Positions 1 to 64,000 of a stretch of 64,000 nucleotides of DNA are shown piece by piece. Both the position numbers and the translations under genes were made by a program. The notes under the pieces were generated by a model that was not told the origin of the DNA, made no database searches, and worked only from the letters and a program-made list of their open reading frames with translations. Source of the DNA: Leptolyngbya sp. PCC 6406 (GTDB taxonomy: Bacteria; Cyanobacteriota; Cyanobacteriia; Phormidesmidales; Phormidesmidaceae); NCBI RefSeq assembly GCF_000332095.2, contig NZ_KI913949.1:2829373-2893372 (forward strand). Reading direction: 5' to 3'. The number at the start of each line of letters is the position of its first letter. Positions within the stretch are counted from its first letter, which is position 1.

Positions 1-132
1 TGTAGTTGTGGTAAACCCTAGAATTCCAAGAATGCCAGGAGCCGAAGAAGTAACTGTAGCAATTGTTACAGAGCCTGTCCCAGTAGCTGCCGCTGCACTA
101 GTAATAGCGCTTACAATTTTCAAGTCATCCAT
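1..132 (-). CDS. Small glycine-rich hydrophobic peptide, second of a pair (partial)
   Basis: This reading frame starts at the ATG at 132 and runs off the left edge, so only the first 44 residues are visible. They begin MDDLKIVSAITSAAAATG and continue with alternating Ala, Gly, Thr, Ile and Val. A ribosome binding site (AAGGGAAGAG) lies just upstream of the ATG. The gene lies 45 bp downstream of the similar small gene at 178-396 on the same strand, so the two are probably cotranscribed. I do not recognise a family. The composition suggests a membrane-inserting or glycine-zipper peptide, which is inference. Confidence 0.55.
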   Translation of the reverse strand, partial: MDDLKIVSAITSAAAATGTGSVTIATVTSSAPGILGILGFTTTT

Positions 133-177
133 AGCTCTTCCCTTCTGTAAAGGATCAATGAAAGCAGATGTGTTTTC

Positions 178-396
178 TTACTCAAAAAGCTTTTTAATGC
201 CGTAGGCTGCTATCCCAACTATTACTCCGGCTCCAACAACTGGAGTAGCGCCAACTGCAATAGCACCAAAACCTCCAGCCAAACCCATATTTCCAACCAT
301 AGCCGCGATACCAGCTCCCACAAAACCGCCACCAGCAGCAAACCCTGCTGCTTCCTTGAAATCCTTACCCTTGCCTTCGCCCTTACCACTCTTCAT
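178..396 (-). CDS. Glycine-zipper-like small hydrophobic peptide
   Basis: This 72-residue protein has a short charged Lys/Gly-rich N-terminus (residues 1-15), a Gly/Ala-rich core with repeated GxxxG-type spacing such as GGGFVGAG and GLAGGFGA (about 20-65), and a basic tail ending YGIKKLFE. The core could form one or two tightly packed helices in a membrane. An AGAGGA ribosome binding site precedes the ATG. A second small peptide gene of similar composition follows after 45 bp. No catalytic motif or signal peptide is evident. Two-component bacteriocins and membrane-stress peptides have this general look, but nothing here proves either role. Confidence 0.6.
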   Translation of the reverse strand: MKSGKGEGKGKDFKEAAGFAAGGGFVGAGIAAMVGNMGLAGGFGAIAVGATPVVGAGVIVGIAAYGIKKLFE

Positions 397-970
397 TATG
401 CCGCTTCCTCTAAAGAGTAATTTTATACAATCTAGCCCAATCTTCTACTCACGGCAAAGTAGGTACAAGTGGGGAGAACCGAACTTTGACACGTCCCTCC
501 CCGACGCTCCTGCGTCCTCAAAACGGGACCAACCATGGGCAAAGATTTGAACGTCCCAGGATGTTTTCCTACGGGGGATTACTTTGTAGAGGGGTGAGGG
601 CGTGTATAGCCTAACGGCATTCAAGAAAGGCATAGCCTGTGCCCGTAAGTGAAGCCGCTCCAAAGAAGCTAAGGCTTAGGGGACAGTAGGATCAGGACCG
701 ATCGCGGTTTTGTGGGTTGCTTCTGATGATGAGTTGGATGACCCCATCATCGCAGGGACCATAGATCAGATGGGTCTAGAGGAGCGCGTTAATAACTGCC
801 TGGGCACCCATGCGCAGCAGATCGTGAGTCCTGGGCAAGGGCTAAAAGCGATGATTTTGGATCTTTCCGCGCCCCTGCTGATTCTGTTGCCCTTGGGGAT
901 AGGCGCTCCTGAGGTTAGCCCCTGGCTCTGTGCGGGTAATGGTCTGACCCTCGCGATCGCCCAATGAATG
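397..970. repeat. Gene-free stretch with decayed copy A of the hydrolase 5' module
   Basis: No convincing gene lies here. Two blocks match the start of the hydrolase gene at 4509. Block 1 (about 492-578) matches 4424-4500 and contains CCTGCGTCCTC and a variant of GGACCAACCGTGGGCAAAG. Block 2 (about 868-961) matches 4600-4690 and contains GATTCTGTTGCCCTTGGGG and ends at a GCGATCGC octamer. About 290 bp of unrelated sequence separates the blocks, and no hydrolase body follows. It looks like the remnant of a paralogous copy. Confidence 0.65.
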
Positions 971-1019
971 ACATCAATAGTATGATTAGCAATAATATAT
1001 TGCATCATACTATTGATGT
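971..1019. promoter_or_regulatory. Large palindrome, probable toxin-antitoxin operator/promoter
   Basis: A perfect 16-bp inverted repeat, ACATCAATAGTATGAT, has arms at 971-986 and 1004-1019. The centre holds a further GCAATA/TATTGC arm pair, so almost the whole 49 bp is self-complementary. It ends 9 bp before the antitoxin start codon. RHH antitoxins of MazEF-type modules commonly repress their own promoter by binding such palindromes, so this is the likely autoregulatory site. The AT-rich centre could also hold a -10 element. Confidence 0.75.
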
Positions 1020-1028
1020 GGCTAACCC

Positions 1029-1283
1029 ATGAGCATTTCCCCACCCAAGCGTCGGATATCAGTGACGATCGATGCTGAGTTGCTGGATGCTGTCGATCAG
1101 TTTGCGGACAACCGCTCGGCGGCGATTGAAGAGGCGCTAAGGCTGTGGCGCATCCAGAAAATCGACGATCAGTTGAGGCAGTATTACCAGTACCGCAGTC
1201 AGGCAGACATCCAGGAGGAAGAGCAGTGGGCCGCTCTGGCTGAGCAGCAACTTGATGAAACCCTAGAAACCGAGGGGTTGTAA
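1029..1283 (+). CDS. Ribbon-helix-helix antitoxin of a MazEF-type module
   Basis: This is an 84-residue acidic protein. Residues 8-40 (RRISVTIDAELLDAVDQFA, then SAAIEEALRLW) fit a MetJ/Arc/CopG-type ribbon-helix-helix DNA-binding domain. The C-terminal half is Glu/Gln-rich and probably wraps the toxin. The toxin gene begins 3 bp after its stop. The strong palindrome immediately upstream supports autoregulation. Length and order (antitoxin first) match the family. Confidence 0.85.
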   Translation: MSISPPKRRISVTIDAELLDAVDQFADNRSAAIEEALRLWRIQKIDDQLRQYYQYRSQADIQEEEQWAALAEQQLDETLETEGL

Positions 1284-1286
1284 GGC

Positions 1287-1643
1287 ATGGGGGCGAGTTA
1301 CCCGCAGCAAGGGCAGGTCTATTTGATCAAGGCGCTGCAATCGCTAGGCGATACGAAAAAGCGTCCGGCAGTGGTGGTATCGATGGATTTACGCAACGAG
1401 TTGAGCCGCACGGTACTGGTGGTGCCATTCACCAGCGATGTCGGCAGTGGTGAGACCCCAACGCGAATCCTCGTTCCGGCTGGGGAAGGGGGACTGGAAA
1501 TGGATTCTTTAGCAATCTGCGATAACATTTTGGCGATTCGCAAACCTTATCTAGAGCAAGGTCCCTACGGTCAGATTAGCGCTGGGCTACTGCGACAGAT
1601 TCAGCAAGGGATTCAGATTGCGATCGGAATTTACCCTATTTAA
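1287..1643 (+). CDS. mazF: MazF/PemK-family endoribonuclease toxin
   Basis: A 118-residue protein of normal MazF length. The N-terminus has the SH3-like MazF fold signature (QGQVYLIKALQSLGDTKKRP followed by AVVVS), then VVPFTSD and a central stretch ending AICDNILAIRK. MazF enzymes cut single-stranded mRNA at short motifs, and the antitoxin encoded just upstream normally holds them inactive. Both genes look intact, so the module may be functional. The cleavage sequence cannot be read from the protein. Confidence 0.88.
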   Translation: MGASYPQQGQVYLIKALQSLGDTKKRPAVVVSMDLRNELSRTVLVVPFTSDVGSGETPTRILVPAGEGGLEMDSLAICDNILAIRKPYLEQGPYGQISAGLLRQIQQGIQIAIGIYPI

Positions 1644-1782
1644 ATGGCTGAGAAAAGCCGAAAAATGGCTGGAAAAAGACGAACGTGGCGTTATGCGTTG
1701 GTTTTGGTAATCTGATTGATTCGCCGTGCAATCTGTTTGCATCCTGAAAACCGGCAGCCACTTGTGAGTAAATCAGACATTT

Positions 1783-1807
1783 AGGGCAACTCGTCAGGGA
1801 GTGCCCT
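1783..1807. terminator. Hairpin between convergent genes
   Basis: AGGGCAACTC and GAGTGCCCT form a stem with one bulged base between the convergent toxin gene (plus) and the gene at 1819-2691 (minus). There is no clear T-run, so terminator activity is only suggested by position. Confidence 0.35.
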
Positions 1808-1818
1808 GACTAAAGCGC

Positions 1819-2691
1819 TCAATGAGCTTCAATCTCTAAGTTCAGCATCGTAATCCAGCTCTGTGGGCTACCTGCCGCCGCCAAATCGCTGACCAGCAGA
1901 GGCTGTGAAGGATTTGCCACAATGCTGAAGCCCTTGGGATTCTCAATGAAGGCCATCGTTTCCTGAAGCACCTTTGCTGAGGCCGGGTCATCCGGCGAGA
2001 TGAAAAGCTGCGCTGTTTCCGATAGGGTGGTTGCTAGCTGTGTCTTAACCTCCCCAACTTCTTGGTTGCTCTCGGCAGCCATAGAAGCCAGTAGATTTTC
2101 TGCAAAGGAGTGGTCCTGGTACACGATTTTTGCCGCGTGCAAGGTCAGGTCAGGGTTGGCAGCGACACTAGGATCAAAATTGCTGACCTTCAAGGTCACC
2201 TCCAGGTAGCCGACCTGATCAGACCCGATGCGAAACTTTTCCAGCGTAGCTTCCTGGGAAGATTTCTTATACTCAAATTGGGTGTCTAGGTCAAACACAA
2301 CAGGGTCTTCATAGCCAGCCTGCTGCATGGAAGGCAGTAGGATGGGCACATCATCGACGGGATTTCCAATGAACTGAATCCCTTTCATCGAAGCATCCAA
2401 GGCCGTCACAAAGTCAGCCTCGTGGTCAAACTTCCGAATGACGACCTGATCAACAGTAACGCCTTCCTGCTGAGCGTTGATCGGCACGATACTGACATTT
2501 TTCACAGTCACGTTAGATCGAAACGGACTAGCGCTGACACTCCCATATTCAATAATGAGATCATCTTCGACCTCTACAACAAACTCATTAATCCTGGCTT
2601 CAGCCGTCTTTGTAGCGTAGATATTCATGCCGGCATACAGCACAACCGTTGCTGCACTGATGCCAATACCGATGACAGCCAGCTTTTTCAT
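1819..2691 (-). CDS. Hypothetical exported or membrane-anchored protein
   Basis: This 290-residue protein starts MKKLAVIGIGISAATVVLYA, an N-terminal hydrophobic segment that could be an uncleaved signal anchor or a lipobox-free signal peptide. The rest is soluble, with beta-rich stretches (for example VTVKNVSIVPI and LEVTLKVSNFDPS). The layout resembles AsmA or YdgA/DUF945-type periplasmic proteins, which have a TM anchor and then repeating beta strands, but I cannot assign a family. It is transcribed toward the MazF gene. There is no close operon partner. Confidence 0.7.
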   Translation of the reverse strand: MKKLAVIGIGISAATVVLYAGMNIYATKTAEARINEFVVEVEDDLIIEYGSVSASPFRSNVTVKNVSIVPINAQQEGVTVDQVVIRKFDHEADFVTALDASMKGIQFIGNPVDDVPILLPSMQQAGYEDPVVFDLDTQFEYKKSSQEATLEKFRIGSDQVGYLEVTLKVSNFDPSVAANPDLTLHAAKIVYQDHSFAENLLASMAAESNQEVGEVKTQLATTLSETAQLFISPDDPASAKVLQETMAFIENPKGFSIVANPSQPLLVSDLAAAGSPQSWITMLNLEIEAH

Positions 2692-2835
2692 GGTGAAGCG
2701 CTCCTAATAAGTTTGATGGGTTCGTCAGAAATACCTTCAGCGGGGAGCAACTTTATTCCTGAAGCACCCGGTTGGTACAGGGACTGCTACCCATACGTCT
2801 GCACCTGAAGCGTCTGCGGCAAGGAAGTCAGGTAA

Positions 2836-3152
2836 TTTCCCCGACGTTCCTGCGTCCTCGAAACGGGACAAACCGTGGGCGAAGGTTTTTCTGATCCCCT
2901 CTCCCTCCCTGGGTCGAGGTGTTCCACGATGGAACGGTTAGAGTATTCACTTAATTGGAATCATGAACTACTTGACCTTCGGGATTCTGCTCCTCCTGAG
3001 CGCCCTTGGCCTATTTCTGAGTCTGTGGATCGTTCCGCGCCCCTACGGATTCTGTTGCCCCTGGGGGTAGGGGCTCCTGAGGTGAGCCCCTGGCTCTGTG
3101 CGGGTAATGGTCTGGCCCTCGCGATCGCACTTTGGGCCAGAATTGCCCCTTA
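2836..3152 (+). pseudogene. Copy B: frameshifted, truncated start of an alpha/beta hydrolase gene
   Basis: This segment repeats 4424-4712, the upstream region and first about 65 codons of the intact hydrolase gene. The initial part (ATG at 2964) reads a TM segment NYLTFGILLLLSALGLF. About 4 bases are then missing near 3030, relative to the intact copy, which shifts the frame. The continuation PLRILLPLGVGAPEVSPWL is in another frame. Homology stops at about 3150 and no hydrolase domain follows. It also carries about 60 bp not found in copy C, including CCACGATGGAACGG, a motif seen again near 6271. Confidence 0.75.
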
Positions 3153-3496
3153 AACGCCACATCCCTAGCTTCCTCCAATCCACTGCACCGCGATAAATTC
3201 CTGCCCTTACAGCTCCGTGGCCAGAAAATCCGGAGTAATTCCAAATTTATCCGGATGGGGATCCTGGAGATTTGAACAAGTAGAGATGACTCTGCTTGTC
3301 CTTGGGATCGTGGGGTTAGAGGTGATCCTGCACCTCATGAATTGAAGATTTCAATTCTTCCGGCTCTTCCGGATTTGGGGCTGAAACGGTATCAAAGGAT
3401 ACGAAACCTTGCCTACTAGGTGGCTGAAACCCTTTGGTCTCGTAGCATAAGCCTAGCTTATGGCCTTAGACCCAGAAGAGCCATTCTTCCTGAAAG
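3153..3496. other. Gene-free spacer
   Basis: No gene is seen. It contains two small perfect hairpins, GAATTGAAgatTTCAATTC near 3338-3357 and CATAAGCctaGCTTATG near 3447-3463. Neither has a T-run. It may hold the promoter of the gene that follows, but no clear -35/-10 pair stands out. Confidence 0.5.
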
Positions 3497-4363
3497 TTGT
3501 CATGGCCCATTATGTTGGACGATATTTCTCTGATCCGCAAGTATTTGCGGCAAGAATCCACACTGCTGTCTAATCCGCAACTGCGGATTCAGGCCCCCCA
3601 AGAAAATGTAGTACAACTGATCACCCGCAACGGGCAATTGCTGGCAACGGCAGACTTTAACCACCTGCCGCCACGGGTCTCTATTCGCCCCGGTAGTAAC
3701 TATGAAGCCCTGCTGCATAAAATGCTGGTGGCACATCATTTTATACCGGAGGGTCAATGCGAGGGGAATAGGTTCTCTTGCTATGACTACCATCCCGTTC
3801 CCGATGGGTATAGGCTCCACGTCACTCCTGCTATGGATTTCTGGAAAAAGTGGTGGAGCCGCCATCGCTTCCTAGCTGCGGCAAAGCGGGGGGGCAGCCA
3901 AACGGATTTAATGGTGTTTACCCAGCGGAAATGGTATCCGGTACGAGATGTGATCAGCGATCGCGGGACCCTCTTCATCAAAACCTGGGTGGATGAAACT
4001 GGCCACACTGCTGCCGATCAATTGGTGTGGTTGTCAAAGGCAACTCTAGAGTCTGAGGAGGATAGGACTCAGCTTTTCTTTCCCCAAACGGAGGTGGAAA
4101 AAGCTCAGCTAAGGGCTCGATACGCTACAGCAATTCCCCAAATAGCCGTCAGACCCACCTCCCCCCAGCCGGATCTGCCAGCTTCTCCTGCCGCCAGTAG
4201 CCCTGATTCTCCTCAGGAGAACTGCTCTCCCACGGTTGCTGAGGCGCTGAAACAGGTGACCCGCTATTACCAAGGCAAACTGTATATCCAGACCCCCTTG
4301 GGATACCTGACTGTAGAAGGTGACAACCTGAAGTATGCCCTTGTGCCCCGGAGTCGGTCATAG
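3497..4363 (+). CDS. Hypothetical protein with Pro-rich linker
   Basis: This is a 288-residue soluble protein with no signal peptide. The start could be TTG at 3497 or, more conventionally, ATG at 3512. Residues about 1-205 form one domain rich in aromatic and basic residues (for example FWKKWWSRHRFLAAAKRGG). Residues about 215-245 are a Pro/Ser linker. The tail (about 250-288) holds a Tyr-rich segment, RYYQGKLYIQTPLGYLTVEG. I do not recognise the family, and the sequence shows no catalytic motif. It sits between decayed copy B and intact copy C of the hydrolase module. Confidence 0.7.
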   Translation: MSWPIMLDDISLIRKYLRQESTLLSNPQLRIQAPQENVVQLITRNGQLLATADFNHLPPRVSIRPGSNYEALLHKMLVAHHFIPEGQCEGNRFSCYDYHPVPDGYRLHVTPAMDFWKKWWSRHRFLAAAKRGGSQTDLMVFTQRKWYPVRDVISDRGTLFIKTWVDETGHTAADQLVWLSKATLESEEDRTQLFFPQTEVEKAQLRARYATAIPQIAVRPTSPQPDLPASPAASSPDSPQENCSPTVAEALKQVTRYYQGKLYIQTPLGYLTVEGDNLKYALVPRSRS

Positions 4364-4423
4364 AAGGGTAGGGGATCCCTGTTCAGGTGATAATCGTGCC
4401 AACGCTTTCGCGTTGATACCTCC

Positions 4424-4712
4424 CTCCCCGACAATCCTGCGTCCTCGAAACAGGACCAACCGTGGGCAAAGGTTTTGACCTCCCAGGATGTTGTCCTGAA
4501 ATTTTGACTTGATGGGAATCATGCCCTACTTGACCTTCGGGATGCCGCTTCTCCTGAGCGCCCTTGGCCTCTTCCTGAGCCTCTGGATCCTGGTGCCCGC
4601 GCCCCTGCGGATTCTGTTGCCCTTGGGGGTAGGGGCTCCTGAGGTGAGCCCCTGGCTCTGTGCGGGCAATGGTCTAGCCCTTGCGATCGCACTTTGGGCC
4701 AGGGTGCTCCAG
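4424..4712 (+). repeat. Copy C of the hydrolase 5' module (intact reference copy)
   Basis: This is the version of the three-copy repeat that leads into a complete gene. It spans the upstream region (CCTGCGTCCTCGAAAC) and the first about 68 codons of the hydrolase. Inside it, AGGGGCTC and GAGCCCCT form a perfect 8-bp hairpin at about 4631-4653, conserved in copy B and altered in copy A. Confidence 0.8.
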
Positions 4713-5765
4713 TCGTCAACAGCATCCCGTATCATCCACGGGGGGCATTGGGTTCCCCTGGTGGGCAGTCTGCTGGGCCTGGGTCTCAGCTTGGTACCCC
4801 TGAGCCAAGTGGGGGCGGCCAATGCTCAGATGGCCAGGGCCATGACGCAGGCATTGGGGGCAGACTACCTCACCCCCATCCCCGCTGCGGTGCAGGCCAC
4901 CATGCGGCCCCAACCCTTTGTCTGGGTCGATAGCTTCCGGGGACTGACCCTGGCCCCAGGGCGTATCGATCGGGGCATCGTCTTTGCCCGCCCCCAGGGC
5001 ATTCCCCTGGCTCTAAACCTCTATCGCCCCCTGGCTCCGGGAACCTATCCGGCCATTGTCATGATCTACGGTGGGGCGTGGCAGTCGGGCAGTCCAGAGA
5101 GTAACGAAGCCTTCAGTCGCTATATGGCCACCCAGGGGTACGCGGTGATCGCCATCGCCTACCGCCATGCCCCCCAATTTCGCTATCCCATCCAGCAGCA
5201 AGATGTGCAGTCGGCCTTGGCCTATATTCAGACCCATGGGGCAGCCTGGGGGGTGGATACTAGCCGGATCGCGCTGATGGGCCGTTCGGCGGGGGCACAG
5301 TTAGCCGCAATCGCAGCCTATGCCCCCGATTCTCCTATCCCCAATACGCCTTCAGTGCGGGCGGTCGTGAACTATTACGGCCCCGTGGACCTGACGGCGG
5401 GGTACGCAGATCCCCCCTTTCCCGACCCCATTGATACCCGTGGCGTGCTGGAAACCTTTCTGGGGGGCTCTCCCCAAGCAGTGCCCGATCTTTACCACCA
5501 GGCATCCCCCGCTACCTACGTCCGGTCCAATTTGCCCCCCACCCTCCTGGTGTATGCCGGACGGGACCATGTGGTGCAGGCCAAATTTGGCCGCCAATTG
5601 CACCGCCAACTCCAAGCCGCAGGTAACCAGGCCATCTTTCTAGAAATCCCCTGGGCCGAACACGCTTTTGATGCCGTGTTCAACGGCGTCAGCAACCAGT
5701 TGGCACTCTATTACACAGAACGGTTTCTGGCTTGGGCACTTTATGCGGAAACTACAGGAGAATAG
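4509..5765 (+). CDS. Membrane-anchored alpha/beta hydrolase (esterase/lipase, BD-FAE/HSL-like)
   Basis: A 418-residue protein. Two or three N-terminal hydrophobic segments (about 5-30, 36-62, 78-98) suggest membrane anchoring. The hydrolase domain follows from about 140. It has the oxyanion-hole motif YGGAWQSG, the nucleophile elbow GRSAG, a late acid region AGRDHVV and the histidine in EHAFD, so the Ser-Asp-His triad looks complete. The substrate is unknown; relatives cleave carboxylic esters. Possible starts are TTG 4509, ATG 4512 and ATG 4521. The 5' part is the source of two dead partial copies upstream. Confidence 0.88.
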   Translation: MMGIMPYLTFGMPLLLSALGLFLSLWILVPAPLRILLPLGVGAPEVSPWLCAGNGLALAIALWARVLQSSTASRIIHGGHWVPLVGSLLGLGLSLVPLSQVGAANAQMARAMTQALGADYLTPIPAAVQATMRPQPFVWVDSFRGLTLAPGRIDRGIVFARPQGIPLALNLYRPLAPGTYPAIVMIYGGAWQSGSPESNEAFSRYMATQGYAVIAIAYRHAPQFRYPIQQQDVQSALAYIQTHGAAWGVDTSRIALMGRSAGAQLAAIAAYAPDSPIPNTPSVRAVVNYYGPVDLTAGYADPPFPDPIDTRGVLETFLGGSPQAVPDLYHQASPATYVRSNLPPTLLVYAGRDHVVQAKFGRQLHRQLQAAGNQAIFLEIPWAEHAFDAVFNGVSNQLALYYTERFLAWALYAETTGE

Positions 5766-6307
5766 ATTTAGGGACTGGTGGGGTGTCGAGAACCCCTCTG
5801 CTGATCCCACGATCCCTTTAGGGTGAGATCCATAGCTATAATCTTGGCAATCCGTTTCAGCATTCACCTATTCTCATGTCAACTCTTGAGCAAATTGAAG
5901 CAAGGCTAACCCAGCCCATCCGTCTCTGCATTTCAAAAAATTGGGCAAGAAATATTGGTCAGTGCGGGCTGGGTTGAGTCATCGAGCTTTGGGAGTTGAG
6001 GTTGAAACTGGAATTTCTGGATTGGGACACACACGGAGTATGACAAGCTTATTGACAAGCTGTGACTGTTGGTTCTGGGCACAACTTTGGAAGGTTGGCT
6101 GTTTTTAGAAAGAGGAATCAGGGATTTCAGCCTCTAGTTCAGGAGTTGAAACCCTGATGCTTGCCCTAGTACCGCAGGGCGTAAATCAGTTCACTATTGT
6201 CGCACCAGCTCAACATTTTCCGGTCCCCTCCTCCCAAGGGGAGAGGGCTAGGGTGAGGGGCCGAGTGTGCCACGATGGAACGGCCAGGGTATTTCCGCCG
6301 CAGAGTA
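5766..6307. other. Gene-free stretch with a promoter-like box and a 33-codon frame
   Basis: A TATAAT box near 5836 precedes an ATG at 5876 that opens a 33-codon frame ending at 5977. It is too short and too isolated to call a gene and may be the stump of a lost one. TTGACAAGC occurs as a direct repeat near 6050-6062. A CCACGATGGAACGG motif near 6271 is shared with copy B upstream. Nothing else is recognised. Confidence 0.45.
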
Positions 6308-8524
6308 CTAGAAATACAGGAGCAAATTTAGTCCCGGAATCGTGCGGGAAAAAGTCCATAGCAGCAGCGTCACATAGAGCAGCCCCACGGCCCACTGGTA
6401 CCACACCAGCGCTGTCACCAGTCCCGGCACCTGCTCGTCCCGCAGGCGCAAGTCATTGAAGCCAAACTTAAACCAGTTATTCAGGCTGAAGTCGTAGTAG
6501 TACAGCCAAGTGCGGCGGCGGTCCCAGGGGATGGGTACATAGCGATCGCGAAAGAAGGCAAAACTGGGCAGGATCGGTAGGCGGGCGATAAGCAGACGCA
6601 ACTGACGGGCGCTGCCATCCTCCATTAAGTAACTGCTGTCTAGCAAATCGTGGTAGCGCCCTTGGCGATAGAGGGCTGCGATCAGCAGCAACGGCACGGG
6701 GAGGACAACAAGAACTAGGGTCAAGAGGGTGAGTCCCGGCCAGTCGCTGAGGCGCACCACCGTTAGGACACCAGCTCCACCGATTCCCAGGCTACTCATC
6801 CCCATCCAGGCGACATCCTCGGGGGAAGGGGCAATGGGCGTGGGGATGCGGCGGCGATAGCGATCCATGCCCCAAAACAGCAGCGTTGACATTGTCACTG
6901 CCACCATGCCGACCCCCAGCACTAGTCCGACGCTGGTGCCGTAGTGGCTGGTCAAGAGCAGCACCGAGAGCCCCAGCCAGCGCAGGGCTAAGGCCAACCG
7001 TGCCCCCCAGGGCCGTGCCGGAAGGGCCACAATGCGATCGCGCACCTTGACATAGGCCGCGAGATCCACCTCCTCAAGGTTGAGCACATCCTGAGCGCTG
7101 AGAAGCGGCGATTCCTGACGTTGCTGGAGGATAGCATCAGCTTGGTTGGCACTAAAGCCCAGGGTCATGAGACGGGCAGTGGAGGCCGTATTCAGGTTCA
7201 CCGCCGTGAGCTGCTTTTGCAAAACCTCCAATCGCAGCCGCTCCGTGGTGTATTCAATCTGGTTGGCATCGGCAATCTGCTCCAGTTGGCGAAAGTTGCG
7301 CACCCAGTTTCGTAACAGGGTTTCATTACCCACCAAATTCGGGACCGAGAGCACCTGACCAATCTGCCCCGGACTGCCCAGAATTTCCCCTTGGTCGGCG
7401 TTGAACTCCATCGCCGCCCCATTAATTCGCACCCCTGGCAGAAAAACGCCATCACCAAAGTCCACCCGACGCAGCACCGTCGTCCCCCGTAGGTTCACCA
7501 GTTGACTAAAGCGGGCCTGTCGCAAACTTAGAGGAGCTTCCAAACGGGCCTCCGTCAGAAACAATTCCCCCTCAAAGCTACTTTTGACAAAGGAGCCTGC
7601 CCCCTGCCAGATGGTTTTGGCAAAGTCAGCGTTGCCCTGAAACCGGACCCGGCTAAAGCTGGCGTCGGTGGCAAATTGCACCTGGGCGAATCCTGCTGTG
7701 GCCCCAAACTCACTGCCCTGGAAGGTAACGGGGCCAGTAAAGCTAGCTTGGATAAAGCGCGCCCGGTTAAAGAATAAGCTATTGCGAAAGCGGGTATCCC
7801 CTTGCCACTGACTGGCAATAAAGGTAACGGGCTGGCTAAAGCGGCTTTCGGTGAAGGCGGCTCCCTGGGTAAACCGGACCCCTGGCCCATTTACGGGGCC
7901 GAGGAAGAAAATATCGGCCCCATTCACTGGTCCCTCAAACCGGGTCTGGGCCAGAATCAGCGGCCCTCGAAACAGAAAAATGCCCTGGGTGGATGCCTGG
8001 GGCTGGAGCAATAGCGATCGCGATAGTTGACTGAGTTGTAACAGACGACGGCGATCTTGCTTGAGTTGGGCCTGTTCGGCTTCGGTGAGGAGGGGAAACA
8101 GGGCCTCCCCATAAAGGGGTTCCCGCAGGCTTAACTGGCGCAGGTCGAGTTCCCCTTGAATCTGGCTATTGCTCAGGTCTAGGGTAATGGCCGTATTGCC
8201 GCTCTGGAGCATCTGCCGCACTTGGCGATAAAAGCGATCGCGAAATTCCCCATTCTCGGGACGTAGGTCGATCACCAGTCGCCGCAGATCTAGGGTGGGT
8301 TTTCCCTCCCGCTGGATGGGATGGTCGAGGCGTTGCTGTAACAGTTCCGACGTGAGCAGCACCGGGCTATCCGTTGCCCAGGCCGAACTACCGCCCCCAA
8401 AGCTAGTGAGCAGGATCAGTAACAGGCAGAGAAGGGCGATGGTCAGGGACCGGCCCGAAGGGGCCATCGCGGTTGCTTTCAGCCGATATCCCAGATATTT
8501 CAACACCAGCCTCTCCACGCCCAA
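6308..8524 (-). CDS. Pentapeptide-repeat-like protein with helix-hairpin-helix segment and C-terminal membrane domain
   Basis: A 738-residue protein. A hydrophobic N-terminus (about 25-50, ending SAWA) fits a signal sequence. Residues about 110-380 carry degenerate pentapeptide repeats with Phe/Leu at the central position (for example ARFIQASFTGPVTFQGSEFG), predicting a right-handed beta-helix. Residues about 440-500 contain VNLNTASTARLMTLGF, resembling the ComEA-type helix-hairpin-helix. Several TM helices follow (about 510-640 and 705-735). It is probably envelope or thylakoid-membrane associated. Function is unknown. It is divergent from trxA and may share a promoter region of about 95 bp with it. 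Confidence 0.75.
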   Translation of the reverse strand: MGVERLVLKYLGYRLKATAMAPSGRSLTIALLCLLLILLTSFGGGSSAWATDSPVLLTSELLQQRLDHPIQREGKPTLDLRRLVIDLRPENGEFRDRFYRQVRQMLQSGNTAITLDLSNSQIQGELDLRQLSLREPLYGEALFPLLTEAEQAQLKQDRRRLLQLSQLSRSLLLQPQASTQGIFLFRGPLILAQTRFEGPVNGADIFFLGPVNGPGVRFTQGAAFTESRFSQPVTFIASQWQGDTRFRNSLFFNRARFIQASFTGPVTFQGSEFGATAGFAQVQFATDASFSRVRFQGNADFAKTIWQGAGSFVKSSFEGELFLTEARLEAPLSLRQARFSQLVNLRGTTVLRRVDFGDGVFLPGVRINGAAMEFNADQGEILGSPGQIGQVLSVPNLVGNETLLRNWVRNFRQLEQIADANQIEYTTERLRLEVLQKQLTAVNLNTASTARLMTLGFSANQADAILQQRQESPLLSAQDVLNLEEVDLAAYVKVRDRIVALPARPWGARLALALRWLGLSVLLLTSHYGTSVGLVLGVGMVAVTMSTLLFWGMDRYRRRIPTPIAPSPEDVAWMGMSSLGIGGAGVLTVVRLSDWPGLTLLTLVLVVLPVPLLLIAALYRQGRYHDLLDSSYLMEDGSARQLRLLIARLPILPSFAFFRDRYVPIPWDRRRTWLYYYDFSLNNWFKFGFNDLRLRDEQVPGLVTALVWYQWAVGLLYVTLLLWTFSRTIPGLNLLLYF

Positions 8525-8618
8525 CCGCCCAGAAGAAATCTACAGACTTCCGAAGAAAACACCAGGCCCACCACGGCTACTTTTACCATGGAGGGGTCAG
8601 CCTCTCCCCGGATCACCC

Positions 8619-8936
8619 ATGGCTACTAAGCAACAGTTCACTAGCTTCTCAGACCTGCTGAGTCAAAGCGACCTGCCCATCCTCGTAGACTTCTACGCCA
8701 CCTGGTGCGGTCCCTGTCAAATGATGGCCCCCATTTTGGAGCAGGTCAGCCGCCAACTCCGGGGGCAGATCAAAATCGTCAAGATTGATAGCGATCGCTA
8801 TCCCCAACTGGCTTCCCAATACCAAATCCAAGCCCTACCCACCCTGGTACTGTTCAAACAGGGCCAGCCCATTGCCCGCATCGAAGGGGTTCAGCAGGCA
8901 GAACAACTGGTGCAACGTATCCAGGCCCACCTCTAG
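8619..8936 (+). CDS. trxA: Thioredoxin
   Basis: This is a 105-residue thioredoxin with active site WCGPC in the context FYATWCGPCQMMAP and the conserved cis-Pro region ALPTLVLFK. It reduces protein disulfides in the cytoplasm using electrons from thioredoxin reductase. The frame is open upstream to 8295, but homology begins at the ATG at 8619, which gives the usual length. The folK gene follows 41 bp later on the same strand, so they may be cotranscribed. Confidence 0.95.
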   Translation: MATKQQFTSFSDLLSQSDLPILVDFYATWCGPCQMMAPILEQVSRQLRGQIKIVKIDSDRYPQLASQYQIQALPTLVLFKQGQPIARIEGVQQAEQLVQRIQAHL

Positions 8937-8977
8937 TGGAGATGGGGAGAATTGGGGGTCTGAGGGAGGGACGCAAC

Positions 8978-9499
8978 ATGACGTGGGTTTCCTGCGCGAT
9001 CGCCCTAGGCAGCAACCTAGGGCCGTCCTCGGATATTCTCAAAGGTGCGATCGCGGCCCTAGCCCGCCATCCCCAAATCCAAGGCGTCCTAGGTTCCCGC
9101 ATTTACAAAACCGCCCCCGTAGGGCCACCCCAGCCCGACTATCTGAATGCCTGTGTACGGCTCACCACCGCTCTCGCTCCAGAGGAACTGCTCCGCAGCC
9201 TACTCCGCATCGAAGCCAGTTTTGGGCGAGAGCGCCGTGAACGTTGGGGTCCGCGCCACCTCGACCTCGACCTACTGCTGTTCGGCGACTTAGTGATGAT
9301 GACCCCCTCCCTGCAACTACCCCACCCCCGAATGCACGAACGGGCCTTTGTCCTAGTGCCCCTGGCGGAGATCGCAGCGGACTGGGTAGATCCCATCTCC
9401 GGCAAAACCATTGCCGAGCTAGTTCAAGGCATTTCCACCACTGGCGTTGACCTGTGGGCTGACCCCACTCTCCCCCCTCACCCTGACCAGAGAAGATAG
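8978..9499 (+). CDS. folK: 2-amino-4-hydroxy-6-hydroxymethyldihydropteridine pyrophosphokinase
   Basis: A 173-residue HPPK, which transfers pyrophosphate from ATP to the pterin in folate synthesis. Visible family motifs are IALGSNLG at the N-terminus, YKTAPVG, the ERRERWGPRHLDLDLL signature and LPHPRMHERAFVL. The start was chosen at ATG 8978 because GAGGGAGGG lies just upstream and homology begins there, although the frame is open to 8936. It lies downstream of trxA and upstream of a NUDIX gene. Confidence 0.95.
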   Translation: MTWVSCAIALGSNLGPSSDILKGAIAALARHPQIQGVLGSRIYKTAPVGPPQPDYLNACVRLTTALAPEELLRSLLRIEASFGRERRERWGPRHLDLDLLLFGDLVMMTPSLQLPHPRMHERAFVLVPLAEIAADWVDPISGKTIAELVQGISTTGVDLWADPTLPPHPDQRR

Positions 9500-9538
9500 G
9501 CAGGTAGAATACATAGACCTATAGAGTTCTACCTAGCT

Positions 9539-10087
9539 ATGCCCCTCGGTCAAGAACCGCCCCAACTGCTCAAGCAACATCTCCTCTATCAGGGTCGCAA
9601 ATTCAACTTTGAGGTTAACGCCCTCAGGTTGCCCAACAAAGCCGAAGGGCAATGGGAATGCATTCGCCATCCCGGCGGGGCCTTGGCCGTGCCCGTCACC
9701 TCCCAGGGAGAACTGGTGCTGGTACGGCAATATCGCTTTGCCCTCCAAGGTCGCCTCCTAGAGTTCCCCGCTGGCACCGTAGAACCCGACGAAACCCCCG
9801 CCACCACCATTCAACGGGAAATCGAAGAAGAAACGGGCTACCGTGCCCAAACCTGGAAATCCCTAGGCAGTTTTCCCCTGGCTCCCGGCTACTCCGACGA
9901 GTTGATCTACGCCTTCCTCGCAACCGACTTAGAAAAGATCGACCTGCCCCCAGCGGGAGACGACGACGAGGATATCGAAGTCGTGCTCATGTCTCCCGAA
10001 CGCCTTGAGAAGGCCATCCTAGCGGGGGAAGCCGTAGATGCAAAATCCATCGCCAGCTTTTTCCTCGCCAAGCCTTTTTTGGGCTGA
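9539..10087 (+). CDS. NUDIX hydrolase, ADP-ribose pyrophosphatase-like
   Basis: A 182-residue protein with a complete Nudix box, GTVEPDETPATTIQREIEEE followed by TGY (residues about 79-101), preceded by the beta strands LVLVRQYRFAL typical of ADP-ribose pyrophosphatases. It probably hydrolyses ADP-ribose or a related nucleotide sugar to two monophosphates. It starts 39 bp after folK on the same strand. The exact substrate is inferred from similarity only. Confidence 0.88.
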   Translation: MPLGQEPPQLLKQHLLYQGRKFNFEVNALRLPNKAEGQWECIRHPGGALAVPVTSQGELVLVRQYRFALQGRLLEFPAGTVEPDETPATTIQREIEEETGYRAQTWKSLGSFPLAPGYSDELIYAFLATDLEKIDLPPAGDDDEDIEVVLMSPERLEKAILAGEAVDAKSIASFFLAKPFLG

Positions 10088-10122
10088 ACCGGATAGGTCG
10101 AACCAGAATCGCCCCTGAGCGG

Positions 10123-10152
10123 TTCCCCGAGGGAGTCTATTCCCTCGGGGAA
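10123..10152. terminator. Bidirectional hairpin between NUDIX gene and aroF
   Basis: TTCCCCGAGGGA and TCCCTCGGGGAA form a perfect 12-bp stem with a 6-nt loop. It lies in the 69-bp gap between two convergent genes. There is no T-run, so it may act as a transcript-end stabiliser or a weak terminator. Confidence 0.6.
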
Positions 10153-10156
10153 GGCG

Positions 10157-11032
10157 CTATCGGGCACTAACGACCCCTAGACAAGGCTGAACCTGTGGCA
10201 TCGGTTGGGGAATGTGACGACCCACCGCCGCTGCAATGGGTCGCAGGTGATCCACGAGTGCCACCATCGCCTCCAGGGATAGTGCCTGCCGTGCATCAGA
10301 CACCGACGCCTCCGGAACCGGATGACATTCCACCATCACCCCGTCAGCCCCCGCCGCGATCGCAGCCTGGGCCAACCCCAGCACCAACTCTCGCTTCCCT
10401 GTCGCGTGGCTGGGGTCCACAATCACTGGTAGATGGGTGATTTGCTTCAGGGCCACCACCGCCCCCAAGTCCAGAACATTACGGGTATAGGGGTCAAAAC
10501 TGCGAATGCCCCGTTCACAGAGAATCACCTGAGTATTGCCGTGGGCCGCAATGTATTCCGCCGCCATGACGAACTCCTCCAGCGTGGCCGCTAGCCCCCG
10601 CTTCAGCACCACAGGCTTATCCACCTGCCCCAACGCCTTCAGCAGGTCAAAATTTTGCATATTGCGGCTGCCCACTTGGAGGACATCAGCATGGGTTGCG
10701 ATCGCATCGATCTGGTGCATCGCCATCACCTCCGTAATCACCGGCACCCGGTACAAACGGCGCACCCGATCTAGAATCGCCAGCCCGTTTTCCCCCAGCC
10801 CTTGGAAGCTGTAGGGAGACGTGCGAGGCTTGAAGACCCCACCCCGGAGCGCCTGCACCGGAGCCGCTGCCAAAGCCTTAGCCACGGTTTCCATTTGCTC
10901 TAGACTCTCCACAGCACAGGGACCACCCACAATCAGCAACTCAGGGCCACCCACCGTAACCTCAGGGGTCAAGTGAATCACGGTAGTCGGTACAGTAGCG
11001 TCAGTTTTAGCGATCAGTTTGGCGTTTTGCAT
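10157..11032 (-). CDS. aroF: 3-deoxy-7-phosphoheptulonate (DAHP) synthase, type I-beta
   Basis: A 291-residue enzyme that condenses phosphoenolpyruvate and erythrose 4-phosphate, the first step of the shikimate pathway. Visible motifs are VGGPCAVES, FKPRTSPYSFQG, QVGSRNMQNF, VLKRG, CERGIRSFDPYTRN, DPSHATGKRELV and GVMVECHP. The barrel begins near residue 34, so there is no N-terminal ferredoxin-like or chorismate-mutase domain of the kind that gives feedback inhibition in other members of this class. The 5' leader (11033-11467) contains two apparent aromatic-amino-acid attenuators, so expression is probably controlled by the supply of Phe, Tyr and Trp. Confidence 0.95.
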   Translation of the reverse strand: MQNAKLIAKTDATVPTTVIHLTPEVTVGGPELLIVGGPCAVESLEQMETVAKALAAAPVQALRGGVFKPRTSPYSFQGLGENGLAILDRVRRLYRVPVITEVMAMHQIDAIATHADVLQVGSRNMQNFDLLKALGQVDKPVVLKRGLAATLEEFVMAAEYIAAHGNTQVILCERGIRSFDPYTRNVLDLGAVVALKQITHLPVIVDPSHATGKRELVLGLAQAAIAAGADGVMVECHPVPEASVSDARQALSLEAMVALVDHLRPIAAAVGRHIPQPMPQVQPCLGVVSAR

Positions 11033-11150
11033 GGGTTTAGAATTGAAAAGAGATTTGCGATAGAAAAAGGTTTAGAGCGTTGCAGAAAAGGATGAAACAC
11101 ACACGCTAGGCAGAACTTCTGGGCAAGCGGTGATAGCAAAGGGCACCAAC

Positions 11151-11184
11151 AAAAAGCCCTGGAACCGGGGGCGGCTCCAGGGCT
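11151..11184 (-). terminator. Attenuator 2: intrinsic terminator in the aroF leader
   Basis: Read on the minus strand, AGCCCTGGAGCC pairs with GGTTCCAGGGCT (one G-U pair, 6-nt loop) and is followed at once by TTTTTG. It lies between leader peptide 2 and aroF. The 5' arm contains GGAGCC, which can instead pair with GGCTCC in the last codons of leader peptide 2 (plus positions 11213-11218 with 11173-11178), giving a competing antiterminator. Confidence 0.82.
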
Positions 11185-11206
11185 GATCATCGGGCACCAT
11201 GCCGAG

Positions 11207-11275
11207 TCACCCGGAGCCTGTCCCGGCAAAAAAGTAAAACCAAAAACCGTAGGTGGAACTAGGGAAATAGGACAT
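11207..11275 (-). CDS. Attenuator leader peptide 2 (aromatic-rich, 22 codons)
   Basis: The ATG at 11275 opens a 22-codon frame that ends at a TGA at 11207. Residues 9-16 read YGFWFYFF, with YF at residues 3-4, so 9 of 22 residues are aromatic. The frame is followed by 22 nt and then the terminator at 11151-11184. Its last codons (GGC TCC GGG) are complementary to the 5' arm of that terminator. This is the standard layout of a ribosome-mediated attenuator. The ribosome binding site is weak. Confidence 0.82.
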   Translation of the reverse strand: MSYFPSSTYGFWFYFFAGTGSG

Positions 11276-11311
11276 GGGGAAACTCACGGTAGAGACTGGG
11301 GCAGGCGGTGG

Positions 11312-11349
11312 CCTAAAAACGCAAAAACCGCAGAGGGGACTCTGCGGTT
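11312..11349 (-). terminator. Attenuator 1: intrinsic terminator in the aroF leader
   Basis: Read on the minus strand, AACCGCAGAG and CTCTGCGGTT form a perfect 10-bp stem with a 4-nt loop, followed by TTTTTGCGTTTTT. It lies 28 nt after the stop codon of leader peptide 1. GTGAACC, which overlaps the foot of the 5' arm, can instead pair with GGTTCAC in codons 18-20 of leader peptide 1 (plus positions 11346-11352 with 11387-11393). Confidence 0.87.
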
Positions 11350-11377
11350 CACTGGGGGTGGTCAGCACAAGCTGAAT

Positions 11378-11446
11378 TCACGACCCGTGAACCCTGCTAA
11401 ACCACCAAAAATAGAAAAAAGAAACTTGTGCCGTCAAGGACTGCAT
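11378..11446 (-). CDS. Attenuator leader peptide 1 (FFYFWWF, 22 codons)
   Basis: The ATG at 11446 opens a 22-codon frame that ends at a TGA at 11378. Residues 10-16 are seven consecutive aromatics, FFYFWWF. It has the same length (69 bp with stop) as leader peptide 2. It starts about 21 nt after the predicted transcription start and is followed by an intrinsic terminator. Such runs occur in the pheA and trp leader peptides of other bacteria, where the ribosome stalls when charged tRNA is scarce. The product itself probably has no other role. Confidence 0.87.
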   Translation of the reverse strand: MQSLTAQVSFFYFWWFSRVHGS

Positions 11447-11474
11447 GGATTGCCTGTGCTATGACCTGCTGGTT

Positions 11475-11504
11475 AGCGTAACAACCCCCTCCCGAAAACG
11501 TCAA
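11475..11504 (-). promoter_or_regulatory. aroF: Predicted promoter of the aroF leader
   Basis: On the minus strand TTGACG (11504-11499) and TACGCT (11480-11475) are 18 bp apart. Transcription would start near 11467, about 20 nt before leader peptide 1. The -35 is close to consensus and the -10 is moderate. Confidence 0.6.
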
Positions 11505-13557
<2,053 letters not shown>

Positions 13558-13592
13558 TCCTCGCCTTGCTCCTAACCTGACGCCATAGAGCC

Positions 13593-13628
13593 AAAACCGG
13601 GGAGATCATTCGTGATCTCCCCGGTTTT
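13593..13628 (+). terminator. Intrinsic terminator after groEL
   Basis: AAAACCGGGGAGATCA and its exact complement form a 16-bp stem with a 4-nt loop, ending in TTTT. It is symmetrical, so it can work in both directions. It lies 36 bp after the groEL stop. Confidence 0.9.
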
Positions 13629-14279
13629 GTATGACCTCACCCTATGGCTTAGCCTGCCCGATAGGGCTTAGGGCTTAGGGGTGAGGGCCAAGATGTGTGG
13701 ACACAGCAGTCCCAAGGGCAGAGCCAGGGTAAGGGAAGTTTCTTCCGGGCATTACCTAACATTTTGAGTTGGGTCGGTTGCTCCGCAGGAGCAACCGAGT
13801 TGTATAGCCCTTCGGGCAATAGCCGACCGGGGAACCACCCACCACCGCGAGCAACCGCCCTGGGGAGCAACCGAGTTGTATAGCCCTTCGGGCAATAGCC
13901 TCCGGCATGGCTACGCTAAGGCTAACGCTAGGGCGGAGCCTGCCCGGAGGGCATAGGACAAGCAAGGGATTGCCCCTACGCGACATCTTGCATTGGGCGC
14001 GGAAACCGCGCCCCTACCCCAAAGCCCACACACGGGTCACCCGGCAACAAGGGCAACCACAAGGGATTGAACGTAGGGGCAATCCTGGATTACCCGGCAC
14101 TGGGTAGGGCGGGTTTTGAGCCTCCCATCCTGAATTACCCGCTACATAAGGGCTAAACCCGCCCCTACAGGATTTACCCCACCACCCCATCACCCCATCA
14201 CCCCATCACCCCATCACCCCACCCTTGCCCCCCGCCACCACGATCGCCATCATAGGAACATCCCCTAGAGACCCCCGTT
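13629..14279. repeat. Gene-free repeat cluster
   Basis: A 37-bp direct repeat containing GGAGCAACCGAGTTGTATAG occurs at 13788-13824 and exactly again at 13864-13900. A GGGCGCGGaaaCCGCGCCC palindrome lies near 13994. TAGGGGCGGGTT and AACCCGCCCCTA form an inverted pair at about 14105-14168. ACCCCATC units repeat four or more times at about 14176-14220. No gene is seen. Confidence 0.7.
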
Positions 14280-15620
14280 ATGACTCCTATTACGATGCGC
14301 CACAGCTTGCCCTGGTTGCTGGGGGGAATGCTACTGCTGTGTCCAGAGGCCATCGCAGCCAATCCCAACCACGTGACCCGTCTCGTGGAAACCCGTACCT
14401 GCACCGACTGCGATCTACGGGGGGCGGACCTGAATGGAGCCTACCTACGCCATGCCAACCTGCGGGGAGCAAATTTAGAAGGGGCGCGGCTAAATGGGGC
14501 AGACCTGCGGGATGCCTATTTAACCCGAGCAAATCTGTCAGGGGCAGATTTGCGTAACGCGGACCTGACCCGCGCCAACCTGACCCAGACTAATCTCAAC
14601 CGGGCTCGCCTGCACAGAGCGGTGGTGACCGAGCAGACCGTACTGACGGACAAATGGCGACTGGTGCACCAGCTTGTCACCCTAGGGGTAGCTGGCGTGA
14701 ACTTGGCTGGGATAGACCTGAGCAATGCCAATTTGGACGGGGTGGACTTCAGTAACTTAGATCTGACAGCTACGAATTTAGCGGGAACCTCCCTGGAGGG
14801 AGCCAGCTTCAACGGAGCGACCTTGTCGGAAGCCAATCTGGCGGCGGCGGATTTCTTCCTGGCGGATCTGCGATTGGCCACGGTGATCGATGCCGATCTC
14901 CAGGGAGGGAGCCTGCGGGCAGCGGATCTGCGATCGGCGGACTTGACGAGAACAAACCTCACTGAAGTGGATTTGGGTTTGTCTTACTTGGGAGAGGCAA
15001 ATCTGACCCAGACCCAACTGCGGTTGGCGAACCTGTCTTCAGCAAATCTCACTGGTGCCGACTTGACCGACGCCGATCTCCTCCGTGCCAATCTTTTCCT
15101 CGCCGATCTCCAGGGAGCGGATCTGACGAGGGCGCGGCTGGAGGGGACGCGCTTGGTGGGGGCAAACCTGACGGGCAGCACCCTCAGTCTCAGTGACCTC
15201 CGGGGAGCACAGTTGGAGGCGGTGATTTCCGAAGGGGCTTCCCTGCAAGGGGTGGATTTGGCGGGGGCGAATCTACCTAATATCAATCTTCAGGGATCGG
15301 ATTTGCGCGGCATCAACCTGAGTGGTGCGGTGCTGACGGCGGCTAATCTGGTGGATGTGCAGATGTCGGGGGGAAATTTGCGGGGAGCTAACCTGAGCGG
15401 GGCCAATCTGAGCGGTTCTGACCTATCCGCAATAGACCTGACGGGGGCGAATCTACGGGGGGCGGATCTGAGTCGTACGATTTTGACGGGGGCGGACTTG
15501 AGTGGCGCTGACCTCACCGATGCCTCCCTAGACCAAGCCAGTCTGGAGGGCATTCGGGTTTCGGCATCCACCAATTTCTGCGGCACGATTTTCCCGGACG
15601 GTGTGGCCCGCATTTGTTAA
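14280..15620 (+). CDS. Exported pentapeptide-repeat protein
   Basis: A 446-residue protein. The start is ATG 14280 or ATG 14295. A signal peptide (LPWLLGGMLLLCPEAIAA) indicates export to periplasm or thylakoid lumen. A CTDC motif follows. From about residue 45 to the end it is nearly continuous A(D/N)LxG pentapeptide repeats, such as GADLNGAYLRHANLRGANL, which predict a long quadrilateral beta-helix, with a spacer near residues 105-145. A pair of cysteines lies near the C-terminus (FCGTIF and ARIC). Function is unknown. It is related in type, not in detail, to the protein at 6308-8524. Confidence 0.85.
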   Translation: MTPITMRHSLPWLLGGMLLLCPEAIAANPNHVTRLVETRTCTDCDLRGADLNGAYLRHANLRGANLEGARLNGADLRDAYLTRANLSGADLRNADLTRANLTQTNLNRARLHRAVVTEQTVLTDKWRLVHQLVTLGVAGVNLAGIDLSNANLDGVDFSNLDLTATNLAGTSLEGASFNGATLSEANLAAADFFLADLRLATVIDADLQGGSLRAADLRSADLTRTNLTEVDLGLSYLGEANLTQTQLRLANLSSANLTGADLTDADLLRANLFLADLQGADLTRARLEGTRLVGANLTGSTLSLSDLRGAQLEAVISEGASLQGVDLAGANLPNINLQGSDLRGINLSGAVLTAANLVDVQMSGGNLRGANLSGANLSGSDLSAIDLTGANLRGADLSRTILTGADLSGADLTDASLDQASLEGIRVSASTNFCGTIFPDGVARIC

Positions 15621-16131
15621 GGCCATTTCCCAAAAATATAGTTTCTGCATTGGACCCATAGCCATGTATCCCTACGAGATGGCCCTTCGGTCAGCCGGGA
15701 TTTGCTGGGCCAGAAATCCCCTAAGGGATCTGCGGGTTAATAGTCTACCCAGTGGCCAGGTTTTCTCCCTTCGGGAGCAAGCCCGATCAGCGGAGCAGGG
15801 ACGTTATTTTCCTGCGAGTCCCTAAGCAGGATTTGTAGGCTCCGGCTACCGTGTCAAGACTCGGAGTCGTTAAGTTTCATGGAAAAAGAGTGGGGGTTTC
15901 CGAAATCTTTAGCCTATGGTTGTGGATAGCATCAGTGTCGAATCTAGGCTGGATGTCCCGCCTGAAACCCGTATCGGATGGCATAGAACTTCACCGTTGC
16001 ACAAGCGTTGCACTTGCGGTAGCTAAAGGCAGGCTGGAAGCCTGCGAGAACAAACCATGGCCGATAGTGCCATGGCGTATTCGGCCATTTCCGTACTATC
16101 CACTGACAGTTACACCCCGTGGGAGGTTGGT
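15621..16131. repeat. Gene-free stretch with stem-loop repeats
   Basis: It contains a repeat shared with 21100-21145: AGGGATCTGCGGGT near 15726 and ACGTTATTTTCCTGCGAGTC near 15802, which together can form an imperfect stem. GCAGGCTggaAGCCTGC lies near 16029. No gene is seen. The promoter of the M48 protease gene should lie near the right end. Confidence 0.5.
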
Positions 16132-17883
16132 ATGTCGTCTGTCAATCCTGAGGAGAGGTTCTCCTCTTCGCCCAAAGCAAGTCGAGCTGCGATCAGGGGC
16201 GTCAAAGTCGCTATGAAGGGTATCGGGGGCAGTCTAGCCCTAGCCTCCCTAGTAACCATGGGGCTTCTCTTTGGCATGGTCTTTGTGCTGCTGCTGGGGC
16301 TGGTCTTCATCATGGAGAGTGAGAACCCCAGTTTTGGATTAGCGATCGCAGTTGTACTCACCATCCTTTTCAACGCCGTCGTCTTTTTCCTGTCGCCATT
16401 CCTCATGGACCTGACCCAGCGCTGGCTCTACGGTACCCGCTGGGTTTCCCTAGCAGATATCCGCCGCCAGAGCCCTGAGGCGGCCCAAGTGATTGAGCAG
16501 GTCTGCCGAGAGCACAAACTCAAGCAGCCTCGCCTCGGCATCATCGACGACCAAAATCCCACCGCCTTCACCTACGGATCTTTGCCAGACACCGCCCGAT
16601 TGGTGGTGAGTCAGGGGCTCTTCACCTATCTAGAGGATGAAGAGGTGGCCACGGTGTATGCCCATGAACTGGGCCACATCGTCCATTGGGACTTTGCCCT
16701 GATGACCCTGGCGGCAACCCTAGTGCAGGTCATGTACCTGATTTACGTTTTTGGTCAGCGGATGTCCCGAGGTGGCGGCGATAACAAGGCCAAGGATGTA
16801 GCCCAAAGTTTGGCCTTGGCCGCCTATGTGTTCTATATCGTGGGCACCTACCTGATTCTCTACCTGTCTCGGACTCGGGAATACTTTGCCGACCACTTTG
16901 CTGCTGAGTCTACGGGTAACCCCAACGCGCTCTCCCGTGCCCTGGTAAAAATCGCCTACGGCATTGTGGAGGAAGGACAACGGGAAAAGGAACCCAGCCG
17001 TCTGATGGAGGGCACCCGCGCCTTGGGGATCTACGATGCTAAGTCCGCTAACTCAACGGGTACCGCCTACCGGGTAGCCGCCAGCCCTGAGCGCGTGGGT
17101 CGGGTCTTCCTGTGGGATCTGTTTAACCCCTGGGGCTGGTGGATGGAATTGAACTCCACCCATCCCCTGACGGGCAAACGGGTGCGGGCCTTGAGCACCT
17201 ATGCCGAGCAACTGGGCCTCACCATTGAATTCGATATGGGGCGGGTGGTGCAGGAGGGTAAACGCCTCAGTAAGCATCGGCTCTACGGCAATTTTGCCCT
17301 AGATATTCTGCTCTACACCGCTGAACCCTTGGGCCTAATCGTGGGCTTGATCGTGGGCTTACTGCTGCTGCCCACGGACTGGGGCTTCTTGATGGGAGCA
17401 TTTCTGGGTCTGGGAGCTGGAATATTGGTGAAGCGCTCGGTGATGTACCCGGACTTCAACCGGGCTCCCCAGAGCGATGTGCTGACCCTGATGTCGGATC
17501 CCTACGCCAGCCCCCTGCGGGGACAGCCGGTGAAGTTGGATGGCAAACTGATTGGCCGGGGACAGGCGGGCTACAGCTTTGGCTCTGATCTGAAGCTCCA
17601 GGACAAAACGGGAATGCTATTCCTGCGCTATTCTTCGCGGTTTGGCCCCATTGGGAATTTCCTATTTGGAGCCAGTCAGGTGAAGGATCTGATCAACACC
17701 AGCGGCAGCACCCTGGGATGGTTCCGCCGGGGCATTGCGCCCTGGATGGATCTGATTCGCTACACCAGTGGCGGCAAAACGATCAACAGCTACCACCGAT
17801 TCTGGTCGTTGATTTTGGGTGTCGGCTGCATCCTGGCGGGGATTATCCTGCCCATGGTGCTACCCCCCTTCAGCAGTTTCTAA
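16132..17883 (+). CDS. M48-family membrane zinc metalloprotease (HtpX-like)
   Basis: The start is ATG 16132, with GGGAGG 6 bp upstream, giving 583 residues. Two TM helices lie near residues 32-60 and 67-90. The zinc motif HELGH sits in VYAHELGHIVHWDF, and the third ligand is probably the Glu in the downstream TREYFADHFA. A further helix pair (about 200-255) and a hydrophobic hairpin near 405-440 follow. The C-terminal about 130 residues (after KRSVMYPDF) look like an additional soluble domain plus a terminal TM helix, so the protein is longer than classical HtpX (about 290 residues). Likely role: membrane protein quality control. Confidence 0.88.
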   Translation: MSSVNPEERFSSSPKASRAAIRGVKVAMKGIGGSLALASLVTMGLLFGMVFVLLLGLVFIMESENPSFGLAIAVVLTILFNAVVFFLSPFLMDLTQRWLYGTRWVSLADIRRQSPEAAQVIEQVCREHKLKQPRLGIIDDQNPTAFTYGSLPDTARLVVSQGLFTYLEDEEVATVYAHELGHIVHWDFALMTLAATLVQVMYLIYVFGQRMSRGGGDNKAKDVAQSLALAAYVFYIVGTYLILYLSRTREYFADHFAAESTGNPNALSRALVKIAYGIVEEGQREKEPSRLMEGTRALGIYDAKSANSTGTAYRVAASPERVGRVFLWDLFNPWGWWMELNSTHPLTGKRVRALSTYAEQLGLTIEFDMGRVVQEGKRLSKHRLYGNFALDILLYTAEPLGLIVGLIVGLLLLPTDWGFLMGAFLGLGAGILVKRSVMYPDFNRAPQSDVLTLMSDPYASPLRGQPVKLDGKLIGRGQAGYSFGSDLKLQDKTGMLFLRYSSRFGPIGNFLFGASQVKDLINTSGSTLGWFRRGIAPWMDLIRYTSGGKTINSYHRFWSLILGVGCILAGIILPMVLPPFSSF

Positions 17884-18314
17884 GGCAATCTCCGGGGGAA
17901 ACTCCAGTCCTCCCCCTTTCCAAGGGGGAGGACTGGAGGGGGTCAGGCCGGGATGCACATCAAACAGTGACTTATAGCGGTTCCCTAATGGATGAGGTAC
18001 AGCTCAACTTGATGGCAATTCGGGGCACAAGGGGCTTAAGCCCCTTGCCTGTACTTAACCCGAGTGAGAAGCGCTATATGTGTACACCGTAGCCTCCTGG
18101 GAGAAGGGATCGGAAAATGTTGGACTGGTGCGGCAGTAGTTCCGGAAGATACTGTGCTAGCGCCTCAGGGTCAAGACTGCTGAGGTGCTAACACAGTATC
18201 TACAAGACTCACTCACCCGCGCAGGCGGGTTATAACCCTTCGGGTATGCTGCGCTAGTGGCTGTATAGGCGCGGTTTTAACTAACCGTCCCTTAACGTTT
18301 GTCAGTATCGGATA
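17884..18314. repeat. Gene-free stretch with long hairpins
   Basis: CTCCAGTCCTCCCCCTT and its complement form a perfect 17-bp hairpin with a 3-nt loop at 17902-17938, just after the protease gene. It lacks a T-run. CAAGGGGCTTAAGCCCCTTG is a palindrome near 18029, similar to the one at 24051-24072. The two convergent genes on either side may use these as transcript ends. No gene is seen. Confidence 0.6.
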
Positions 18315-19469
18315 CTAAACCGCCACCGCAGCGGCGGATTCCAGGCTGGAGGCCGCCAAGTCTGGGCCTTGCCAAGCCTTACCATCCAAGGCCATCTGTT
18401 CAATTAGGCTAGCTAGACGTAGAGCCTTGAGGGCCTGTTCTCCTCCGACAGAGGGCTGTTCTCCCCCACGAACACAGTTGACAAAGTGCTCTAGTTCCGC
18501 ATGGAGCGGTTCAATATTACTGGTGTACACCTTTTCTATCAGCCCATCCTGGCGGTAGAGGACTTGACCGTAGTCGGTCATGGTGTTGGCGGTGGTTTGG
18601 CGGTGGATCAGAATCTCGTTATTGAGGAAATCTGCCTCCGTCAACGAATGTTTGCAGTGGGCCGCGATCGCACGAATTTTGCGATGGGTTACCTTGCTAG
18701 AGGTGAGGGTGGCGACGATGCCATTAGCAAAGCCCAGGGTGGCGGTCACGTAATCCAGATAGCTGGAATTGGGGGAACGGCTGCCACTGGCCGTGAGCTT
18801 CACCACCGGGGCCGCAGCCAGCTCCAACATCAGGTCAATGTCGTGGATCATCAGATCCAACACCACGGACACGTCATTGGCGCGGTTGGAATAGGGGCTC
18901 ATGCGGCGGGCTTCCAGGGCTAGGAGTTCCTGGGTCCGCAGGACATTGTGAAGTTCCTTAAACGCGGGGTTGAAGCGCTCAATGTGCCCCACCTGCAAGA
19001 TGGTGTTATATTCGGCTGCTGCGTTTACGAGGGATTCTGCCTCGGCAATGCTGGCGGCAATGGGTTTTTCAATCAGCACATGGATGCCCGCCTGCAAACA
19101 GGCCATACCGACGGCATGGTGGAGACGGGTGGGGACCGCCACACAGACTGCGTCCACATGGTCGAGCAAATCTTGATAGACCTCAAAAAACCGCACCTGA
19201 TACTTACTGGCGGTATCCAGTCCTAGTTCGACATTAACGTCGGCAACCCCGACCAGCTCAACATCCTTTAGCCGACTTAGAACCCGAGCATGGTGCTGCC
19301 CCATGTTACCCACGCCAATAACGCCAACGCGAATGGGGATAGGGCAGTTGCGGTTATTATGCATATCGAAGTCTTGGGCTAGGTCCTGAGGGGTTGAGTC
19401 GCTGTGCACGCCTGTGCCTCCTAAAATTGGGGCTGCGGTACCGGGCGAGAATCTTTGCAAAAACATCAA
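18315..19469 (-). CDS. Gfo/Idh/MocA-family oxidoreductase
   Basis: Up to 384 residues. Homology starts at VGVIGVGNMGQHHARVLSRL, the Rossmann nucleotide-binding loop, so the real start may be ATG 19364 (about 349 residues) rather than 19469. The EKPIA motif and VGHIERFNPAF are typical of the family. These enzymes oxidise or reduce sugars and related compounds with NAD(P). The substrate is not deducible here, though UDP-sugar dehydrogenases of this family often carry the GHIERFNPA stretch. There are no close partners on the same strand. Confidence 0.85.
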   Translation of the reverse strand: MMFLQRFSPGTAAPILGGTGVHSDSTPQDLAQDFDMHNNRNCPIPIRVGVIGVGNMGQHHARVLSRLKDVELVGVADVNVELGLDTASKYQVRFFEVYQDLLDHVDAVCVAVPTRLHHAVGMACLQAGIHVLIEKPIAASIAEAESLVNAAAEYNTILQVGHIERFNPAFKELHNVLRTQELLALEARRMSPYSNRANDVSVVLDLMIHDIDLMLELAAAPVVKLTASGSRSPNSSYLDYVTATLGFANGIVATLTSSKVTHRKIRAIAAHCKHSLTEADFLNNEILIHRQTTANTMTDYGQVLYRQDGLIEKVYTSNIEPLHAELEHFVNCVRGGEQPSVGGEQALKALRLASLIEQMALDGKAWQGPDLAASSLESAAAVAV

Positions 19470-19832
19470 GATACTACCACAGCCATCATTTTGTGACGTT
19501 TTATCCCCCTACCTCAAGACAGGGGCGGGGTAGGGGTTGAGCCTAGCTGGGGGACGGGAGTTTCTGCCCCCGATGCCCCTCTGAAGGTTTGAGGGTTTTC
19601 AGTCCCAAAAGGTTCCTCATGCCAATCTGTGCCGTAATTCTCCCATACCTTAAACTCCTTTACTGTGGGAGCGTACTGAGCCTGTTCTATAGCAACATGC
19701 ATTTGGATTGCTTACATCCCTAAGGGCGCACAGTTGTGCGCCTCTACCGTGGGCGTACTGAATTGAGATAAATACCGCTATAGCAGAAGGTGCCAGTGTC
19801 TCCTATCTCGGATTGAAGGATGAGGCCAAAGT
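19470..19832. other. Gene-free divergent promoter region
   Basis: It separates two divergent genes. It holds a small perfect hairpin GGCGCACAgtTGTGCGCC near 19728 and a repeated GTGGGAGCGTACTGA/GTGGGCGTACTGA. No clear promoter pair is called. Confidence 0.4.
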
Positions 19833-21077
19833 GTGAACCAGCCAGAGCGAGCCCTTTGGTCCAATGCAGGGAATGATTTCTTAGATGGAATATGGAATAT
19901 TGTTGGCACAATCGCGATGGCTCATTTCTGGAAATATCCTCTGCTGGCAGGTGGTCTAGTGCTTCCCATCGCCCTCGCGACCCTAACCGACTGGCGGCTA
20001 TTCACCCGCGCTGCCACCTATCCCGCTGCACCGATCATGGCGGTGGACTGGTACGAGCCGCTTCAAACCATTCCCGGCGATTCGGCCCCCCCCTTGCCCG
20101 AGCGGTCCTTAGGGGAGACCCCCCTCGATCCAGCGGCCCTAGCACAGGTGCGCGACTATGCTCAGCAACGCGACTCCATGGGGCTGATCGTGATGCACCA
20201 GGGTCATGTTGTGCTGGAGGACTATTGGCAGGGCTATGGCCCTAACTCCACCTTCAATTCCATGTCCATGGCCAAAACCCTGCTGGCATTGCTGATGGGA
20301 ATTGCGATCGCAGAAGGGCACATCGAATCCCTAGAGACCCCCGCTGCCCAATACCTACCGGAGTGGCGAAATGACGCCCGAGCCGCCATCACCTTGAAAG
20401 ACTTGCTCCACATGCAGTCGGGACTAAGAAATGATGACCGCTCCGACACCGTCACCTCCGATCTGGTGCAAATGTACCTGGGCTCCGATGTTATGGCTAC
20501 AGCGCTGGCGATCCCCAGTCTCCGGCCCCCCGGCGAGATCTATGAGTACAACAATGTGAATACCCAGATCCTCAGCCTCGTGATTGAGCGAGCCACGGGG
20601 GAGCCCTATGCTGACTACCTTTCCAGCCGTTTGTGGCAACTCCTAGGAACTGCCGATGCCACCATCTGGCTAGATCGCCCCGACGGCAATCCCAAAACCT
20701 TCTGCTGTGTGTTTGCCACCGCCCGCGACTGGGCACGGGTGGGGCAGCTCATCCTAGACGGAGGCCGAGTGGGGGATCGTCAGATCGTTCCCGCCACCTG
20801 GATTGAGGCCATGGTCACGCCCTCTCCCCTAGAGCCCACCTTCGGCTACCACATCTGGGTTAAGGCCCGTACGCCAGACTACCCCAACGTCAATCAGGCA
20901 GCTACGGCTCCCTTCGTTGCCCCCACCTTTTACCTAGACGGAAGAGGACTCCAGCGAGTCTATATCATTCCTTCTCTGGACCTCATCGTTGTGCGCATGG
21001 GCGAAGATCCTCTCCAGTGGGACGATTCAGTTATTCCCAATACCCTACTAGGCCAGTTCCACCGCGCCCCAGAATGA
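19833..21077 (+). CDS. Serine hydrolase of the beta-lactamase/class C PBP family
   Basis: Up to 414 residues from GTG 19833; ATG 19917 is an alternative start just before the hydrophobic anchor (PLLAGGLVLPIALATL). The catalytic SxxK motif is SMAK and the tyrosine motif is YNN (YEYNNVN). A KTG/HTG-type third motif is not obvious; the equivalent position may be DGRG in YLDGRGLQRVY. Family members are esterases, D-aminopeptidases or lactamases, so the substrate is open. It is probably membrane-anchored and periplasmic. Confidence 0.85.
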   Translation: MNQPERALWSNAGNDFLDGIWNIVGTIAMAHFWKYPLLAGGLVLPIALATLTDWRLFTRAATYPAAPIMAVDWYEPLQTIPGDSAPPLPERSLGETPLDPAALAQVRDYAQQRDSMGLIVMHQGHVVLEDYWQGYGPNSTFNSMSMAKTLLALLMGIAIAEGHIESLETPAAQYLPEWRNDARAAITLKDLLHMQSGLRNDDRSDTVTSDLVQMYLGSDVMATALAIPSLRPPGEIYEYNNVNTQILSLVIERATGEPYADYLSSRLWQLLGTADATIWLDRPDGNPKTFCCVFATARDWARVGQLILDGGRVGDRQIVPATWIEAMVTPSPLEPTFGYHIWVKARTPDYPNVNQAATAPFVAPTFYLDGRGLQRVYIIPSLDLIVVRMGEDPLQWDDSVIPNTLLGQFHRAPE

Positions 21078-21402
21078 TGTCCCCTTCAGAATTTTCCCGT
21101 TAGGGATCTGCGGGTACGTTATTTTCCTGCGAGTCCCTCACAAAGACGCTTTCCTTTGCCGCCTTACCCTGGCTCCCAGTTCGCCGCTAGAAGTTTCTCG
21201 ACGATGGGTGTAGGGCTATGGGTTGGAAACCATGGGAAACCATGGGAAAACGCTGAAAATCCTACCCCCGTCCGGCCCAACTCAAGCGTTACTCTGTTAG
21301 AAGGGCCAGGGTGGCGCGATGGCGCGGGGTGTTACCCCAGACTGCCCCCCCCACAGCACTATCCTCCCCCCGCCCTGAATCACCGCTGCAAGGATACGCG
21401 CA
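21078..21402. repeat. Gene-free stretch with a dispersed stem-loop
   Basis: TTAGGGATCTGCGGGT and ATTTTCCTGCGAGTCCCT at about 21103-21139 form an imperfect stem and match the copy at 15720-15825. GGGTTGGAAACCATGGGAAA lies near 21219. The region must hold the pepN promoter. No gene is seen. Confidence 0.45.
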
Positions 21403-24030
21403 ATGTTGAATGTCTCCCGCCACCGTTCCCACCTGGATACCGACACCCCCACCCACAAATCCTTTGAATTGCCAGGAGCACGGCCCCACTACACCCCCGA
21501 CCGCCCCGGCCAAGTCGAACATGTGGCCCTGGATTTAGACCTCAACATTCCCCAACAGTGCTACAGCGGCACCTGTCGCATTCGTCTGCGCCCCGTGCGA
21601 GATGGCATCATGCACCTGCGCCTAGATGCCGTTAACCTCCACATCGAATCCGTCCAAATCGGCTCCATCGCCCAAACCTTTGACCACGACGGGGAAAAAC
21701 TGGCCATCACCCTCAGTCAGCCCGCCCAAGCGGAAACCAGCCTAGAACTGACCATTGCTTACCGCAGCGACAATCCCCAGCGGGGGCTATACTTCGTCAC
21801 CCCCACCGAACACCAGCCCCAGAAGCCCATCCAAGTCTGGACCCAGGGAGAAGATGAAGACTCCCGCTACTGGTTTCCCTGTTTTGACTATCCGGGACAG
21901 TTGGCCACCAGTGAGATTCGGGTACGGGTGCCCAAGCCCTACCAAGCCCTCTCCAATGGGGAATTATTGGAAACGCTGGAGGACGGCGAATTCAAAATCT
22001 TTCACTGGGTGCAAAAGCAGGTCCATCCCACTTACCTAATGACCTTGGCGGTGGGGGACTTTGACGAAATTCGTGACGAGTGGGAGGGCATCCCCGTCAC
22101 CTATTACGTAGACAAGGGGCGCAAGGCGGATGCCCAGCGCACCATGGGCAAAACCCCAGAAATGATCGCCTTCTTTAGCGATCGCTTCGGCCACCGCTAC
22201 CCCTTTCCCAAATACGCCCAAGTCTGCATCACCGACTTCACCTTTGGCGGTATGGAGAACACCTCCTGCACCCTGCTCACCGATCAATGTCTGATTGATG
22301 AGCGGGCCGCCCTCGACCATCGCTTTCCAGAAATGCTGGTGGCCCATGAACTGGCCCACCAATGGTTTGGCGATCTGCTGGTGATCAATCACTGGTCCCA
22401 CGCCTGGGTCAAGGAGGGTATGGCGACCTACTCTGAGGTGCTGTGGACGGACCACGTCTATGGCGCAGAGGAAGCGGCCTACTATCGCCTGGGGGAAATG
22501 CGCAGCTATCTCTCGGAGGATAAGAGTCGCTACCGTCGCCCCATGGTTACCCATGTTTACCGGGAGCCCATCGAACTTTACGACTGCCACATTTACGAAA
22601 AGGGAGCCTGTGTCTACCACATGATCCGGGCGGAACTGGGGGATGATCTGTTCTGGCAAGCCATCCACGGCTTTGTGAACCAGTACGCCCACCGCACCGT
22701 GGAAACCCTAGACCTGATCCGCACCATTGAGGCCAGCACCGGGCGCAATCTGCGGTTCCTCTTTGATCAGTACGTGTTCCGAGGCGGTCACCCCGACTAC
22801 AAGGTGGCTTACAAGTGGGATGGCGACAGCAATATGGCTAAAATCACTGTCACCCAAACCCAGGCTAAGGCGGGGGACAAGAGCCCCCAGAGCGGTCTGT
22901 TTGATCTAAAAGTTTCCATTGGCCTGGGTTACTGCGGGGAAACCGTGACGGTCAAGCCGGTGACGGTGCGCATTCATGAGCAGGAGCAGGCCCTCTATTT
23001 TCCCCTGGAGCACAAGCCCGACTTCATCAGCTTTGACCTGGGTAACCCCTACACGAAGACGGTGAAGTTGGACTATCCCCTGCCGGAGCTAAAGGCCCAA
23101 CTTGAACATGATCCGGACCCCATTTCCCGTATTTACGCTGCCGAAGCGATCGCACAAAAGGGGGGGCTAGAGGCGGTGAAGGTTCTGGGAGCGGCACTGA
23201 AGGGGGATGCTTTCTGGGGGGTGCAGGCCGAGGTGGCGGAACAGTTGGCGGAGCTAAAGCTCGATCAAGCTGTAGAGGCTCTGCTGGCAGGACTTCAGGA
23301 TCCCCATCCCAAGGTGCGACGGGCGGTGGTCACGGCCCTGGGGAGCGTTAAAACCCTCCCCAGCTACCAAGCACTGACCCAGGTCGTAGTCCAGGGAGAT
23401 GCGAGCTATGCGGTGGAGGCTGCTGCTGCCCGTGCCCTAGGTCAGGTGGGAGCGACCCGACTCCCCGAGATTCCTGAGGAGGGAGAGACCCTGGCGCTAC
23501 TGAAGCGGGTCTTGCAGGAACGGGCGGGCTGGAATGAGGTGGTGCGATCGGCAGCTTTGGGGGGCGTCAGCCAGTTCAAAACTTCGGAGGCGGCGTTGGA
23601 GATTATTTTCCAGTACACTGATCCGACTTTGCCCAACCTGCTGCGCCTTGGGGCAGTGCGGGCCTTGGGCTCTATCTCGACGGGACAAAGTAAGGCTAAT
23701 GTGACGCGGATTTTAGCGCGGTTGGAGGCGATCTCCCGTGAACCCCAGTTCCGGACCCAGATGGCCGCGATCGCGGCTTTGGGCCTGATGGCAGATGGGG
23801 GAGCGGTGTCGGTGCTGGGCTCCATCGCCGACCACATCGACGATGGTCGTGTGCGGCGGCGGGCGGAGGAAGCCATGCAAAAGGTGCAGAAGCGCCTCGA
23901 CAAGGATGCTGCTGTGCAAAAGCTCCAGCAGGATTTGGAGGAGTTGAAAAAGTCCAACCAAGATCTCAAAAGCCGCTTGGAGGATTTGGAGGCGAAGGCG
24001 AAGCAAAAGTCCCCCGAGGCCCAGGTATAG
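21403..24030 (+). CDS. pepN: M1-family aminopeptidase with C-terminal HEAT repeats
   Basis: An 875-residue metallopeptidase. The exopeptidase motif is GGMEN and the zinc site is HELAHQWFGD, with the second Glu in WVKEGMATYSE. Residues about 25-450 form the N-terminal beta domain and catalytic domain. From about 570 to 820 there are HEAT-like helical repeats (for example DPHPKVRRAVVTALG), and the last about 55 residues are a Lys/Glu-rich coiled coil. It removes N-terminal amino acids from peptides. AAGGA lies 9 bp before the ATG. Confidence 0.92.
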   Translation: MLNVSRHRSHLDTDTPTHKSFELPGARPHYTPDRPGQVEHVALDLDLNIPQQCYSGTCRIRLRPVRDGIMHLRLDAVNLHIESVQIGSIAQTFDHDGEKLAITLSQPAQAETSLELTIAYRSDNPQRGLYFVTPTEHQPQKPIQVWTQGEDEDSRYWFPCFDYPGQLATSEIRVRVPKPYQALSNGELLETLEDGEFKIFHWVQKQVHPTYLMTLAVGDFDEIRDEWEGIPVTYYVDKGRKADAQRTMGKTPEMIAFFSDRFGHRYPFPKYAQVCITDFTFGGMENTSCTLLTDQCLIDERAALDHRFPEMLVAHELAHQWFGDLLVINHWSHAWVKEGMATYSEVLWTDHVYGAEEAAYYRLGEMRSYLSEDKSRYRRPMVTHVYREPIELYDCHIYEKGACVYHMIRAELGDDLFWQAIHGFVNQYAHRTVETLDLIRTIEASTGRNLRFLFDQYVFRGGHPDYKVAYKWDGDSNMAKITVTQTQAKAGDKSPQSGLFDLKVSIGLGYCGETVTVKPVTVRIHEQEQALYFPLEHKPDFISFDLGNPYTKTVKLDYPLPELKAQLEHDPDPISRIYAAEAIAQKGGLEAVKVLGAALKGDAFWGVQAEVAEQLAELKLDQAVEALLAGLQDPHPKVRRAVVTALGSVKTLPSYQALTQVVVQGDASYAVEAAAARALGQVGATRLPEIPEEGETLALLKRVLQERAGWNEVVRSAALGGVSQFKTSEAALEIIFQYTDPTLPNLLRLGAVRALGSISTGQSKANVTRILARLEAISREPQFRTQMAAIAALGLMADGGAVSVLGSIADHIDDGRVRRRAEEAMQKVQKRLDKDAAVQKLQQDLEELKKSNQDLKSRLEDLEAKAKQKSPEAQV

Positions 24031-24050
24031 CAGTGGTCATCCAGGTTAGG

Positions 24051-24072
24051 ACAAGGGGCCTAGGCCCCTTGT
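24051..24072. terminator. Perfect palindrome between pepN and mutS2
   Basis: An 11-bp arm, ACAAGGGGCCT, is followed directly by its complement. It lies between two convergent genes, 20 bp after the pepN stop. It lacks a T-run. A similar palindrome lies near 18029, so it is also a dispersed repeat. Confidence 0.55.
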
Positions 24073-24144
24073 TCGTTCCAGGCTTTGAACCGTTCTAACG
24101 ATAGGGACTCCTGCTATATGTAGCCGTTCACCTCCGTTTCTGTT

Positions 24145-26505
24145 TTAGGGATAGGCAATGGTGACGCCGGTGCCACCGTCGGCTTGGTCGGCGGGTTCAA
24201 ATCGCTGGATTTGGGGATGGTGCTGAAGGAACTCCTGCACCCCACGGCGCAGTTTACCCGTGCCGTGGCCATGGATGATCCAGATTGGCCCTAGGGCACT
24301 TGCGATCGCATCCTCTAGGAGCGCCTCTGCCTCATGAACCCGCATCCCTCGCAGGTCGAAGGTATTGTTTGACGTGCGGATAGCTGGAGCCGGGGGCGGT
24401 GGAGTTGGATCTGGAGCGGGGGGTTTGGGGGCGGGCAGTTCTGCCTTTTCCCCCTGGAGAGACTCTACATCCTCTAGGCTCACGGTCATTTTCATGATGC
24501 CGAAGCGGACGGCGAACTTGCCGTCGCCATCGGGATCTGTCAGCACCTCAGCGGTCTGCCCCAGACTGGGGATGCGGAGGCGATCCCCCACCCGAGGCCG
24601 AAAGCCTACGGGTTTCGGGGGTGGGGCTGGCCGGTGGCGGGCCGCGATCGCGGCCACCGCCGCCGTCGCCTTCTGGGCCGATTGGGCCGTAGGTTCCCCC
24701 TGTTGCAGTCGCCGAATCACCTGGGCGATTTCTGCTCGCGCCTCGGTCACCGCTGCCTGCACTGCCGCCTGCTGTTGTTGTTGCAGCTCCCGTTCCCGCT
24801 CCTTCAAAAACGCCGCCTTGCGAGATACTTCAGCATGGAGTTTTTCCGTCTCTGCCAACAGGGCAGCGGCAGCCGCTGCTTTGGTCTCCTGTTGCTGGCG
24901 CTGAGCCTCCAACCCTGCAATCACTTGGTTTACATCCTGACCGCTGCCCAGCCCCACATAGTTCTGGGCCTGATCTACAATTTCCGCTGCTAGCCCTAGG
25001 CGACGGGCAATGGTGAGGGCATTGGAGCGTCCAGGAATGCCCCACAGCAACCGATAGGTGGGGGAGAGGGTATTTTCATCAAATTCTACCGACGCATTTT
25101 CAAAGCGGTCGTCCTGATACTTCAGGGCCTTGAGTTCACCGTAGTGGGTGGTAGCGACGGTGAAGCGGGCTTGGTCCGCCAGGTAGCGCAGCAATGCGAT
25201 CGCGAGAGCACTCCCCTCAGAGGGATCGGTACCAGCTCCGACCTCATCCAGCAATACCAGGGCATTTCCTTCCGTTTCCAGCGCTGCCAGAACCCGGCTA
25301 ATGCGCTTGATGTGACCGGAAAAGGTCGAAAGACTTTGCTCGATGGACTGCTCATCGCCAATGTCCGCCAGCACCTGATCAAACCACGGCAGTTCCACCG
25401 GCTCCTTAGCGGGCACGTACATCCCCGCCTTTGCCATCAGCGCCGCCAGCCCTAGGGTTTTGAGGGTGACGGTTTTGCCCCCCGTATTTGGCCCGGTGAT
25501 GGCCACCACCCGCAGACGAGGGTTGACCACGACATCAATGGGCACGACTTCCGGTCCTGCTTCGTGGTGGTGCTGCCACCACAGCAGGGGATGGCGCAGG
25601 TGGCGCAGGGTGGTTTGTTCCCCTGGGGTGATGAACTGGGGTGCATTCCCCTGGAGCCATAGGCCATAGCGGGCGCGGGCGGCGGCGAGATCCAGGGCGG
25701 TGACAATGGCCAGCAGCCGTTCCAAATCCGTCGCCACCGCCGCCACTTGGGCGGTGAGGGCGCGGCAGATGGCCTCTTCCTCGGTCTTTTCCTGGCGCTG
25801 TAATTGGCGCAGACGATTCCCCATCTCCACAATGCTGTGGGGTTCTACATAGAGGGTGGCTCCACTGGTAGAGGCGTCGTGGACAATGCCGGGAATGGCA
25901 TCCTTTTGCGGTGCTTTGACGGGGATGACGAAGCGATCGCCCCGTTGGGTAATCACCGCTTCCTGAATGGCCCCGCTCTGGCGTTGCAAAATCCGCTGGA
26001 GTTTGGCGTAGATCTCGCTCCGGCACTGTTTAATCTGGGTCCGCAGCCCCCCCAGTTTGGGGCTGGCCCGGTCCGTCACCTGGGCGCGATCGTCGATGCA
26101 GTGGTGGATGCTCTGTTCCAGTTCGGGATAGGTCCGTAGATCCGCCACCAGACCTTGCAGTACGGGCACTGCGTCTTGTCCATCAATGGCCCGCCGCAGT
26201 TGGCGGGCTCCGTTCACCGTAGTTGCGATCGCAAGTAATTCTTCCCCCCCCAGTAGCCCCTGGCGCACCGCCCGTTCTAACGACTCCCCAATGTCCTGGA
26301 TGCCAGCAAATTTCAGGCCGGGGGGACGGGTTTCTAACTGAGTCGCTTCACGGGTCTGGGCCAATAGCCCCTCGCTCTCAGCCTGGGTAGTGGGCAGAGG
26401 CAACTGCCGCGCCGCGATCGCACCCAACTTGGTGGCGGTGAAGGTTGCTAGGTGCTGACACAGGCGAGGCCACTCCAGAAGGGCCAGGGTTTCGGCTTGA
26501 ATCAA
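24145..26505 (-). CDS. mutS2: Endonuclease MutS2
   Basis: A 786-residue protein with the MutS ATPase core: the Walker A motif TGPNTGGKTVTLKTLG and the Walker B/signature region LVLLDEVGAGTDPSEGSAL. A Gln/Glu-rich coiled coil follows (about 520-610). The C-terminal Smr nuclease domain holds FDLRGMRVHEAEALL and IIHGHGTGKLRRGV. It lacks the mismatch-recognition domain of MutS, as expected. MutS2 suppresses homologous recombination, and in some bacteria it also rescues collided ribosomes. Confidence 0.95.
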   Translation of the reverse strand: MIQAETLALLEWPRLCQHLATFTATKLGAIAARQLPLPTTQAESEGLLAQTREATQLETRPPGLKFAGIQDIGESLERAVRQGLLGGEELLAIATTVNGARQLRRAIDGQDAVPVLQGLVADLRTYPELEQSIHHCIDDRAQVTDRASPKLGGLRTQIKQCRSEIYAKLQRILQRQSGAIQEAVITQRGDRFVIPVKAPQKDAIPGIVHDASTSGATLYVEPHSIVEMGNRLRQLQRQEKTEEEAICRALTAQVAAVATDLERLLAIVTALDLAAARARYGLWLQGNAPQFITPGEQTTLRHLRHPLLWWQHHHEAGPEVVPIDVVVNPRLRVVAITGPNTGGKTVTLKTLGLAALMAKAGMYVPAKEPVELPWFDQVLADIGDEQSIEQSLSTFSGHIKRISRVLAALETEGNALVLLDEVGAGTDPSEGSALAIALLRYLADQARFTVATTHYGELKALKYQDDRFENASVEFDENTLSPTYRLLWGIPGRSNALTIARRLGLAAEIVDQAQNYVGLGSGQDVNQVIAGLEAQRQQQETKAAAAAALLAETEKLHAEVSRKAAFLKERERELQQQQQAAVQAAVTEARAEIAQVIRRLQQGEPTAQSAQKATAAVAAIAARHRPAPPPKPVGFRPRVGDRLRIPSLGQTAEVLTDPDGDGKFAVRFGIMKMTVSLEDVESLQGEKAELPAPKPPAPDPTPPPPAPAIRTSNNTFDLRGMRVHEAEALLEDAIASALGPIWIIHGHGTGKLRRGVQEFLQHHPQIQRFEPADQADGGTGVTIAYP

Positions 26506-26890
26506 GGGTGAATGATGATAGGGAGTTGGTCTGGAATTTCAGTATAGAAGCCGGATGGGGGGTTGAGTTTTGAGTTTTGAATTTTGAGTTACGAAGTCAG
26601 CAGTTTGTTGGGTCTCCCAACCTACGGGATCAATAGCCAGCGCGACCCAGCAATTTCCAATTTGCTAAAATGGAACCCTGGTGCGCCCTACAATCCCCCT
26701 CCATCCTGCTACACACGGGCACAGCCCTTTACCCTCCCCCCTGCTTCGCACGGGCACAGCCCTCCCCCCTTCACCCTTTCCGTACTTGACATAGATGGAT
26801 GGACTGATGGGTGGAGCAGGGAGTCCGTAAAAGTTAGGGATTTGGGACGGGGACGCCGTTATTCTGATGGGGGTAGGAAAGGTGAGGCTA
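26506..26890. other. Gene-free divergent promoter region
   Basis: It separates divergent mutS2 and the TPR gene. TTTTGAG/TTTTGAA units repeat near 26566-26592, and GCACGGGCACAGCCCT-like units repeat near 26715 and 26748. TTGACA occurs near 26786 but no matching -10 is clear. No gene is seen. Confidence 0.4.
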
Positions 26891-28609
26891 ATGGCGCAGG
26901 ACGTTGCAGCACAAAGCAGGGAAAAAAGGGGAATCTGGTGGCAGTTGGGACTGGTGGTGGGTGGCCTAATGGTCTGGAGCGGGGTGCCTGCCATTGCACA
27001 AGAAAACCTGCAAGATCTTCAGGACGTGGACTATTGGCGTAACCTGTGTGACTTGCAAGCCGCTGCTAGCCAGTATGCCGAAGCTCAGAAAGCCTGTGAG
27101 GCGGCGATTGAACTGGAGCCCCGCAATGATGGACTCTGGGCACGCCATGGTGGAGTACTGCTAGCCCAGGATCAGTATCCCAATGCGATCGCATCTGCTA
27201 TGCAAGCGTTGCGATTTAACCCCCAGAACTCCCTGGCCTTTACCTATATCTGCATGGCCCAGTATGAACTGGGTAATCTGGAACCCGCTTTGGATGCCTG
27301 CAACGATGCCCTCCGGGTCGATGGCAGTTGGGGCAACCAGTCGCCCTCACTGGCTTGGCAATACCGGGGGTTGATTCTCACGGGCCAGACCGATCCGGCG
27401 GCAGCCCTAGTGGCCTATGCCCGAACCCTGCTGCTGGAGCCAGAAGACTCGCGCACCCTCCTGCACGAGTGCGAAGCCTATTTAGCTCTGGAAAATTACC
27501 GAAATGCCATTGCCAGTTGTCAGGCGGCGCTGGCGGGGAATGGGAATTGGGGGCCTACAGCGCCGGCCTTAGCTTGGCTAAACCAGGGCATTGCCCAGTT
27601 CCAGCAGGCCAACTACCGAGAAGCCGTAGCCGCCTTTGATCGGGCGGTGGATTTAAACCCCCAACTGGCCCTCGCCTGGACCTACCAGGGTCGGGTGCTG
27701 GCCCAGGGAAATCTCCATACCGAGGCCCTAATCTCCTATACCCAGGCAGTAGCCTTAGACTCCGGGTCTGCCCGAGCCCTGGTGGGGCAATGTGCCGCCC
27801 TGAACAAAACCCGCCAGTACGAAGACGCTGGCGCTGCCTGTCAGCAAGCTCTCCAGGAGAGTGATGGCGACTGGTGGGATCTAGGGCCTGCCGAAGCCTG
27901 GGCACAGTATGCCCAAGCCCTAGCGGGCCAGGGCCAATATGAGGAAGCACTGGCTGCCACTAGTCGAGCGGTGGGCATTCGCCCCGACTATGCCGCTGCC
28001 TGGGGCGATCGTGGAGTGGTGCTGTGGTACCTGCGGCGCTATGGCGAAGCTATCGCCGCCACCCAGCAATCCATTGAGCTTGACGACACCGCTGCCCGCC
28101 CCTGGACCAACCTGGGCAGCATCCTCCGCAGCGTGGGGCAGCATACCGATGCCCTAGCCGCCTACGAAAATGCTCTCCAGCGGGATGCAAACAATCCCCT
28201 AATCTGGGCCAACCGTAGCGTGGTACTGTGGCACCTCTCCCGCTACGAGGAGTCGCTGCTATCTGCGAACCGGGCTGTGAATCTGGATCCACGTTTTATC
28301 ACGGGCTGGTACAACCGGGGCACTGCCCTAATCTCTCTACAGCGCTATGACGAAGCCCTCAATGCTTTTGTCCAAGTAATTGGCCTCGACCCCACCAATG
28401 CCGACGCTTGGACGGGGGCTGGGGTCGCACTGGGGCAATTGGGGCGTGGGGCGGAAGCCCGCCAAGCGCTGGCCAAGGCGCTGGAGCTCAATCCTCAACA
28501 GGCCATTGCCCAAGCTGTGTTAAATGCCCTCCCGGCCAATGGAGGCACAGCCCCCACCAATACCAATCGGAATCAATCTCTACCGGTGTTGCCCCCCGCT
28601 GCCCCTTAG
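26891..28609 (+). CDS. Exported TPR-repeat protein
   Basis: The start is ATG 26891 because AAAGGTGAGG lies directly upstream; the frame is open to 26867. The 572-residue product begins with a signal sequence (LGLVVGGLMVWSGVPAIAQ). It is then built of about 13 tetratricopeptide repeats, for example YEEALAATSRAVGIRPDYAA and YDEALNAFVQVIGLDP. Such proteins are scaffolds for protein-protein contacts, here outside the cytoplasm. The tail is Asn/Thr/Pro-rich. A symmetrical terminator follows. Confidence 0.85.
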   Translation: MAQDVAAQSREKRGIWWQLGLVVGGLMVWSGVPAIAQENLQDLQDVDYWRNLCDLQAAASQYAEAQKACEAAIELEPRNDGLWARHGGVLLAQDQYPNAIASAMQALRFNPQNSLAFTYICMAQYELGNLEPALDACNDALRVDGSWGNQSPSLAWQYRGLILTGQTDPAAALVAYARTLLLEPEDSRTLLHECEAYLALENYRNAIASCQAALAGNGNWGPTAPALAWLNQGIAQFQQANYREAVAAFDRAVDLNPQLALAWTYQGRVLAQGNLHTEALISYTQAVALDSGSARALVGQCAALNKTRQYEDAGAACQQALQESDGDWWDLGPAEAWAQYAQALAGQGQYEEALAATSRAVGIRPDYAAAWGDRGVVLWYLRRYGEAIAATQQSIELDDTAARPWTNLGSILRSVGQHTDALAAYENALQRDANNPLIWANRSVVLWHLSRYEESLLSANRAVNLDPRFITGWYNRGTALISLQRYDEALNAFVQVIGLDPTNADAWTGAGVALGQLGRGAEARQALAKALELNPQQAIAQAVLNALPANGGTAPTNTNRNQSLPVLPPAAP

Positions 28610-28620
28610 CAAGACACAGA

Positions 28621-28652
28621 AAACCCCCAGAGCTGACGGACTCTGGGGGTTT
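28621..28652. terminator. Bidirectional intrinsic terminator
   Basis: AAACCCCCAGAG and CTCTGGGGGTTT form a perfect 12-bp stem with an 8-nt loop between the convergent TPR gene and rpsD. T-runs lie on both sides (TTTCATTTTG on plus; TTTTCTG on minus). Confidence 0.9.
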
Positions 28653-28720
28653 CATTTTGAGAACATTAGCGCGGTAAGGGTACGCAACGGTACGCCAAAA
28701 ATCTTCTCAGGCTGGCAGCC

Positions 28721-29329
28721 TTAAGCCTGTCGAGAATAGTACTCAACCACGAGCAGTTCATTGACGTTGAGGGCGATCCACTCCCGCTCAATGACGCTGT
28801 TGACCTTGGCTTCCATCTTGGCCTTGTCCAGCTCTAGGTGACTGGGAACATTGGCCAGACCGGGGAATTCCAGGTTAGCTTCGATCAGCTTCTTGGAGGC
28901 ATCGCGATCGCGCACGCCAATGACATCACCAGGACGACACTGGTAGCTGGGAATGCTCACCACCCGGCCATTTACGGTGATGTGACCATGATTCACCGCC
29001 TGACGAGCAGAGGGAATGGTCGGCCCAAAGCCAAGGCGGAAGATGGTGTTGTCCAACCGCATTTCCAGCAGTTGCAGCAATACCAGCCCGGTGGACCCAC
29101 CGGCCCGACGAGCTTTCTTCACATAGCGCAGGAGTTTTTTTTCGGTCAGGCCGTAGTTGAAGCGCAGCTTCTGCTTCTCTTCTAGACGAACGGCATACTC
29201 GGTCTTCTTCTTACGGGCTTGCCCGTGTTGACCAGGAGGATAGTTCTTCCGGGGGGATTTGCGGCTGAGTCCAGGCAGTTCGCCCAGTCGGCGTACAATC
29301 CTGAGGCGTGGGCCTCGATAACGCGCCAT
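28721..29329 (-). CDS. rpsD: 30S ribosomal protein S4
   Basis: A 202-residue protein of normal S4 length. The N-terminus [20 protein letters not shown] and the S4 RNA-binding domain ([20 protein letters not shown], then [15 protein letters not shown]) are clear. S4 nucleates 30S assembly by binding 16S rRNA. It is a single gene outside the main ribosomal clusters, as usual in cyanobacteria. Confidence 0.98.
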
Positions 29330-29417
29330 AGTGTCTTCTCCGTCAAAAGCGTTCCAAAACTCACATTATACCCTAAGGTCGTCCACTGTGAATCCTAGAT
29401 ACGCCCTTTCGCCCTTT

Positions 29418-30203
29418 CTAGGGTTTTACAAATCCGGTTTCTACCTCAGGCAGGTCGGCGAGGTCTTTCTCGGTTGCGATCGCAACTAAAATCACAGTGA
29501 TATTGTCCCGTCCACCGCGCTGCTTAGCCGAGTGAATCAGAGCTTTGACAGCATTGTCACAGGCCCGAATGGACTTGATATGGGACGCGATCAGAGCATC
29601 GGAGAGTTCCTCCGTTAGCCCATCACTACACAGGAGGATGCGATCCCCCGCCTGGATAATCACAGGCTGAATATCAATGCGGTTCAAATCTGCACGCCCT
29701 AAGCACTGAGACAGCACATGCCGCCAGGGATGGGTACGAGATTGGGATATGTTCAACTCCCCATCTCGCACAGCACGAGCAATCCAGGTGTGATCTTCAG
29801 TCACTTGGTCGAGCTTAGGGCCGCGCAACCGATACAGGCGCGAGTCCCCCACATGGGCACACCAGGGATGCTCATCCTCGTCACGAAAGATGATCACGAC
29901 GGCGGTGGTGCCCATGTCACCACGCTCAGGGTGTTTCGATTGATCGTTGAGGATAGCCCGATTGGTTAAGAGAAACGCACGTTGAAGCAGGCGCTGAGTG
30001 GGTTCATTAGACTCCCATTCCTTCTCCAGGTACTCACGAATAGTACTGGTCGCAATCCGGCTAGCCTCCTATCCGCCCGCATGGCCCCCCATGCCATCCG
30101 CCACGATGAAAAATCGTCCTTCAGGGTCGATATAGTAATCATCTTGGTTACTGGAACGCAGCAGCCCGAGGTCCGTCATTCCAGAAAAGAAGCGCTTTAA
30201 CAT
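29418..30203 (-). pseudogene. PP2C-type protein phosphatase gene with an in-frame amber codon
   Basis: The full frame from ATG 30203 (preceded by GAGGGAA) to 29418 is 261 codons and reads as a complete PP2C phosphatase, except for a TAG at codon 45 (30071-30069). Before it comes the metal motif [10 protein letters not shown]. After it, EASRIATSTI continues without frame change. Further motifs are AHVGDSRLYRLR, LCSDGLTE and RGGRDNITVILV. A CAG-to-TAG change (Gln) would explain it. Only an N-terminally truncated 165-residue product from ATG 29915 could be made without readthrough, and it would lack the first metal Asp. The gene starts 20 bp after the ubiB-like gene ends, so they probably form an operon. 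Confidence 0.85.
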
Positions 30204-30222
30204 TGACGTTCCCTCGTAACCC

Positions 30223-32103
30223 TTACGGTAGGCGATCGGCCCGCCCAATACGCAACAGTAGCCGCACTAGAGCAAAACCTGCCACAGTAGCCACAGCGGC
30301 AGCTGCGATCGCTAGCCATAGATATTCATACACCAACAAAATCGTAGCTGATAGAAGAAAAGCTCCCACCAGCAGAGTGTAATTAGTGGCCATATTAACG
30401 CCACTGACCCGCCGCAGAATCCGATCCGTCTCAATTGAGCGCACCCGCACCCGAATATCACCCCGCTCCAGCTTATCGAGGGTGTCCTCTAGGCGTCGGG
30501 GTAGCCCTAGGGCAGTACTGCTCATCTGGGCCGCCTGCCGACCCAATTCACCGAATAGGGTATCAGTAGAGTTAGGAGAATTGCCGTTGGACATAAGTTG
30601 TGCTGCAAAGGGTTTAGCGGCTTCCATGAAATTAAAATCCGGATCCAGCCCCTTACCCACCCCCTCCAGGGTGGAAAAGGCCCGCATCACAAAGGTAAAG
30701 GTGGCGGGAAAGCGGAAAGGCTGATCATAGGCGATCGCATACAAATCGTCCCCGATTGCAGTCACCGACTGCTCCTCAAAGGGCTGATCCATGAAATTAT
30801 CCAGAATGTACTGGATTGACCGCCGCACCGGCCCCATATCATCCACTTCCACCAAAGCCCCCAGATCCACCAGGGAAGCCACCACTAGCCCCGCATCCCG
30901 CTGGGCCACCCCCATAAAGGTCACCATCAAGCGATCGCGAGTAGCGGGCTGCACCTGGCCCATCATGCCAAAGTCATAGAAAATCAAGGCCCCCTCCGCA
31001 CTCACAGCGATATTACCGGGGTGAGGATCGGCATGGAAAAATCCATCATTCAGCAATTGGTGCAAATAGGCCCGCGCCCCCAAATTAGCCAGTCGCTTCC
31101 GATCCAGACCCGAAGCTTCCAGCGCTTCATAGTGGCTGATTTTGATACCGGGGAGATATTCCAGAGTCAATACCCGAGGAGACGCATAGCGCCAGTAAAC
31201 CCGAGGCACCTTGACCCAGTCCTGTCCCCGAAAATTACGGCGAAAGGTGTCAGCATTGCGGCCCTCGTTCAGGTAATCAATCTCTTCCCAAAGAATGCGG
31301 CAGCATTCATCATAGATTCCCAACCAATCCCGACCTTTGCCCCAGTCGGGGTGGTTTTGGAAATAATGGGTAATCCCCTTCAGAATCGAGAGATCAATTT
31401 CAAACAGCTTCTTGAGGCTGGGGCGCTGCACCTTAACCACTACCTCTTCACCAGAGTGGAGTTGGGCACGATGGACCTGGCCCAAACTAGCGGCAGCGAG
31501 GGGAATAGGGTCAAAACTGCGAAACAGATCGGGAATGCGCTTGCCTAAGTCCGCCTCCACAATTTCTTGGGCTTGCTCGTAACTAAAGGCGGGCACTCGG
31601 TCTTGGAGTTTCGACAACTCCTCCACATATTCCGCCGGAAACAGATCGGCACGAGTGGAAAAAAGTTGCCCCACCTTAATAAAGGTCGGCCCTAAATCTA
31701 AAAGAGTTTCTCGGATCCAGACCGCCTGTTGCCGTCGGCGCTGGGCCTGTTTTTCTGGTGTGATGGTGCCCCCGTAGCTCCATGCCTTGCCATAGAGCCA
31801 ACGAGCCCCCAACAAACGCAACACAAAGGACCAAATATCAATGGTGCGCCGACTGCGAGAATAGCGCCGCCGACTCCAGCGATAGGCTTTGGCATTATGG
31901 GTCGGGAGGGATTCCTTGGGCACTGCCGGAGGGAGGGGAGGTTCCTCAGAAGGGGGGGATGAAATCGCATCCACCAAAACAATGGTTCCCTTCGGCGCGG
32001 GGGTTAAATCCCCAGCCCCGTGGTTCTCAACAGCATCGGCCCCAGTGCCATGATCAGGGGAGGCCGACAAGAAAACGGAAGAATCTTTAGACAGCGCAGA
32101 CAC
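30223..32103 (-). CDS. ABC1/UbiB-family atypical kinase
   Basis: A 626-residue protein. The family hallmark KxGQ motif is in [19 protein letters not shown]. The Ala-rich nucleotide loop is [13 protein letters not shown], the catalytic stretch is [13 protein letters not shown] and the metal motif is [10 protein letters not shown]. Two TM helices lie at the C-terminus (about 565-615). Residues 1-80 are a Pro/Ser-rich extension. Family members support quinone (plastoquinone, ubiquinone) metabolism in membranes. A PP2C phosphatase gene follows closely, which suggests linked roles in phosphorylation, though that gene carries a stop. Confidence 0.9.
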
Positions 32104-32276
32104 TCAGGCTCCTAACCATTACAACGTAGCCATGGACAAAACTGACCTAGCGGAGCCCTGCACCCCAACCCATCCCGTTTCCTGTCTCAGGAATGCTGTG
32201 GATCTAGATCCAGACAGATTAGAACCAGACAGAGTCTCAATTTCTGTCTGTCTTTACCGCCAGCGAAAAACCCAGC

Positions 32277-32606
32277 CTAGTTAGACGCGGCTCGATATTG
32301 TTGCAGGGATGCGCGCACTTGGGCAATTTCTGCCCGCAGCGTATCAATAGTGGCCTGGAGATCTGGCTGGGCCGATCCTGCCGCTGTTGCTCCCGGACTG
32401 GTGGGACGATTTTGCAAGGCTTCGGCCTCGTCGTGGTCAGCCCGAGCGATGACCTCATCCGCAAACTGGCGGAGAGTTTCTCGCTGTTCTGCATCGAACT
32501 GCCCTAGGCTGCTGAGGGCATCGGTCACGGTTCGCTCTACCTGCTCCCCCACCGTTGAGGCCAGGGCGCGACCGAGAAAAAAGGCACGCACCATTGGGTT
32601 ACTCAT
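32277..32606 (-). CDS. Conserved small cyanobacterial protein
   Basis: A 109-residue protein. The start was chosen at the second Met (SNPMVRAFFLGRALASTVGE) rather than at 32615. It is predicted mostly helical, with FDAEQRETLRQFADEV in the middle and a C-terminal helix DLQATIDTLRAEIAQVRASL that may be a coiled coil. I believe this is a family conserved in cyanobacteria and perhaps plastids (possibly DUF6825), but its function is unknown. Confidence 0.72.
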   Translation of the reverse strand: MSNPMVRAFFLGRALASTVGEQVERTVTDALSSLGQFDAEQRETLRQFADEVIARADHDEAEALQNRPTSPGATAAGSAQPDLQATIDTLRAEIAQVRASLQQYRAASN

Positions 32607-32725
32607 TATTGTCACACTTTATTACAGCCGCTTACGGAAAATTATAACTCGCTCGTTCCAAGCTGCCCTGACTTATGGCCTATTCCCCCGTAAACAATCT
32701 GCCTCTGGGTAGGTACGGGTGTATT

Positions 32726-34279
32726 TCATTCGGAGGATGGGGCAGGGGCAGGAGCGGGAACGTTTTCGGGGATGGGAGCCGGAGCGATAGGGGGGGGTGG
32801 GGCGACTTCGGGCTGCATTGGCTCTGGCATGGGGTTTCTGGGTTGGTTCACCTCAGGGGGGGCTGTGTTGTCCGTTTCTACTGGAGTGCTGCGGGGTGTC
32901 AGCGGGGGGGCTGGACTGTTGAAGTCTGCATCCCAATTTTGGGAATCGGTGGGGGATCCAAAATCTGAGCTGGGCCAATCATCTGAAGTGGGGGGCCGAT
33001 TCCAGGCGGGATCGGAAATGGGGGGGCGAATACCATCACCCTCGGGTAAGAAGGGACTCTCGAAGGTGGCGTCTAGGCGATCACCAGACCAATCGCTGCG
33101 GGAGGGGAAGCTCTGATCCGGGTCTAAGCGGACCTGACCCGGTAGTCCGCTGGGGGTGAGTCGCCAAGCAGCACCTGCCGCCACGCCGCCGACAGCGGCG
33201 ACGAGGGCTGTCCCCAAAAGAGCAATGGAGAGCCGACGGTGGGAAGATCGCGATGGGCCTTTAGGGCTGGTCTTTGACCATCGCGGTTTTTGCTGGGGAT
33301 TTTTCTGCTGGAGGCTGGCGTTAGGCTGGGGCAACGGGGCAACAGCCACCGTTGCGCTGACCTCAGCCGATGTTGATGATAGGTCCGAAGACGGGTCCGG
33401 TAAGGCCAGATCTGGACCAGCCCCCTTTGCCTCTGGAGGAAACGCAGCGGTCGGTGCTGCCGGAGCATCCGTTCCCACCGTTGACCGAACTGCCGCTGCT
33501 GTCGCCCCCACCGTTACCGCCACTGGATTCAGGCTATCTGGTAACGTCTGGAGCCATGCCCCAATCTGATCGGCGAGGGCCTGATGGGTCGAGGACATTG
33601 CCTCTGGGGACAGATTCCCTAGACCGGCCTGGACGGCTTGAATGATTAGGGGACTCAGGGTGGGCTGCTGCTGGCCTAGGGTCTGGCTGCACTGGGCGAG
33701 ATGCTCTAGCTCTGGCAATTGCCCCATGAGCAGACTGTAAAGCAGGGCAGCTAAGCCCCGCAGGGGATGGGCTAGGGTGGCTAGCTCCTGAGTCGGGGTC
33801 GGCAGGGCTGAGGAAGTCAATCCTGTCAAAATAACGGGGAGGCCATCGGTGGGAAGCCAAATTCGGTTGGGGGACAGGTCTACGGAGGGAAGCCCCTGGG
33901 TCAGGAGCCACTGCACGCCCTCTGCGGTGTGGCGGGTCAGGGCCAGGGCCACTTTGGGGGAGGCGGGAGACCGGTGGCGACACAGTTGCGACCAGGGTTG
34001 CCCCAAGGCTGTGCCCATGGCTAGGTAGTGGGTATCTCCCTCGGCAAAGGTTTGGAGGGGCTGGGGCAGCGGCGGGCGGGGAGCAAAGGCGAGGCTCTGG
34101 AGCCGCCGCTGGACGGTATCCCCGAGGGGCGTGGTCCCTGGCGTTAGCACTTGCAGGTAAACGGACATCCCGGTGGGGATGTGGGTGCCCCAGTAGAGCG
34201 CTCCATTGGGGGCGTCCTCTAGGAGGGCATCAATGATGTAGTGGCCGTCTTGGAGGGCGGTGCCGGAAGCCAGGGGCAT
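32726..34279 (-). CDS. Degenerate Ser/Thr kinase-like protein with TM helix and Pro-rich tail
   Basis: A 517-residue protein. Residues 1-235 align in layout with Hanks-type kinases: GHYIIDALLEDAPNGALYWG resembles the glycine-rich loop, and SVDLSPNRIWLPTDG sits where the HRDxxxxN loop should be. The Lys, catalytic HRD Asp and DFG are not recognisable, so it is probably a pseudokinase. A Ser/Pro/Ala linker leads to a TM helix near 350-370 (SIALLGTALVAAVGGVAAGA). The last about 140 residues are an exported Pro-rich region with repeated APAP and PPP motifs. It could act as a scaffold or sensor. Confidence 0.7.
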   Translation of the reverse strand: MPLASGTALQDGHYIIDALLEDAPNGALYWGTHIPTGMSVYLQVLTPGTTPLGDTVQRRLQSLAFAPRPPLPQPLQTFAEGDTHYLAMGTALGQPWSQLCRHRSPASPKVALALTRHTAEGVQWLLTQGLPSVDLSPNRIWLPTDGLPVILTGLTSSALPTPTQELATLAHPLRGLAALLYSLLMGQLPELEHLAQCSQTLGQQQPTLSPLIIQAVQAGLGNLSPEAMSSTHQALADQIGAWLQTLPDSLNPVAVTVGATAAAVRSTVGTDAPAAPTAAFPPEAKGAGPDLALPDPSSDLSSTSAEVSATVAVAPLPQPNASLQQKNPQQKPRWSKTSPKGPSRSSHRRLSIALLGTALVAAVGGVAAGAAWRLTPSGLPGQVRLDPDQSFPSRSDWSGDRLDATFESPFLPEGDGIRPPISDPAWNRPPTSDDWPSSDFGSPTDSQNWDADFNSPAPPLTPRSTPVETDNTAPPEVNQPRNPMPEPMQPEVAPPPPIAPAPIPENVPAPAPAPSSE

Positions 34280-34425
34280 AGATTTCAGGAACGCCGCTGA
34301 ACGGCGGTGGGTTGAAGAAGGTTAGCAGAAGGTAGTTTGGAAAACTTTTAGACAAACTTTCCATAATCTACCCTGTTGTACCCCCTTGGTGCAGATACAA
34401 AGGACACTGTTGGGATCAGTTGGGA

Positions 34426-37287
34426 TCACTCTGGCAGTGGGTAGTGGTGGCGCAAAAAGGCTTCAGCGCTAGCGCGATCGCAGATCTTTCCATCCAGGGT
34501 CGCCGCTAGCAGAGCGGTGAGCATCTGCCGGTAGTGGGGACCCCGGCGGTAGCCCAGAGCTTGTAGATCATGGCCGTTCAGGGGAGCATTGACCTGGGAC
34601 CAAGCCATCAAATAGCGCCAGATTATCTGACCCATGGGTCGGGGATGGCGCACACTCACCAACACCAGTGTACCGAGATCGTAGGGACTGAGGGCTTGGG
34701 CCAAAACGCTAGGGGGCTGGCGCTGAGACAGAATGGGGATTAGGGCTGTTTCAACATCTGCGAGGTGGGTCAGACGGTCCACGGTTTCCTGGGGCAGTTG
34801 TAGGTTTGTGGCTACAACGGCGCGCTGGTTCTGAGGGGTCAGTTCTTGTTTGTCCCTGGGATTGGGATCGGGATTTGGGTCGGCGGGAATCGCGGCGATC
34901 AGCACCTCTAGGCGCATTTGCCAGGGCACCAGTCCGGCCAAGGCGGGCACCTGGGTCATCCAGCGGCTAACCCGCCGCATCTGGTGCCAAAGACGATGAC
35001 TCAGGACTAGGTCGGGGTGTAAACACCCTAGTGCCCCCAGTCGATCCAGCAGGGCTAGAGCGGTCTGCCAATAGGGGGCTTGAAAAATTAGTTTGAGTTC
35101 CGCCTTGAGCCGAGTTTGAAGGCCAGGAAGGCGGACGATTTCCCGCTGGAGTTGGGTGTAGATGCCGCTATGGATGGCGTGGTGGATGAAGCCCTCAGTC
35201 TGGGGATCGAGGGTGAACCCCAACCGCACCGCAAACCGTACCGCTCGGTAGATGCGGGTGGGGTCTTCGATAAAACTGTTGGCGTGGAGCACCCGCACCT
35301 GCCGCTGCTGCACGTCCAGCCGCCCTCCAAAAAAGTCCAGCAGCAGTCCGGGCTGGGGGGGGGTCAGGCGCAGGGCCATGGCGTTAATGGTGAAGTCTCG
35401 TCGGTAGAGATCCTGGCGAATGGAACTGGCTTCTACCTCAGGATTGGCGGCGGGGTAGGGGTAAAACTCTGTGCGGGCAGTGGCGATATCAATCATTAGA
35501 TTGGGCTCTCCCGTTGCCCGATGCCAAACCAGGGCAGCGGTTTGGAAGCGGCCATAGATCTGCACCTCCACCTCTGGGTATTGGACCTGCACCGCCTGGG
35601 CCAACCAAGGACCGGCTCCTCCAGGGGGCGCGGGGTCGGCCCCATCTACCACCAGATCTACGTCTTGAAGATTCAGGGGCATGGGGTCTGGGGTGAGAAA
35701 CAGTTCTCGCACGGCTCCGCCGACGAGGTACAGATGCCAGCCTTGGCGGGTGGCCAGATCTGCGATCGCACTCAAGATGGTCCACAGGTCGGGGCTTAAT
35801 CGGGCCTTCATCTGCCGTAGCAGGAGGGTGGGGGCGGGGGACGGCAACCGGGGCACCGATGGAGCCGACAGCAGGGCGGAATCTTCACTGCCGTCGGTGT
35901 GGCGCTGGCGTAGCACGTCTGTGCGGGTGACTATCCCCACCAGTTGGTCTTGGTCAAGGACGGGCAGACGACCAATGTCGTAGGTCACCATCAGGGCCTC
36001 GATTTCAGGTAGGGGCGTGGTGGTGGTGATGGTTTTCAAATTAGTGGTCATGTAGCCCTTCACTGGAGCATGGCTAAAGCCATGGTGGAGGGCCAGATCA
36101 ATATCGCGGCGGGAGATAATGCCCACCAGAGAGCCCTCTTCATCCACCACCGAGAGCCCGGAGTGACCGTAGCGCAGGAGGATGCGCTGGGCCTCCTGAA
36201 TCGAGGTGTGTGGCCGAAGCGTCCGCACCGGGGAAGACATGATTTCTTGGGCGGTGGGGGCGGTGGGGATTTGCTGGCGGAGTTGTTGGAGTATCTGCTG
36301 AACCAGGGTTTCACTCGCAGAGCCGCCGCCTATTGCTTCCCCTACTTCCCCCGTTGATGGCTCTGAAACCGTGAGGGTGACGGCGGCGGCGGCGGCATGG
36401 CCGCCCCCCCCTAAGGGAGAAAATAGGGCACCAAAGTTCAAGCCAGGTCGATCGCCTTGGGCAGCGCCTCGGCCCCGAGCACGACCAATGAGGACAAGTT
36501 TGCTACTACCCTCGGAGCCCGCCGCCAGGGGATAGCTGGCCGCCAGCAGCAAACTATCACTATCACTGAGGGTGATGAGGCGATCAGCAAGGCCCGACAG
36601 GCCAGGAATGTGGTGGTCCATGGCGAGGTGAACCCAGGCTAGGGTGTGGCCCCCGTGGCGCTCCCGGTGCAGATCTGCGATCGCATTTTCCAACCAGTGG
36701 CGCAGCAGGGGCGACAGTTCCGGCTCTATAAACTCACTCACGATGCGGGGGAGGGCTCCCTGGGTCATGAGCCAAGCCAGGGCGGTGGCATCCCGAGGGG
36801 TGGTGGTCTCAAAGGTAAGAGAGCCGGTATCGACATGGATGCCCAGAGCCATGACGTTCGCCTGGGCCACGGTGAGGGTCGCCCCCTGGGCCTGCAATTG
36901 CTCCACCACCAGGGTGGTAGCGGCCCCCACGGCTTCCACATGGCGCTCAGTGGCGGGGATATCGCCCTCACCTCCGGGATGGTGATCGTAAAGTGCGATC
37001 GCGCCCCCTCGCTTCACCACCCCATCGATCCAGTCCGCGACGGAGCCCAACCGCTCCCGCCGCTGGGTATCCACCACTGTGATTCGTCCCACCTGCTCCA
37101 AGGGCACCGCCCGTCGCTCGATCAGGGCATATTCGTCCCGGTGAAAGGCGAGAAAGGTTTGCACGGTGGGATGGCAGCCCCCTGCCAGAACAATCCGAGT
37201 TCCGGGCTGGAGCAGAGTAATGCCCACCGCTGCCCCCAGGGTGTCAAAATCCGCCGTCGTATGGCACAGAACCAGATCCAACCCCAC
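34426..37287 (-). CDS. DHH/DHHA1-CBS-CBS-CCA tRNA nucleotidyltransferase fusion protein
   Basis: A 953-residue multi-domain protein from GTG 37287. Residues about 1-320 form a DHH phosphoesterase (TTADFDTLGAA, ALYDHHPGG, HVDTGSLTFETT) plus DHHA1 (GGGGHAAAAAV). Two CBS domains follow at about 340-460 (for example HTSIQEAQRILLRYGHSGLS). From about 500 comes the class II nucleotidyltransferase: LVGGAVREL, then QDVDLVVDG, RRDFTINAMA and DPTRIYRAVRFAVRLGF. It should add CCA or A residues to tRNA, with the DHH and CBS parts adding hydrolysis or adenylate sensing. This architecture is known from cyanobacteria. Confidence 0.9.
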   Translation of the reverse strand: MGLDLVLCHTTADFDTLGAAVGITLLQPGTRIVLAGGCHPTVQTFLAFHRDEYALIERRAVPLEQVGRITVVDTQRRERLGSVADWIDGVVKRGGAIALYDHHPGGEGDIPATERHVEAVGAATTLVVEQLQAQGATLTVAQANVMALGIHVDTGSLTFETTTPRDATALAWLMTQGALPRIVSEFIEPELSPLLRHWLENAIADLHRERHGGHTLAWVHLAMDHHIPGLSGLADRLITLSDSDSLLLAASYPLAAGSEGSSKLVLIGRARGRGAAQGDRPGLNFGALFSPLGGGGHAAAAAVTLTVSEPSTGEVGEAIGGGSASETLVQQILQQLRQQIPTAPTAQEIMSSPVRTLRPHTSIQEAQRILLRYGHSGLSVVDEEGSLVGIISRRDIDLALHHGFSHAPVKGYMTTNLKTITTTTPLPEIEALMVTYDIGRLPVLDQDQLVGIVTRTDVLRQRHTDGSEDSALLSAPSVPRLPSPAPTLLLRQMKARLSPDLWTILSAIADLATRQGWHLYLVGGAVRELFLTPDPMPLNLQDVDLVVDGADPAPPGGAGPWLAQAVQVQYPEVEVQIYGRFQTAALVWHRATGEPNLMIDIATARTEFYPYPAANPEVEASSIRQDLYRRDFTINAMALRLTPPQPGLLLDFFGGRLDVQQRQVRVLHANSFIEDPTRIYRAVRFAVRLGFTLDPQTEGFIHHAIHSGIYTQLQREIVRLPGLQTRLKAELKLIFQAPYWQTALALLDRLGALGCLHPDLVLSHRLWHQMRRVSRWMTQVPALAGLVPWQMRLEVLIAAIPADPNPDPNPRDKQELTPQNQRAVVATNLQLPQETVDRLTHLADVETALIPILSQRQPPSVLAQALSPYDLGTLVLVSVRHPRPMGQIIWRYLMAWSQVNAPLNGHDLQALGYRRGPHYRQMLTALLAATLDGKICDRASAEAFLRHHYPLPE

Positions 37288-37358
37288 CCCCTATTCGGCC
37301 CCAATCCGATTGGATTGACATGACCTAAATCATAGGCGGTGAAACCCGTGAGGGCAGT

Positions 37359-37595
37359 TTGGCGCAAATCTCGGACTTGAGTTTGATCATCCGGGAGGTC
37401 ATTTTAGACAGCGTAGCGGTGACAGATTTGGAATTTAGGCGGCAAGATCAGTATGGCGAACGTTATCAGACCGTGAGCCTCATTCAAGAGATGGCGGATA
37501 CCGCCTGGTGGGTGAGGACTGGATGGATGGTTCGGTTGCGGGAGACGGTAGCCCGGTTCGTGACGGCGGTTCCAGAACGGTCTAAGGGAGAATGA
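37359..37595 (+). CDS. Small hypothetical, probably 5'-truncated gene remnant
   Basis: The 78-codon frame starts at TTG 37359 with no ribosome binding site. The C-terminal part (YGERYQTVSLIQEMADTAWW, then VRTGWMVRLR) looks protein-like, but I cannot name a family. It overlaps the next small frame by ATGA, an arrangement typical of cotranscribed toxin/antitoxin or immunity genes. It probably lost its 5' end. Confidence 0.4.
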   Translation: MAQISDLSLIIREVILDSVAVTDLEFRRQDQYGERYQTVSLIQEMADTAWWVRTGWMVRLRETVARFVTAVPERSKGE

Positions 37596-37768
37596 TGGAG
37601 CAATTTAACGGACTAGACCAGGTGCAGTTGCAAGAGGCCATTTCCCTATCTGGGGAGATGAGTAATGCGCTGGAACCCGCCGAATCGGTCTCTGCTAGCA
37701 CGATGGGCACCATTGTGGAGGTGTTGGAGCCGGGGCAGGCGTTTATCGGTAGGTCAAATGAAAATTGA
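37595..37768 (+). CDS. Truncated DUF4926-like small protein
   Basis: A 57-codon frame. The middle, MGTIVEVLEPGQAFIG, resembles the core of DUF4926 proteins, small beta-rich partners of toxin-like genes, whose next strand normally continues with a VEF motif. Here the frame instead runs into the start of the next gene and stops, so the C-terminus has been replaced. It starts at ATGA overlapping the previous gene and overlaps the next by 11 bp. Confidence 0.45.
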   Translation: MEQFNGLDQVQLQEAISLSGEMSNALEPAESVSASTMGTIVEVLEPGQAFIGRSNEN

Positions 37769-38288
37769 GGGTCTACGGCTCAAGAATTTCAAGGTATTTC
37801 AATCGGTAGAAGTCAAAGACTTGCCTCAGTTCTGTGTTTTTGTTGGCCACAATGGGACGGGCAAGAGTACGATTTTTAGCGTGTTTGAGTTTCTGAAGGA
37901 AGCCATGGCCAGCAATGTCAATGCGGCTTTGGGGCGCTTGGGTGGGAGTCGAGGTTTGGCCGAGGTACGTGGCCAAAAGGGGCTAGTGCGTATTGCGTGC
38001 CGAGAGTTGGAAAGTTTTTATTTAGGGGATTTGCCGGCAGTGGCGACAGCGATGGAGATGCCGCAACTTGTGAAGCAGCAGGTCAGTAGTAAGTTTCGGA
38101 TTCCAGATGATCTAAATAATGCTAAGCAGGAATTGAAGAAATTAACTCGAAATCGATATCAGGAGGTGGCTAGTTCACGGGCGATCGCTCCATTTCTGAA
38201 TCTTGATTTGGATGCGTCTAGGAATTGTTCAAGGAGTTTTTGCCATCTAATATGGGGGATTGATCAAATTTTGGCTATTGAGGTTTGA
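37758..38288 (+). pseudogene. Chimeric remnant: AAA ATPase N-terminus joined to DUF4276 C-terminus
   Basis: A 176-codon frame from ATG 37758. Residues 1 to about 75 are the start of a RecF/OLD-like AAA ATPase, with IEGLRLKNFKVFQ and the P-loop GHNGTGKSTIFSVFEF. From about residue 76 the sequence switches to the C-terminal part of a DUF4276 (TOPRIM-like) protein: RIACRELESFYLGDLPAV, KQELKKLT and YQEVASSRAIAPFL. The ATPase body (signature, Walker B) and the DUF4276 N-terminus are absent. In other genomes these are two adjacent genes, so an in-frame deletion of roughly 1.5 kb would create this join (size inferred from typical lengths). It is probably a non-functional relic of a two-gene defence or toxin module. 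Confidence 0.7.
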
Positions 38289-38340
38289 CTAGGAGGAACG
38301 GCAGATGCGGATTACTATGTCTTGCCTTTAACTAAACCCC

Positions 38341-38561
38341 TCAAGCAGCATAGCCACGAATCTCAACCTCAGCACCACTAGCAATAGCTGATTCCGCCCG
38401 TTCTAGCAGTTTCCCAGTCACCTAATCGCTGAGGTAGTATTCACCGCAGTTATCACAGACCTCCGCAGGCACACGCTTAAACACGACAATTGCACCTTCT
38501 CGTTCTAGTGCGTGACTAGGCTAGCTTGGGTCGTACCTTGTTTGCAGATTACACAGTTCAT
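38341..38561 (-). pseudogene. Decayed MqsA/YgiT-type zinc-finger antitoxin gene
   Basis: On the minus strand, ATG 38561 begins MNCVICKQG, the first CxxC half of the zinc site. The frame breaks after VTH, and the next frame continues LEREGAIVVFKRVPAEVCDN, then CGEYYLSD, an amber codon, then VTGKLLERAE, ending GYAA at 38341. One missing base and one TAG therefore disable the gene. Its ATG overlaps the stop of the DUF4258 gene (ATGA), the usual toxin-antitoxin order. Confidence 0.75.
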
Positions 38562-38779
38562 ACGTTTTTCCGAGCCTTGAAGTCAGCTTGCCATAGGTTT
38601 TCATCGGGTTCATAGGCGGTTACGACAAATACCGTTTGTGTCTCTGCATCCTTGGCCACCACAGCATGAATCGGGCGTTGACTGACCATACCTAGCATAA
38701 GATAACTAGGATAAGGACGGTCATCAGGGTAGGCCGATGCCCAATTCGCCCCATAATGGGGGCGATGTTTGCCCTCCAT
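38558..38779 (-). pseudogene. 5'-truncated DUF4258 toxin-like gene
   Basis: The 73-codon frame contains the second half of a DUF4258 protein: YPSYLMLG, QRPIHAVVAKD and VTAYEPDENLWQADFKARK. The family's N-terminal about 40 residues, with a conserved His, are missing. The first about 16 codons come from unrelated sequence beside the neighbouring gene. It pairs with the broken zinc-finger antitoxin gene downstream, so the whole module is dead. Confidence 0.65.
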
Positions 38780-38784
38780 CCCCC

Positions 38785-40134
38785 ATGACTGAGCGCCCCA
38801 CCCCCCGCCAAATCCTGGAAACCCTGCTGCCGCCCCTGCGCCTCGCTGCTGGCTATGCTCGCCATATCCAGAACAAAATTGTGGCCCAGCCCGAGAAGGA
38901 AAATGCCGCTAATCCCTTTGCTGCTGCGCTAACAGACGCGGATTTATCCATCCAGACCTTTGTGGAGGTGGCCTTGCTGGGGGCCTTTCCCCAAATTCGC
39001 TTCTATGGGGAGGAGTATGAAAAGTCCTACAACACCAAATATTTCCGTGCCATTGACCTAGGGGAAATGGGGGACTATCTGGTTACGCTGGACCCCATCG
39101 ATGGTACCCGCTTTTATATGGATGGCCATCCCAATTATCAAATCATCGTGACGGTGCTGAACCGGGATGACTACGAGGCGGTGCTAGCCATTAATCCCGC
39201 CTTTGAGAATTACTACTATGGGCTGCGGGGGCAGGGGACGTTCCAGGGCCAGCTCCATCAGGATTTAGATCAGTGCGATCGCTTGGTCATCCCCCCCGGT
39301 AAGCAGGTGTTTCTCGGAACCCTGATGGCGGCGCTGAAGGAAAGTCTGCGCGATCGCTATGAGGTGATTAGTATCGCTGAGGACTATTCCGCCACGGTGG
39401 CAGTGCCTACGGTGAATGGCATCCTCAACGGTGGGCTGGCCGGCGTGGTGCTGGCATCGGGTCAGTTTATTGACGGAGCCGCTTTGGCCTTTCTAGCCCG
39501 AGAGGCGGGACACCTCGTCACTGCTCTGGATGGATCTCCCCTGCCCCCCCTCTATGAATGCCAAGATTACCGGACGCCCGGTCTGATTGTGGCGGCGACA
39601 GCGACGGTGCAGAGAGATCTGGTGGCGGCGTTGGGGGCGCACAGTATCCCTGCTGCCAATGTCGCTGCTGCCAATGTGGCCGCTCCTAGTCAGGCGACGC
39701 TGCCCACTCCTGCCCCTGGGCCAGATCGGGACTATGGCGATCGCGCTATTTGGCAGGCGGCAGCGGAACCTTTGGAAAAATGGCCCAGTCCCTCCCCCAA
39801 TGCCTACACTATTCACCTCGAACATCCTGAGTTCACCGCTCTGTGCCCCCGCTCTGGCTATCCCGACTTTGGCACCATTGTGGTGGACTATCAGCCCCAG
39901 GATTGGGTGGTGGAGTTGAAAGCCTTCAAACTCTATGTCAATAGCTTTCGAGACCAGCGCATTAGCCATGAAGCAGTGACAAATGCGATCGCAGATCGTC
40001 TCTGGACCGAGCTAGCCCCCATTGGTCTGCGGGTCATTGGAGACTACACCCGCCGGGGAGGCGTCAAGACAGTGATCACCGTCGCCAAGGGAGGCACCCA
40101 CCACTTTGCCTCTTACCAGCCCAATCTGCTGTAA
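38785..40134 (+). CDS. Inositol-monophosphatase-superfamily domain fused to QueF (preQ0 reductase)
   Basis: A 449-residue protein from ATG 38785. Residues about 1-290 are an IMPase/FIG-type phosphatase with the metal motifs YGEE (75-78) and DPIDGT (103-108). An Ala/Pro linker with the duplicated unit AANVA (about 291-312) leads to a complete type I QueF domain (about 316-449): FTALCPRSGYPDFGTIVVDY, the signature ELKAFKLY and ISHE. The catalytic Cys354 and Asp361 have the normal 7-residue spacing. QueF reduces 7-cyano-7-deazaguanine to preQ1 in queuosine synthesis. The frame is continuous and I see no internal start with a ribosome binding site. Confidence 0.85.
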   Translation: MTERPTPRQILETLLPPLRLAAGYARHIQNKIVAQPEKENAANPFAAALTDADLSIQTFVEVALLGAFPQIRFYGEEYEKSYNTKYFRAIDLGEMGDYLVTLDPIDGTRFYMDGHPNYQIIVTVLNRDDYEAVLAINPAFENYYYGLRGQGTFQGQLHQDLDQCDRLVIPPGKQVFLGTLMAALKESLRDRYEVISIAEDYSATVAVPTVNGILNGGLAGVVLASGQFIDGAALAFLAREAGHLVTALDGSPLPPLYECQDYRTPGLIVAATATVQRDLVAALGAHSIPAANVAAANVAAPSQATLPTPAPGPDRDYGDRAIWQAAAEPLEKWPSPSPNAYTIHLEHPEFTALCPRSGYPDFGTIVVDYQPQDWVVELKAFKLYVNSFRDQRISHEAVTNAIADRLWTELAPIGLRVIGDYTRRGGVKTVITVAKGGTHHFASYQPNLL

Positions 40135-40151
40135 GTAGATGATTGCCGTCA

Positions 40152-41492
40152 TTATAGGCCCAGCCGCCCCCAGGTTCTTAGGCCCACAATGCCGTCGGCG
40201 GTGAGGTTATTGCGGGCTTGGAATTGCTTTACGCCCCAGTCGGTGCCGGGGCCAAAGATGCCGTCCACAGTCACAGAGATGCCGGATCGGGTGAGGGCGC
40301 GTTGGACGGCGGCGACATCTTCTCCCTGGAGGTTGGGATAGGTCAGGGAGAGGGTGCGGGCGCTGAGAAGATTGCGGGTCTGGGGGCCGACTACCCCATC
40401 TACCAGTAACCCCGCATGGCGCTGGAATTGCTCGACGGCTTGCCGAGTACCGGGGCCGAAGACACCATCCACAGTGACGGTGACGCCTTTGGCGCGGAGC
40501 TGTTGCTGGACGGTGGCAACGTCATTGCCTGTCATCAAGGGGGTCGTTAGGCGGAGCACTCTTTGGAGAAGGCGCGATCGCGTTTGCTCCCCCACCAATC
40601 CATCTACCGCCAGTCCATTCACCCGCTGAAAACGCTCCACCGCCAGTTTGGTTCCAGGGCCAAACACCCCATCCACTACTACGCCAGCCCCAGACCGGGC
40701 CAAAGCGGACTGAATTTCCCGCACATCCGCCCCCTGCATGTAGGGCTCCGTAAGGTAGAGCAGGCGCGGTGGAGTACTTGGCGTAGAAGGGGCAGGTGTA
40801 GGGGCAGGCGTGGGGGTTGGGGCAGGCCGGGGCGTAGGCGTAGGAGAGGGGGAAGGAACCGAGGGTGTGCCACTGTTCTGGGCGGATGTAGGCCGAGGAT
40901 TGGCCCGAATGAAGGCCACATAGGCAATGGCCTGGTCGCTCAGGAGCCGATTTTGGCGATAGGTGCGCGCCCCCGATCGGGCCAGATAGTCCAGCCCCGC
41001 TTGACTCAGTCCCAGGTTCGCCGTGCCGGAGAGAAAGACCCGTGCCTCCGACAAGCGGCGACGCAGGAGCCCTTCCTCCACATTGGTCCCAGGATTGCGA
41101 TAGAGGGTCAGGGCGTATTCCATCTCGGCCCACCGAGTCTCCCGCAGCACCCGAGAAATCGTCTCAAAACCACTGATGCCATAGAAGCCCGCCCCCAAGT
41201 TGTAGGCAAAGCTCAGAATCGGCCCCCGTTGCTGGTCATTCAACTGGGACCAAACCGGAATCCGCCGTAGGGGAGGCAAAAAGGACTGCTCCACCTTCCA
41301 CATCAGCAGATCGTCTGCCTCGGCCTGGGTGAGGCGATCCCCCAGGCGAAAGGGAGATCCGTCCTTACGGCGAGTACTGCCCCACCCAATGGTGTAGGGT
41401 GCTCCCCCCGACAGGGGATCGGGATAGGCCGTGAGGCTACAGCCCTCAAATTCTTTGATTAAGGCAATTCCTGATGCCGGGATCCCAGTCAT
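40152..41492 (-). CDS. GH24 phage-type lysozyme with three peptidoglycan-binding repeats
   Basis: A 446-residue protein. The N-terminal domain (1 to about 155) is a T4-type muramidase: the Glu in IKEFEGCSLTAYPDP, the Asp after it and the Thr in YTIGWGST form the E-D-T catalytic set. A Pro/Thr linker (about 205-245) follows. The tail has three PG_binding_1 domains of about 65 residues, each with VDGVFGPGT or VDGIFGPGT. No signal peptide is obvious, so export may need another route or a holin. It is convergent with the IMPase-QueF gene, 17 bp apart. It is not accompanied by other phage genes. Confidence 0.9.
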   Translation of the reverse strand: MTGIPASGIALIKEFEGCSLTAYPDPLSGGAPYTIGWGSTRRKDGSPFRLGDRLTQAEADDLLMWKVEQSFLPPLRRIPVWSQLNDQQRGPILSFAYNLGAGFYGISGFETISRVLRETRWAEMEYALTLYRNPGTNVEEGLLRRRLSEARVFLSGTANLGLSQAGLDYLARSGARTYRQNRLLSDQAIAYVAFIRANPRPTSAQNSGTPSVPSPSPTPTPRPAPTPTPAPTPAPSTPSTPPRLLYLTEPYMQGADVREIQSALARSGAGVVVDGVFGPGTKLAVERFQRVNGLAVDGLVGEQTRSRLLQRVLRLTTPLMTGNDVATVQQQLRAKGVTVTVDGVFGPGTRQAVEQFQRHAGLLVDGVVGPQTRNLLSARTLSLTYPNLQGEDVAAVQRALTRSGISVTVDGIFGPGTDWGVKQFQARNNLTADGIVGLRTWGRLGL

Positions 41493-41806
41493 AGCCAGAT
41501 GCCCTTTGCCTGACGCGCTAATGGTGCTCTATGAGGATACTGAGGGAGAGCCTCGGTCGCATAGGGGGTGACTTGGCCAGACTAGTACTAGCCCTCCCCC
41601 TTTCCAAAGGGATAGACCGAAATCCATCTAGTCCGCCTAGAGAGTACTCTTAACCCGAACTTAACCCTTGATTAATAACCTGTTTCCCGTCCTAAATTTT
41701 TCAGATGTTAGCGTGGTTTAGGTAGGGATGGTTTGCTGTTATACCTAAGGTAAAGACTATCCATGCATCTGCCCATGGTTGCCCTATTGTTACCTCCTCA
41801 GCGTCT
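41493..41806. other. Gene-free divergent promoter region
   Basis: It separates the lysozyme and histidine-kinase genes. TAGCCCTCCCCCTTTCC near 41589 resembles half of the hairpin at 17902. An AT-rich block (TTGATTAATAACC near 41668) may hold promoter elements for either gene. No gene is seen. Confidence 0.4.
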
Positions 41807-43267
41807 ATGGCGGAATTGCAAATTGACTCGACCCTAGGAGCCCTGCGGCTCCATAAGTTTGTGGTAGAGGGGAGTTGTTTAGGGCAGGTCGCCTATCAGC
41901 AGTTTGAAGCAGATCCGAGTTTGCCAGGAGTCATCCTATACGAGGGGAAAATCCTCATCGGCATGATTTCTCGCCGCCGGTTTCTAGAGGCCATGAGCCG
42001 TGCCTATGGGCGAGAACTGTTTTTGCGCCGATCTCTAGCTATGCTCCATAACTTTGTGGGGTCTGAGCTGCTGCAATTATCTGCCGATAGCGCCATTACC
42101 GCTGCGGCCCTCCAGGCGGTGGCGCGTCCGCCAGAGTGGCTCTACGAGCCTATTGTGGTAGCTCTGGGCGATTCCCATGCTCTTCTGGATATGCAGGATT
42201 TGTTGCAGGCCCAGGCTATTATCTACCAGCTCACAGCGGAGTTGCTCCGCAAGAAAACGCGGGCTGAAATGATGCAGACGGAAAAGATGGCCAGTCTAGG
42301 CAAGATGATGGCGGGGGTGGCCCACGAAATTCGCAATCCGGTCAATTTCATTTGGGGCAACCTGAAGTACATTGCGGAATACAGTGCTGATTTAGCGACC
42401 TTGATTCAAGCCCATGAGGCCGAGTTGGCGTCTCCCAGCCCCAAGCTGCAACAGCTCAAGAAAAAAATTGACGTGGCCTTTGTGTTGAAAGATCTGCCCA
42501 ATGTGATCCAGAGCATTGAGACGGGCACCGATCGACTCCGCAACTTGGTGACGAGTTTGCGGATCTTTTCCCGTATGGATGAGGTGCAGCGAGATCTGGC
42601 GGATTTGCACCAGAGCCTTGACAGCACGCTGTTGATTTTAGGCAACCGCCTCAAGGAAGGGGTGGTGGTGGAGAAGCAGTACGGCGATCTGCCAGCAGTG
42701 GACTGCTATAGCGGCCAGATGGGGCAGGTGTTTATGAATTTAATCAGCAATGCTATTGATGCCCTGATGGAGCACCTGGAGACGTTGCCCCCTGCCCCAG
42801 AGCAGTTCCGTAACGGCGGGGAAGATTCTTTCGCAGCTTGGGAGCCCTGTATTTGGCTCATTACTGGGGTGCGTCAGCAGCTCCCGGAGGATGCCCTAGA
42901 TCCCAGCAGCCACCTTGGCCCTTGGGCAACGGTGCGGATCGTGGACAATGGGCCAGGGATTCCCCTGGAGATTCAGCGGCGGATTTTTGATGATTTCTTT
43001 ACCACCAAGCCAGCGGGGCAGGGAACGGGGTTGGGATTGCCCATTACTCGCCAGATCGTGATGGAAAAGCATGGGGGACAGATGATTCTGCGGTCGCCCT
43101 GTTTTTCGGCCACTGAGACGACGCCCCCCTATGGCACCGAGTTCGAGATTTTGCTGCCTTTGGTGGAGGATGGGGAGGCAGACCTGGCTAATACCAAGGC
43201 GGCGGTAGGAAGAACGGATACAGTGGAGAGCGATCGCACTTCCCGAGATCGCGTTCTTACCTATTGA
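41807..43267 (+). CDS. Sensor histidine kinase with N-terminal CBS-like domain
   Basis: A 486-residue protein with no TM helices. Residues about 1-135 look like a CBS-type small-molecule sensor (for example LYEGKILIGMISRRRFLEAM). A short coiled coil follows, then the HisKA box GVAHEIRNPVNF with phosphorylatable His173. The HATPase domain has the N box NLISNAIDALME, G1 DNGPGI, F box FDDFFTTK and G2 GTGLGL. It is a cytoplasmic kinase for an unidentified response regulator; none is adjacent. The HAD gene follows 20 bp later and may be cotranscribed. Confidence 0.9.
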   Translation: MAELQIDSTLGALRLHKFVVEGSCLGQVAYQQFEADPSLPGVILYEGKILIGMISRRRFLEAMSRAYGRELFLRRSLAMLHNFVGSELLQLSADSAITAAALQAVARPPEWLYEPIVVALGDSHALLDMQDLLQAQAIIYQLTAELLRKKTRAEMMQTEKMASLGKMMAGVAHEIRNPVNFIWGNLKYIAEYSADLATLIQAHEAELASPSPKLQQLKKKIDVAFVLKDLPNVIQSIETGTDRLRNLVTSLRIFSRMDEVQRDLADLHQSLDSTLLILGNRLKEGVVVEKQYGDLPAVDCYSGQMGQVFMNLISNAIDALMEHLETLPPAPEQFRNGGEDSFAAWEPCIWLITGVRQQLPEDALDPSSHLGPWATVRIVDNGPGIPLEIQRRIFDDFFTTKPAGQGTGLGLPITRQIVMEKHGGQMILRSPCFSATETTPPYGTEFEILLPLVEDGEADLANTKAAVGRTDTVESDRTSRDRVLTY

Positions 43268-43287
43268 CCTTCTGAAAGACTGATTCT

Positions 43288-44094
43288 ATGGCAGCCCCTA
43301 CAATTCTGGCACTGGATTTTGACGGCGTCCTCTGCGATGGCTTGGTGGAATATTTCCAGACGGCATGGCGAGCCTACTGTCAGGTTTTTCAGCCCGCTGA
43401 TGACACCCCACCCCCCGGTCTAGCGGCGCGATTCTATCCCCTCCGCCCCGTGATTGAGACGGGCTGGGAAATGCCACTCCTCCTCCATGGCCTCCTCCAT
43501 GGGGTGGAGGACACCGCTGTCTTGTCTGGTTGGGCCGGGATGGTGCCCGATCTCCTGGCCAATACAGGGCTGGAACCGAGTCGCTTAATGGCAGCGGTGG
43601 ACGACGTGCGCGATCGCTGGATTCAGACCGATCTGGAGGGCTGGCTGTCTCAGCATCGGTTTTATTCCGGCACGGTGGCTTGGGTGCAACGGGCGATGGC
43701 GGCGGGAATTTATCCCGTAATCATTTCCACCAAGGAAGGGCGCTTTATTGCCCAGCTTTTACAGGGGGAGGGTATTGACCTGTCCCCTGAGCAAATTTTG
43801 GGCAAGGAGGTAAAGCGGCCTAAGGCGGAAACCCTCAGTCAGCTCCTTCACCATCCCCCCGCCAACGCCAGTGCTCCACCCCAGATCTGGTTTATGGAAG
43901 ACCGCTACAAAACCCTGGAAAAAGTGATGGCCCAGCCCAGCCTCGACTCGGTCACCCTATTTCTGGCGGACTGGGGCTACAACACGGTGGCGGAACGGGC
44001 AGCAGCGGAAAAGTGCGATCGCATCCATTTGCGATCGCTAGCCCAGATTGGTGAAGAGAATTTTTCTACACCGAGAGGGGGGCATCGGCCTTAA
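43288..44094 (+). CDS. HAD-superfamily hydrolase
   Basis: A 268-residue protein. The nucleophile motif is LALDFDGVLCDG, motif II is IISTKEG and the acidic motif IV is FMEDRYKTLEKV. The cap region contains VEDTAVLSGW. It is probably a phosphatase or phosphoglycolate-phosphatase-like enzyme of the cytoplasm. Its last 29 bp overlap the end of the convergent pyruvate kinase gene. Confidence 0.85.
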   Translation: MAAPTILALDFDGVLCDGLVEYFQTAWRAYCQVFQPADDTPPPGLAARFYPLRPVIETGWEMPLLLHGLLHGVEDTAVLSGWAGMVPDLLANTGLEPSRLMAAVDDVRDRWIQTDLEGWLSQHRFYSGTVAWVQRAMAAGIYPVIISTKEGRFIAQLLQGEGIDLSPEQILGKEVKRPKAETLSQLLHHPPANASAPPQIWFMEDRYKTLEKVMAQPSLDSVTLFLADWGYNTVAERAAAEKCDRIHLRSLAQIGEENFSTPRGGHRP

Positions 44095-45856
44095 TGGACC
44101 CAAGGGCTCCAGAATAGACTAAGCCCCGCCGGGTATCCAGAGTAATGATGGTACCGTCACGGATGGTTTCTGTGGCATTACTGACCCCGACAATCACCGG
44201 AACCCCCAGACGCAGGCCAATCACCGCCGCATGGCCCGTGAGGCTGCTATCCTCCGTAATCACCCCGCCCGCCCGCCGGATGGCATCCACAAAATCTGCG
44301 CTGGTACTGGGCACCACCAAAATTTCCCCTGGGTTAAAGTCGCTCACCTCTAGCCCACTGTGGGCCACCCGAGCACGGCCACTCACCGTCGCCTCACCAA
44401 CGCCTACCCCTCGACCGAGCACGGCGGTAACGATGTCCACCTTCACCAGGTCCGTGGACCCCGAAACCCCTTGCAGCGTGCCCGCCGTCATCACCACCAG
44501 ATCCCCCTCCCGCAGCAAATGTTTCTCCTGGGCCACATTCATGGCGGCGTGGAAGGTCTGGCTAGTCGAGGGCAAATCCAACACCAGCAGGGGCCGGACA
44601 CCCCACACCAGTTGCAACTGGCGAGCCACCTCCACATGGGGGGTAACAGCAAGAATGGGAGTCTGGGGGCGAAACTTGGAAACGTTGCGGGCGGTGGACC
44701 CGGTTTTGGTCAGAGTCATGATGGCAGCGGCATGGAGTTGGGAGGCAATGCGCCCTACCGCCTGACTGATGGCATTGGGGATAGAACGGGGGGAACCCAC
44801 CATATCTTCTGCGTTACGGGCTCCCCGCTCTTGCTCAGTGCGGAGGGCGATACGGGCCATGGTAGCGACGGCCTCCACAGGATACTTGCCCACGGCGGTT
44901 TCATTGGAGAGCATTACTGCATCAGTACCATCCAGGATGGCATTGGCCACATCGGACACCTCGGCCCTGGTGGGGCGGGGGTTGCTGGCCATGCTATCCA
45001 GCATCTGGGTGGCGGTAATAACGGGGATACCCAAGCGGTTAGACGTAGCAATCAGCCGTTTTTGCAAGATCGGCACTTCCTCAGCGGGCAGTTCCACCCC
45101 TAGATCCCCTCGGGCCACCATTACCCCATCAGAGAGGGAGAGAATCGCGTCCATCTGCTCAATGGCTTCGTGTTTCTCAATTTTGACAATGACGGGGACT
45201 TGCTTGCCTGCGTTGGCAATCAGCTCCTTGATTTCCAGGACATCTTGGGGATTGCGCACAAAGCTCAGGGCTACCCAGTCCACCCCCTGGTTGAGGCCAA
45301 ACACCAAGTCGGTGCGGTCCTTGTCCGTCATGGCCTTGATGGAGAGGTAAACCCCCGGAAAGTTAACCCCCTTGTTATTGGAGAGGATGCCGCCCACCTC
45401 GACCCGGCAGTGGAGTTCTCGCTGCTCACGATCCACTGCCTCAACGGTCATTTCCACCCGTCCATCGTCCAGCAAAATATGAGCCCCTACGGGCACTTCA
45501 TCAGCGAGGGGATCGTAGGTGACGGAGCTAATGGCTTGGGTTCCGGGCAGGGGCCGACTAGTGAGGATAAAGGTGTCGCCCCGGTTCAGGTGGATGGAGC
45601 CGTTCTCGAAACGCCCCAAGCGAATTTTCGGACCCTGGAGGTCTTGCAGAATACCGACGGGCTGGTTGAGTTCAAAGGAGATCTGGCGGATGAGGCGAAT
45701 GCTGCGCTGGTGGTCTTCGTGGGTGCCGTGGGAAAAGTTCAGCCGCAGAGTAGTGGCCCCAGCTTCAATGAGCGATCGCAACACGTCTGGATCACTGGTC
45801 GCAGGACCGATTGTGGCCACAATCTTGGTGCGTCGCAGAGCGGGTTGCAGTTGCAT
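44066..45856 (-). CDS. pyk: Pyruvate kinase with C-terminal PEP-utiliser domain
   Basis: The start is ATG 45856 (MQLQPALRRTKIVATIGPAT), giving 596 residues. Active-site motifs include RLNFSHGTHEDH, GPKIRLG, KIEKHEAIEQMD, MVARGDLGVELP and ITATQMLDSM. After the normal pyruvate kinase end (about residue 475) a phosphohistidine-type domain follows (GEILVVPSTSADFVDAIRRA, then TGHAAVIGLRLGVPVIVG), as in Geobacillus and cyanobacterial enzymes. It converts PEP and ADP to pyruvate and ATP in glycolysis. Confidence 0.96.
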   Translation of the reverse strand: MQLQPALRRTKIVATIGPATSDPDVLRSLIEAGATTLRLNFSHGTHEDHQRSIRLIRQISFELNQPVGILQDLQGPKIRLGRFENGSIHLNRGDTFILTSRPLPGTQAISSVTYDPLADEVPVGAHILLDDGRVEMTVEAVDREQRELHCRVEVGGILSNNKGVNFPGVYLSIKAMTDKDRTDLVFGLNQGVDWVALSFVRNPQDVLEIKELIANAGKQVPVIVKIEKHEAIEQMDAILSLSDGVMVARGDLGVELPAEEVPILQKRLIATSNRLGIPVITATQMLDSMASNPRPTRAEVSDVANAILDGTDAVMLSNETAVGKYPVEAVATMARIALRTEQERGARNAEDMVGSPRSIPNAISQAVGRIASQLHAAAIMTLTKTGSTARNVSKFRPQTPILAVTPHVEVARQLQLVWGVRPLLVLDLPSTSQTFHAAMNVAQEKHLLREGDLVVMTAGTLQGVSGSTDLVKVDIVTAVLGRGVGVGEATVSGRARVAHSGLEVSDFNPGEILVVPSTSADFVDAIRRAGGVITEDSSLTGHAAVIGLRLGVPVIVGVSNATETIRDGTIITLDTRRGLVYSGALGSIKADAPLSV

Positions 45857-46208
45857 AGGAGTAGGGGGGGGTAACGGAGGGGATTGGACTTGGGACGCTG
45901 AACGCAAAGCTGAATTCAGAAGCCTAAATTCAGAGAGAAACTATGAAGAACTGAATTTTATCGGTCTGGAGCAAAACAAGGGCGTAACGACCCGTGCCCC
46001 ACAATAACTGCCTAGGCGGTTAAACTCCTGAGAGGGTATGTAAAAGCAATTGGGATACTACCACGTTCCCCCTTGCCATTGCGCCTGCGATCGCGACCTA
46101 TCCAGGGGGAACGCAGCAATATGAGGCACCGTCACAAAACTTTATTGTGCGGTCTTCGTAGCGTATACTACCGGAATTAACAGAATTAGCAGTGAAGGAG
46201 CCGTGCGT
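45857..46208. other. Gene-free divergent promoter region of pyk and crtR
   Basis: No gene is seen. A HIP1 octamer with flanks lies near 46087. GTTCCCCCTTG near 46065 and CAGGGGGAACG near 46104 form an inverted pair. The probable crtR promoter is listed separately. Confidence 0.45.
46141..46169 (+). promoter_or_regulatory. crtR: Predicted crtR promoter
   Basis: TTTATT (46141-46146) and TATACT (46164-46169) have 17-bp spacing, 39 bp before the crtR ATG. The -10 is good and the -35 is weak. An AAGGAG ribosome binding site lies at about 46194-46199. Confidence 0.5.
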
Positions 46209-47159
46209 ATGTCGGTGGCAGAAGCGCCTCTGACAATCCCTAGGACCGTACCCTCAGAGTTTTTGAAGACAGAGGGGGGGCTAAGCCCCAATTTACTGAT
46301 GTTTTTGGGCTCAACTGCCCTGATTTTGACATCAACGGTGGGGTATTTTTGGTGGGGTTGGGCGGATTGGTGTGTTTTCACCATGAATGTGCTTGCCCTG
46401 CACCTAGCCGGGACCGTAATTCACGACGCTTCTCATAATGCTGCCCACCGCAACCGGGGAGTCAATGCGGCCCTAGGCCACGGCAGCGCCCTGATCCTGG
46501 GATTTTCCTTTCCGGTATTCACACGGGTTCACCTTCAGCATCATGCCCATGTGAATGACCCTGAGAATGATCCCGATCACTTCGTCTCTACGGGCGGCCC
46601 GCTGTGGCTAATTGCAGCCCGTTTTTTCTATCACGAGATTTATTTTTTTCGTCGGCGCTTATGGCGCAACTGGGAACTGCTGGAATGGTTCCTAGGACGG
46701 TTTGCGGTGGCGGCTCTGGTGTTTACTGCTTGTCAGTTTGACTTCCTGGGCTACATTTTTAATTTTTGGTTTTCCCCCGCCCTGGTGGTGGGCATTGCCC
46801 TGGGACTATTTTTCGACTACCTGCCCCATCGCCCCTTTGAGTCCCGCGATCGCTGGACAAATGCGCGGGTCTATCCCAGTGCCATTTTGAACCTGCTGAT
46901 CATGGGGCAGAACTACCATTTGGTGCATCACCTGTGGCCCTCAATTCCCTGGTACCGCTATAAACCCACCTACGAGGCCATGAAGCCGCTCCTGGATGCC
47001 AAAGGATCTCCCCAGAGCTTGGGTATCTTGAATGGGGGCAGAGACTTCTTTGGATTTCTCTACGATCTGGTCCTAGGAATCCGGTTTCACCGTCCCAAAG
47101 ATCCAGCGGATTCCAAATCTGATCCCAAGGTAATTTCTGACGAAGGAAATCCCACCTGA
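46209..47159 (+). CDS. crtR: Beta-carotene hydroxylase CrtR
   Basis: A 316-residue membrane di-iron hydroxylase; AAGGAG lies upstream of ATG 46209. Histidine boxes are HDASHNAAH, HLQHHAH and QNYHLVHH. The stretches TRVHLQHHAHVNDPENDPDH and FFDYLPHRPF are nearly diagnostic of CrtR. Four hydrophobic segments are visible. It makes zeaxanthin from beta-carotene and contributes to myxoxanthophyll synthesis in thylakoid and plasma membranes. It is monocistronic, followed 24 bp later by a MITE. Confidence 0.95.
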   Translation: MSVAEAPLTIPRTVPSEFLKTEGGLSPNLLMFLGSTALILTSTVGYFWWGWADWCVFTMNVLALHLAGTVIHDASHNAAHRNRGVNAALGHGSALILGFSFPVFTRVHLQHHAHVNDPENDPDHFVSTGGPLWLIAARFFYHEIYFFRRRLWRNWELLEWFLGRFAVAALVFTACQFDFLGYIFNFWFSPALVVGIALGLFFDYLPHRPFESRDRWTNARVYPSAILNLLIMGQNYHLVHHLWPSIPWYRYKPTYEAMKPLLDAKGSPQSLGILNGGRDFFGFLYDLVLGIRFHRPKDPADSKSDPKVISDEGNPT

Positions 47160-47182
47160 TTGCATTTTTCTGCGAGTTCCTT

Positions 47183-47468
47183 ACACGACTTGGAAGGTTA
47201 CGGAGAATCGAGCCCGTTGACCGCTGGCTGAGCGGAGTCGTAAGTCTTTCAGACAGACTACGCCAACTCGCAGCGTCTCCCGAAGGGAGAAAGCCAGCCA
47301 CACCACCGGGTTCTGACCGTTCCCTAGCCCCTCTGGGGCGGCAAAGCCAACGACTCCGTTGCTCCCTAGGGGAGCCGCTAACGCGAACAGGGAACTGGAT
47401 GTCTGTATGGAGACAACGACGTAGCAGGCTTTTCAGCTTGTTTTAAGACATAACCTTCCAAGTCGTGT
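47183..47468. mobile_element. 286-bp MITE-like element with perfect TIRs and 5-bp target duplication
   Basis: The 18-bp ends ACACGACTTGGAAGGTTA (47183-47200) and its exact complement (47451-47468) bound a non-coding segment. TCCTT occurs directly on both sides (47178-47182 and 47469-47473), a likely target-site duplication. The interior has no transposase. It would need an IS with matching ends elsewhere in the genome. Confidence 0.8.
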
Positions 47469-47532
47469 TCCTTATGGGATCAAGGCAGAGACTTTCTGGC
47501 GGGAAATAGCTCCCTACTTGCCCTGCTCCGCC

Positions 47533-47844
47533 CTACTGATTATTGGCCGCAATTTGAGTGAGCAGGGGGCCGATGGCTTGCAGGGCGGAGGGTAAGACGG
47601 CGACGCTAGCTGCCGCCACGATAATGGTGGTTGCCAAGCGCACTAGCTTGTCTGATGCATTCTCATAGGTATCAAACTTGTAGTCTAATTTTTCAAAGCG
47701 CCGCTCAACCTGCTCAAAGCGTTGGTCCACTTGCTCAAAGCGCTGGTCAACTTGCTCAAAGCGCTTATCAACATCGGCTTTGAAGTCTCTCAACTCGTTG
47801 AGGACATCTGCGATCGTCGGTTCCTGAGAGGGGCTAGATGTCAT
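47533..47844 (-). CDS. Small coiled-coil protein with C-terminal TM helix
   Basis: A 103-residue protein. Residues 24-55 contain tandem heptads (RFEQVDQ repeated, then RFEQVER and RFEKLDY) encoded by 21-bp repeats on the DNA, predicting a coiled coil. Residues about 70-92 are hydrophobic (LATTIIVAAASVAVLPSAL), predicting a membrane anchor. It resembles short DUF1640-like or haemolysin-XhlA-like proteins in layout only. It lies 66 bp downstream of the DUF389 gene on the same strand. Confidence 0.75.
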   Translation of the reverse strand: MTSSPSQEPTIADVLNELRDFKADVDKRFEQVDQRFEQVDQRFEQVERRFEKLDYKFDTYENASDKLVRLATTIIVAAASVAVLPSALQAIGPLLTQIAANNQ

Positions 47845-47910
47845 CGGAAAACCTACATCCTGTAAGGGCTATGCTAGCAAACCCAACCCCCCCAGCGGTC
47901 CTGGATGACA

Positions 47911-49092
47911 TCAGGGGATGGATGGCTTCGGGGTTTCAGGATCCGTTGTGTCCTCAGGGAGGTCGGGAATTACGGGTGATTGGGGAACAACGGGTGACGG
48001 CTCTGATTGGGGCGTCAGGATCTCCCCAGGGGGCAGAAAATCTTCGGAGAACTCCTGGAGGATTTCTGGGATGCCTTCACCGCCTGCTTCAACGAGGGGC
48101 ACATCCGAACTGGTCACCTGATCAAAATTGCTGACTCGAAAAATCAGGCGAAAGCGCTGCCCCATCCGGTCTTGAACATAGTTTTCCAACAGGAAAACCT
48201 GTTTGGGAGTGAGAGGTTCATCGCTGTAGACCGCTAAGGTGACTTCCGGGATCTCTGGCCCCCAGCGGGTGTTCATGCTGATCAGGTATACCCGCTGAAA
48301 GGTGACAGTCCCCCCGACAAGGGCTTGACGGAGATTTACCTCTAGGCGGTCCTGACGCAGGAGTTCAAAGGTGCCCGCCCCTAGGGGCACCATCAGTAAC
48401 CCGGTGAGGGCCAGGGTGAGCTGAATGGGGCGTTTGGCCCGGTGGATTGGGGCATAGCCCGCTAACCAAAAGGCCACCATGCAGGCCAGGGTAATGCCTA
48501 GGAGGTTTGTGGCGTAGAGTAGCAGGGCTCCCTGAGCCTCTAGCCAACGGCCCTCCGCCAACCACAGTCCCACTACGCACAAGGGCGGCATCAGGGCTAC
48601 CGCGATCGCAGTTCCCGCCAGGGAGGGAGAGACCTTAGGATCCACCTTGGCCAAGCCACTGATGGCCCCTGCCGCGATCGCAATACCCAGGTCCAGCAGC
48701 GTGGGGGAAGATCGGGCGACAATTTCGCTACCGTACTGTTCCAGGCCAAAGGAAAAGCCAATGAAGGTAGCCAATGCGATCGATAATACTGTCCCCACCA
48801 CCAGAGCCTTGGCCCCCTCCCGGATCAGGATCCGATCCGCATCCAAAATACCAAAGGCAATCCCTCGGATCGGCAGCATCAGGGGGGCAACGATCATGGC
48901 CCCAATAATCACAGCGGCACTATTGGAGAGCAGTCCTAGGCTGGCAATGATACAGGAGCCCAGGGTCAGAAAGAAAAAATTTGGGTTTAGGGTAGACTCC
49001 TCCACGAGGCTATCCCCCATGGCTTCGAGGGTGGAGACAGAGACCTGTCGCCGTCGAGAGAAGTACTTACGAAGCCGGTAAAACCGTTTCAT
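47911..49092 (-). CDS. DUF389 (TIGR00341-type) membrane protein
   Basis: A 393-residue protein. The family core is clear: SCIIASLGLLSNSAAVIIGA, then MIVAPLMLPI, followed by GAISGLAKVDPKVSPSLAGT and AIAVALMPPLCVVG. Six or more TM helices cover residues about 38-240. A soluble domain (about 245-340) and an acidic Pro-rich tail follow. The molecular function of DUF389 is not established. It may be cotranscribed with the small coiled-coil gene. Confidence 0.88.
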   Translation of the reverse strand: MKRFYRLRKYFSRRRQVSVSTLEAMGDSLVEESTLNPNFFFLTLGSCIIASLGLLSNSAAVIIGAMIVAPLMLPIRGIAFGILDADRILIREGAKALVVGTVLSIALATFIGFSFGLEQYGSEIVARSSPTLLDLGIAIAAGAISGLAKVDPKVSPSLAGTAIAVALMPPLCVVGLWLAEGRWLEAQGALLLYATNLLGITLACMVAFWLAGYAPIHRAKRPIQLTLALTGLLMVPLGAGTFELLRQDRLEVNLRQALVGGTVTFQRVYLISMNTRWGPEIPEVTLAVYSDEPLTPKQVFLLENYVQDRMGQRFRLIFRVSNFDQVTSSDVPLVEAGGEGIPEILQEFSEDFLPPGEILTPQSEPSPVVPQSPVIPDLPEDTTDPETPKPSIP

Positions 49093-49108
49093 ATTCTAGT
49101 GAGTCTGC

Positions 49109-49184
49109 GTAGGTTGGGTAAAACGAAGGGTCACCTAAAAGCGGTGGGCCATGTTGGGTTTCGCTAGCGCTGCACCCAACCTAC
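49109..49184. repeat. 76-bp repeat with 11-bp inverted ends
   Basis: GTAGGTTGGGT (49109-49119) and ACCCAACCTAC (49174-49184) bound a short non-coding segment between DUF389 and leuS. The layout matches small palindromic repeats common in cyanobacteria. Confidence 0.65.
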
Positions 49185-49205
49185 AAATTGAGGCTTGAAA
49201 GAGCA

Positions 49206-51815
49206 CTAGGATGCCACGACGAAGTTGACGAGCTTACCGGGGACAACAATCACCTTTTTCACTTCCTTGCCGGAAATGTAGCGCTGGGCCACTTCTGATT
49301 CACGGGCGTATTGCTCTAGGGCCGCCTTGTCGGAATCCGCTGGGACATCAAGGGTGCCTCGGGTCTTGCCCATGATTTGAATCACCAGGGTAATTTCATC
49401 CGCCACCAGGGCAGATGGGTCCAGCTCCGGCCAAGGTTCCCGGTGGATGGAATTGGCATGGCCCAACTGGTGCCACAGTTCCTCCGCCAGGTGGGGGGCA
49501 AAGGGGGCCAGCAACTTGACCAGGGTGGTGATGCCCTCTGCATAAACAGGGGAGTCCGTGCATTGAGCATCGGTGAGGGCGTTGCTCAGCTTCATCAACT
49601 CCGACACGGCGGTGTTGAACTGGTAGTCGCCCTCGATGTCTTCGCTAACTTCTTTAATGGCGATGTGGATGGCACGGCGCAGGTCTTTTTCCGGTTTGGT
49701 CAGGGCTGCTGGGGGCGAACTGCCGTTCGCCCCTACATCTGCCCCTGGGGATGCAATGAACCCGGTGACCAAGCGCCAGACCCGGTTCAGGAAGCGGTAT
49801 TGTCCCTCCACGTCGGCATCATCCCACTCCAGATCCTTCTCCGGGGGCGCTTTGAACAGGATGAACATGCGGGCGGTGTCGGCCCCGTACTTAGCCAGTA
49901 CCGCTTCAGGATCCACGCCGTTGTACTTGGACTTGGACATCTTTTCGTAGAAGCCCTCCAGGGGATCCCCGGTGGTGGGATCCTGGGGATCTTCTAGGTT
50001 GACCTGGGCGGGGGGGATATATTTCCCGGTTTTGGGATTCTTGTAGGTCAGGGCCTGCACCATGCCCTGGGTCAGCAGGCGGCTGAAGGGTTCGTCAACG
50101 TTGAGCAATCCGCGATCGCGCAGCACCTTGGTAAAGAAGCGGGAATACAACAGGTGCAAAATGGCGTGTTCAATCCCCCCCACATACTGATCCACCGGCA
50201 ACCAGTCATTCACCTTGGCAGAGTCGAAGATTGCCCCTTCATTGCGAGCATCGGCAAACCGCAGGAAATACCAGGAGGAATCAATAAACGTATCCATGGT
50301 GTCCGTTTCCCGCTTAGCGGGTTCCCCACAGGAGGGGCAGGGCACGTTGACCCAATGATCCAACTGGGCCAAGGGGGAGGCCCCGCGCCCACTGAACTCC
50401 ACATCCTGGGGCAGTTCCACTGGCAACTGGTCGTCGGGGACGGGCACTGTGCCACAACTGGGGCAATGCACCACGGGGATGGGCACCCCCCAGTAGCGCT
50501 GGCGGGAAATCAGCCAGTCCCGCAGCCGATAGTTGACTTCCCCTTTGCCCTTACCGTTAGTTTCCAGCCATTGAATGGCCGCTGCCACGCTCTGGCCCTC
50601 CCCTTTCCCCGCTGGAATCCCGTCCAGGGGGCCAGAGTTGACCATGACCCCCTCACCGGGCCAAGCGGTCACCATCGTATTCCCCTCCAGGGTTTCCCCC
50701 TGGGGCTGGACAACCACTTTGATCTCTAGACCAAACTTGCGGGCAAATTCAAAGTCCCGCTGGTCATGGGCAGGCACCGCCATGATCGCCCCGGTGCCGT
50801 AGCCCATCAATACATAGTCGGCAATCCAGATGGGAATCTTCGCCCCATTGACAGGATTCACCGCGTAGCTGCCGGTCCACACCCCGGTCTTTTCCTGGGT
50901 GTCGTCGGTGCGGTCAATGTCGCTCTTGGCCGCTGCCGCTGCCTGGTAGGCGGTGACCACATCCCTTTGCTCAGGGGTGGTCAGCTTTGCCACTAGGGGA
51001 TGCTCCGGCGACAGCACCATGAAGGTGGCCCCCCACAGGGTATCGGGGCGGGTGGTGAAGACGGGCAATTCGTCCCCGGCCTCAGTGGTGAACACCACCT
51101 GGGCTCCGGTGGATTTGCCGATCCAGTTTTCCTGCATCGTCCGCACCCGCTCTGGCCAGCCGGGGAGTTGGTCTAGGTCTTGCAGCAGTTCTTCGGCATA
51201 GGCGGTAATTTTGAGGAACCATTGCCGCAGCAACTTGCGCTCCACCTTGGCCCCAGACCGCCAGGATTTCCCCTCGCTGTCCACCTGTTCGTTGGCCAAT
51301 ACGGTCTGATCGATGGGATCCCAGTTCACCGCCGCTTCTTTCTGGTAGGCCAGCCCCGCCTTCAGGAATTGCAAAAAGCTCCACTGGGTCCATTTGTAAT
51401 AGTGGGGGGAGCAAGTGGCCACTTCCCGATTCCAGTCGTAGGAGAGGCCCAGTTGTTGCAACTGGGCGCGCATCTGATCAATGTTCTGATAGGTCCATTG
51501 GGCGGGGTGGATGCCGCGATCGATGGCGGCATTTTCCGCAGGCAGGCCAAAGGCATCCCAGCCCATGGGATGCAGCACTCGATACCCCTGCATCCGCCGC
51601 ACCCGCGCAATCACGTCGGTGATCGTATAGTTGCGGACGTGGCCCATGTGCAGGTTCCCGGAAGGGTAGGGAAACATGGACAGGGCATAAAATTTGGGCT
51701 TGTCCCTGTCTTCGGGGGTCACATCTAGCCCCTGCTCTGCCCAGACCCGCTGCCATTTTTTCTCGATCGCTGCGGGGTCGTATTTCTGTCCTTCGGGGGC
51801 CGCCACGTTTACCAC
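49206..51815 (-). CDS. leuS: Leucyl-tRNA synthetase
   Basis: About 869 residues from GTG 51815 (GTG 51806 is equally possible). The frame is open to 51974, but that upstream part is low-complexity and contains HIP1. The class I signature is [11 protein letters not shown] and the KMSKS loop is [13 protein letters not shown]. The editing domain (about 225-420) and the zinc-type CPSCG pairs ([17 protein letters not shown]) are present. It charges tRNA-Leu and edits mischarged tRNA. Confidence 0.96.
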
Positions 51816-52306
51816 TCCAGATCTGCTGCAAGGTGTCTCTGCATTATGCTGCCATACAAGGTGCGATCGCGATGCTTTGTGGGCGCGATCGACCCACCCC
51901 CATCCCCCACCTACCACTTCAGCTACCCCCCCATCTTGTCTAAACACCCCCTTTGGGCAAGATAGACAGCTCACGATCTACCAGCAATTGTAAATTCAAC
52001 GCTAGACGGGCGTTTCAGCTTCTCCGACAGAAATTAGTCTCCCACTCACAGTGGTTAAAGATCGGAAAATTCACCCGTTAACCACAATTTGACGCTAAGC
52101 CTATGCCTATAGTGGATCCAGTTTTAATCCATGATCACATGCTTTCCCGTGTCTGTATCTGTTGATACCGTTTGAATTTATAATTGCTGACGATCTACCT
52201 ATCTCTTCTCGGTGAAATGCTAGACGGGCTATAATCTGCCTAGTATTCCTATTCGGGTGCTTATATAGACTGGGATCTGCCTATCTCCCTTCAGCTAGAG
52301 ATTATC
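51816..52306. other. Gene-free stretch upstream of the IS with spaced motif
   Basis: ATCTACCTA or ATCTGCCTA occurs three times at 52193, 52234 and 52275, exactly 41 bp apart. GCTAGACGGGC occurs near 52001 and 52216. A TATAAT lies at about 52229. The segment may be the original upstream regulatory region of the STAND gene, now separated from it by the insertion sequence. The last HIP1 octamer before the island is at 51863. Confidence 0.5.
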
Positions 52307-53707
52307 GGCTCTTCCGGTCTGGCTATGGACAAAGGGCTACTGAGCAGGGGAAATGGAGAGAGAAATAAACGCTAGAAAGGCGTGAAGTGTTTGATATACA
52401 AGGGATTGGCTAGAATTAAAGGGTGAGAGAAAGTCGCCATATATGGGTGAGCGCCATGATCACAGAATCTGACGCGAGGCAATTGACAGAGCTACTGGGT
52501 CTTCCTGAGACAAAAGTAGAGGATATGACAATGATAGATGGGGTGGGGCTATTTTTTGTAATTAGCCCCACCCGCCGAGATGCAGAGTGTCCCCGGTGTG
52601 GGAAGCGAAGTCGTCATTTGCATGAGAATCATCGGTATAACATTGAGGATTTGCCGTGGAATCAACAGCCCGTAGTGTTGCGAGTCAATCGCCGCCAGTT
52701 TTGGTGCCAGGAATGTGGACAAGTGTTTAGCGAAGAACTGGCCTTTGTTAAGAAAAGGCGGTTGTATACGCAGCGGCTAGCGAAGCAGATTGTCGGCCAA
52801 GTGTTAGGGAGTAGCATTCACAGTGTGGCGGCTCGGACAGGGCTGAGTGACGAGCAGATTGAGACGATGATAAAGGATGCCGGAAAGGCGTATTTACCCG
52901 AGAGCCCAGAACCGATTAGATATCTCGGGATAGACGAGATAGCGGTCGTCAAAGGTCAGGGTAACTATTATGGGGTGCTAGTGAACCTAGAGACGCACCA
53001 GCCGATCACCCTTCTACCCTCACGAACACAAGAGGGATTGCGCCAAGTCCTTAGCCAATGGGGACCAGAGGTGCTTGAGGGGATTGAAGGGGTGAGCATA
53101 GACCTGTGGAAGCCCTACCAAAGTTTGGTAAAAGAGATGATGCCGAATGCGACCATTGTCGCGGATAGATTCCATGTCACCAAACTCGTCAATGAGGAGT
53201 TAGATAACGAACGGAAAGCGGAGAAGAGAGCGGCCAAGAAGATCGCAAAAAAGGCTGAGAGGGAGCGCGTCATAGAGGGTCTTAATGGCAGTAAGTATGC
53301 GTTACTAAAGAACGAAGGGAATTTGAATGAGAAACAGAAGAAGAAGCTCATAGAAGTGAGCGAAGTATCCCCTAAATTAGCAACGATGCATCGATTGAAA
53401 GAAGAGTTCAGAGAAATCTTTGAATCCTTCGAGAATTGGGCAGAAGGGACGTTAAAGTTACTGGACTGGATGGCGGATTCATCGACATTTTTCAATCAGA
53501 GTTGTGGCACGATTAAACGATGGTTTGATGAGGTGACATCATACTTTGAACTGAGAATAACTAATGGGGTTGTGGAGGGAATAAATAACAAGCTTAAGTT
53601 GATCAAGAGATTAGGTTATGGCTTTGGCAATTTTGACAATTTCAAGTTAAGAGCTTTGTTGCCGTGGGTATTTCCTTTTGAAACACCATAGCCAGACCGG
53701 AAGAGCC
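52307..53707 (+). mobile_element. Intact ISL3-family insertion sequence (1401 bp)
   Basis: The 22-bp terminal inverted repeats are perfect: GGCTCTTCCGGTCTGGCTAT.. at 52307-52328 and its complement at 53686-53707. The 8-bp target duplication AGATTATC flanks both ends (52299-52306 and 53708-53715). 8-bp duplications and ends beginning GGCTCTTC are typical of ISL3. The undecayed ends and duplication suggest recent insertion. Confidence 0.95.
52456..53691 (+). CDS. ISL3-family transposase
   Basis: The start is ATG 52456, giving 411 residues; the frame is open to 52423. An N-terminal zinc-binding region has CPRCGKRSRHLH and CQECGQ. The DDE catalytic core begins at RYLGIDEIAVVKGQ (first Asp), with ATIVADRFHVTKLVNEELD (second Asp), and the Glu is in NGVVEGINNKLKLIKRLGYG. 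The middle is Lys-rich. It looks complete and active. Its C-terminal codons run into the right inverted repeat. Confidence 0.95.
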   Translation: MITESDARQLTELLGLPETKVEDMTMIDGVGLFFVISPTRRDAECPRCGKRSRHLHENHRYNIEDLPWNQQPVVLRVNRRQFWCQECGQVFSEELAFVKKRRLYTQRLAKQIVGQVLGSSIHSVAARTGLSDEQIETMIKDAGKAYLPESPEPIRYLGIDEIAVVKGQGNYYGVLVNLETHQPITLLPSRTQEGLRQVLSQWGPEVLEGIEGVSIDLWKPYQSLVKEMMPNATIVADRFHVTKLVNEELDNERKAEKRAAKKIAKKAERERVIEGLNGSKYALLKNEGNLNEKQKKKLIEVSEVSPKLATMHRLKEEFREIFESFENWAEGTLKLLDWMADSSTFFNQSCGTIKRWFDEVTSYFELRITNGVVEGINNKLKLIKRLGYGFGNFDNFKLRALLPWVFPFETP

Positions 53708-53784
53708 AGATTATCTACTCTTCAATAGATAAACACAACTAAAAACGAAGAACCAAAAATAAAGAGAGAAAAGGAATACAATCC

Positions 53785-56520
53785 ATGGACTATATTAGAA
53801 AACAAATTGATCAGAGAATAGATTTTTTGCAATCTATGGGTGAAAAGTCAGCCCTAAAACAGCATTTTCAGGCTCGTTTTGAATATATTTTGATTTATCT
53901 ATTAGGATATCTTTGGAACAAAAACCTTCTCAAACTTCATTATGGAGACAAAGAGTTTATCTTTCAAAGCATAATCAAGCCAACAATTGGAAGCGTTGTC
54001 GCAATTTGTCGAAAGCTTGATGTTGACAAGGAAATATTTAAAAGAAGCAAACTAAGCCAAGCGCTAGAAAAATATCCATCCATAAGAAATGAACTATTAG
54101 GGCATGGATTTGTGTATGAAGATGCGCCAGAAAAGTTAATTTCTGCTCTTCAAGAGCTATATGACTGCATACTATTCTCGGATTTGTCAATCTTGAAAGA
54201 AAATGTTGATCTTGTTTATATCCATTCTTTTGAAAATAGTGTCTATAAAGGAATCTCTTATAAAAGTGATGGGGTGAATTATACATCTTGGAGTTGTCCG
54301 ATTAATATCGCAGAATTTAAAATTAATAGCTTATATGGAAGTTCAGATGTAAATAGCTATTTTCGCCTCTCTCCTTTCATTGAAGTTAATTCATACGGAC
54401 GTGAGTTATTCTTCTTTAACAGTATAGATGAAAAGTTGCTTGGAAAAGTAAAATACAACCAGTTACTAGAGACTGGCATAACTTATAAGGAATGGGATGA
54501 ACTTTGTGAGCTAGATGTAACTAATGATGGAATTAAGATTAAAAGTCACAATGGAACTATTCGTAACGCTTATGAAAATAACTACAAGAAATACATTGAT
54601 ATTGGCATAAAGAACAAGATAAGGAGTTTCCTTATCAAAAACAAATCATCTGTTAGTGCAACTGTTTGGGGACATGGTGGCGTTGGCAAAACAGCAACTA
54701 TTCAGAGTCTTTGTGAAGATCTTGCAAATGACGAAAGAAAAGTTTTTGATTATATAGTCTTTCTTTCCGCAAAAGACAGGAGATATGATTATTATACAGG
54801 AAAAATTGAGGATATCAGTAATAAGATATCAACTTTTTCTGAGCTTATTAAGGGCGCGAATACTGTTCTGTTTAACAGAGAAAATGACGATAAAAATCCG
54901 ATTATAAACATAGAGGGGAAAAGGATTCTATTGGTAATAGATGACTTCGAGACTTTCCCAAAGGAAGAAAAAGATAAAATAGAGGAGTTTATTTCCGAGC
55001 TTAACACTAATCATCATAAGGTAATTATTACAACAAGAGCAGCCAATATCAATATTGGGCAAGAGTATCAGACTAACGAACTTACCGAAGAGGAAACAAA
55101 AAGATTTCTGCTAACTGTTATTCAAAATGAAGAGATCGGAAATGAAATAGTTATTAGAAGAAATCTGGAAGCTCCTGACAGTTCTCATAAAGTGTTTGAG
55201 ATAACTAGTGGTCGACCTTTGTTTATTTTTCAATTCGCTTTTATCCTCGCTCAAAAAGGATTAGGAGATGCGCTTAACTTTAAAATCAAAGAAGGAGATA
55301 CAGCAATCAAGTTCTTGTTTGGCAGAATATATGATTATCTATCAGCTAAGGCAAAAGATTTATTTGTTGTTTTAAGTCTGCTTGTAACCCAAGAGGACTT
55401 AAGTAACGTAATAGAGAAAGCTCAATACATCCTAAATCTTGAGCATGAGTCTGATATATTCAATTCTGCCGTCAATGAATTAGTTAAGCTAAAGATAATC
55501 AAGCTTGATGATGAGCGTAGATTTTTTGAAATATACTCGAAAGAAATATTTCAAATTATGAGTGATTATTTTGAAGGTCGAACCAGAGCATTTAAAGGCC
55601 ATTGTATCCAAAGGTTAAAGCAAGTTAATAGAGATAAAACTCTCGATGTAGAACACTCTTTACTACTGACTGCGAATGCAAATCGCTTGGCAAAAAATGA
55701 AATTGAAGTAATAGATAGCTACAAGCAGATTATTAATCGTGCCTCAAGCCCACTAGAAATTAAGTTGACTGCAATTTTAAATTTAGCTGCATACCTTGTG
55801 GATAGAGGAAAGAAAGACGTTGCTTTAAAGTATTTAGATGACTACAGCTATCAGTTCAACAAGGATGCTAGCAGAGGTTCTAATGAAAAAAATTTCTATG
55901 CTACATTTACAAAAATGTGGGCAACTTATTATTGGGCTAACGGAACTAGAGAGCAGAAAGAAAAGGCTGTTGAAAGTTTAATTGCCTATGCTGCATCAGG
56001 TTTTGATTACAATGAAGATATAGACTTAGAGCTTTCTGGAATGTTTCTTCAGTATCGTTCCATTTTAGTGATTTCGGATTGGCAAGATTTGAAAGAAAAG
56101 CGCAATTACAACGAGATATCAAGTGCTGATTTCAAGCATATTCGTGAAAAACAAAAACAGATGTGCAAGGATATTCATGATAAACAAGGAATAATTTTAT
56201 ACAATAAAATCACATCCAGAAAGCTTGACGATATATCGTCAGGGGCAAGACAAAACGTAATTGCTGGTCTTTACAACTTTTTGGAAGTGCTTGTGCGATT
56301 AAGGAAGTTTGAGCTGGTCGTAAAAATTTGTGACTATGTTCTATTCTGTGCTCCACAAAGCTTTCACTTACAGTTTAAAAAGAAGCAGGATTGGGTGAAA
56401 ACCTTACTGGATAAGGATGTATCTCCCTACATATACAATTCTGGCAAGCCTAGTGATCGAGGAACGCTCACTGAACTCGGCAAGAAGCTAAGTGATGCTT
56501 TTGATAAGAAGAAAAAATAA
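53785..56520 (+). CDS. STAND (NB-ARC-like) NTPase with N-terminal HEPN-type motif, probable anti-phage protein
   Basis: A 911-residue, strikingly AT-rich gene with AAGGA upstream. Residues 1-135 are helical and contain SIRNELLGHGF, with Arg101 and His107 as an RX5H motif, typical of HEPN ribonucleases. A linker domain (140-280) contains FRLSPFIEV and RELFFFNSIDEKLLG, a pattern seen in defence NTPases. The P-loop is WGHGGVGKTA (295-304), Walker [11 protein letters not shown] (381-390), the arginine-sensor region VIITTRA (413-419) and a GxP-type motif SGRPLFIFQF. From about 600 the protein is helical, TPR-like, as in STAND sensor domains. An IS ends 77 bp upstream. Role as an infection-triggered RNase switch is inference. 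Confidence 0.8.
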   Translation: MDYIRKQIDQRIDFLQSMGEKSALKQHFQARFEYILIYLLGYLWNKNLLKLHYGDKEFIFQSIIKPTIGSVVAICRKLDVDKEIFKRSKLSQALEKYPSIRNELLGHGFVYEDAPEKLISALQELYDCILFSDLSILKENVDLVYIHSFENSVYKGISYKSDGVNYTSWSCPINIAEFKINSLYGSSDVNSYFRLSPFIEVNSYGRELFFFNSIDEKLLGKVKYNQLLETGITYKEWDELCELDVTNDGIKIKSHNGTIRNAYENNYKKYIDIGIKNKIRSFLIKNKSSVSATVWGHGGVGKTATIQSLCEDLANDERKVFDYIVFLSAKDRRYDYYTGKIEDISNKISTFSELIKGANTVLFNRENDDKNPIINIEGKRILLVIDDFETFPKEEKDKIEEFISELNTNHHKVIITTRAANINIGQEYQTNELTEEETKRFLLTVIQNEEIGNEIVIRRNLEAPDSSHKVFEITSGRPLFIFQFAFILAQKGLGDALNFKIKEGDTAIKFLFGRIYDYLSAKAKDLFVVLSLLVTQEDLSNVIEKAQYILNLEHESDIFNSAVNELVKLKIIKLDDERRFFEIYSKEIFQIMSDYFEGRTRAFKGHCIQRLKQVNRDKTLDVEHSLLLTANANRLAKNEIEVIDSYKQIINRASSPLEIKLTAILNLAAYLVDRGKKDVALKYLDDYSYQFNKDASRGSNEKNFYATFTKMWATYYWANGTREQKEKAVESLIAYAASGFDYNEDIDLELSGMFLQYRSILVISDWQDLKEKRNYNEISSADFKHIREKQKQMCKDIHDKQGIILYNKITSRKLDDISSGARQNVIAGLYNFLEVLVRLRKFELVVKICDYVLFCAPQSFHLQFKKKQDWVKTLLDKDVSPYIYNSGKPSDRGTLTELGKKLSDAFDKKKK

Positions 56521-56548
56521 TAAATTATTATTTTAGTAGCAGAGGGTC

Positions 56549-56893
56549 GTAGGGTGGGCAATGCCTAGGGCGTTTACTTTGTGGAAATTTTGCTGCTGAA
56601 ATTCATGCACATTCTGAATCAAGTCCAAGGTTCGTAATGCTTACACAGTGAGAGTTACGTCGAGATGATGAAAACCTGATCATGAATTGTGCATGAACTC
56701 AAAAAGAGTCCCAAAATGAACAGCCCAGGCAATGCCCACCGCTCAAACTTCCAACTCCCTCCACGAAAACTTAACATCCCCATATTCTTCACCTCACATT
56801 CTCCAAAGGCATATCGGCTTTGATGGTAGTCATGGCATAACGGAAACGTCGTACATTCTCCGGCTAAGTGATGGTGGGCAATGCCCACCCTAC
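56549..56893. repeat. MITE-like repeat, copy 1, interrupted by about 155 bp
   Basis: The left end GTAGGGTGGGCAATGCC (56549-56565) and right end ending GGGCAATGCCCACCCTAC (to 56893) match copy 2 at 58009-58163. Between about 56566 and 56727 lies an insert absent from copy 2. The insert itself carries inverted elements (TTCATGCACA and TGTGCATGAA; TGCCTAGGGC and GCCCAGGCA). The homology with copy 2 continues 16 bp past the right end. Confidence 0.7.
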
Positions 56894-57015
56894 AAAGAGC
56901 TAGGAAACTTTGGTGACTCACAATACACGAGAGTTTGAGCGAGTTGAGGGTTTACAGATTCAGGATTGGGAGGTTGAAGAGTGAGTAATACTTTAGATAG
57001 CTGGATTGATACTCT

Positions 57016-57219
57016 TTAATCGGCTCGCCAAACGGCGTAGGCGAGGGCTTCATAGATGTCAGCGGATTCGAGGTAGGGGTAGGCCGTGAGCACATCGTCG
57101 ATGGAATGGCCGCTAGCAACTAGCCCCACCAGGGTACCGACGGTGATCCACAGCCCTCGGATACAGGGTTTTTCACCCATGATTTCGGGGTTCAAGGTGA
57201 TTCGGGTCAGCGGTTTCAT
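57016..57219 (-). CDS. DUF433 antitoxin-like protein, without a toxin partner
   Basis: The start is ATG 57219 (MKPLTRITLNPEIMGEKPCI), giving 67 residues; the frame is open to 57297. The motif PCIRGLWITVGTLVGLVASG and the C-terminus YLESADIYEALAYAV are standard DUF433, usually the antitoxin of a PIN-like DUF5615 toxin. No DUF5615 gene follows before the MITE, so it is an orphan. Confidence 0.85.
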   Translation of the reverse strand: MKPLTRITLNPEIMGEKPCIRGLWITVGTLVGLVASGHSIDDVLTAYPYLESADIYEALAYAVWRAD

Positions 57220-57287
57220 GGTTGACGCAGGAAATCTACGAACTGTGAAATTACAATATAGGCATAATTGAAGAGCGAGTGAGTCAG

Positions 57288-57551
57288 ATGAGCCCAATTT
57301 TACTGCGGATGATGAGTGACTTGAAATTGCTCAGTCTGGAGGAGCAGTGGAAATTACTCAGTCACTTGATCAATCAACTTCGCGCTGGTAGTGCGCAGGT
57401 GCCTCCCATGAAAGCGGGGACAAAAGCTGATGTTCAGGCTTTAGAGGTTGATGGGATCTTGCAAGCGACTCAAGGCTGTTGGGGAAATGCCAGCGTTGAC
57501 CAGATTGATGCTACCCTGAACCACCAGCGACAGTTTGATTGGGATATTTAG
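57288..57551 (+). CDS. Antitoxin of a VapBC-type module
   Basis: The start is ATG 57288 (GTG 57279 is possible), giving 87 residues. The N-terminal helix region (LSLEEQWKLLSHLINQLR) and the acidic C-terminus (GCWGNASVDQIDATLNHQ, then RQFDWDI) match small antitoxins found before PIN toxins in cyanobacteria. The toxin ATG follows 11 bp after the stop. Confidence 0.78.
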   Translation: MSPILLRMMSDLKLLSLEEQWKLLSHLINQLRAGSAQVPPMKAGTKADVQALEVDGILQATQGCWGNASVDQIDATLNHQRQFDWDI

Positions 57552-57562
57552 GATGTTGGTCA

Positions 57563-57940
57563 ATGAAATTCCTCTTTGATACCAACATTTTGATCTATCA
57601 CTTCAACAATCAACTTACAGATCTGGGCACTTCCCTTCTGCGAGAAGGTATTGCAGGCGAAGGGGCTTATTCTGTGATTACTCATATTGAAGTGTTGGGC
57701 TATCAACAGTCTGATGCAAGGGAAGGCCAAGCAAGGCAGTTGCTCAGCCACTTGATAGAACTGCCGCTGACTTCAGCGATCTCTGAACGCACAATTTCAA
57801 TTCGCAAACAGTTCAACATCAAAGTTCCTGATGCTGTGATTGCTGCGACTGCCCTCGAATACTCATTGCAACTGGTCAGCCGTAATGAGGTTGATTTCGC
57901 CAAAGTAAAGGGGTTAAGTTTGGTCAATCCTTTTGACTGA
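57563..57940 (+). CDS. vapC: PIN-domain ribonuclease toxin (VapC)
   Basis: The start is ATG 57563 (MKFLFDTNILIYHFNNQ), giving 125 residues, normal for VapC. Acidic metal ligands are the Asp in FDTN, the Glu in THIEVLGY, the Asp in VPDAVIAATA and the Asp in RNEVDFAKV. The toxin should cut tRNA or rRNA when freed from the antitoxin encoded just upstream. Both genes are intact. Confidence 0.9.
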   Translation: MKFLFDTNILIYHFNNQLTDLGTSLLREGIAGEGAYSVITHIEVLGYQQSDAREGQARQLLSHLIELPLTSAISERTISIRKQFNIKVPDAVIAATALEYSLQLVSRNEVDFAKVKGLSLVNPFD

Positions 57941-58008
57941 TAGGCCGAAGGTTTTGCAATTTCTCAAAAAGTGCTGATAGCCCCCGATCTATAGCTTGGG
58001 CTTCAGTC

Positions 58009-58163
58009 GTAGGGTGGGCAATGCCCACCGCTCAAACCCGCTCCCCTACTTCCAAGCCCCTCCCCAAATCCCCAAAAGGCATATTGGCTTTGAGGGTAGC
58101 CATGGCATGGCGTAAACATCGTACATTCTCCGGCCCAGGGATGCTGGGCAATGCCCACCCTAC
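58009..58163. repeat. MITE-like repeat, copy 2 (155 bp)
   Basis: Terminal inverted repeats GTAGGGTGGGCAATGCCCA and TGGGCAATGCCCACCCTAC. Its interior (CATATTGGCTTTGAGGGTAG, CGTACATTCTCCGGC) matches copy 1. Its right end supplies the first codons of the frame at 58151. Confidence 0.82.
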
Positions 58164-58354
58164 AAAGAGCTAGGAAACTAGCCCCTGCTCTGCCCAGGCC
58201 CATAGAGCAAGCCCGAAAAAATAAAGCGGCCATCAATCTTCTAGATTCATGGCTGGGTGAAACTGAGGATGCGTTGGAACATCAGCAAGCTTGGGACTTT
58301 TTGAAAACGGCTCTAGATAAAGATCGATTGTCTGATCGTCCCTTATTCCCATGA
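58151..58354 (+). pseudogene. Antitoxin gene with N-terminus replaced by MITE sequence
   Basis: The 67-codon frame begins inside the right end of MITE copy 2. Only the second part, from about residue 22 (ARKNKAAINLLDSWLGETED, then DRLSDRPLFP), resembles cyanobacterial antitoxins that precede PIN toxins. The native start is missing. The PIN fragment overlaps its stop by 4 bp (ATGA). Confidence 0.65.
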
Positions 58355-58536
58355 GTCGTCTGATTTTGCTGGATTCTGGTCCCCTGGGAATGGTCACAAA
58401 TCCAAAAGCCATAGGTATTCCTCTCGATTGTCAATTATGGCTAAAATCCCTCTTGCGACGTGGAGAAAGGGTGGTCATTCCCGAAATTTCAGATTACGAA
58501 GTTCGCCGCGAACTGCTCCGACGCCCCGCCCCCTAG
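58351..58536 (+). pseudogene. C-terminally truncated PIN-domain toxin
   Basis: This begins MSRLILLDSGPLGMVTNPKA and reaches VVIPEISDYEVRRELLR, the first half of a PIN toxin with the first Asp and the Glu. Then homology stops at about 58524 and a foreign sequence takes over, giving a premature stop. The catalytic C-terminal acidic residues are gone, so it should be inactive. Confidence 0.75.
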
Positions 58537-59167
58537 CGGAAAAACCTTTGCCCAGCTCAATGAGGTGGTGGAAAGCCGCTACCGATTCCAGGTCCAGCGT
58601 CGCCAAGTAGAGTATATCCCTCTTACAGACTGGGTTTCCCCCTTCCAGTCCGTCACCCTGACCCATGGCTGGCTCAATAACACCGTGGTTTTCCTAGCCA
58701 TCGGTGAGGGCACCGCAACTGCGATCGCGCCTAAACCTAGCTGCCCCCTAAATACCCGGTCTCTATTCCAACTGGCGACATCCGCCGCCCCCCAACCCAA
58801 CAATGGGCACTTTTACCTCAACCTAGATGCTTTGGCCCAGGGGGATGACAATCTCTTTTTACCCGCATTCCCCCCCGAAACCCAGGGAATGCTTCAAGCT
58901 CTCCAGGGCATTGGCGTCACCACTACGATCCTGGATGAACGCCGCCTCCGCTACGACCTCTTCGTCGCCCTAAAACGCGGCAATCGCCCCGGCCCGCTCC
59001 CCCCGTTGCTCCCCCCGAGGAGGAGGAGATATCAAATAACGTGGGATAGCCGTCTCGTCTGTCCACGGTCAGGCAAGATGCCTGACCCACAAGAATTGCA
59101 CATTAAAGGCTCCGGGTTCCCAAGGAAATCGCTGATAATGTTGCGAAATGACTCGTCTTTACACTGA
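58535..59167 (+). pseudogene. C-terminal fragment of a DUF3352 protein
   Basis: In the frame from about 58535 (SGKTFAQLNEVVESRYRFQV) the sequence matches the tail of cyanobacterial DUF3352 proteins: GWLNNTVVFLAIGEGTATAI, NGHFYLNLDAL and IGVTTTILDERRLRYDLFVA. The bulk of the gene (normally several hundred codons) is missing, and it is joined directly to the PIN fragment. After about residue 190 the frame runs on through non-coding repeat sequence. Confidence 0.7.
59067..59087. repeat. Small perfect hairpin repeat
   Basis: GGTCAGGCA and TGCCTGACC form a 9-bp stem with a 3-nt loop. It is probably a dispersed repeat or a remnant of one. There is no T-run. Confidence 0.5.
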
Positions 59168-59721
59168 AAAACCGAAGAGAAGAGAGGTCTACTCTACACA
59201 ATGACCGTATGTCTTCGTAGATGCAATTGCTCAGTGATTGCGGGTATTCGGGAGCCGAAATTGCTCTAGAGCCATAGTTCTTCACAGAAGTCTCCGAGGA
59301 AATTCCTCTTCGACTCGGTCAGCGGTCTGACCCGAAGACAGCAGAGCAACCTCTCAGTTTTCCCTCTGAGCTGGGATAAACCTAATATCCTGCCGCCAAA
59401 CGCCTGTAAATGTTTACTTTTCTTCGGAGAGAATTACGCGATCGCGGATATTCCCCCTCAGACAGTGCTCGAAATTCCGTCTTACTTAGGAAAGCTTCAC
59501 TCGAAAGAAAGTCTTGATATCAATTATATTTAGAAATATAAAAACAATGAAAATGTTGTTTATTTCTAAATAAATTAAAGGCTTTCAAGGTTTTCATTGG
59601 CGGCCATCGTCATGAAAATTTAGTGTGTTCAAAGATCCGTATTCATTCGGTATTTATTAACTAGCCAAGATTTCAATAATGACAGTGTTCAAAGAAATAG
59701 CCCCATTCCAAGGAAACTCCT
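59168..59721. promoter_or_regulatory. Gene-free, AT-rich upstream region of the protoglobin operon
   Basis: No gene is seen. An imperfect inverted repeat at 59529-59570 has arms TTTAGAAATATAAAAACA and TGTTGTTTATTTCTAAA, a possible regulator site. The AT-rich block (59510-59580) contrasts with the GC-rich neighbourhood. A HIP1 octamer lies near 59439. Confidence 0.5.
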
Positions 59722-60279
59722 ATGACTCTAGATGCCAACGAATTTTTAGCCCGAATGACCAAGCGCACCGGCTTCTCGGAGGCAGATAAAAGTCTGCTGA
59801 AGAACAACGCCGACTGGGGACTCACTATTGCTCCAGACATGGCAGATGCCTTCTATGCGTACCTGGGTAGGGATGAAGAAATGGATGCCATCCTCAACGC
59901 CACCGAGGGGCGCGTTCACCGCCTGCGCGAAACCTTTGTCCAGTGGTTTTATGAGATGTTCACTGGCATGGATGAGTGGGGTACGGACTACGCCGATCGC
60001 CGCTGGCGTATTGGCCTTATCCACGTCAAGGTCGGCATTGGCCCCCAGCATGTGGTGCCCGCGATGGCCACAGTCATGGCAGAGGTGGGCAAGCGCCTCA
60101 AGGCTGATGGGAAAGCTGATAATCTGCGAGATGCCCTCAGCCGCAGTTGCATGGTGGATCTCGCCTTCATCGAGCAGGCATATATCGAAGTCACCGCCAC
60201 CGCCGTACTGAAGGAAACGGGTTGGACCGAAGGACTCTTCCGCCGCCTCATTGCCACTGGGGCCGCCACAATGGCCTAG
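59722..60279 (+). CDS. Protoglobin / globin-coupled-sensor-type haem protein
   Basis: A 185-residue single-domain protein with AAGGAAACTCCT just upstream. The motif RWRIGLIHVKVGIGPQHVVP fits the F-helix region of sensor globins and protoglobins, with His101 as proximal haem ligand. The segments FYAYLGRDEEMDAIL and FVQWFYEMFTG fit the early helices. There is no attached output domain, so signalling would need partners. The next genes (Roadblock protein, GTPase, DUF4388 protein) on the same strand are candidates, although 344 bp separate it from the first of them. Confidence 0.85.
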   Translation: MTLDANEFLARMTKRTGFSEADKSLLKNNADWGLTIAPDMADAFYAYLGRDEEMDAILNATEGRVHRLRETFVQWFYEMFTGMDEWGTDYADRRWRIGLIHVKVGIGPQHVVPAMATVMAEVGKRLKADGKADNLRDALSRSCMVDLAFIEQAYIEVTATAVLKETGWTEGLFRRLIATGAATMA

Positions 60280-60623
60280 CACCAGGGACGGAAGTTTCCC
60301 CACTCTTCTCAGCTCAAGCCTCTGGCTTGCAACGAAATAGAAGCCTACACGACTCCATAACTTCTAGGCTTGCTGCCAGGAAGACCTAGAGCGATCCTGC
60401 ATGAGCCTTGAGTAAGCCTCTTGCTCCATGGGTTACGCTTCGCTTCACCCACGCTACGAAGGTCTTCAGAAATCAAATGGGATTGCTATAGATGCCCCAG
60501 TATGCATCCCCCAATTTCTGAATCAATAGCTGGGCTGGATTTCTGTTCGTCACGTTTCTATCGATTTCCGCTCACGTTTCTCTCGCTTTCCGCTTAATTT
60601 TAAGGACTTCCAAGGACTTCACC
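60280..60623. promoter_or_regulatory. Gene-free region upstream of the Roadblock gene with direct repeats
   Basis: TCACGTTTCTATCGATTTCC (near 60550) and TCACGTTTCTCTCGCTTTCC (near 60573) are two near-identical copies 23 bp apart. AAGGACTTC occurs twice at about 60602-60620, the second copy acting as ribosome binding site region. A hairpin-like GGGTTACGCTTCGCTTCACCC lies near 60430. The repeats may bind a regulator. Confidence 0.5.
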
Positions 60624-60995
60624 ATGGCTATCAACGTCGAAAAACTCAACGCCGTTCTGCAAAACTTTGTCACGGGCACCACCGATGTCCAAGGGGCAGC
60701 CCTAGTCACCCCCGATGGCCTGCCCCTAGCCGCCACTCTTCCAGGCGGTATGGATGAAGAGCGGGTGTCGGCTATGTCCGCCGCTATGCTCTCCCTGGGA
60801 GAACGCATTGGTTCAGAACTGGGCCGGGGCGGCATCGAGCGCATCTTTGTCGAAGGGGATAAAGGCTACGGTATTCTCACCAGTTGCAGTGAAGATGCGG
60901 TCTTTGTTGTCCTCGCAGATAAAGCCGCCAAGCAGGGGGTGGTGATGTTAGAAATTAAGCGCGCTGTGGCGGAACTCAAACTCTTGTTGGTTTAA
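60624..60995 (+). CDS. Roadblock/LC7-domain protein (MglB-like)
   Basis: A 123-residue protein made of one Roadblock/LC7 domain: VTGTTDVQGAALVTPDGLPL, AMSAAMLSLGERIGSELG and a C-terminal helix with EIKRAVAELKLLL. Bacterial Roadblock proteins bind and regulate small Ras-like GTPases, for example MglB with MglA. The GTPase gene follows after 52 bp, which supports a regulator-GTPase pair. Confidence 0.88.
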   Translation: MAINVEKLNAVLQNFVTGTTDVQGAALVTPDGLPLAATLPGGMDEERVSAMSAAMLSLGERIGSELGRGGIERIFVEGDKGYGILTSCSEDAVFVVLADKAAKQGVVMLEIKRAVAELKLLLV

Positions 60996-61047
60996 ATCCC
61001 TAGGAGGCTCGTCCATCATGATGCTTCTGAATTTGAGGTAAGCCGCG

Positions 61048-61596
61048 ATGGAAATTATGCGCTTAGTCGTGACTGGGCCTGTGGGGGCAGGCAAGTCTAC
61101 CTTCATCCGGTCCGTGAGTGAAATTGAGGTGGTGGACACCGATCGCCGAGCTACAGATGAGGTGGCGGATTTGAAGCACAAAACCACCGTCGCCCTGGAT
61201 TTTGGTCGTCTTCAGTTTGGTCCCAATTCAGCCCTGCACCTCTACGGCACCCCTGGTCAGGCTCGGTTTGATTTCATGTGGGACATCCTTATTCGTCGAG
61301 CCCATGCCTACATCATGTTGGTGGCGGCTCACCGCCCCCATGAGTTTCGCTATGCCCGCCGCATTCTGACCTTCATGGAGCAGCGATCGCAGGCTCCCCT
61401 GATCCTGGGGTTAACCCACTGTGATCAGCCAGGAGCCTGGTCTGAAGACAATCTATTGTTGGCGCTGGGCTATATCCAGGGCCGCTCTCGGCCCCCGGTG
61501 GTGCAGGTGAATGCCACCCAACAGCAGTCCGTTGGCCAAGCCATCGTTGCTCTCGTGCAGCACTACATGGCTCAGCAGGCTTGCCTCACTCGGTAG
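61048..61596 (+). CDS. Small Ras-like GTPase (MglA/Gtr-like family)
   Basis: A 182-residue protein. The P-loop is TGPVGAGKST (residues 9-18). VDTDRRATDEVADLKHKTTV covers switch I with its Thr, YGTPGQARFDFMW is the G3 region (PGQ instead of DxxG, as in this prokaryotic family) and GLTHCDQPGAW replaces NKxD. It probably cycles between GTP and GDP under control of the Roadblock protein encoded upstream. The DUF4388 gene follows after 59 bp. Confidence 0.88.
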   Translation: MEIMRLVVTGPVGAGKSTFIRSVSEIEVVDTDRRATDEVADLKHKTTVALDFGRLQFGPNSALHLYGTPGQARFDFMWDILIRRAHAYIMLVAAHRPHEFRYARRILTFMEQRSQAPLILGLTHCDQPGAWSEDNLLLALGYIQGRSRPPVVQVNATQQQSVGQAIVALVQHYMAQQACLTR

Positions 61597-61655
61597 GTCA
61601 GGGACAATCGGGGGATCTGCCCCCATTTTCGTTACATCAATGGACAAGAGCGATC

Positions 61656-62534
61656 ATGGCTATCACCGGACACCTGGCGGAGTTTTCTCTCGCCGAGATC
61701 TTTCAGTTTCTTGACCAAGGCCACAAAACGGGCCTACTCACCATCACCCCCCTGCCGGAGCCCACCGATCCTCGGCTGCCGCGATCGCACTATGTCTGGT
61801 TTCAGCAGGGTCGGGTTGTGGCAGCGGCCCACCGCTCCGATGGCCGAGGGCTGGCAAACCTAATCTGTCAACGGGGTTGGCTGGGGGATCGGGCCGCTGG
61901 GCGGCTGGCCCAAACCTGTGGCCCTCAGCATCCCCTAGGGCTGCACCTCAAGACTCAGGGAATACTGGACTCAGAGCAGATCAAGCTACTGTTCTATGTC
62001 CAGGTGATGCGCCAGGTTTGTGCCCTGTTTGCCCAGGCTGATGGCTGGTTCCACTTCGATGGTCAGCAAACGGTTCCTATGGCAGAGATGACCGGGTTGA
62101 ATGCCCCCGCCACCGATGTCACCTTGGCGGGGTTACGGGCCCTGCGGGATTGGCAGGCTTTGGAGGACAAACTCCCCGATCCCGCTTCTGCTCTGTTGGC
62201 CCTGACCCCCACTAAACCCAATCTCAAGCTCAATGCCTTGGAATGGCAGATCTGGGAATATACCCAGGGAGATATTTCCCTGAGTGCGATCGCAGCGCAA
62301 TTAAACTGTACTGTCCGGCAATTACAACAGGCGGCTTTTCGTTTAATTGTGGTGGGTTTGGTGGAGGAGATGCCCCTACTCCCCATGACCATCCCACCCT
62401 CAACTCCCATAGAGGAAAGTCCCCCTGCCTACCCAGTTGAACTTGCCACGACTCCCGCCGCCGCCATCGCCAACCATTCTCAAGTCAGTCACTCCTTCTT
62501 GCAAAACCTCATGGGCTTCTTGACAAAGCACTAG
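61656..62534 (+). CDS. DUF4388 (PATAN-type) protein
   Basis: The start is ATG 61656 (MAITGHLAEFSLAEIFQFLD), giving 292 residues; the frame is open to 61581 inside the GTPase gene. Residues 1 to about 130 form a DUF4388 domain with GHKTGLLTI, YVWFQQGRVVAAAHRSDGRG and a second half (YVQVMRQVCALFAQADGWF). A winged-helix-like segment (LEWQIWEYTQGDISLSAIAA) lies near 215-260. The tail is Pro-rich. DUF4388/PATAN domains occur in PatA-like response regulators and motility regulators of cyanobacteria, which suggests an output protein of this operon. Confidence 0.82.
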   Translation: MAITGHLAEFSLAEIFQFLDQGHKTGLLTITPLPEPTDPRLPRSHYVWFQQGRVVAAAHRSDGRGLANLICQRGWLGDRAAGRLAQTCGPQHPLGLHLKTQGILDSEQIKLLFYVQVMRQVCALFAQADGWFHFDGQQTVPMAEMTGLNAPATDVTLAGLRALRDWQALEDKLPDPASALLALTPTKPNLKLNALEWQIWEYTQGDISLSAIAAQLNCTVRQLQQAAFRLIVVGLVEEMPLLPMTIPPSTPIEESPPAYPVELATTPAAAIANHSQVSHSFLQNLMGFLTKH

Positions 62535-62721
62535 TACTGGGCGGCGGAAGTAGCCCTCCCATCGTCGCGCAAGCGTCTCGCTTTCCGCTAGACTCACGGC
62601 GGTTAAAACCGCTGCTATACAAACAAAGTCGGCCTTTGCCGACTAAACTAACCCGCGTTAGCAAAGCGGTTCTAGGTCTACCAGCTCTAGTGCCAACTCC
62701 TCTGCCAGAGCAAAGATAATC
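62535..62721. repeat. Intergenic dispersed repeat
   Basis: AGTCGGCctttGCCGACT near 62627 with flanking CGGCGGTTAAAACCGCTGC is a palindromic repeat common in cyanobacterial genomes. It lies between the convergent DUF4388 gene and ilvD. Confidence 0.6.
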
Positions 62722-64000
62722 TTACTCAAATAGATCCAGGTCAGTCACGGCTCCGCGACTGCTGGTGGATACCAGCTTGGCGAACTTGCCCAGAATGCCT
62801 CGGGTGTAGTTGGGGGGCTTGGGCGTCCAGGCGGCGCGGCGGCGGGCCAACTCTTCCTCGGGCACATTCAACTGGAGCAGATTGTGCTCCGCATCAATGG
62901 TGATAGCGTCACCTTCCTCCACTAGGGCGATGGTGCCCCCCACGGCGGCTTCCGGGGCGACGTGGCCCACCACCATGCCGTAGGTGCCGCCGGAGAAGCG
63001 GCCATCGGTGATGAGTCCGACGGAATCCCCTAGCCCCGCGCCGATGATGGCGGAGGTGGGGGCCAGCATTTCCCGCATTCCAGGACCACCCTTGGGGCCT
63101 TCGTAGCGCACGACGACGACATCTCCGGCCTGGATTTTCTTGTCTAGGATGGCCTTCAGGCAGTCTTCTTCGGACTCAAAGACGCGGGCGGGGCCGGTGA
63201 TCTGGCGCTTTTTAATACCCGTCAGTTTGGCGACGGAGCCTTCTTCCGCCAGGTTGCCCTTGAGGATGCCGAGGTGACCTTGGGGATAGAGGGGGGTGTC
63301 AAAGGGGCGAATCACGTCCTGATCGGCGCGGGGCTCAGCGGGAATATCCGTCAGCAGCTCCGCTACGGTTTGCCCGGTGATGGTGAGGGCGTCGCCGTGG
63401 AGGAGGCCGCGATCTAGCAACATTTTCATCACCTGGGGGACGCCTCCGGCTTGGTGGAAGTCGGTGGCCACGTAGCGCCCGGAGGGCTTCAAATCACAGA
63501 GGACGGGGACTCGGCGGCGAATGGTTTCAAAGTCGTCGATGACCAATTCCACGCCGATGGCATGGGCGATCGCGAGGAGGTGCAGGACGGAATTGGTGGA
63601 CCCGCCGACGGCCATAATCACCGCGATCGCATTTTCAAAGGCTTGGCGGGTGAGGATTTGGCTGGGCAGAATTTGCTGGCGAATGGCATTCACCAGGGTT
63701 GCCGCCGACTTTTCTGCACTGTCTGCCTTCTCGGCATCCTCTGCCGCCATGGTGGAGGAATACATCAAACTCATGCCCATGGCTTCAAAGGCGGAGGACA
63801 TGGTGTTGGCGGTAAACATGCCACCGCAGGATCCTGCACCGGGGCAGGCATTGCGCTCCACCGCCAGCAGATTTTCCTCACTCAGTTTGCCCGCACTGTA
63901 TTCCCCCACGGCCTCAAAGGCGCTGACCACAGTTAAGTCCTTGCCGTCGTGGTGTCCCGGCTTAATAGTGCCGCCGTAGACAAAGATAGCGGGGATGTTT
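62722..64000 (-). CDS. ilvD: Dihydroxy-acid dehydratase (partial, 5' end beyond window)
   Basis: The frame stays open to the right edge ([20 protein letters not shown] at the edge), so about 425 C-terminal residues are visible. Motifs are the iron-sulfur cysteine region [51 protein letters not shown] and [11 protein letters not shown]. It makes 2-keto acids for valine, isoleucine and leucine synthesis. The product ends normally at DLDLFE. Confidence 0.97.

Follow-up and report, generated by a model that had tools for sequence, protein, structure and literature searches.

How might expression of aroF, the gene for a DAHP synthase at the entry to the shikimate pathway, follow the supply of aromatic amino acids, and why should its leader carry two peptides rich in aromatic codons rather than one? 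The window analysed here is a single stretch of DNA of 64,000 nt, in which aroF lies on the minus strand (10157..11032, start at 11032). It encodes a short type I-beta DAHP synthase of 291 aa, matching TIGR01361 and PRK08673 above cut-off as well as PF00793. Very probably, the leader preceding this gene consists of two complete ribosome-mediated transcription attenuators placed in series, which would sense a shortage of any aromatic aminoacyl-tRNA.

Anatomy of the aroF leader

Direct reading of the minus strand identified a promoter (11475..11504), with a -35 box TTGACG (11504-11499) and a -10 box TACGCT (11480-11475) separated by an 18-nt spacer, and downstream of it a first leader peptide of 22 codons, MQSLTAQVSFFYFWWFSRVHGS (11378..11446). 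The final codons of this peptide contain the 5' arm of antiterminator 1 (A1, GGTTCACGGG; 11384..11393), which pairs with a 3' arm (C1, CCC-A-GTGAACC; 11346..11356) recognised by reading and folding. C1 in turn overlaps the 5' arm of intrinsic terminator 1 (11325..11350), which is delineated by folding and covariation and has a U tract after it. The second unit follows on the same strand, with a directly read leader peptide of 22 codons, MSYFPSSTYGFWFYFFAGTGSG (11207..11275), the arm A2 within its final codons (GGCTCCGGG; 11210..11218), the pairing arm C2 (CCC-T-GGAGCC; 11173..11182, by reading and folding) and, overlapped by C2 at its 5' arm, intrinsic terminator 2 with its U tract (11155..11184, by folding and covariation). 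In both units, the antiterminator forms when the peptide's final codons pair with the 5' arm of the terminator belonging to that unit. The sequence-only reading had proposed precisely this order of promoter, peptide, antiterminator and terminator, the last three occurring twice before aroF, and we verified it base by base; its description of two units alike in architecture, each with a 22-codon peptide, agrees with direct reading as well. It had also described a bulged base beside the CCC, which is seen in the window but is not general in unit 1, where the helix is bulge-free in most relatives. By eye, no clear Shine-Dalgarno sequence was found in the window upstream of peptide 1 or peptide 2, which counts against the attenuator reading.

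In the window sequence, the folds of terminators 1 and 2 have energies of -17.1 kcal/mol (z -6.8) and -25.4 kcal/mol (z -6.4), respectively, while the antiterminator hairpins reach -23.8 kcal/mol (z -4.9) in unit 1 and -23.2 kcal/mol (z -2.2, weak when taken alone) in unit 2. The neighbourhood of the leader contains a GTAGGGGCGCGGTTTCCGCGCC-type repeat, present in four minus-strand copies (window 11510-11619 and 13996-14017), three of which are clustered between groEL and the aroF promoter. At another locus, L001 (6345-6602), a group I intron (Rfam RF00028) was recorded, which is unrelated to the leader.

Conservation and covariation among AroF relatives

We collected 110 loci encoding close AroF relatives and used the 106 with at least 200 nt of upstream sequence; near-duplicate loci are present, leaving 94 distinct sequences in unit 1 and 97 in unit 2. 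In 104 of the 106 there is a first leader peptide that follows the pattern ..FYFWF..VH..stop, with its aromatic core and VH ending, and 102 of these 104 also carry a unit 2 peptide (..WFYGFYFW..SG-stop). An intrinsic terminator follows every peptide examined (104/104 in unit 1, 102/102 in unit 2), and 102 of the 106 relatives possess both units with their terminators. The exceptions to the tandem arrangement are L013 and L015, with unit 2 only, and the Calothrix loci L035 and L054, whose unit 2 peptide has no stop before the terminator. In the latter two, the peptide 2 frame, about 200 nt upstream of aroF, lacks a stop after the GGG and stays open for 44 codons, as far as the terminator's end; here unit 2 may either be in decay or work in another way. 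Open reading frames in which five or more of six residues are aromatic number 1.8 per 450 nt of upstream sequence, versus 0.06 in dinucleotide Markov simulations. Similarly, a promoter matching TTGA[CT]-N16-19-TAnnnT no more than 150 nt upstream of peptide 1 is present in 99 of 103 relatives versus 3 of 104 shuffled controls.

Covariation was counted at named pairs, using 40 aligned sequences for unit 1 and 37 for unit 2. For antiterminator 1, 94.3% of cells are paired and 37 are compensatory (both sides changed), with a covariation score matched in none of 500 shuffles; sliding the paired columns by at least one position reduces pairing to 54% or less. Terminator 1 has 95.3% of cells paired and 13 compensatory cells, and terminator 2 has 90.0% and 36, respectively. 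For antiterminator 2 the figures are 90.9% and 20, the covariation score again being matched in 0/500 shuffles. In the 37-sequence alignment neither the number of covarying pairs nor that of pair types exceeds shuffles for this helix, and so its support comes from the covariation score, the proportion of cells paired and the cells changed on both sides. Since both antiterminators and both terminators covary, one segment C is constrained by two partners. The sequence-only reading had suggested looking for such covariation in both terminator/antiterminator pairs, and all four helices display it across relatives. That reading had also staked itself on conservation in close relatives, where the peptides, stems and aromatic codons indeed proved to be conserved, so that the idea survives strongly.

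The specificity of the pairing can also be appreciated from duplex energies. Outside the invariant core, cognate A:C duplexes of unit 1 have a mean of -19.4 kcal/mol versus -16.0 kcal/mol for partners swapped between species, and the cognate mean lies below the lowest of 5000 permutation means (-17.3 kcal/mol). The two units are mostly orthogonal to each other, with cognate duplex medians of -23.0 and -18.4 kcal/mol versus -13.2 and -9.6 kcal/mol for the cross duplexes, although the separation is smaller in the window itself (A1:C1 -17.3 versus A1:C2 -15.4). In part of the tree, for example L019, unit 1 shows a possible extra pairing, GGNGGTT:AACCNCC, with 75.7% of cells paired and some covariation. 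It could represent an anti-antiterminator, sequestering arm A and forcing termination when peptide 1 is untranslated.

Ribosome position and the probable signal

The arrangement suggests the following course of events. In each unit, a ribosome close behind RNA polymerase would translate a short ORF in which codons for Phe, Tyr and Trp are clustered. With all three charged tRNAs in ample supply, the ribosome at the stop codon would cover arm A, segments C and D would pair, and the intrinsic terminator would end transcription. Should any aromatic aminoacyl-tRNA be scarce, the ribosome would stall in the aromatic run and A would pair with C before D is made, in which case no terminator would form. 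As the polymerase would have to pass both units before aroF, readthrough would be roughly the product of the two, which would provide a tighter off-state and a steeper response.

The geometry of this scheme was explored with a footprint model in which the RNA is masked through the 13th nucleotide beyond the A-site codon's first base and A:C pairs are counted before segment D is transcribed. A ribosome placed early in the aromatic run allows some 12-15 A:C pairs for unit 1 and roughly 10 for unit 2; at codon -4 from the stop or later, essentially none is available in either unit. Aromatic codons fill most of the positions between -12 and -7, and in both units their share falls from 83-91% at position -7 to 4% at position -6. 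Computationally, the aromatic run ends in both units where the footprint of a stalled ribosome begins to cover arm A. A stall at the last aromatic codon would yield a weaker antiterminator, and therefore the earlier aromatic codons should matter most. With peptides, terminators, antiterminators and promoter all conserved, and with covariation and ribosome geometry in agreement, the central proposal of the sequence-only reading, two complete ribosome-mediated attenuators, is supported.

Equilibrium folding counts against the attenuator reading, as in the window the terminator prevails despite stalled ribosomes (terminator probability approximately 0.55-0.98). The equilibrium terminator probability under ribosome masks thus discriminates poorly as a measure of the switch, intrinsic terminators being dominant, and the number of A:C pairs able to form ahead of D's transcription was used instead. 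Dominance of the terminator at full equilibrium implies that the decision would be taken during transcription, through co-transcriptional kinetics. Classical attenuators likewise decide during transcription.

The composition of the peptides provides clues on the signal. Phe, Tyr and Trp are all present in 99% of distinct unit 1 peptides and in 100% of those of unit 2, with a single exception overall, and the core contains on average 5.9 (unit 1) and 7.0 (unit 2) aromatic codons. Among the distinct peptides of the relatives, F, Y and W interchange by position while aromaticity stays. This predicts that a shortage of any one aromatic aminoacyl-tRNA would relieve termination, and it favours slow decoding over arrest by the nascent chain. 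The latter would entail TnaC-like sensing of the free amino acid, and we consider it very unlikely. Arrest peptides, too, control termination via a stalled ribosome, and the VH and SG endings are conserved. However, besides the exchange of F, Y and W at each position, the flanking residues are variable, and the conserved endings correspond to the base-paired arm A, the residues shifting with A where it shifts (L092 and L100, unit 2).

Could a single unit suffice to couple aroF to aromatic supply, the other being a relic or a constitutive partial terminator? Leaders with one unit do exist (L013, L015 and L170 with unit 2 only, L171 with unit 1 only), and the two Calothrix loci with a stop-less unit 2 peptide fit the same idea. 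Nevertheless, both units retain an open frame, a run of aromatic codons, a terminator and a covarying antiterminator in 102 of 106 loci across the AroF tree, and a relic would have decayed; we regard this explanation as improbable. Even more remote is some other RNA mechanism (a T-box, a riboswitch, Rho-dependent termination or translational control) to which the peptides would be incidental. The leader is structured and has terminators, and leader RNAs 5' of aromatic genes in Firmicutes are often T-boxes. Yet neither a T-box nor any Rfam leader family (Trp_leader, Phe_leader and others) found a match in the window or in nine related loci, and the leaders combine codon-sized indels with conserved aromatic codons, thus indicating coding selection on the peptides.

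Evolutionary distribution and known attenuators

To survey the phylum, covariance models for unit 1 (R1) and unit 2 (R2) were run on 291 genomes alongside a protein search. The short AroF is found in 29 genomes, with unit 1 in 28 and unit 2 in 28, one match each; G163 (L171) has unit 1 only and G190 (L170) unit 2 only. A further genome outside the 29, G085, has unit 1 directly 5' of a truncated aroF remnant (L172, G085:C48:74041-74146), where a deletion apparently took unit 2 together with the beginning of aroF. In the window's own order, unit 1 is present in 44 of 59 genomes, including G013, which has no AroF match and carries unit 1 near a contig end. On the AroF tree, single-unit loci branch from within the tandem ones; the genome that keeps only unit 1 and the one that keeps only unit 2 group as sisters with 96/85 support. 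Thus, their common ancestor most simply had both units, and the tandem looks ancestral in that part of the tree. Weak R2 matches outside Cyanobacteriia in G071, G171 and G217 have no DAHP synthase gene nearby and were judged to be chance; a fourth, in G279, is a real single attenuator. In both the 291-genome and the own-order scans each model matches once per genome and never cross-hits the other unit. The idea that the leader holds a tandem duplicated unit finds no backing here: the units have no detectable sequence homology and are not recognised by each other's models, and an origin by duplication is therefore not supported.

The enzyme itself offers a plausible explanation for regulation at this level. 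The window AroF shows no match to PF18152, the ferredoxin-like regulatory domain; its stop-to-stop frame of only 304 codons leaves no room for this domain at the N-terminus, and the upstream room is also too short in most relatives (median 18 residues). The window genome, cyanobacterial to judge from its relatives, has one further, more distant DAHP synthase (PF00793), upstream of which no aromatic leader ORF was found, and no type II DAHP synthase. Across the phylum, the longer DAHP synthase paralogues carry PF18152 in 6 of 6 cases examined, and an aromatic leader with terminator was found at none of the 39 sampled. In a sister class outside Cyanobacteriia, a single aromatic attenuator precedes a short DAHP synthase of that class in all four genomes found (L176, L218, L219 and L220; leader peptide, e.g., NSYYFFWFYLNHAGGR, with terminator). 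This enzyme is 42% identical to the window AroF, and L176, the sole one tested, is without PF18152. As a rule, aromatic amino acids do not inhibit type I-beta DAHP synthases that lack the regulatory domain; the Thermotoga maritima enzyme possesses the ferredoxin-like domain, and Phe and Tyr inhibit it (PMC6362186). Because AroF has no ferredoxin-like allosteric domain, we infer that attenuation stands in for allosteric feedback inhibition at aroF. In the cases seen so far, the domain-less enzymes have an attenuator and those with the allosteric domain lack one, a pattern suggesting that RNA-level feedback is traded for protein-level feedback at the head of the shikimate pathway.

In this context, we put forward a broader scenario, which we hold to be evenly balanced between right and wrong. 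Two attenuators in series would be ancestral to a broad cyanobacterial AroF clade, acting as a multiplicative, steep gate for any aromatic and substituting for the missing allosteric domain, while the single-unit version would have arisen or persisted on the independent domain-less enzyme of the sister class. With the pair conserved across many families and natural one-unit variants at hand, the question of why there are two in series is directly testable. The leader would also be a switch to remove or reuse in engineering cyanobacterial production of aromatics.

Classical leader-peptide attenuation is textbook biology. The aroF leader displays the features of a trp-type attenuator, namely an ORF rich in pathway codons, a terminator between ORF and gene, a mutually exclusive antiterminator and, computationally, the stall geometry. 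With the E. coli trp, pheA and pheST leaders it shares codons for the end products and mutually exclusive antiterminator and intrinsic terminator structures. In trp-type leaders of E. coli, segment 2 is found near or beyond the stop codon, and there is also a 1:2 hairpin. In contrast, arm A of each aroF unit is part of the peptide's final codons and its direct partner is the terminator arm. Moreover, the E. coli leaders comprise a single unit, usually for one amino acid, whereas the aroF leader has two units and codons for three aromatics.

In the open-licence full-text literature we found neither a description of leader-peptide attenuation from cyanobacteria nor a system in which two complete attenuators follow one another and respond to the same signal. 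The suggestion that the arrangement was undescribed thus stands for cyanobacteria within that literature, but single aroF leader attenuators (in Corynebacterium and, as a proposal, Acholeplasma) and the tandem leader ORFs of mgtCBR are known. The closest in gene context is aroR-aroF of Corynebacterium glutamicum, where, according to PMC11802643 (on Neshat et al. 2014) and PMC4046766, a Phe-Tyr-Phe leader peptide precedes the DAHP synthase gene and Phe limitation stalls the ribosome and increases readthrough. It resembles the window in having an aromatic leader peptide upstream of such a gene but differs in its single unit, its short FYF motif and its phylum; no Trp codons are described for it, and the two systems show no evidence of a common origin. 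In Acholeplasma, the uORFC-13-1 motif (24 sequences, computational only) likewise places a predicted Phe-containing uORF and a terminator before aroF (PMC8632094), but as a single unit and in a different phylum. The Salmonella mgtCBR leader is similar in that two leader ORFs control transcription of one operon; however, mgtM and mgtP respond to separate signals (ATP and proline) with additive effect (PMC3641672), whereas both aroF units carry F, Y and W codons, and would thus, judged by codon content, share their signals. That study contrasts mgtCBR with metE, whose leader has two terminators (PMC3641672); set against mgtCBR, the aroF leader has one terminator per unit. Tandem riboswitches such as that of B. 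clausii metE, as cited in PMC3641672, do have two sensing units in series and two terminators, but in that account they are metabolite-binding RNAs operating without leader peptide or ribosome, whereas the aroF leader would be ribosome-mediated. On the best reading, therefore, the aroF leader works like a trp-type attenuator, and what sets it apart is that arm A falls within the final codons of each peptide and that two complete units for the same signals follow one another.
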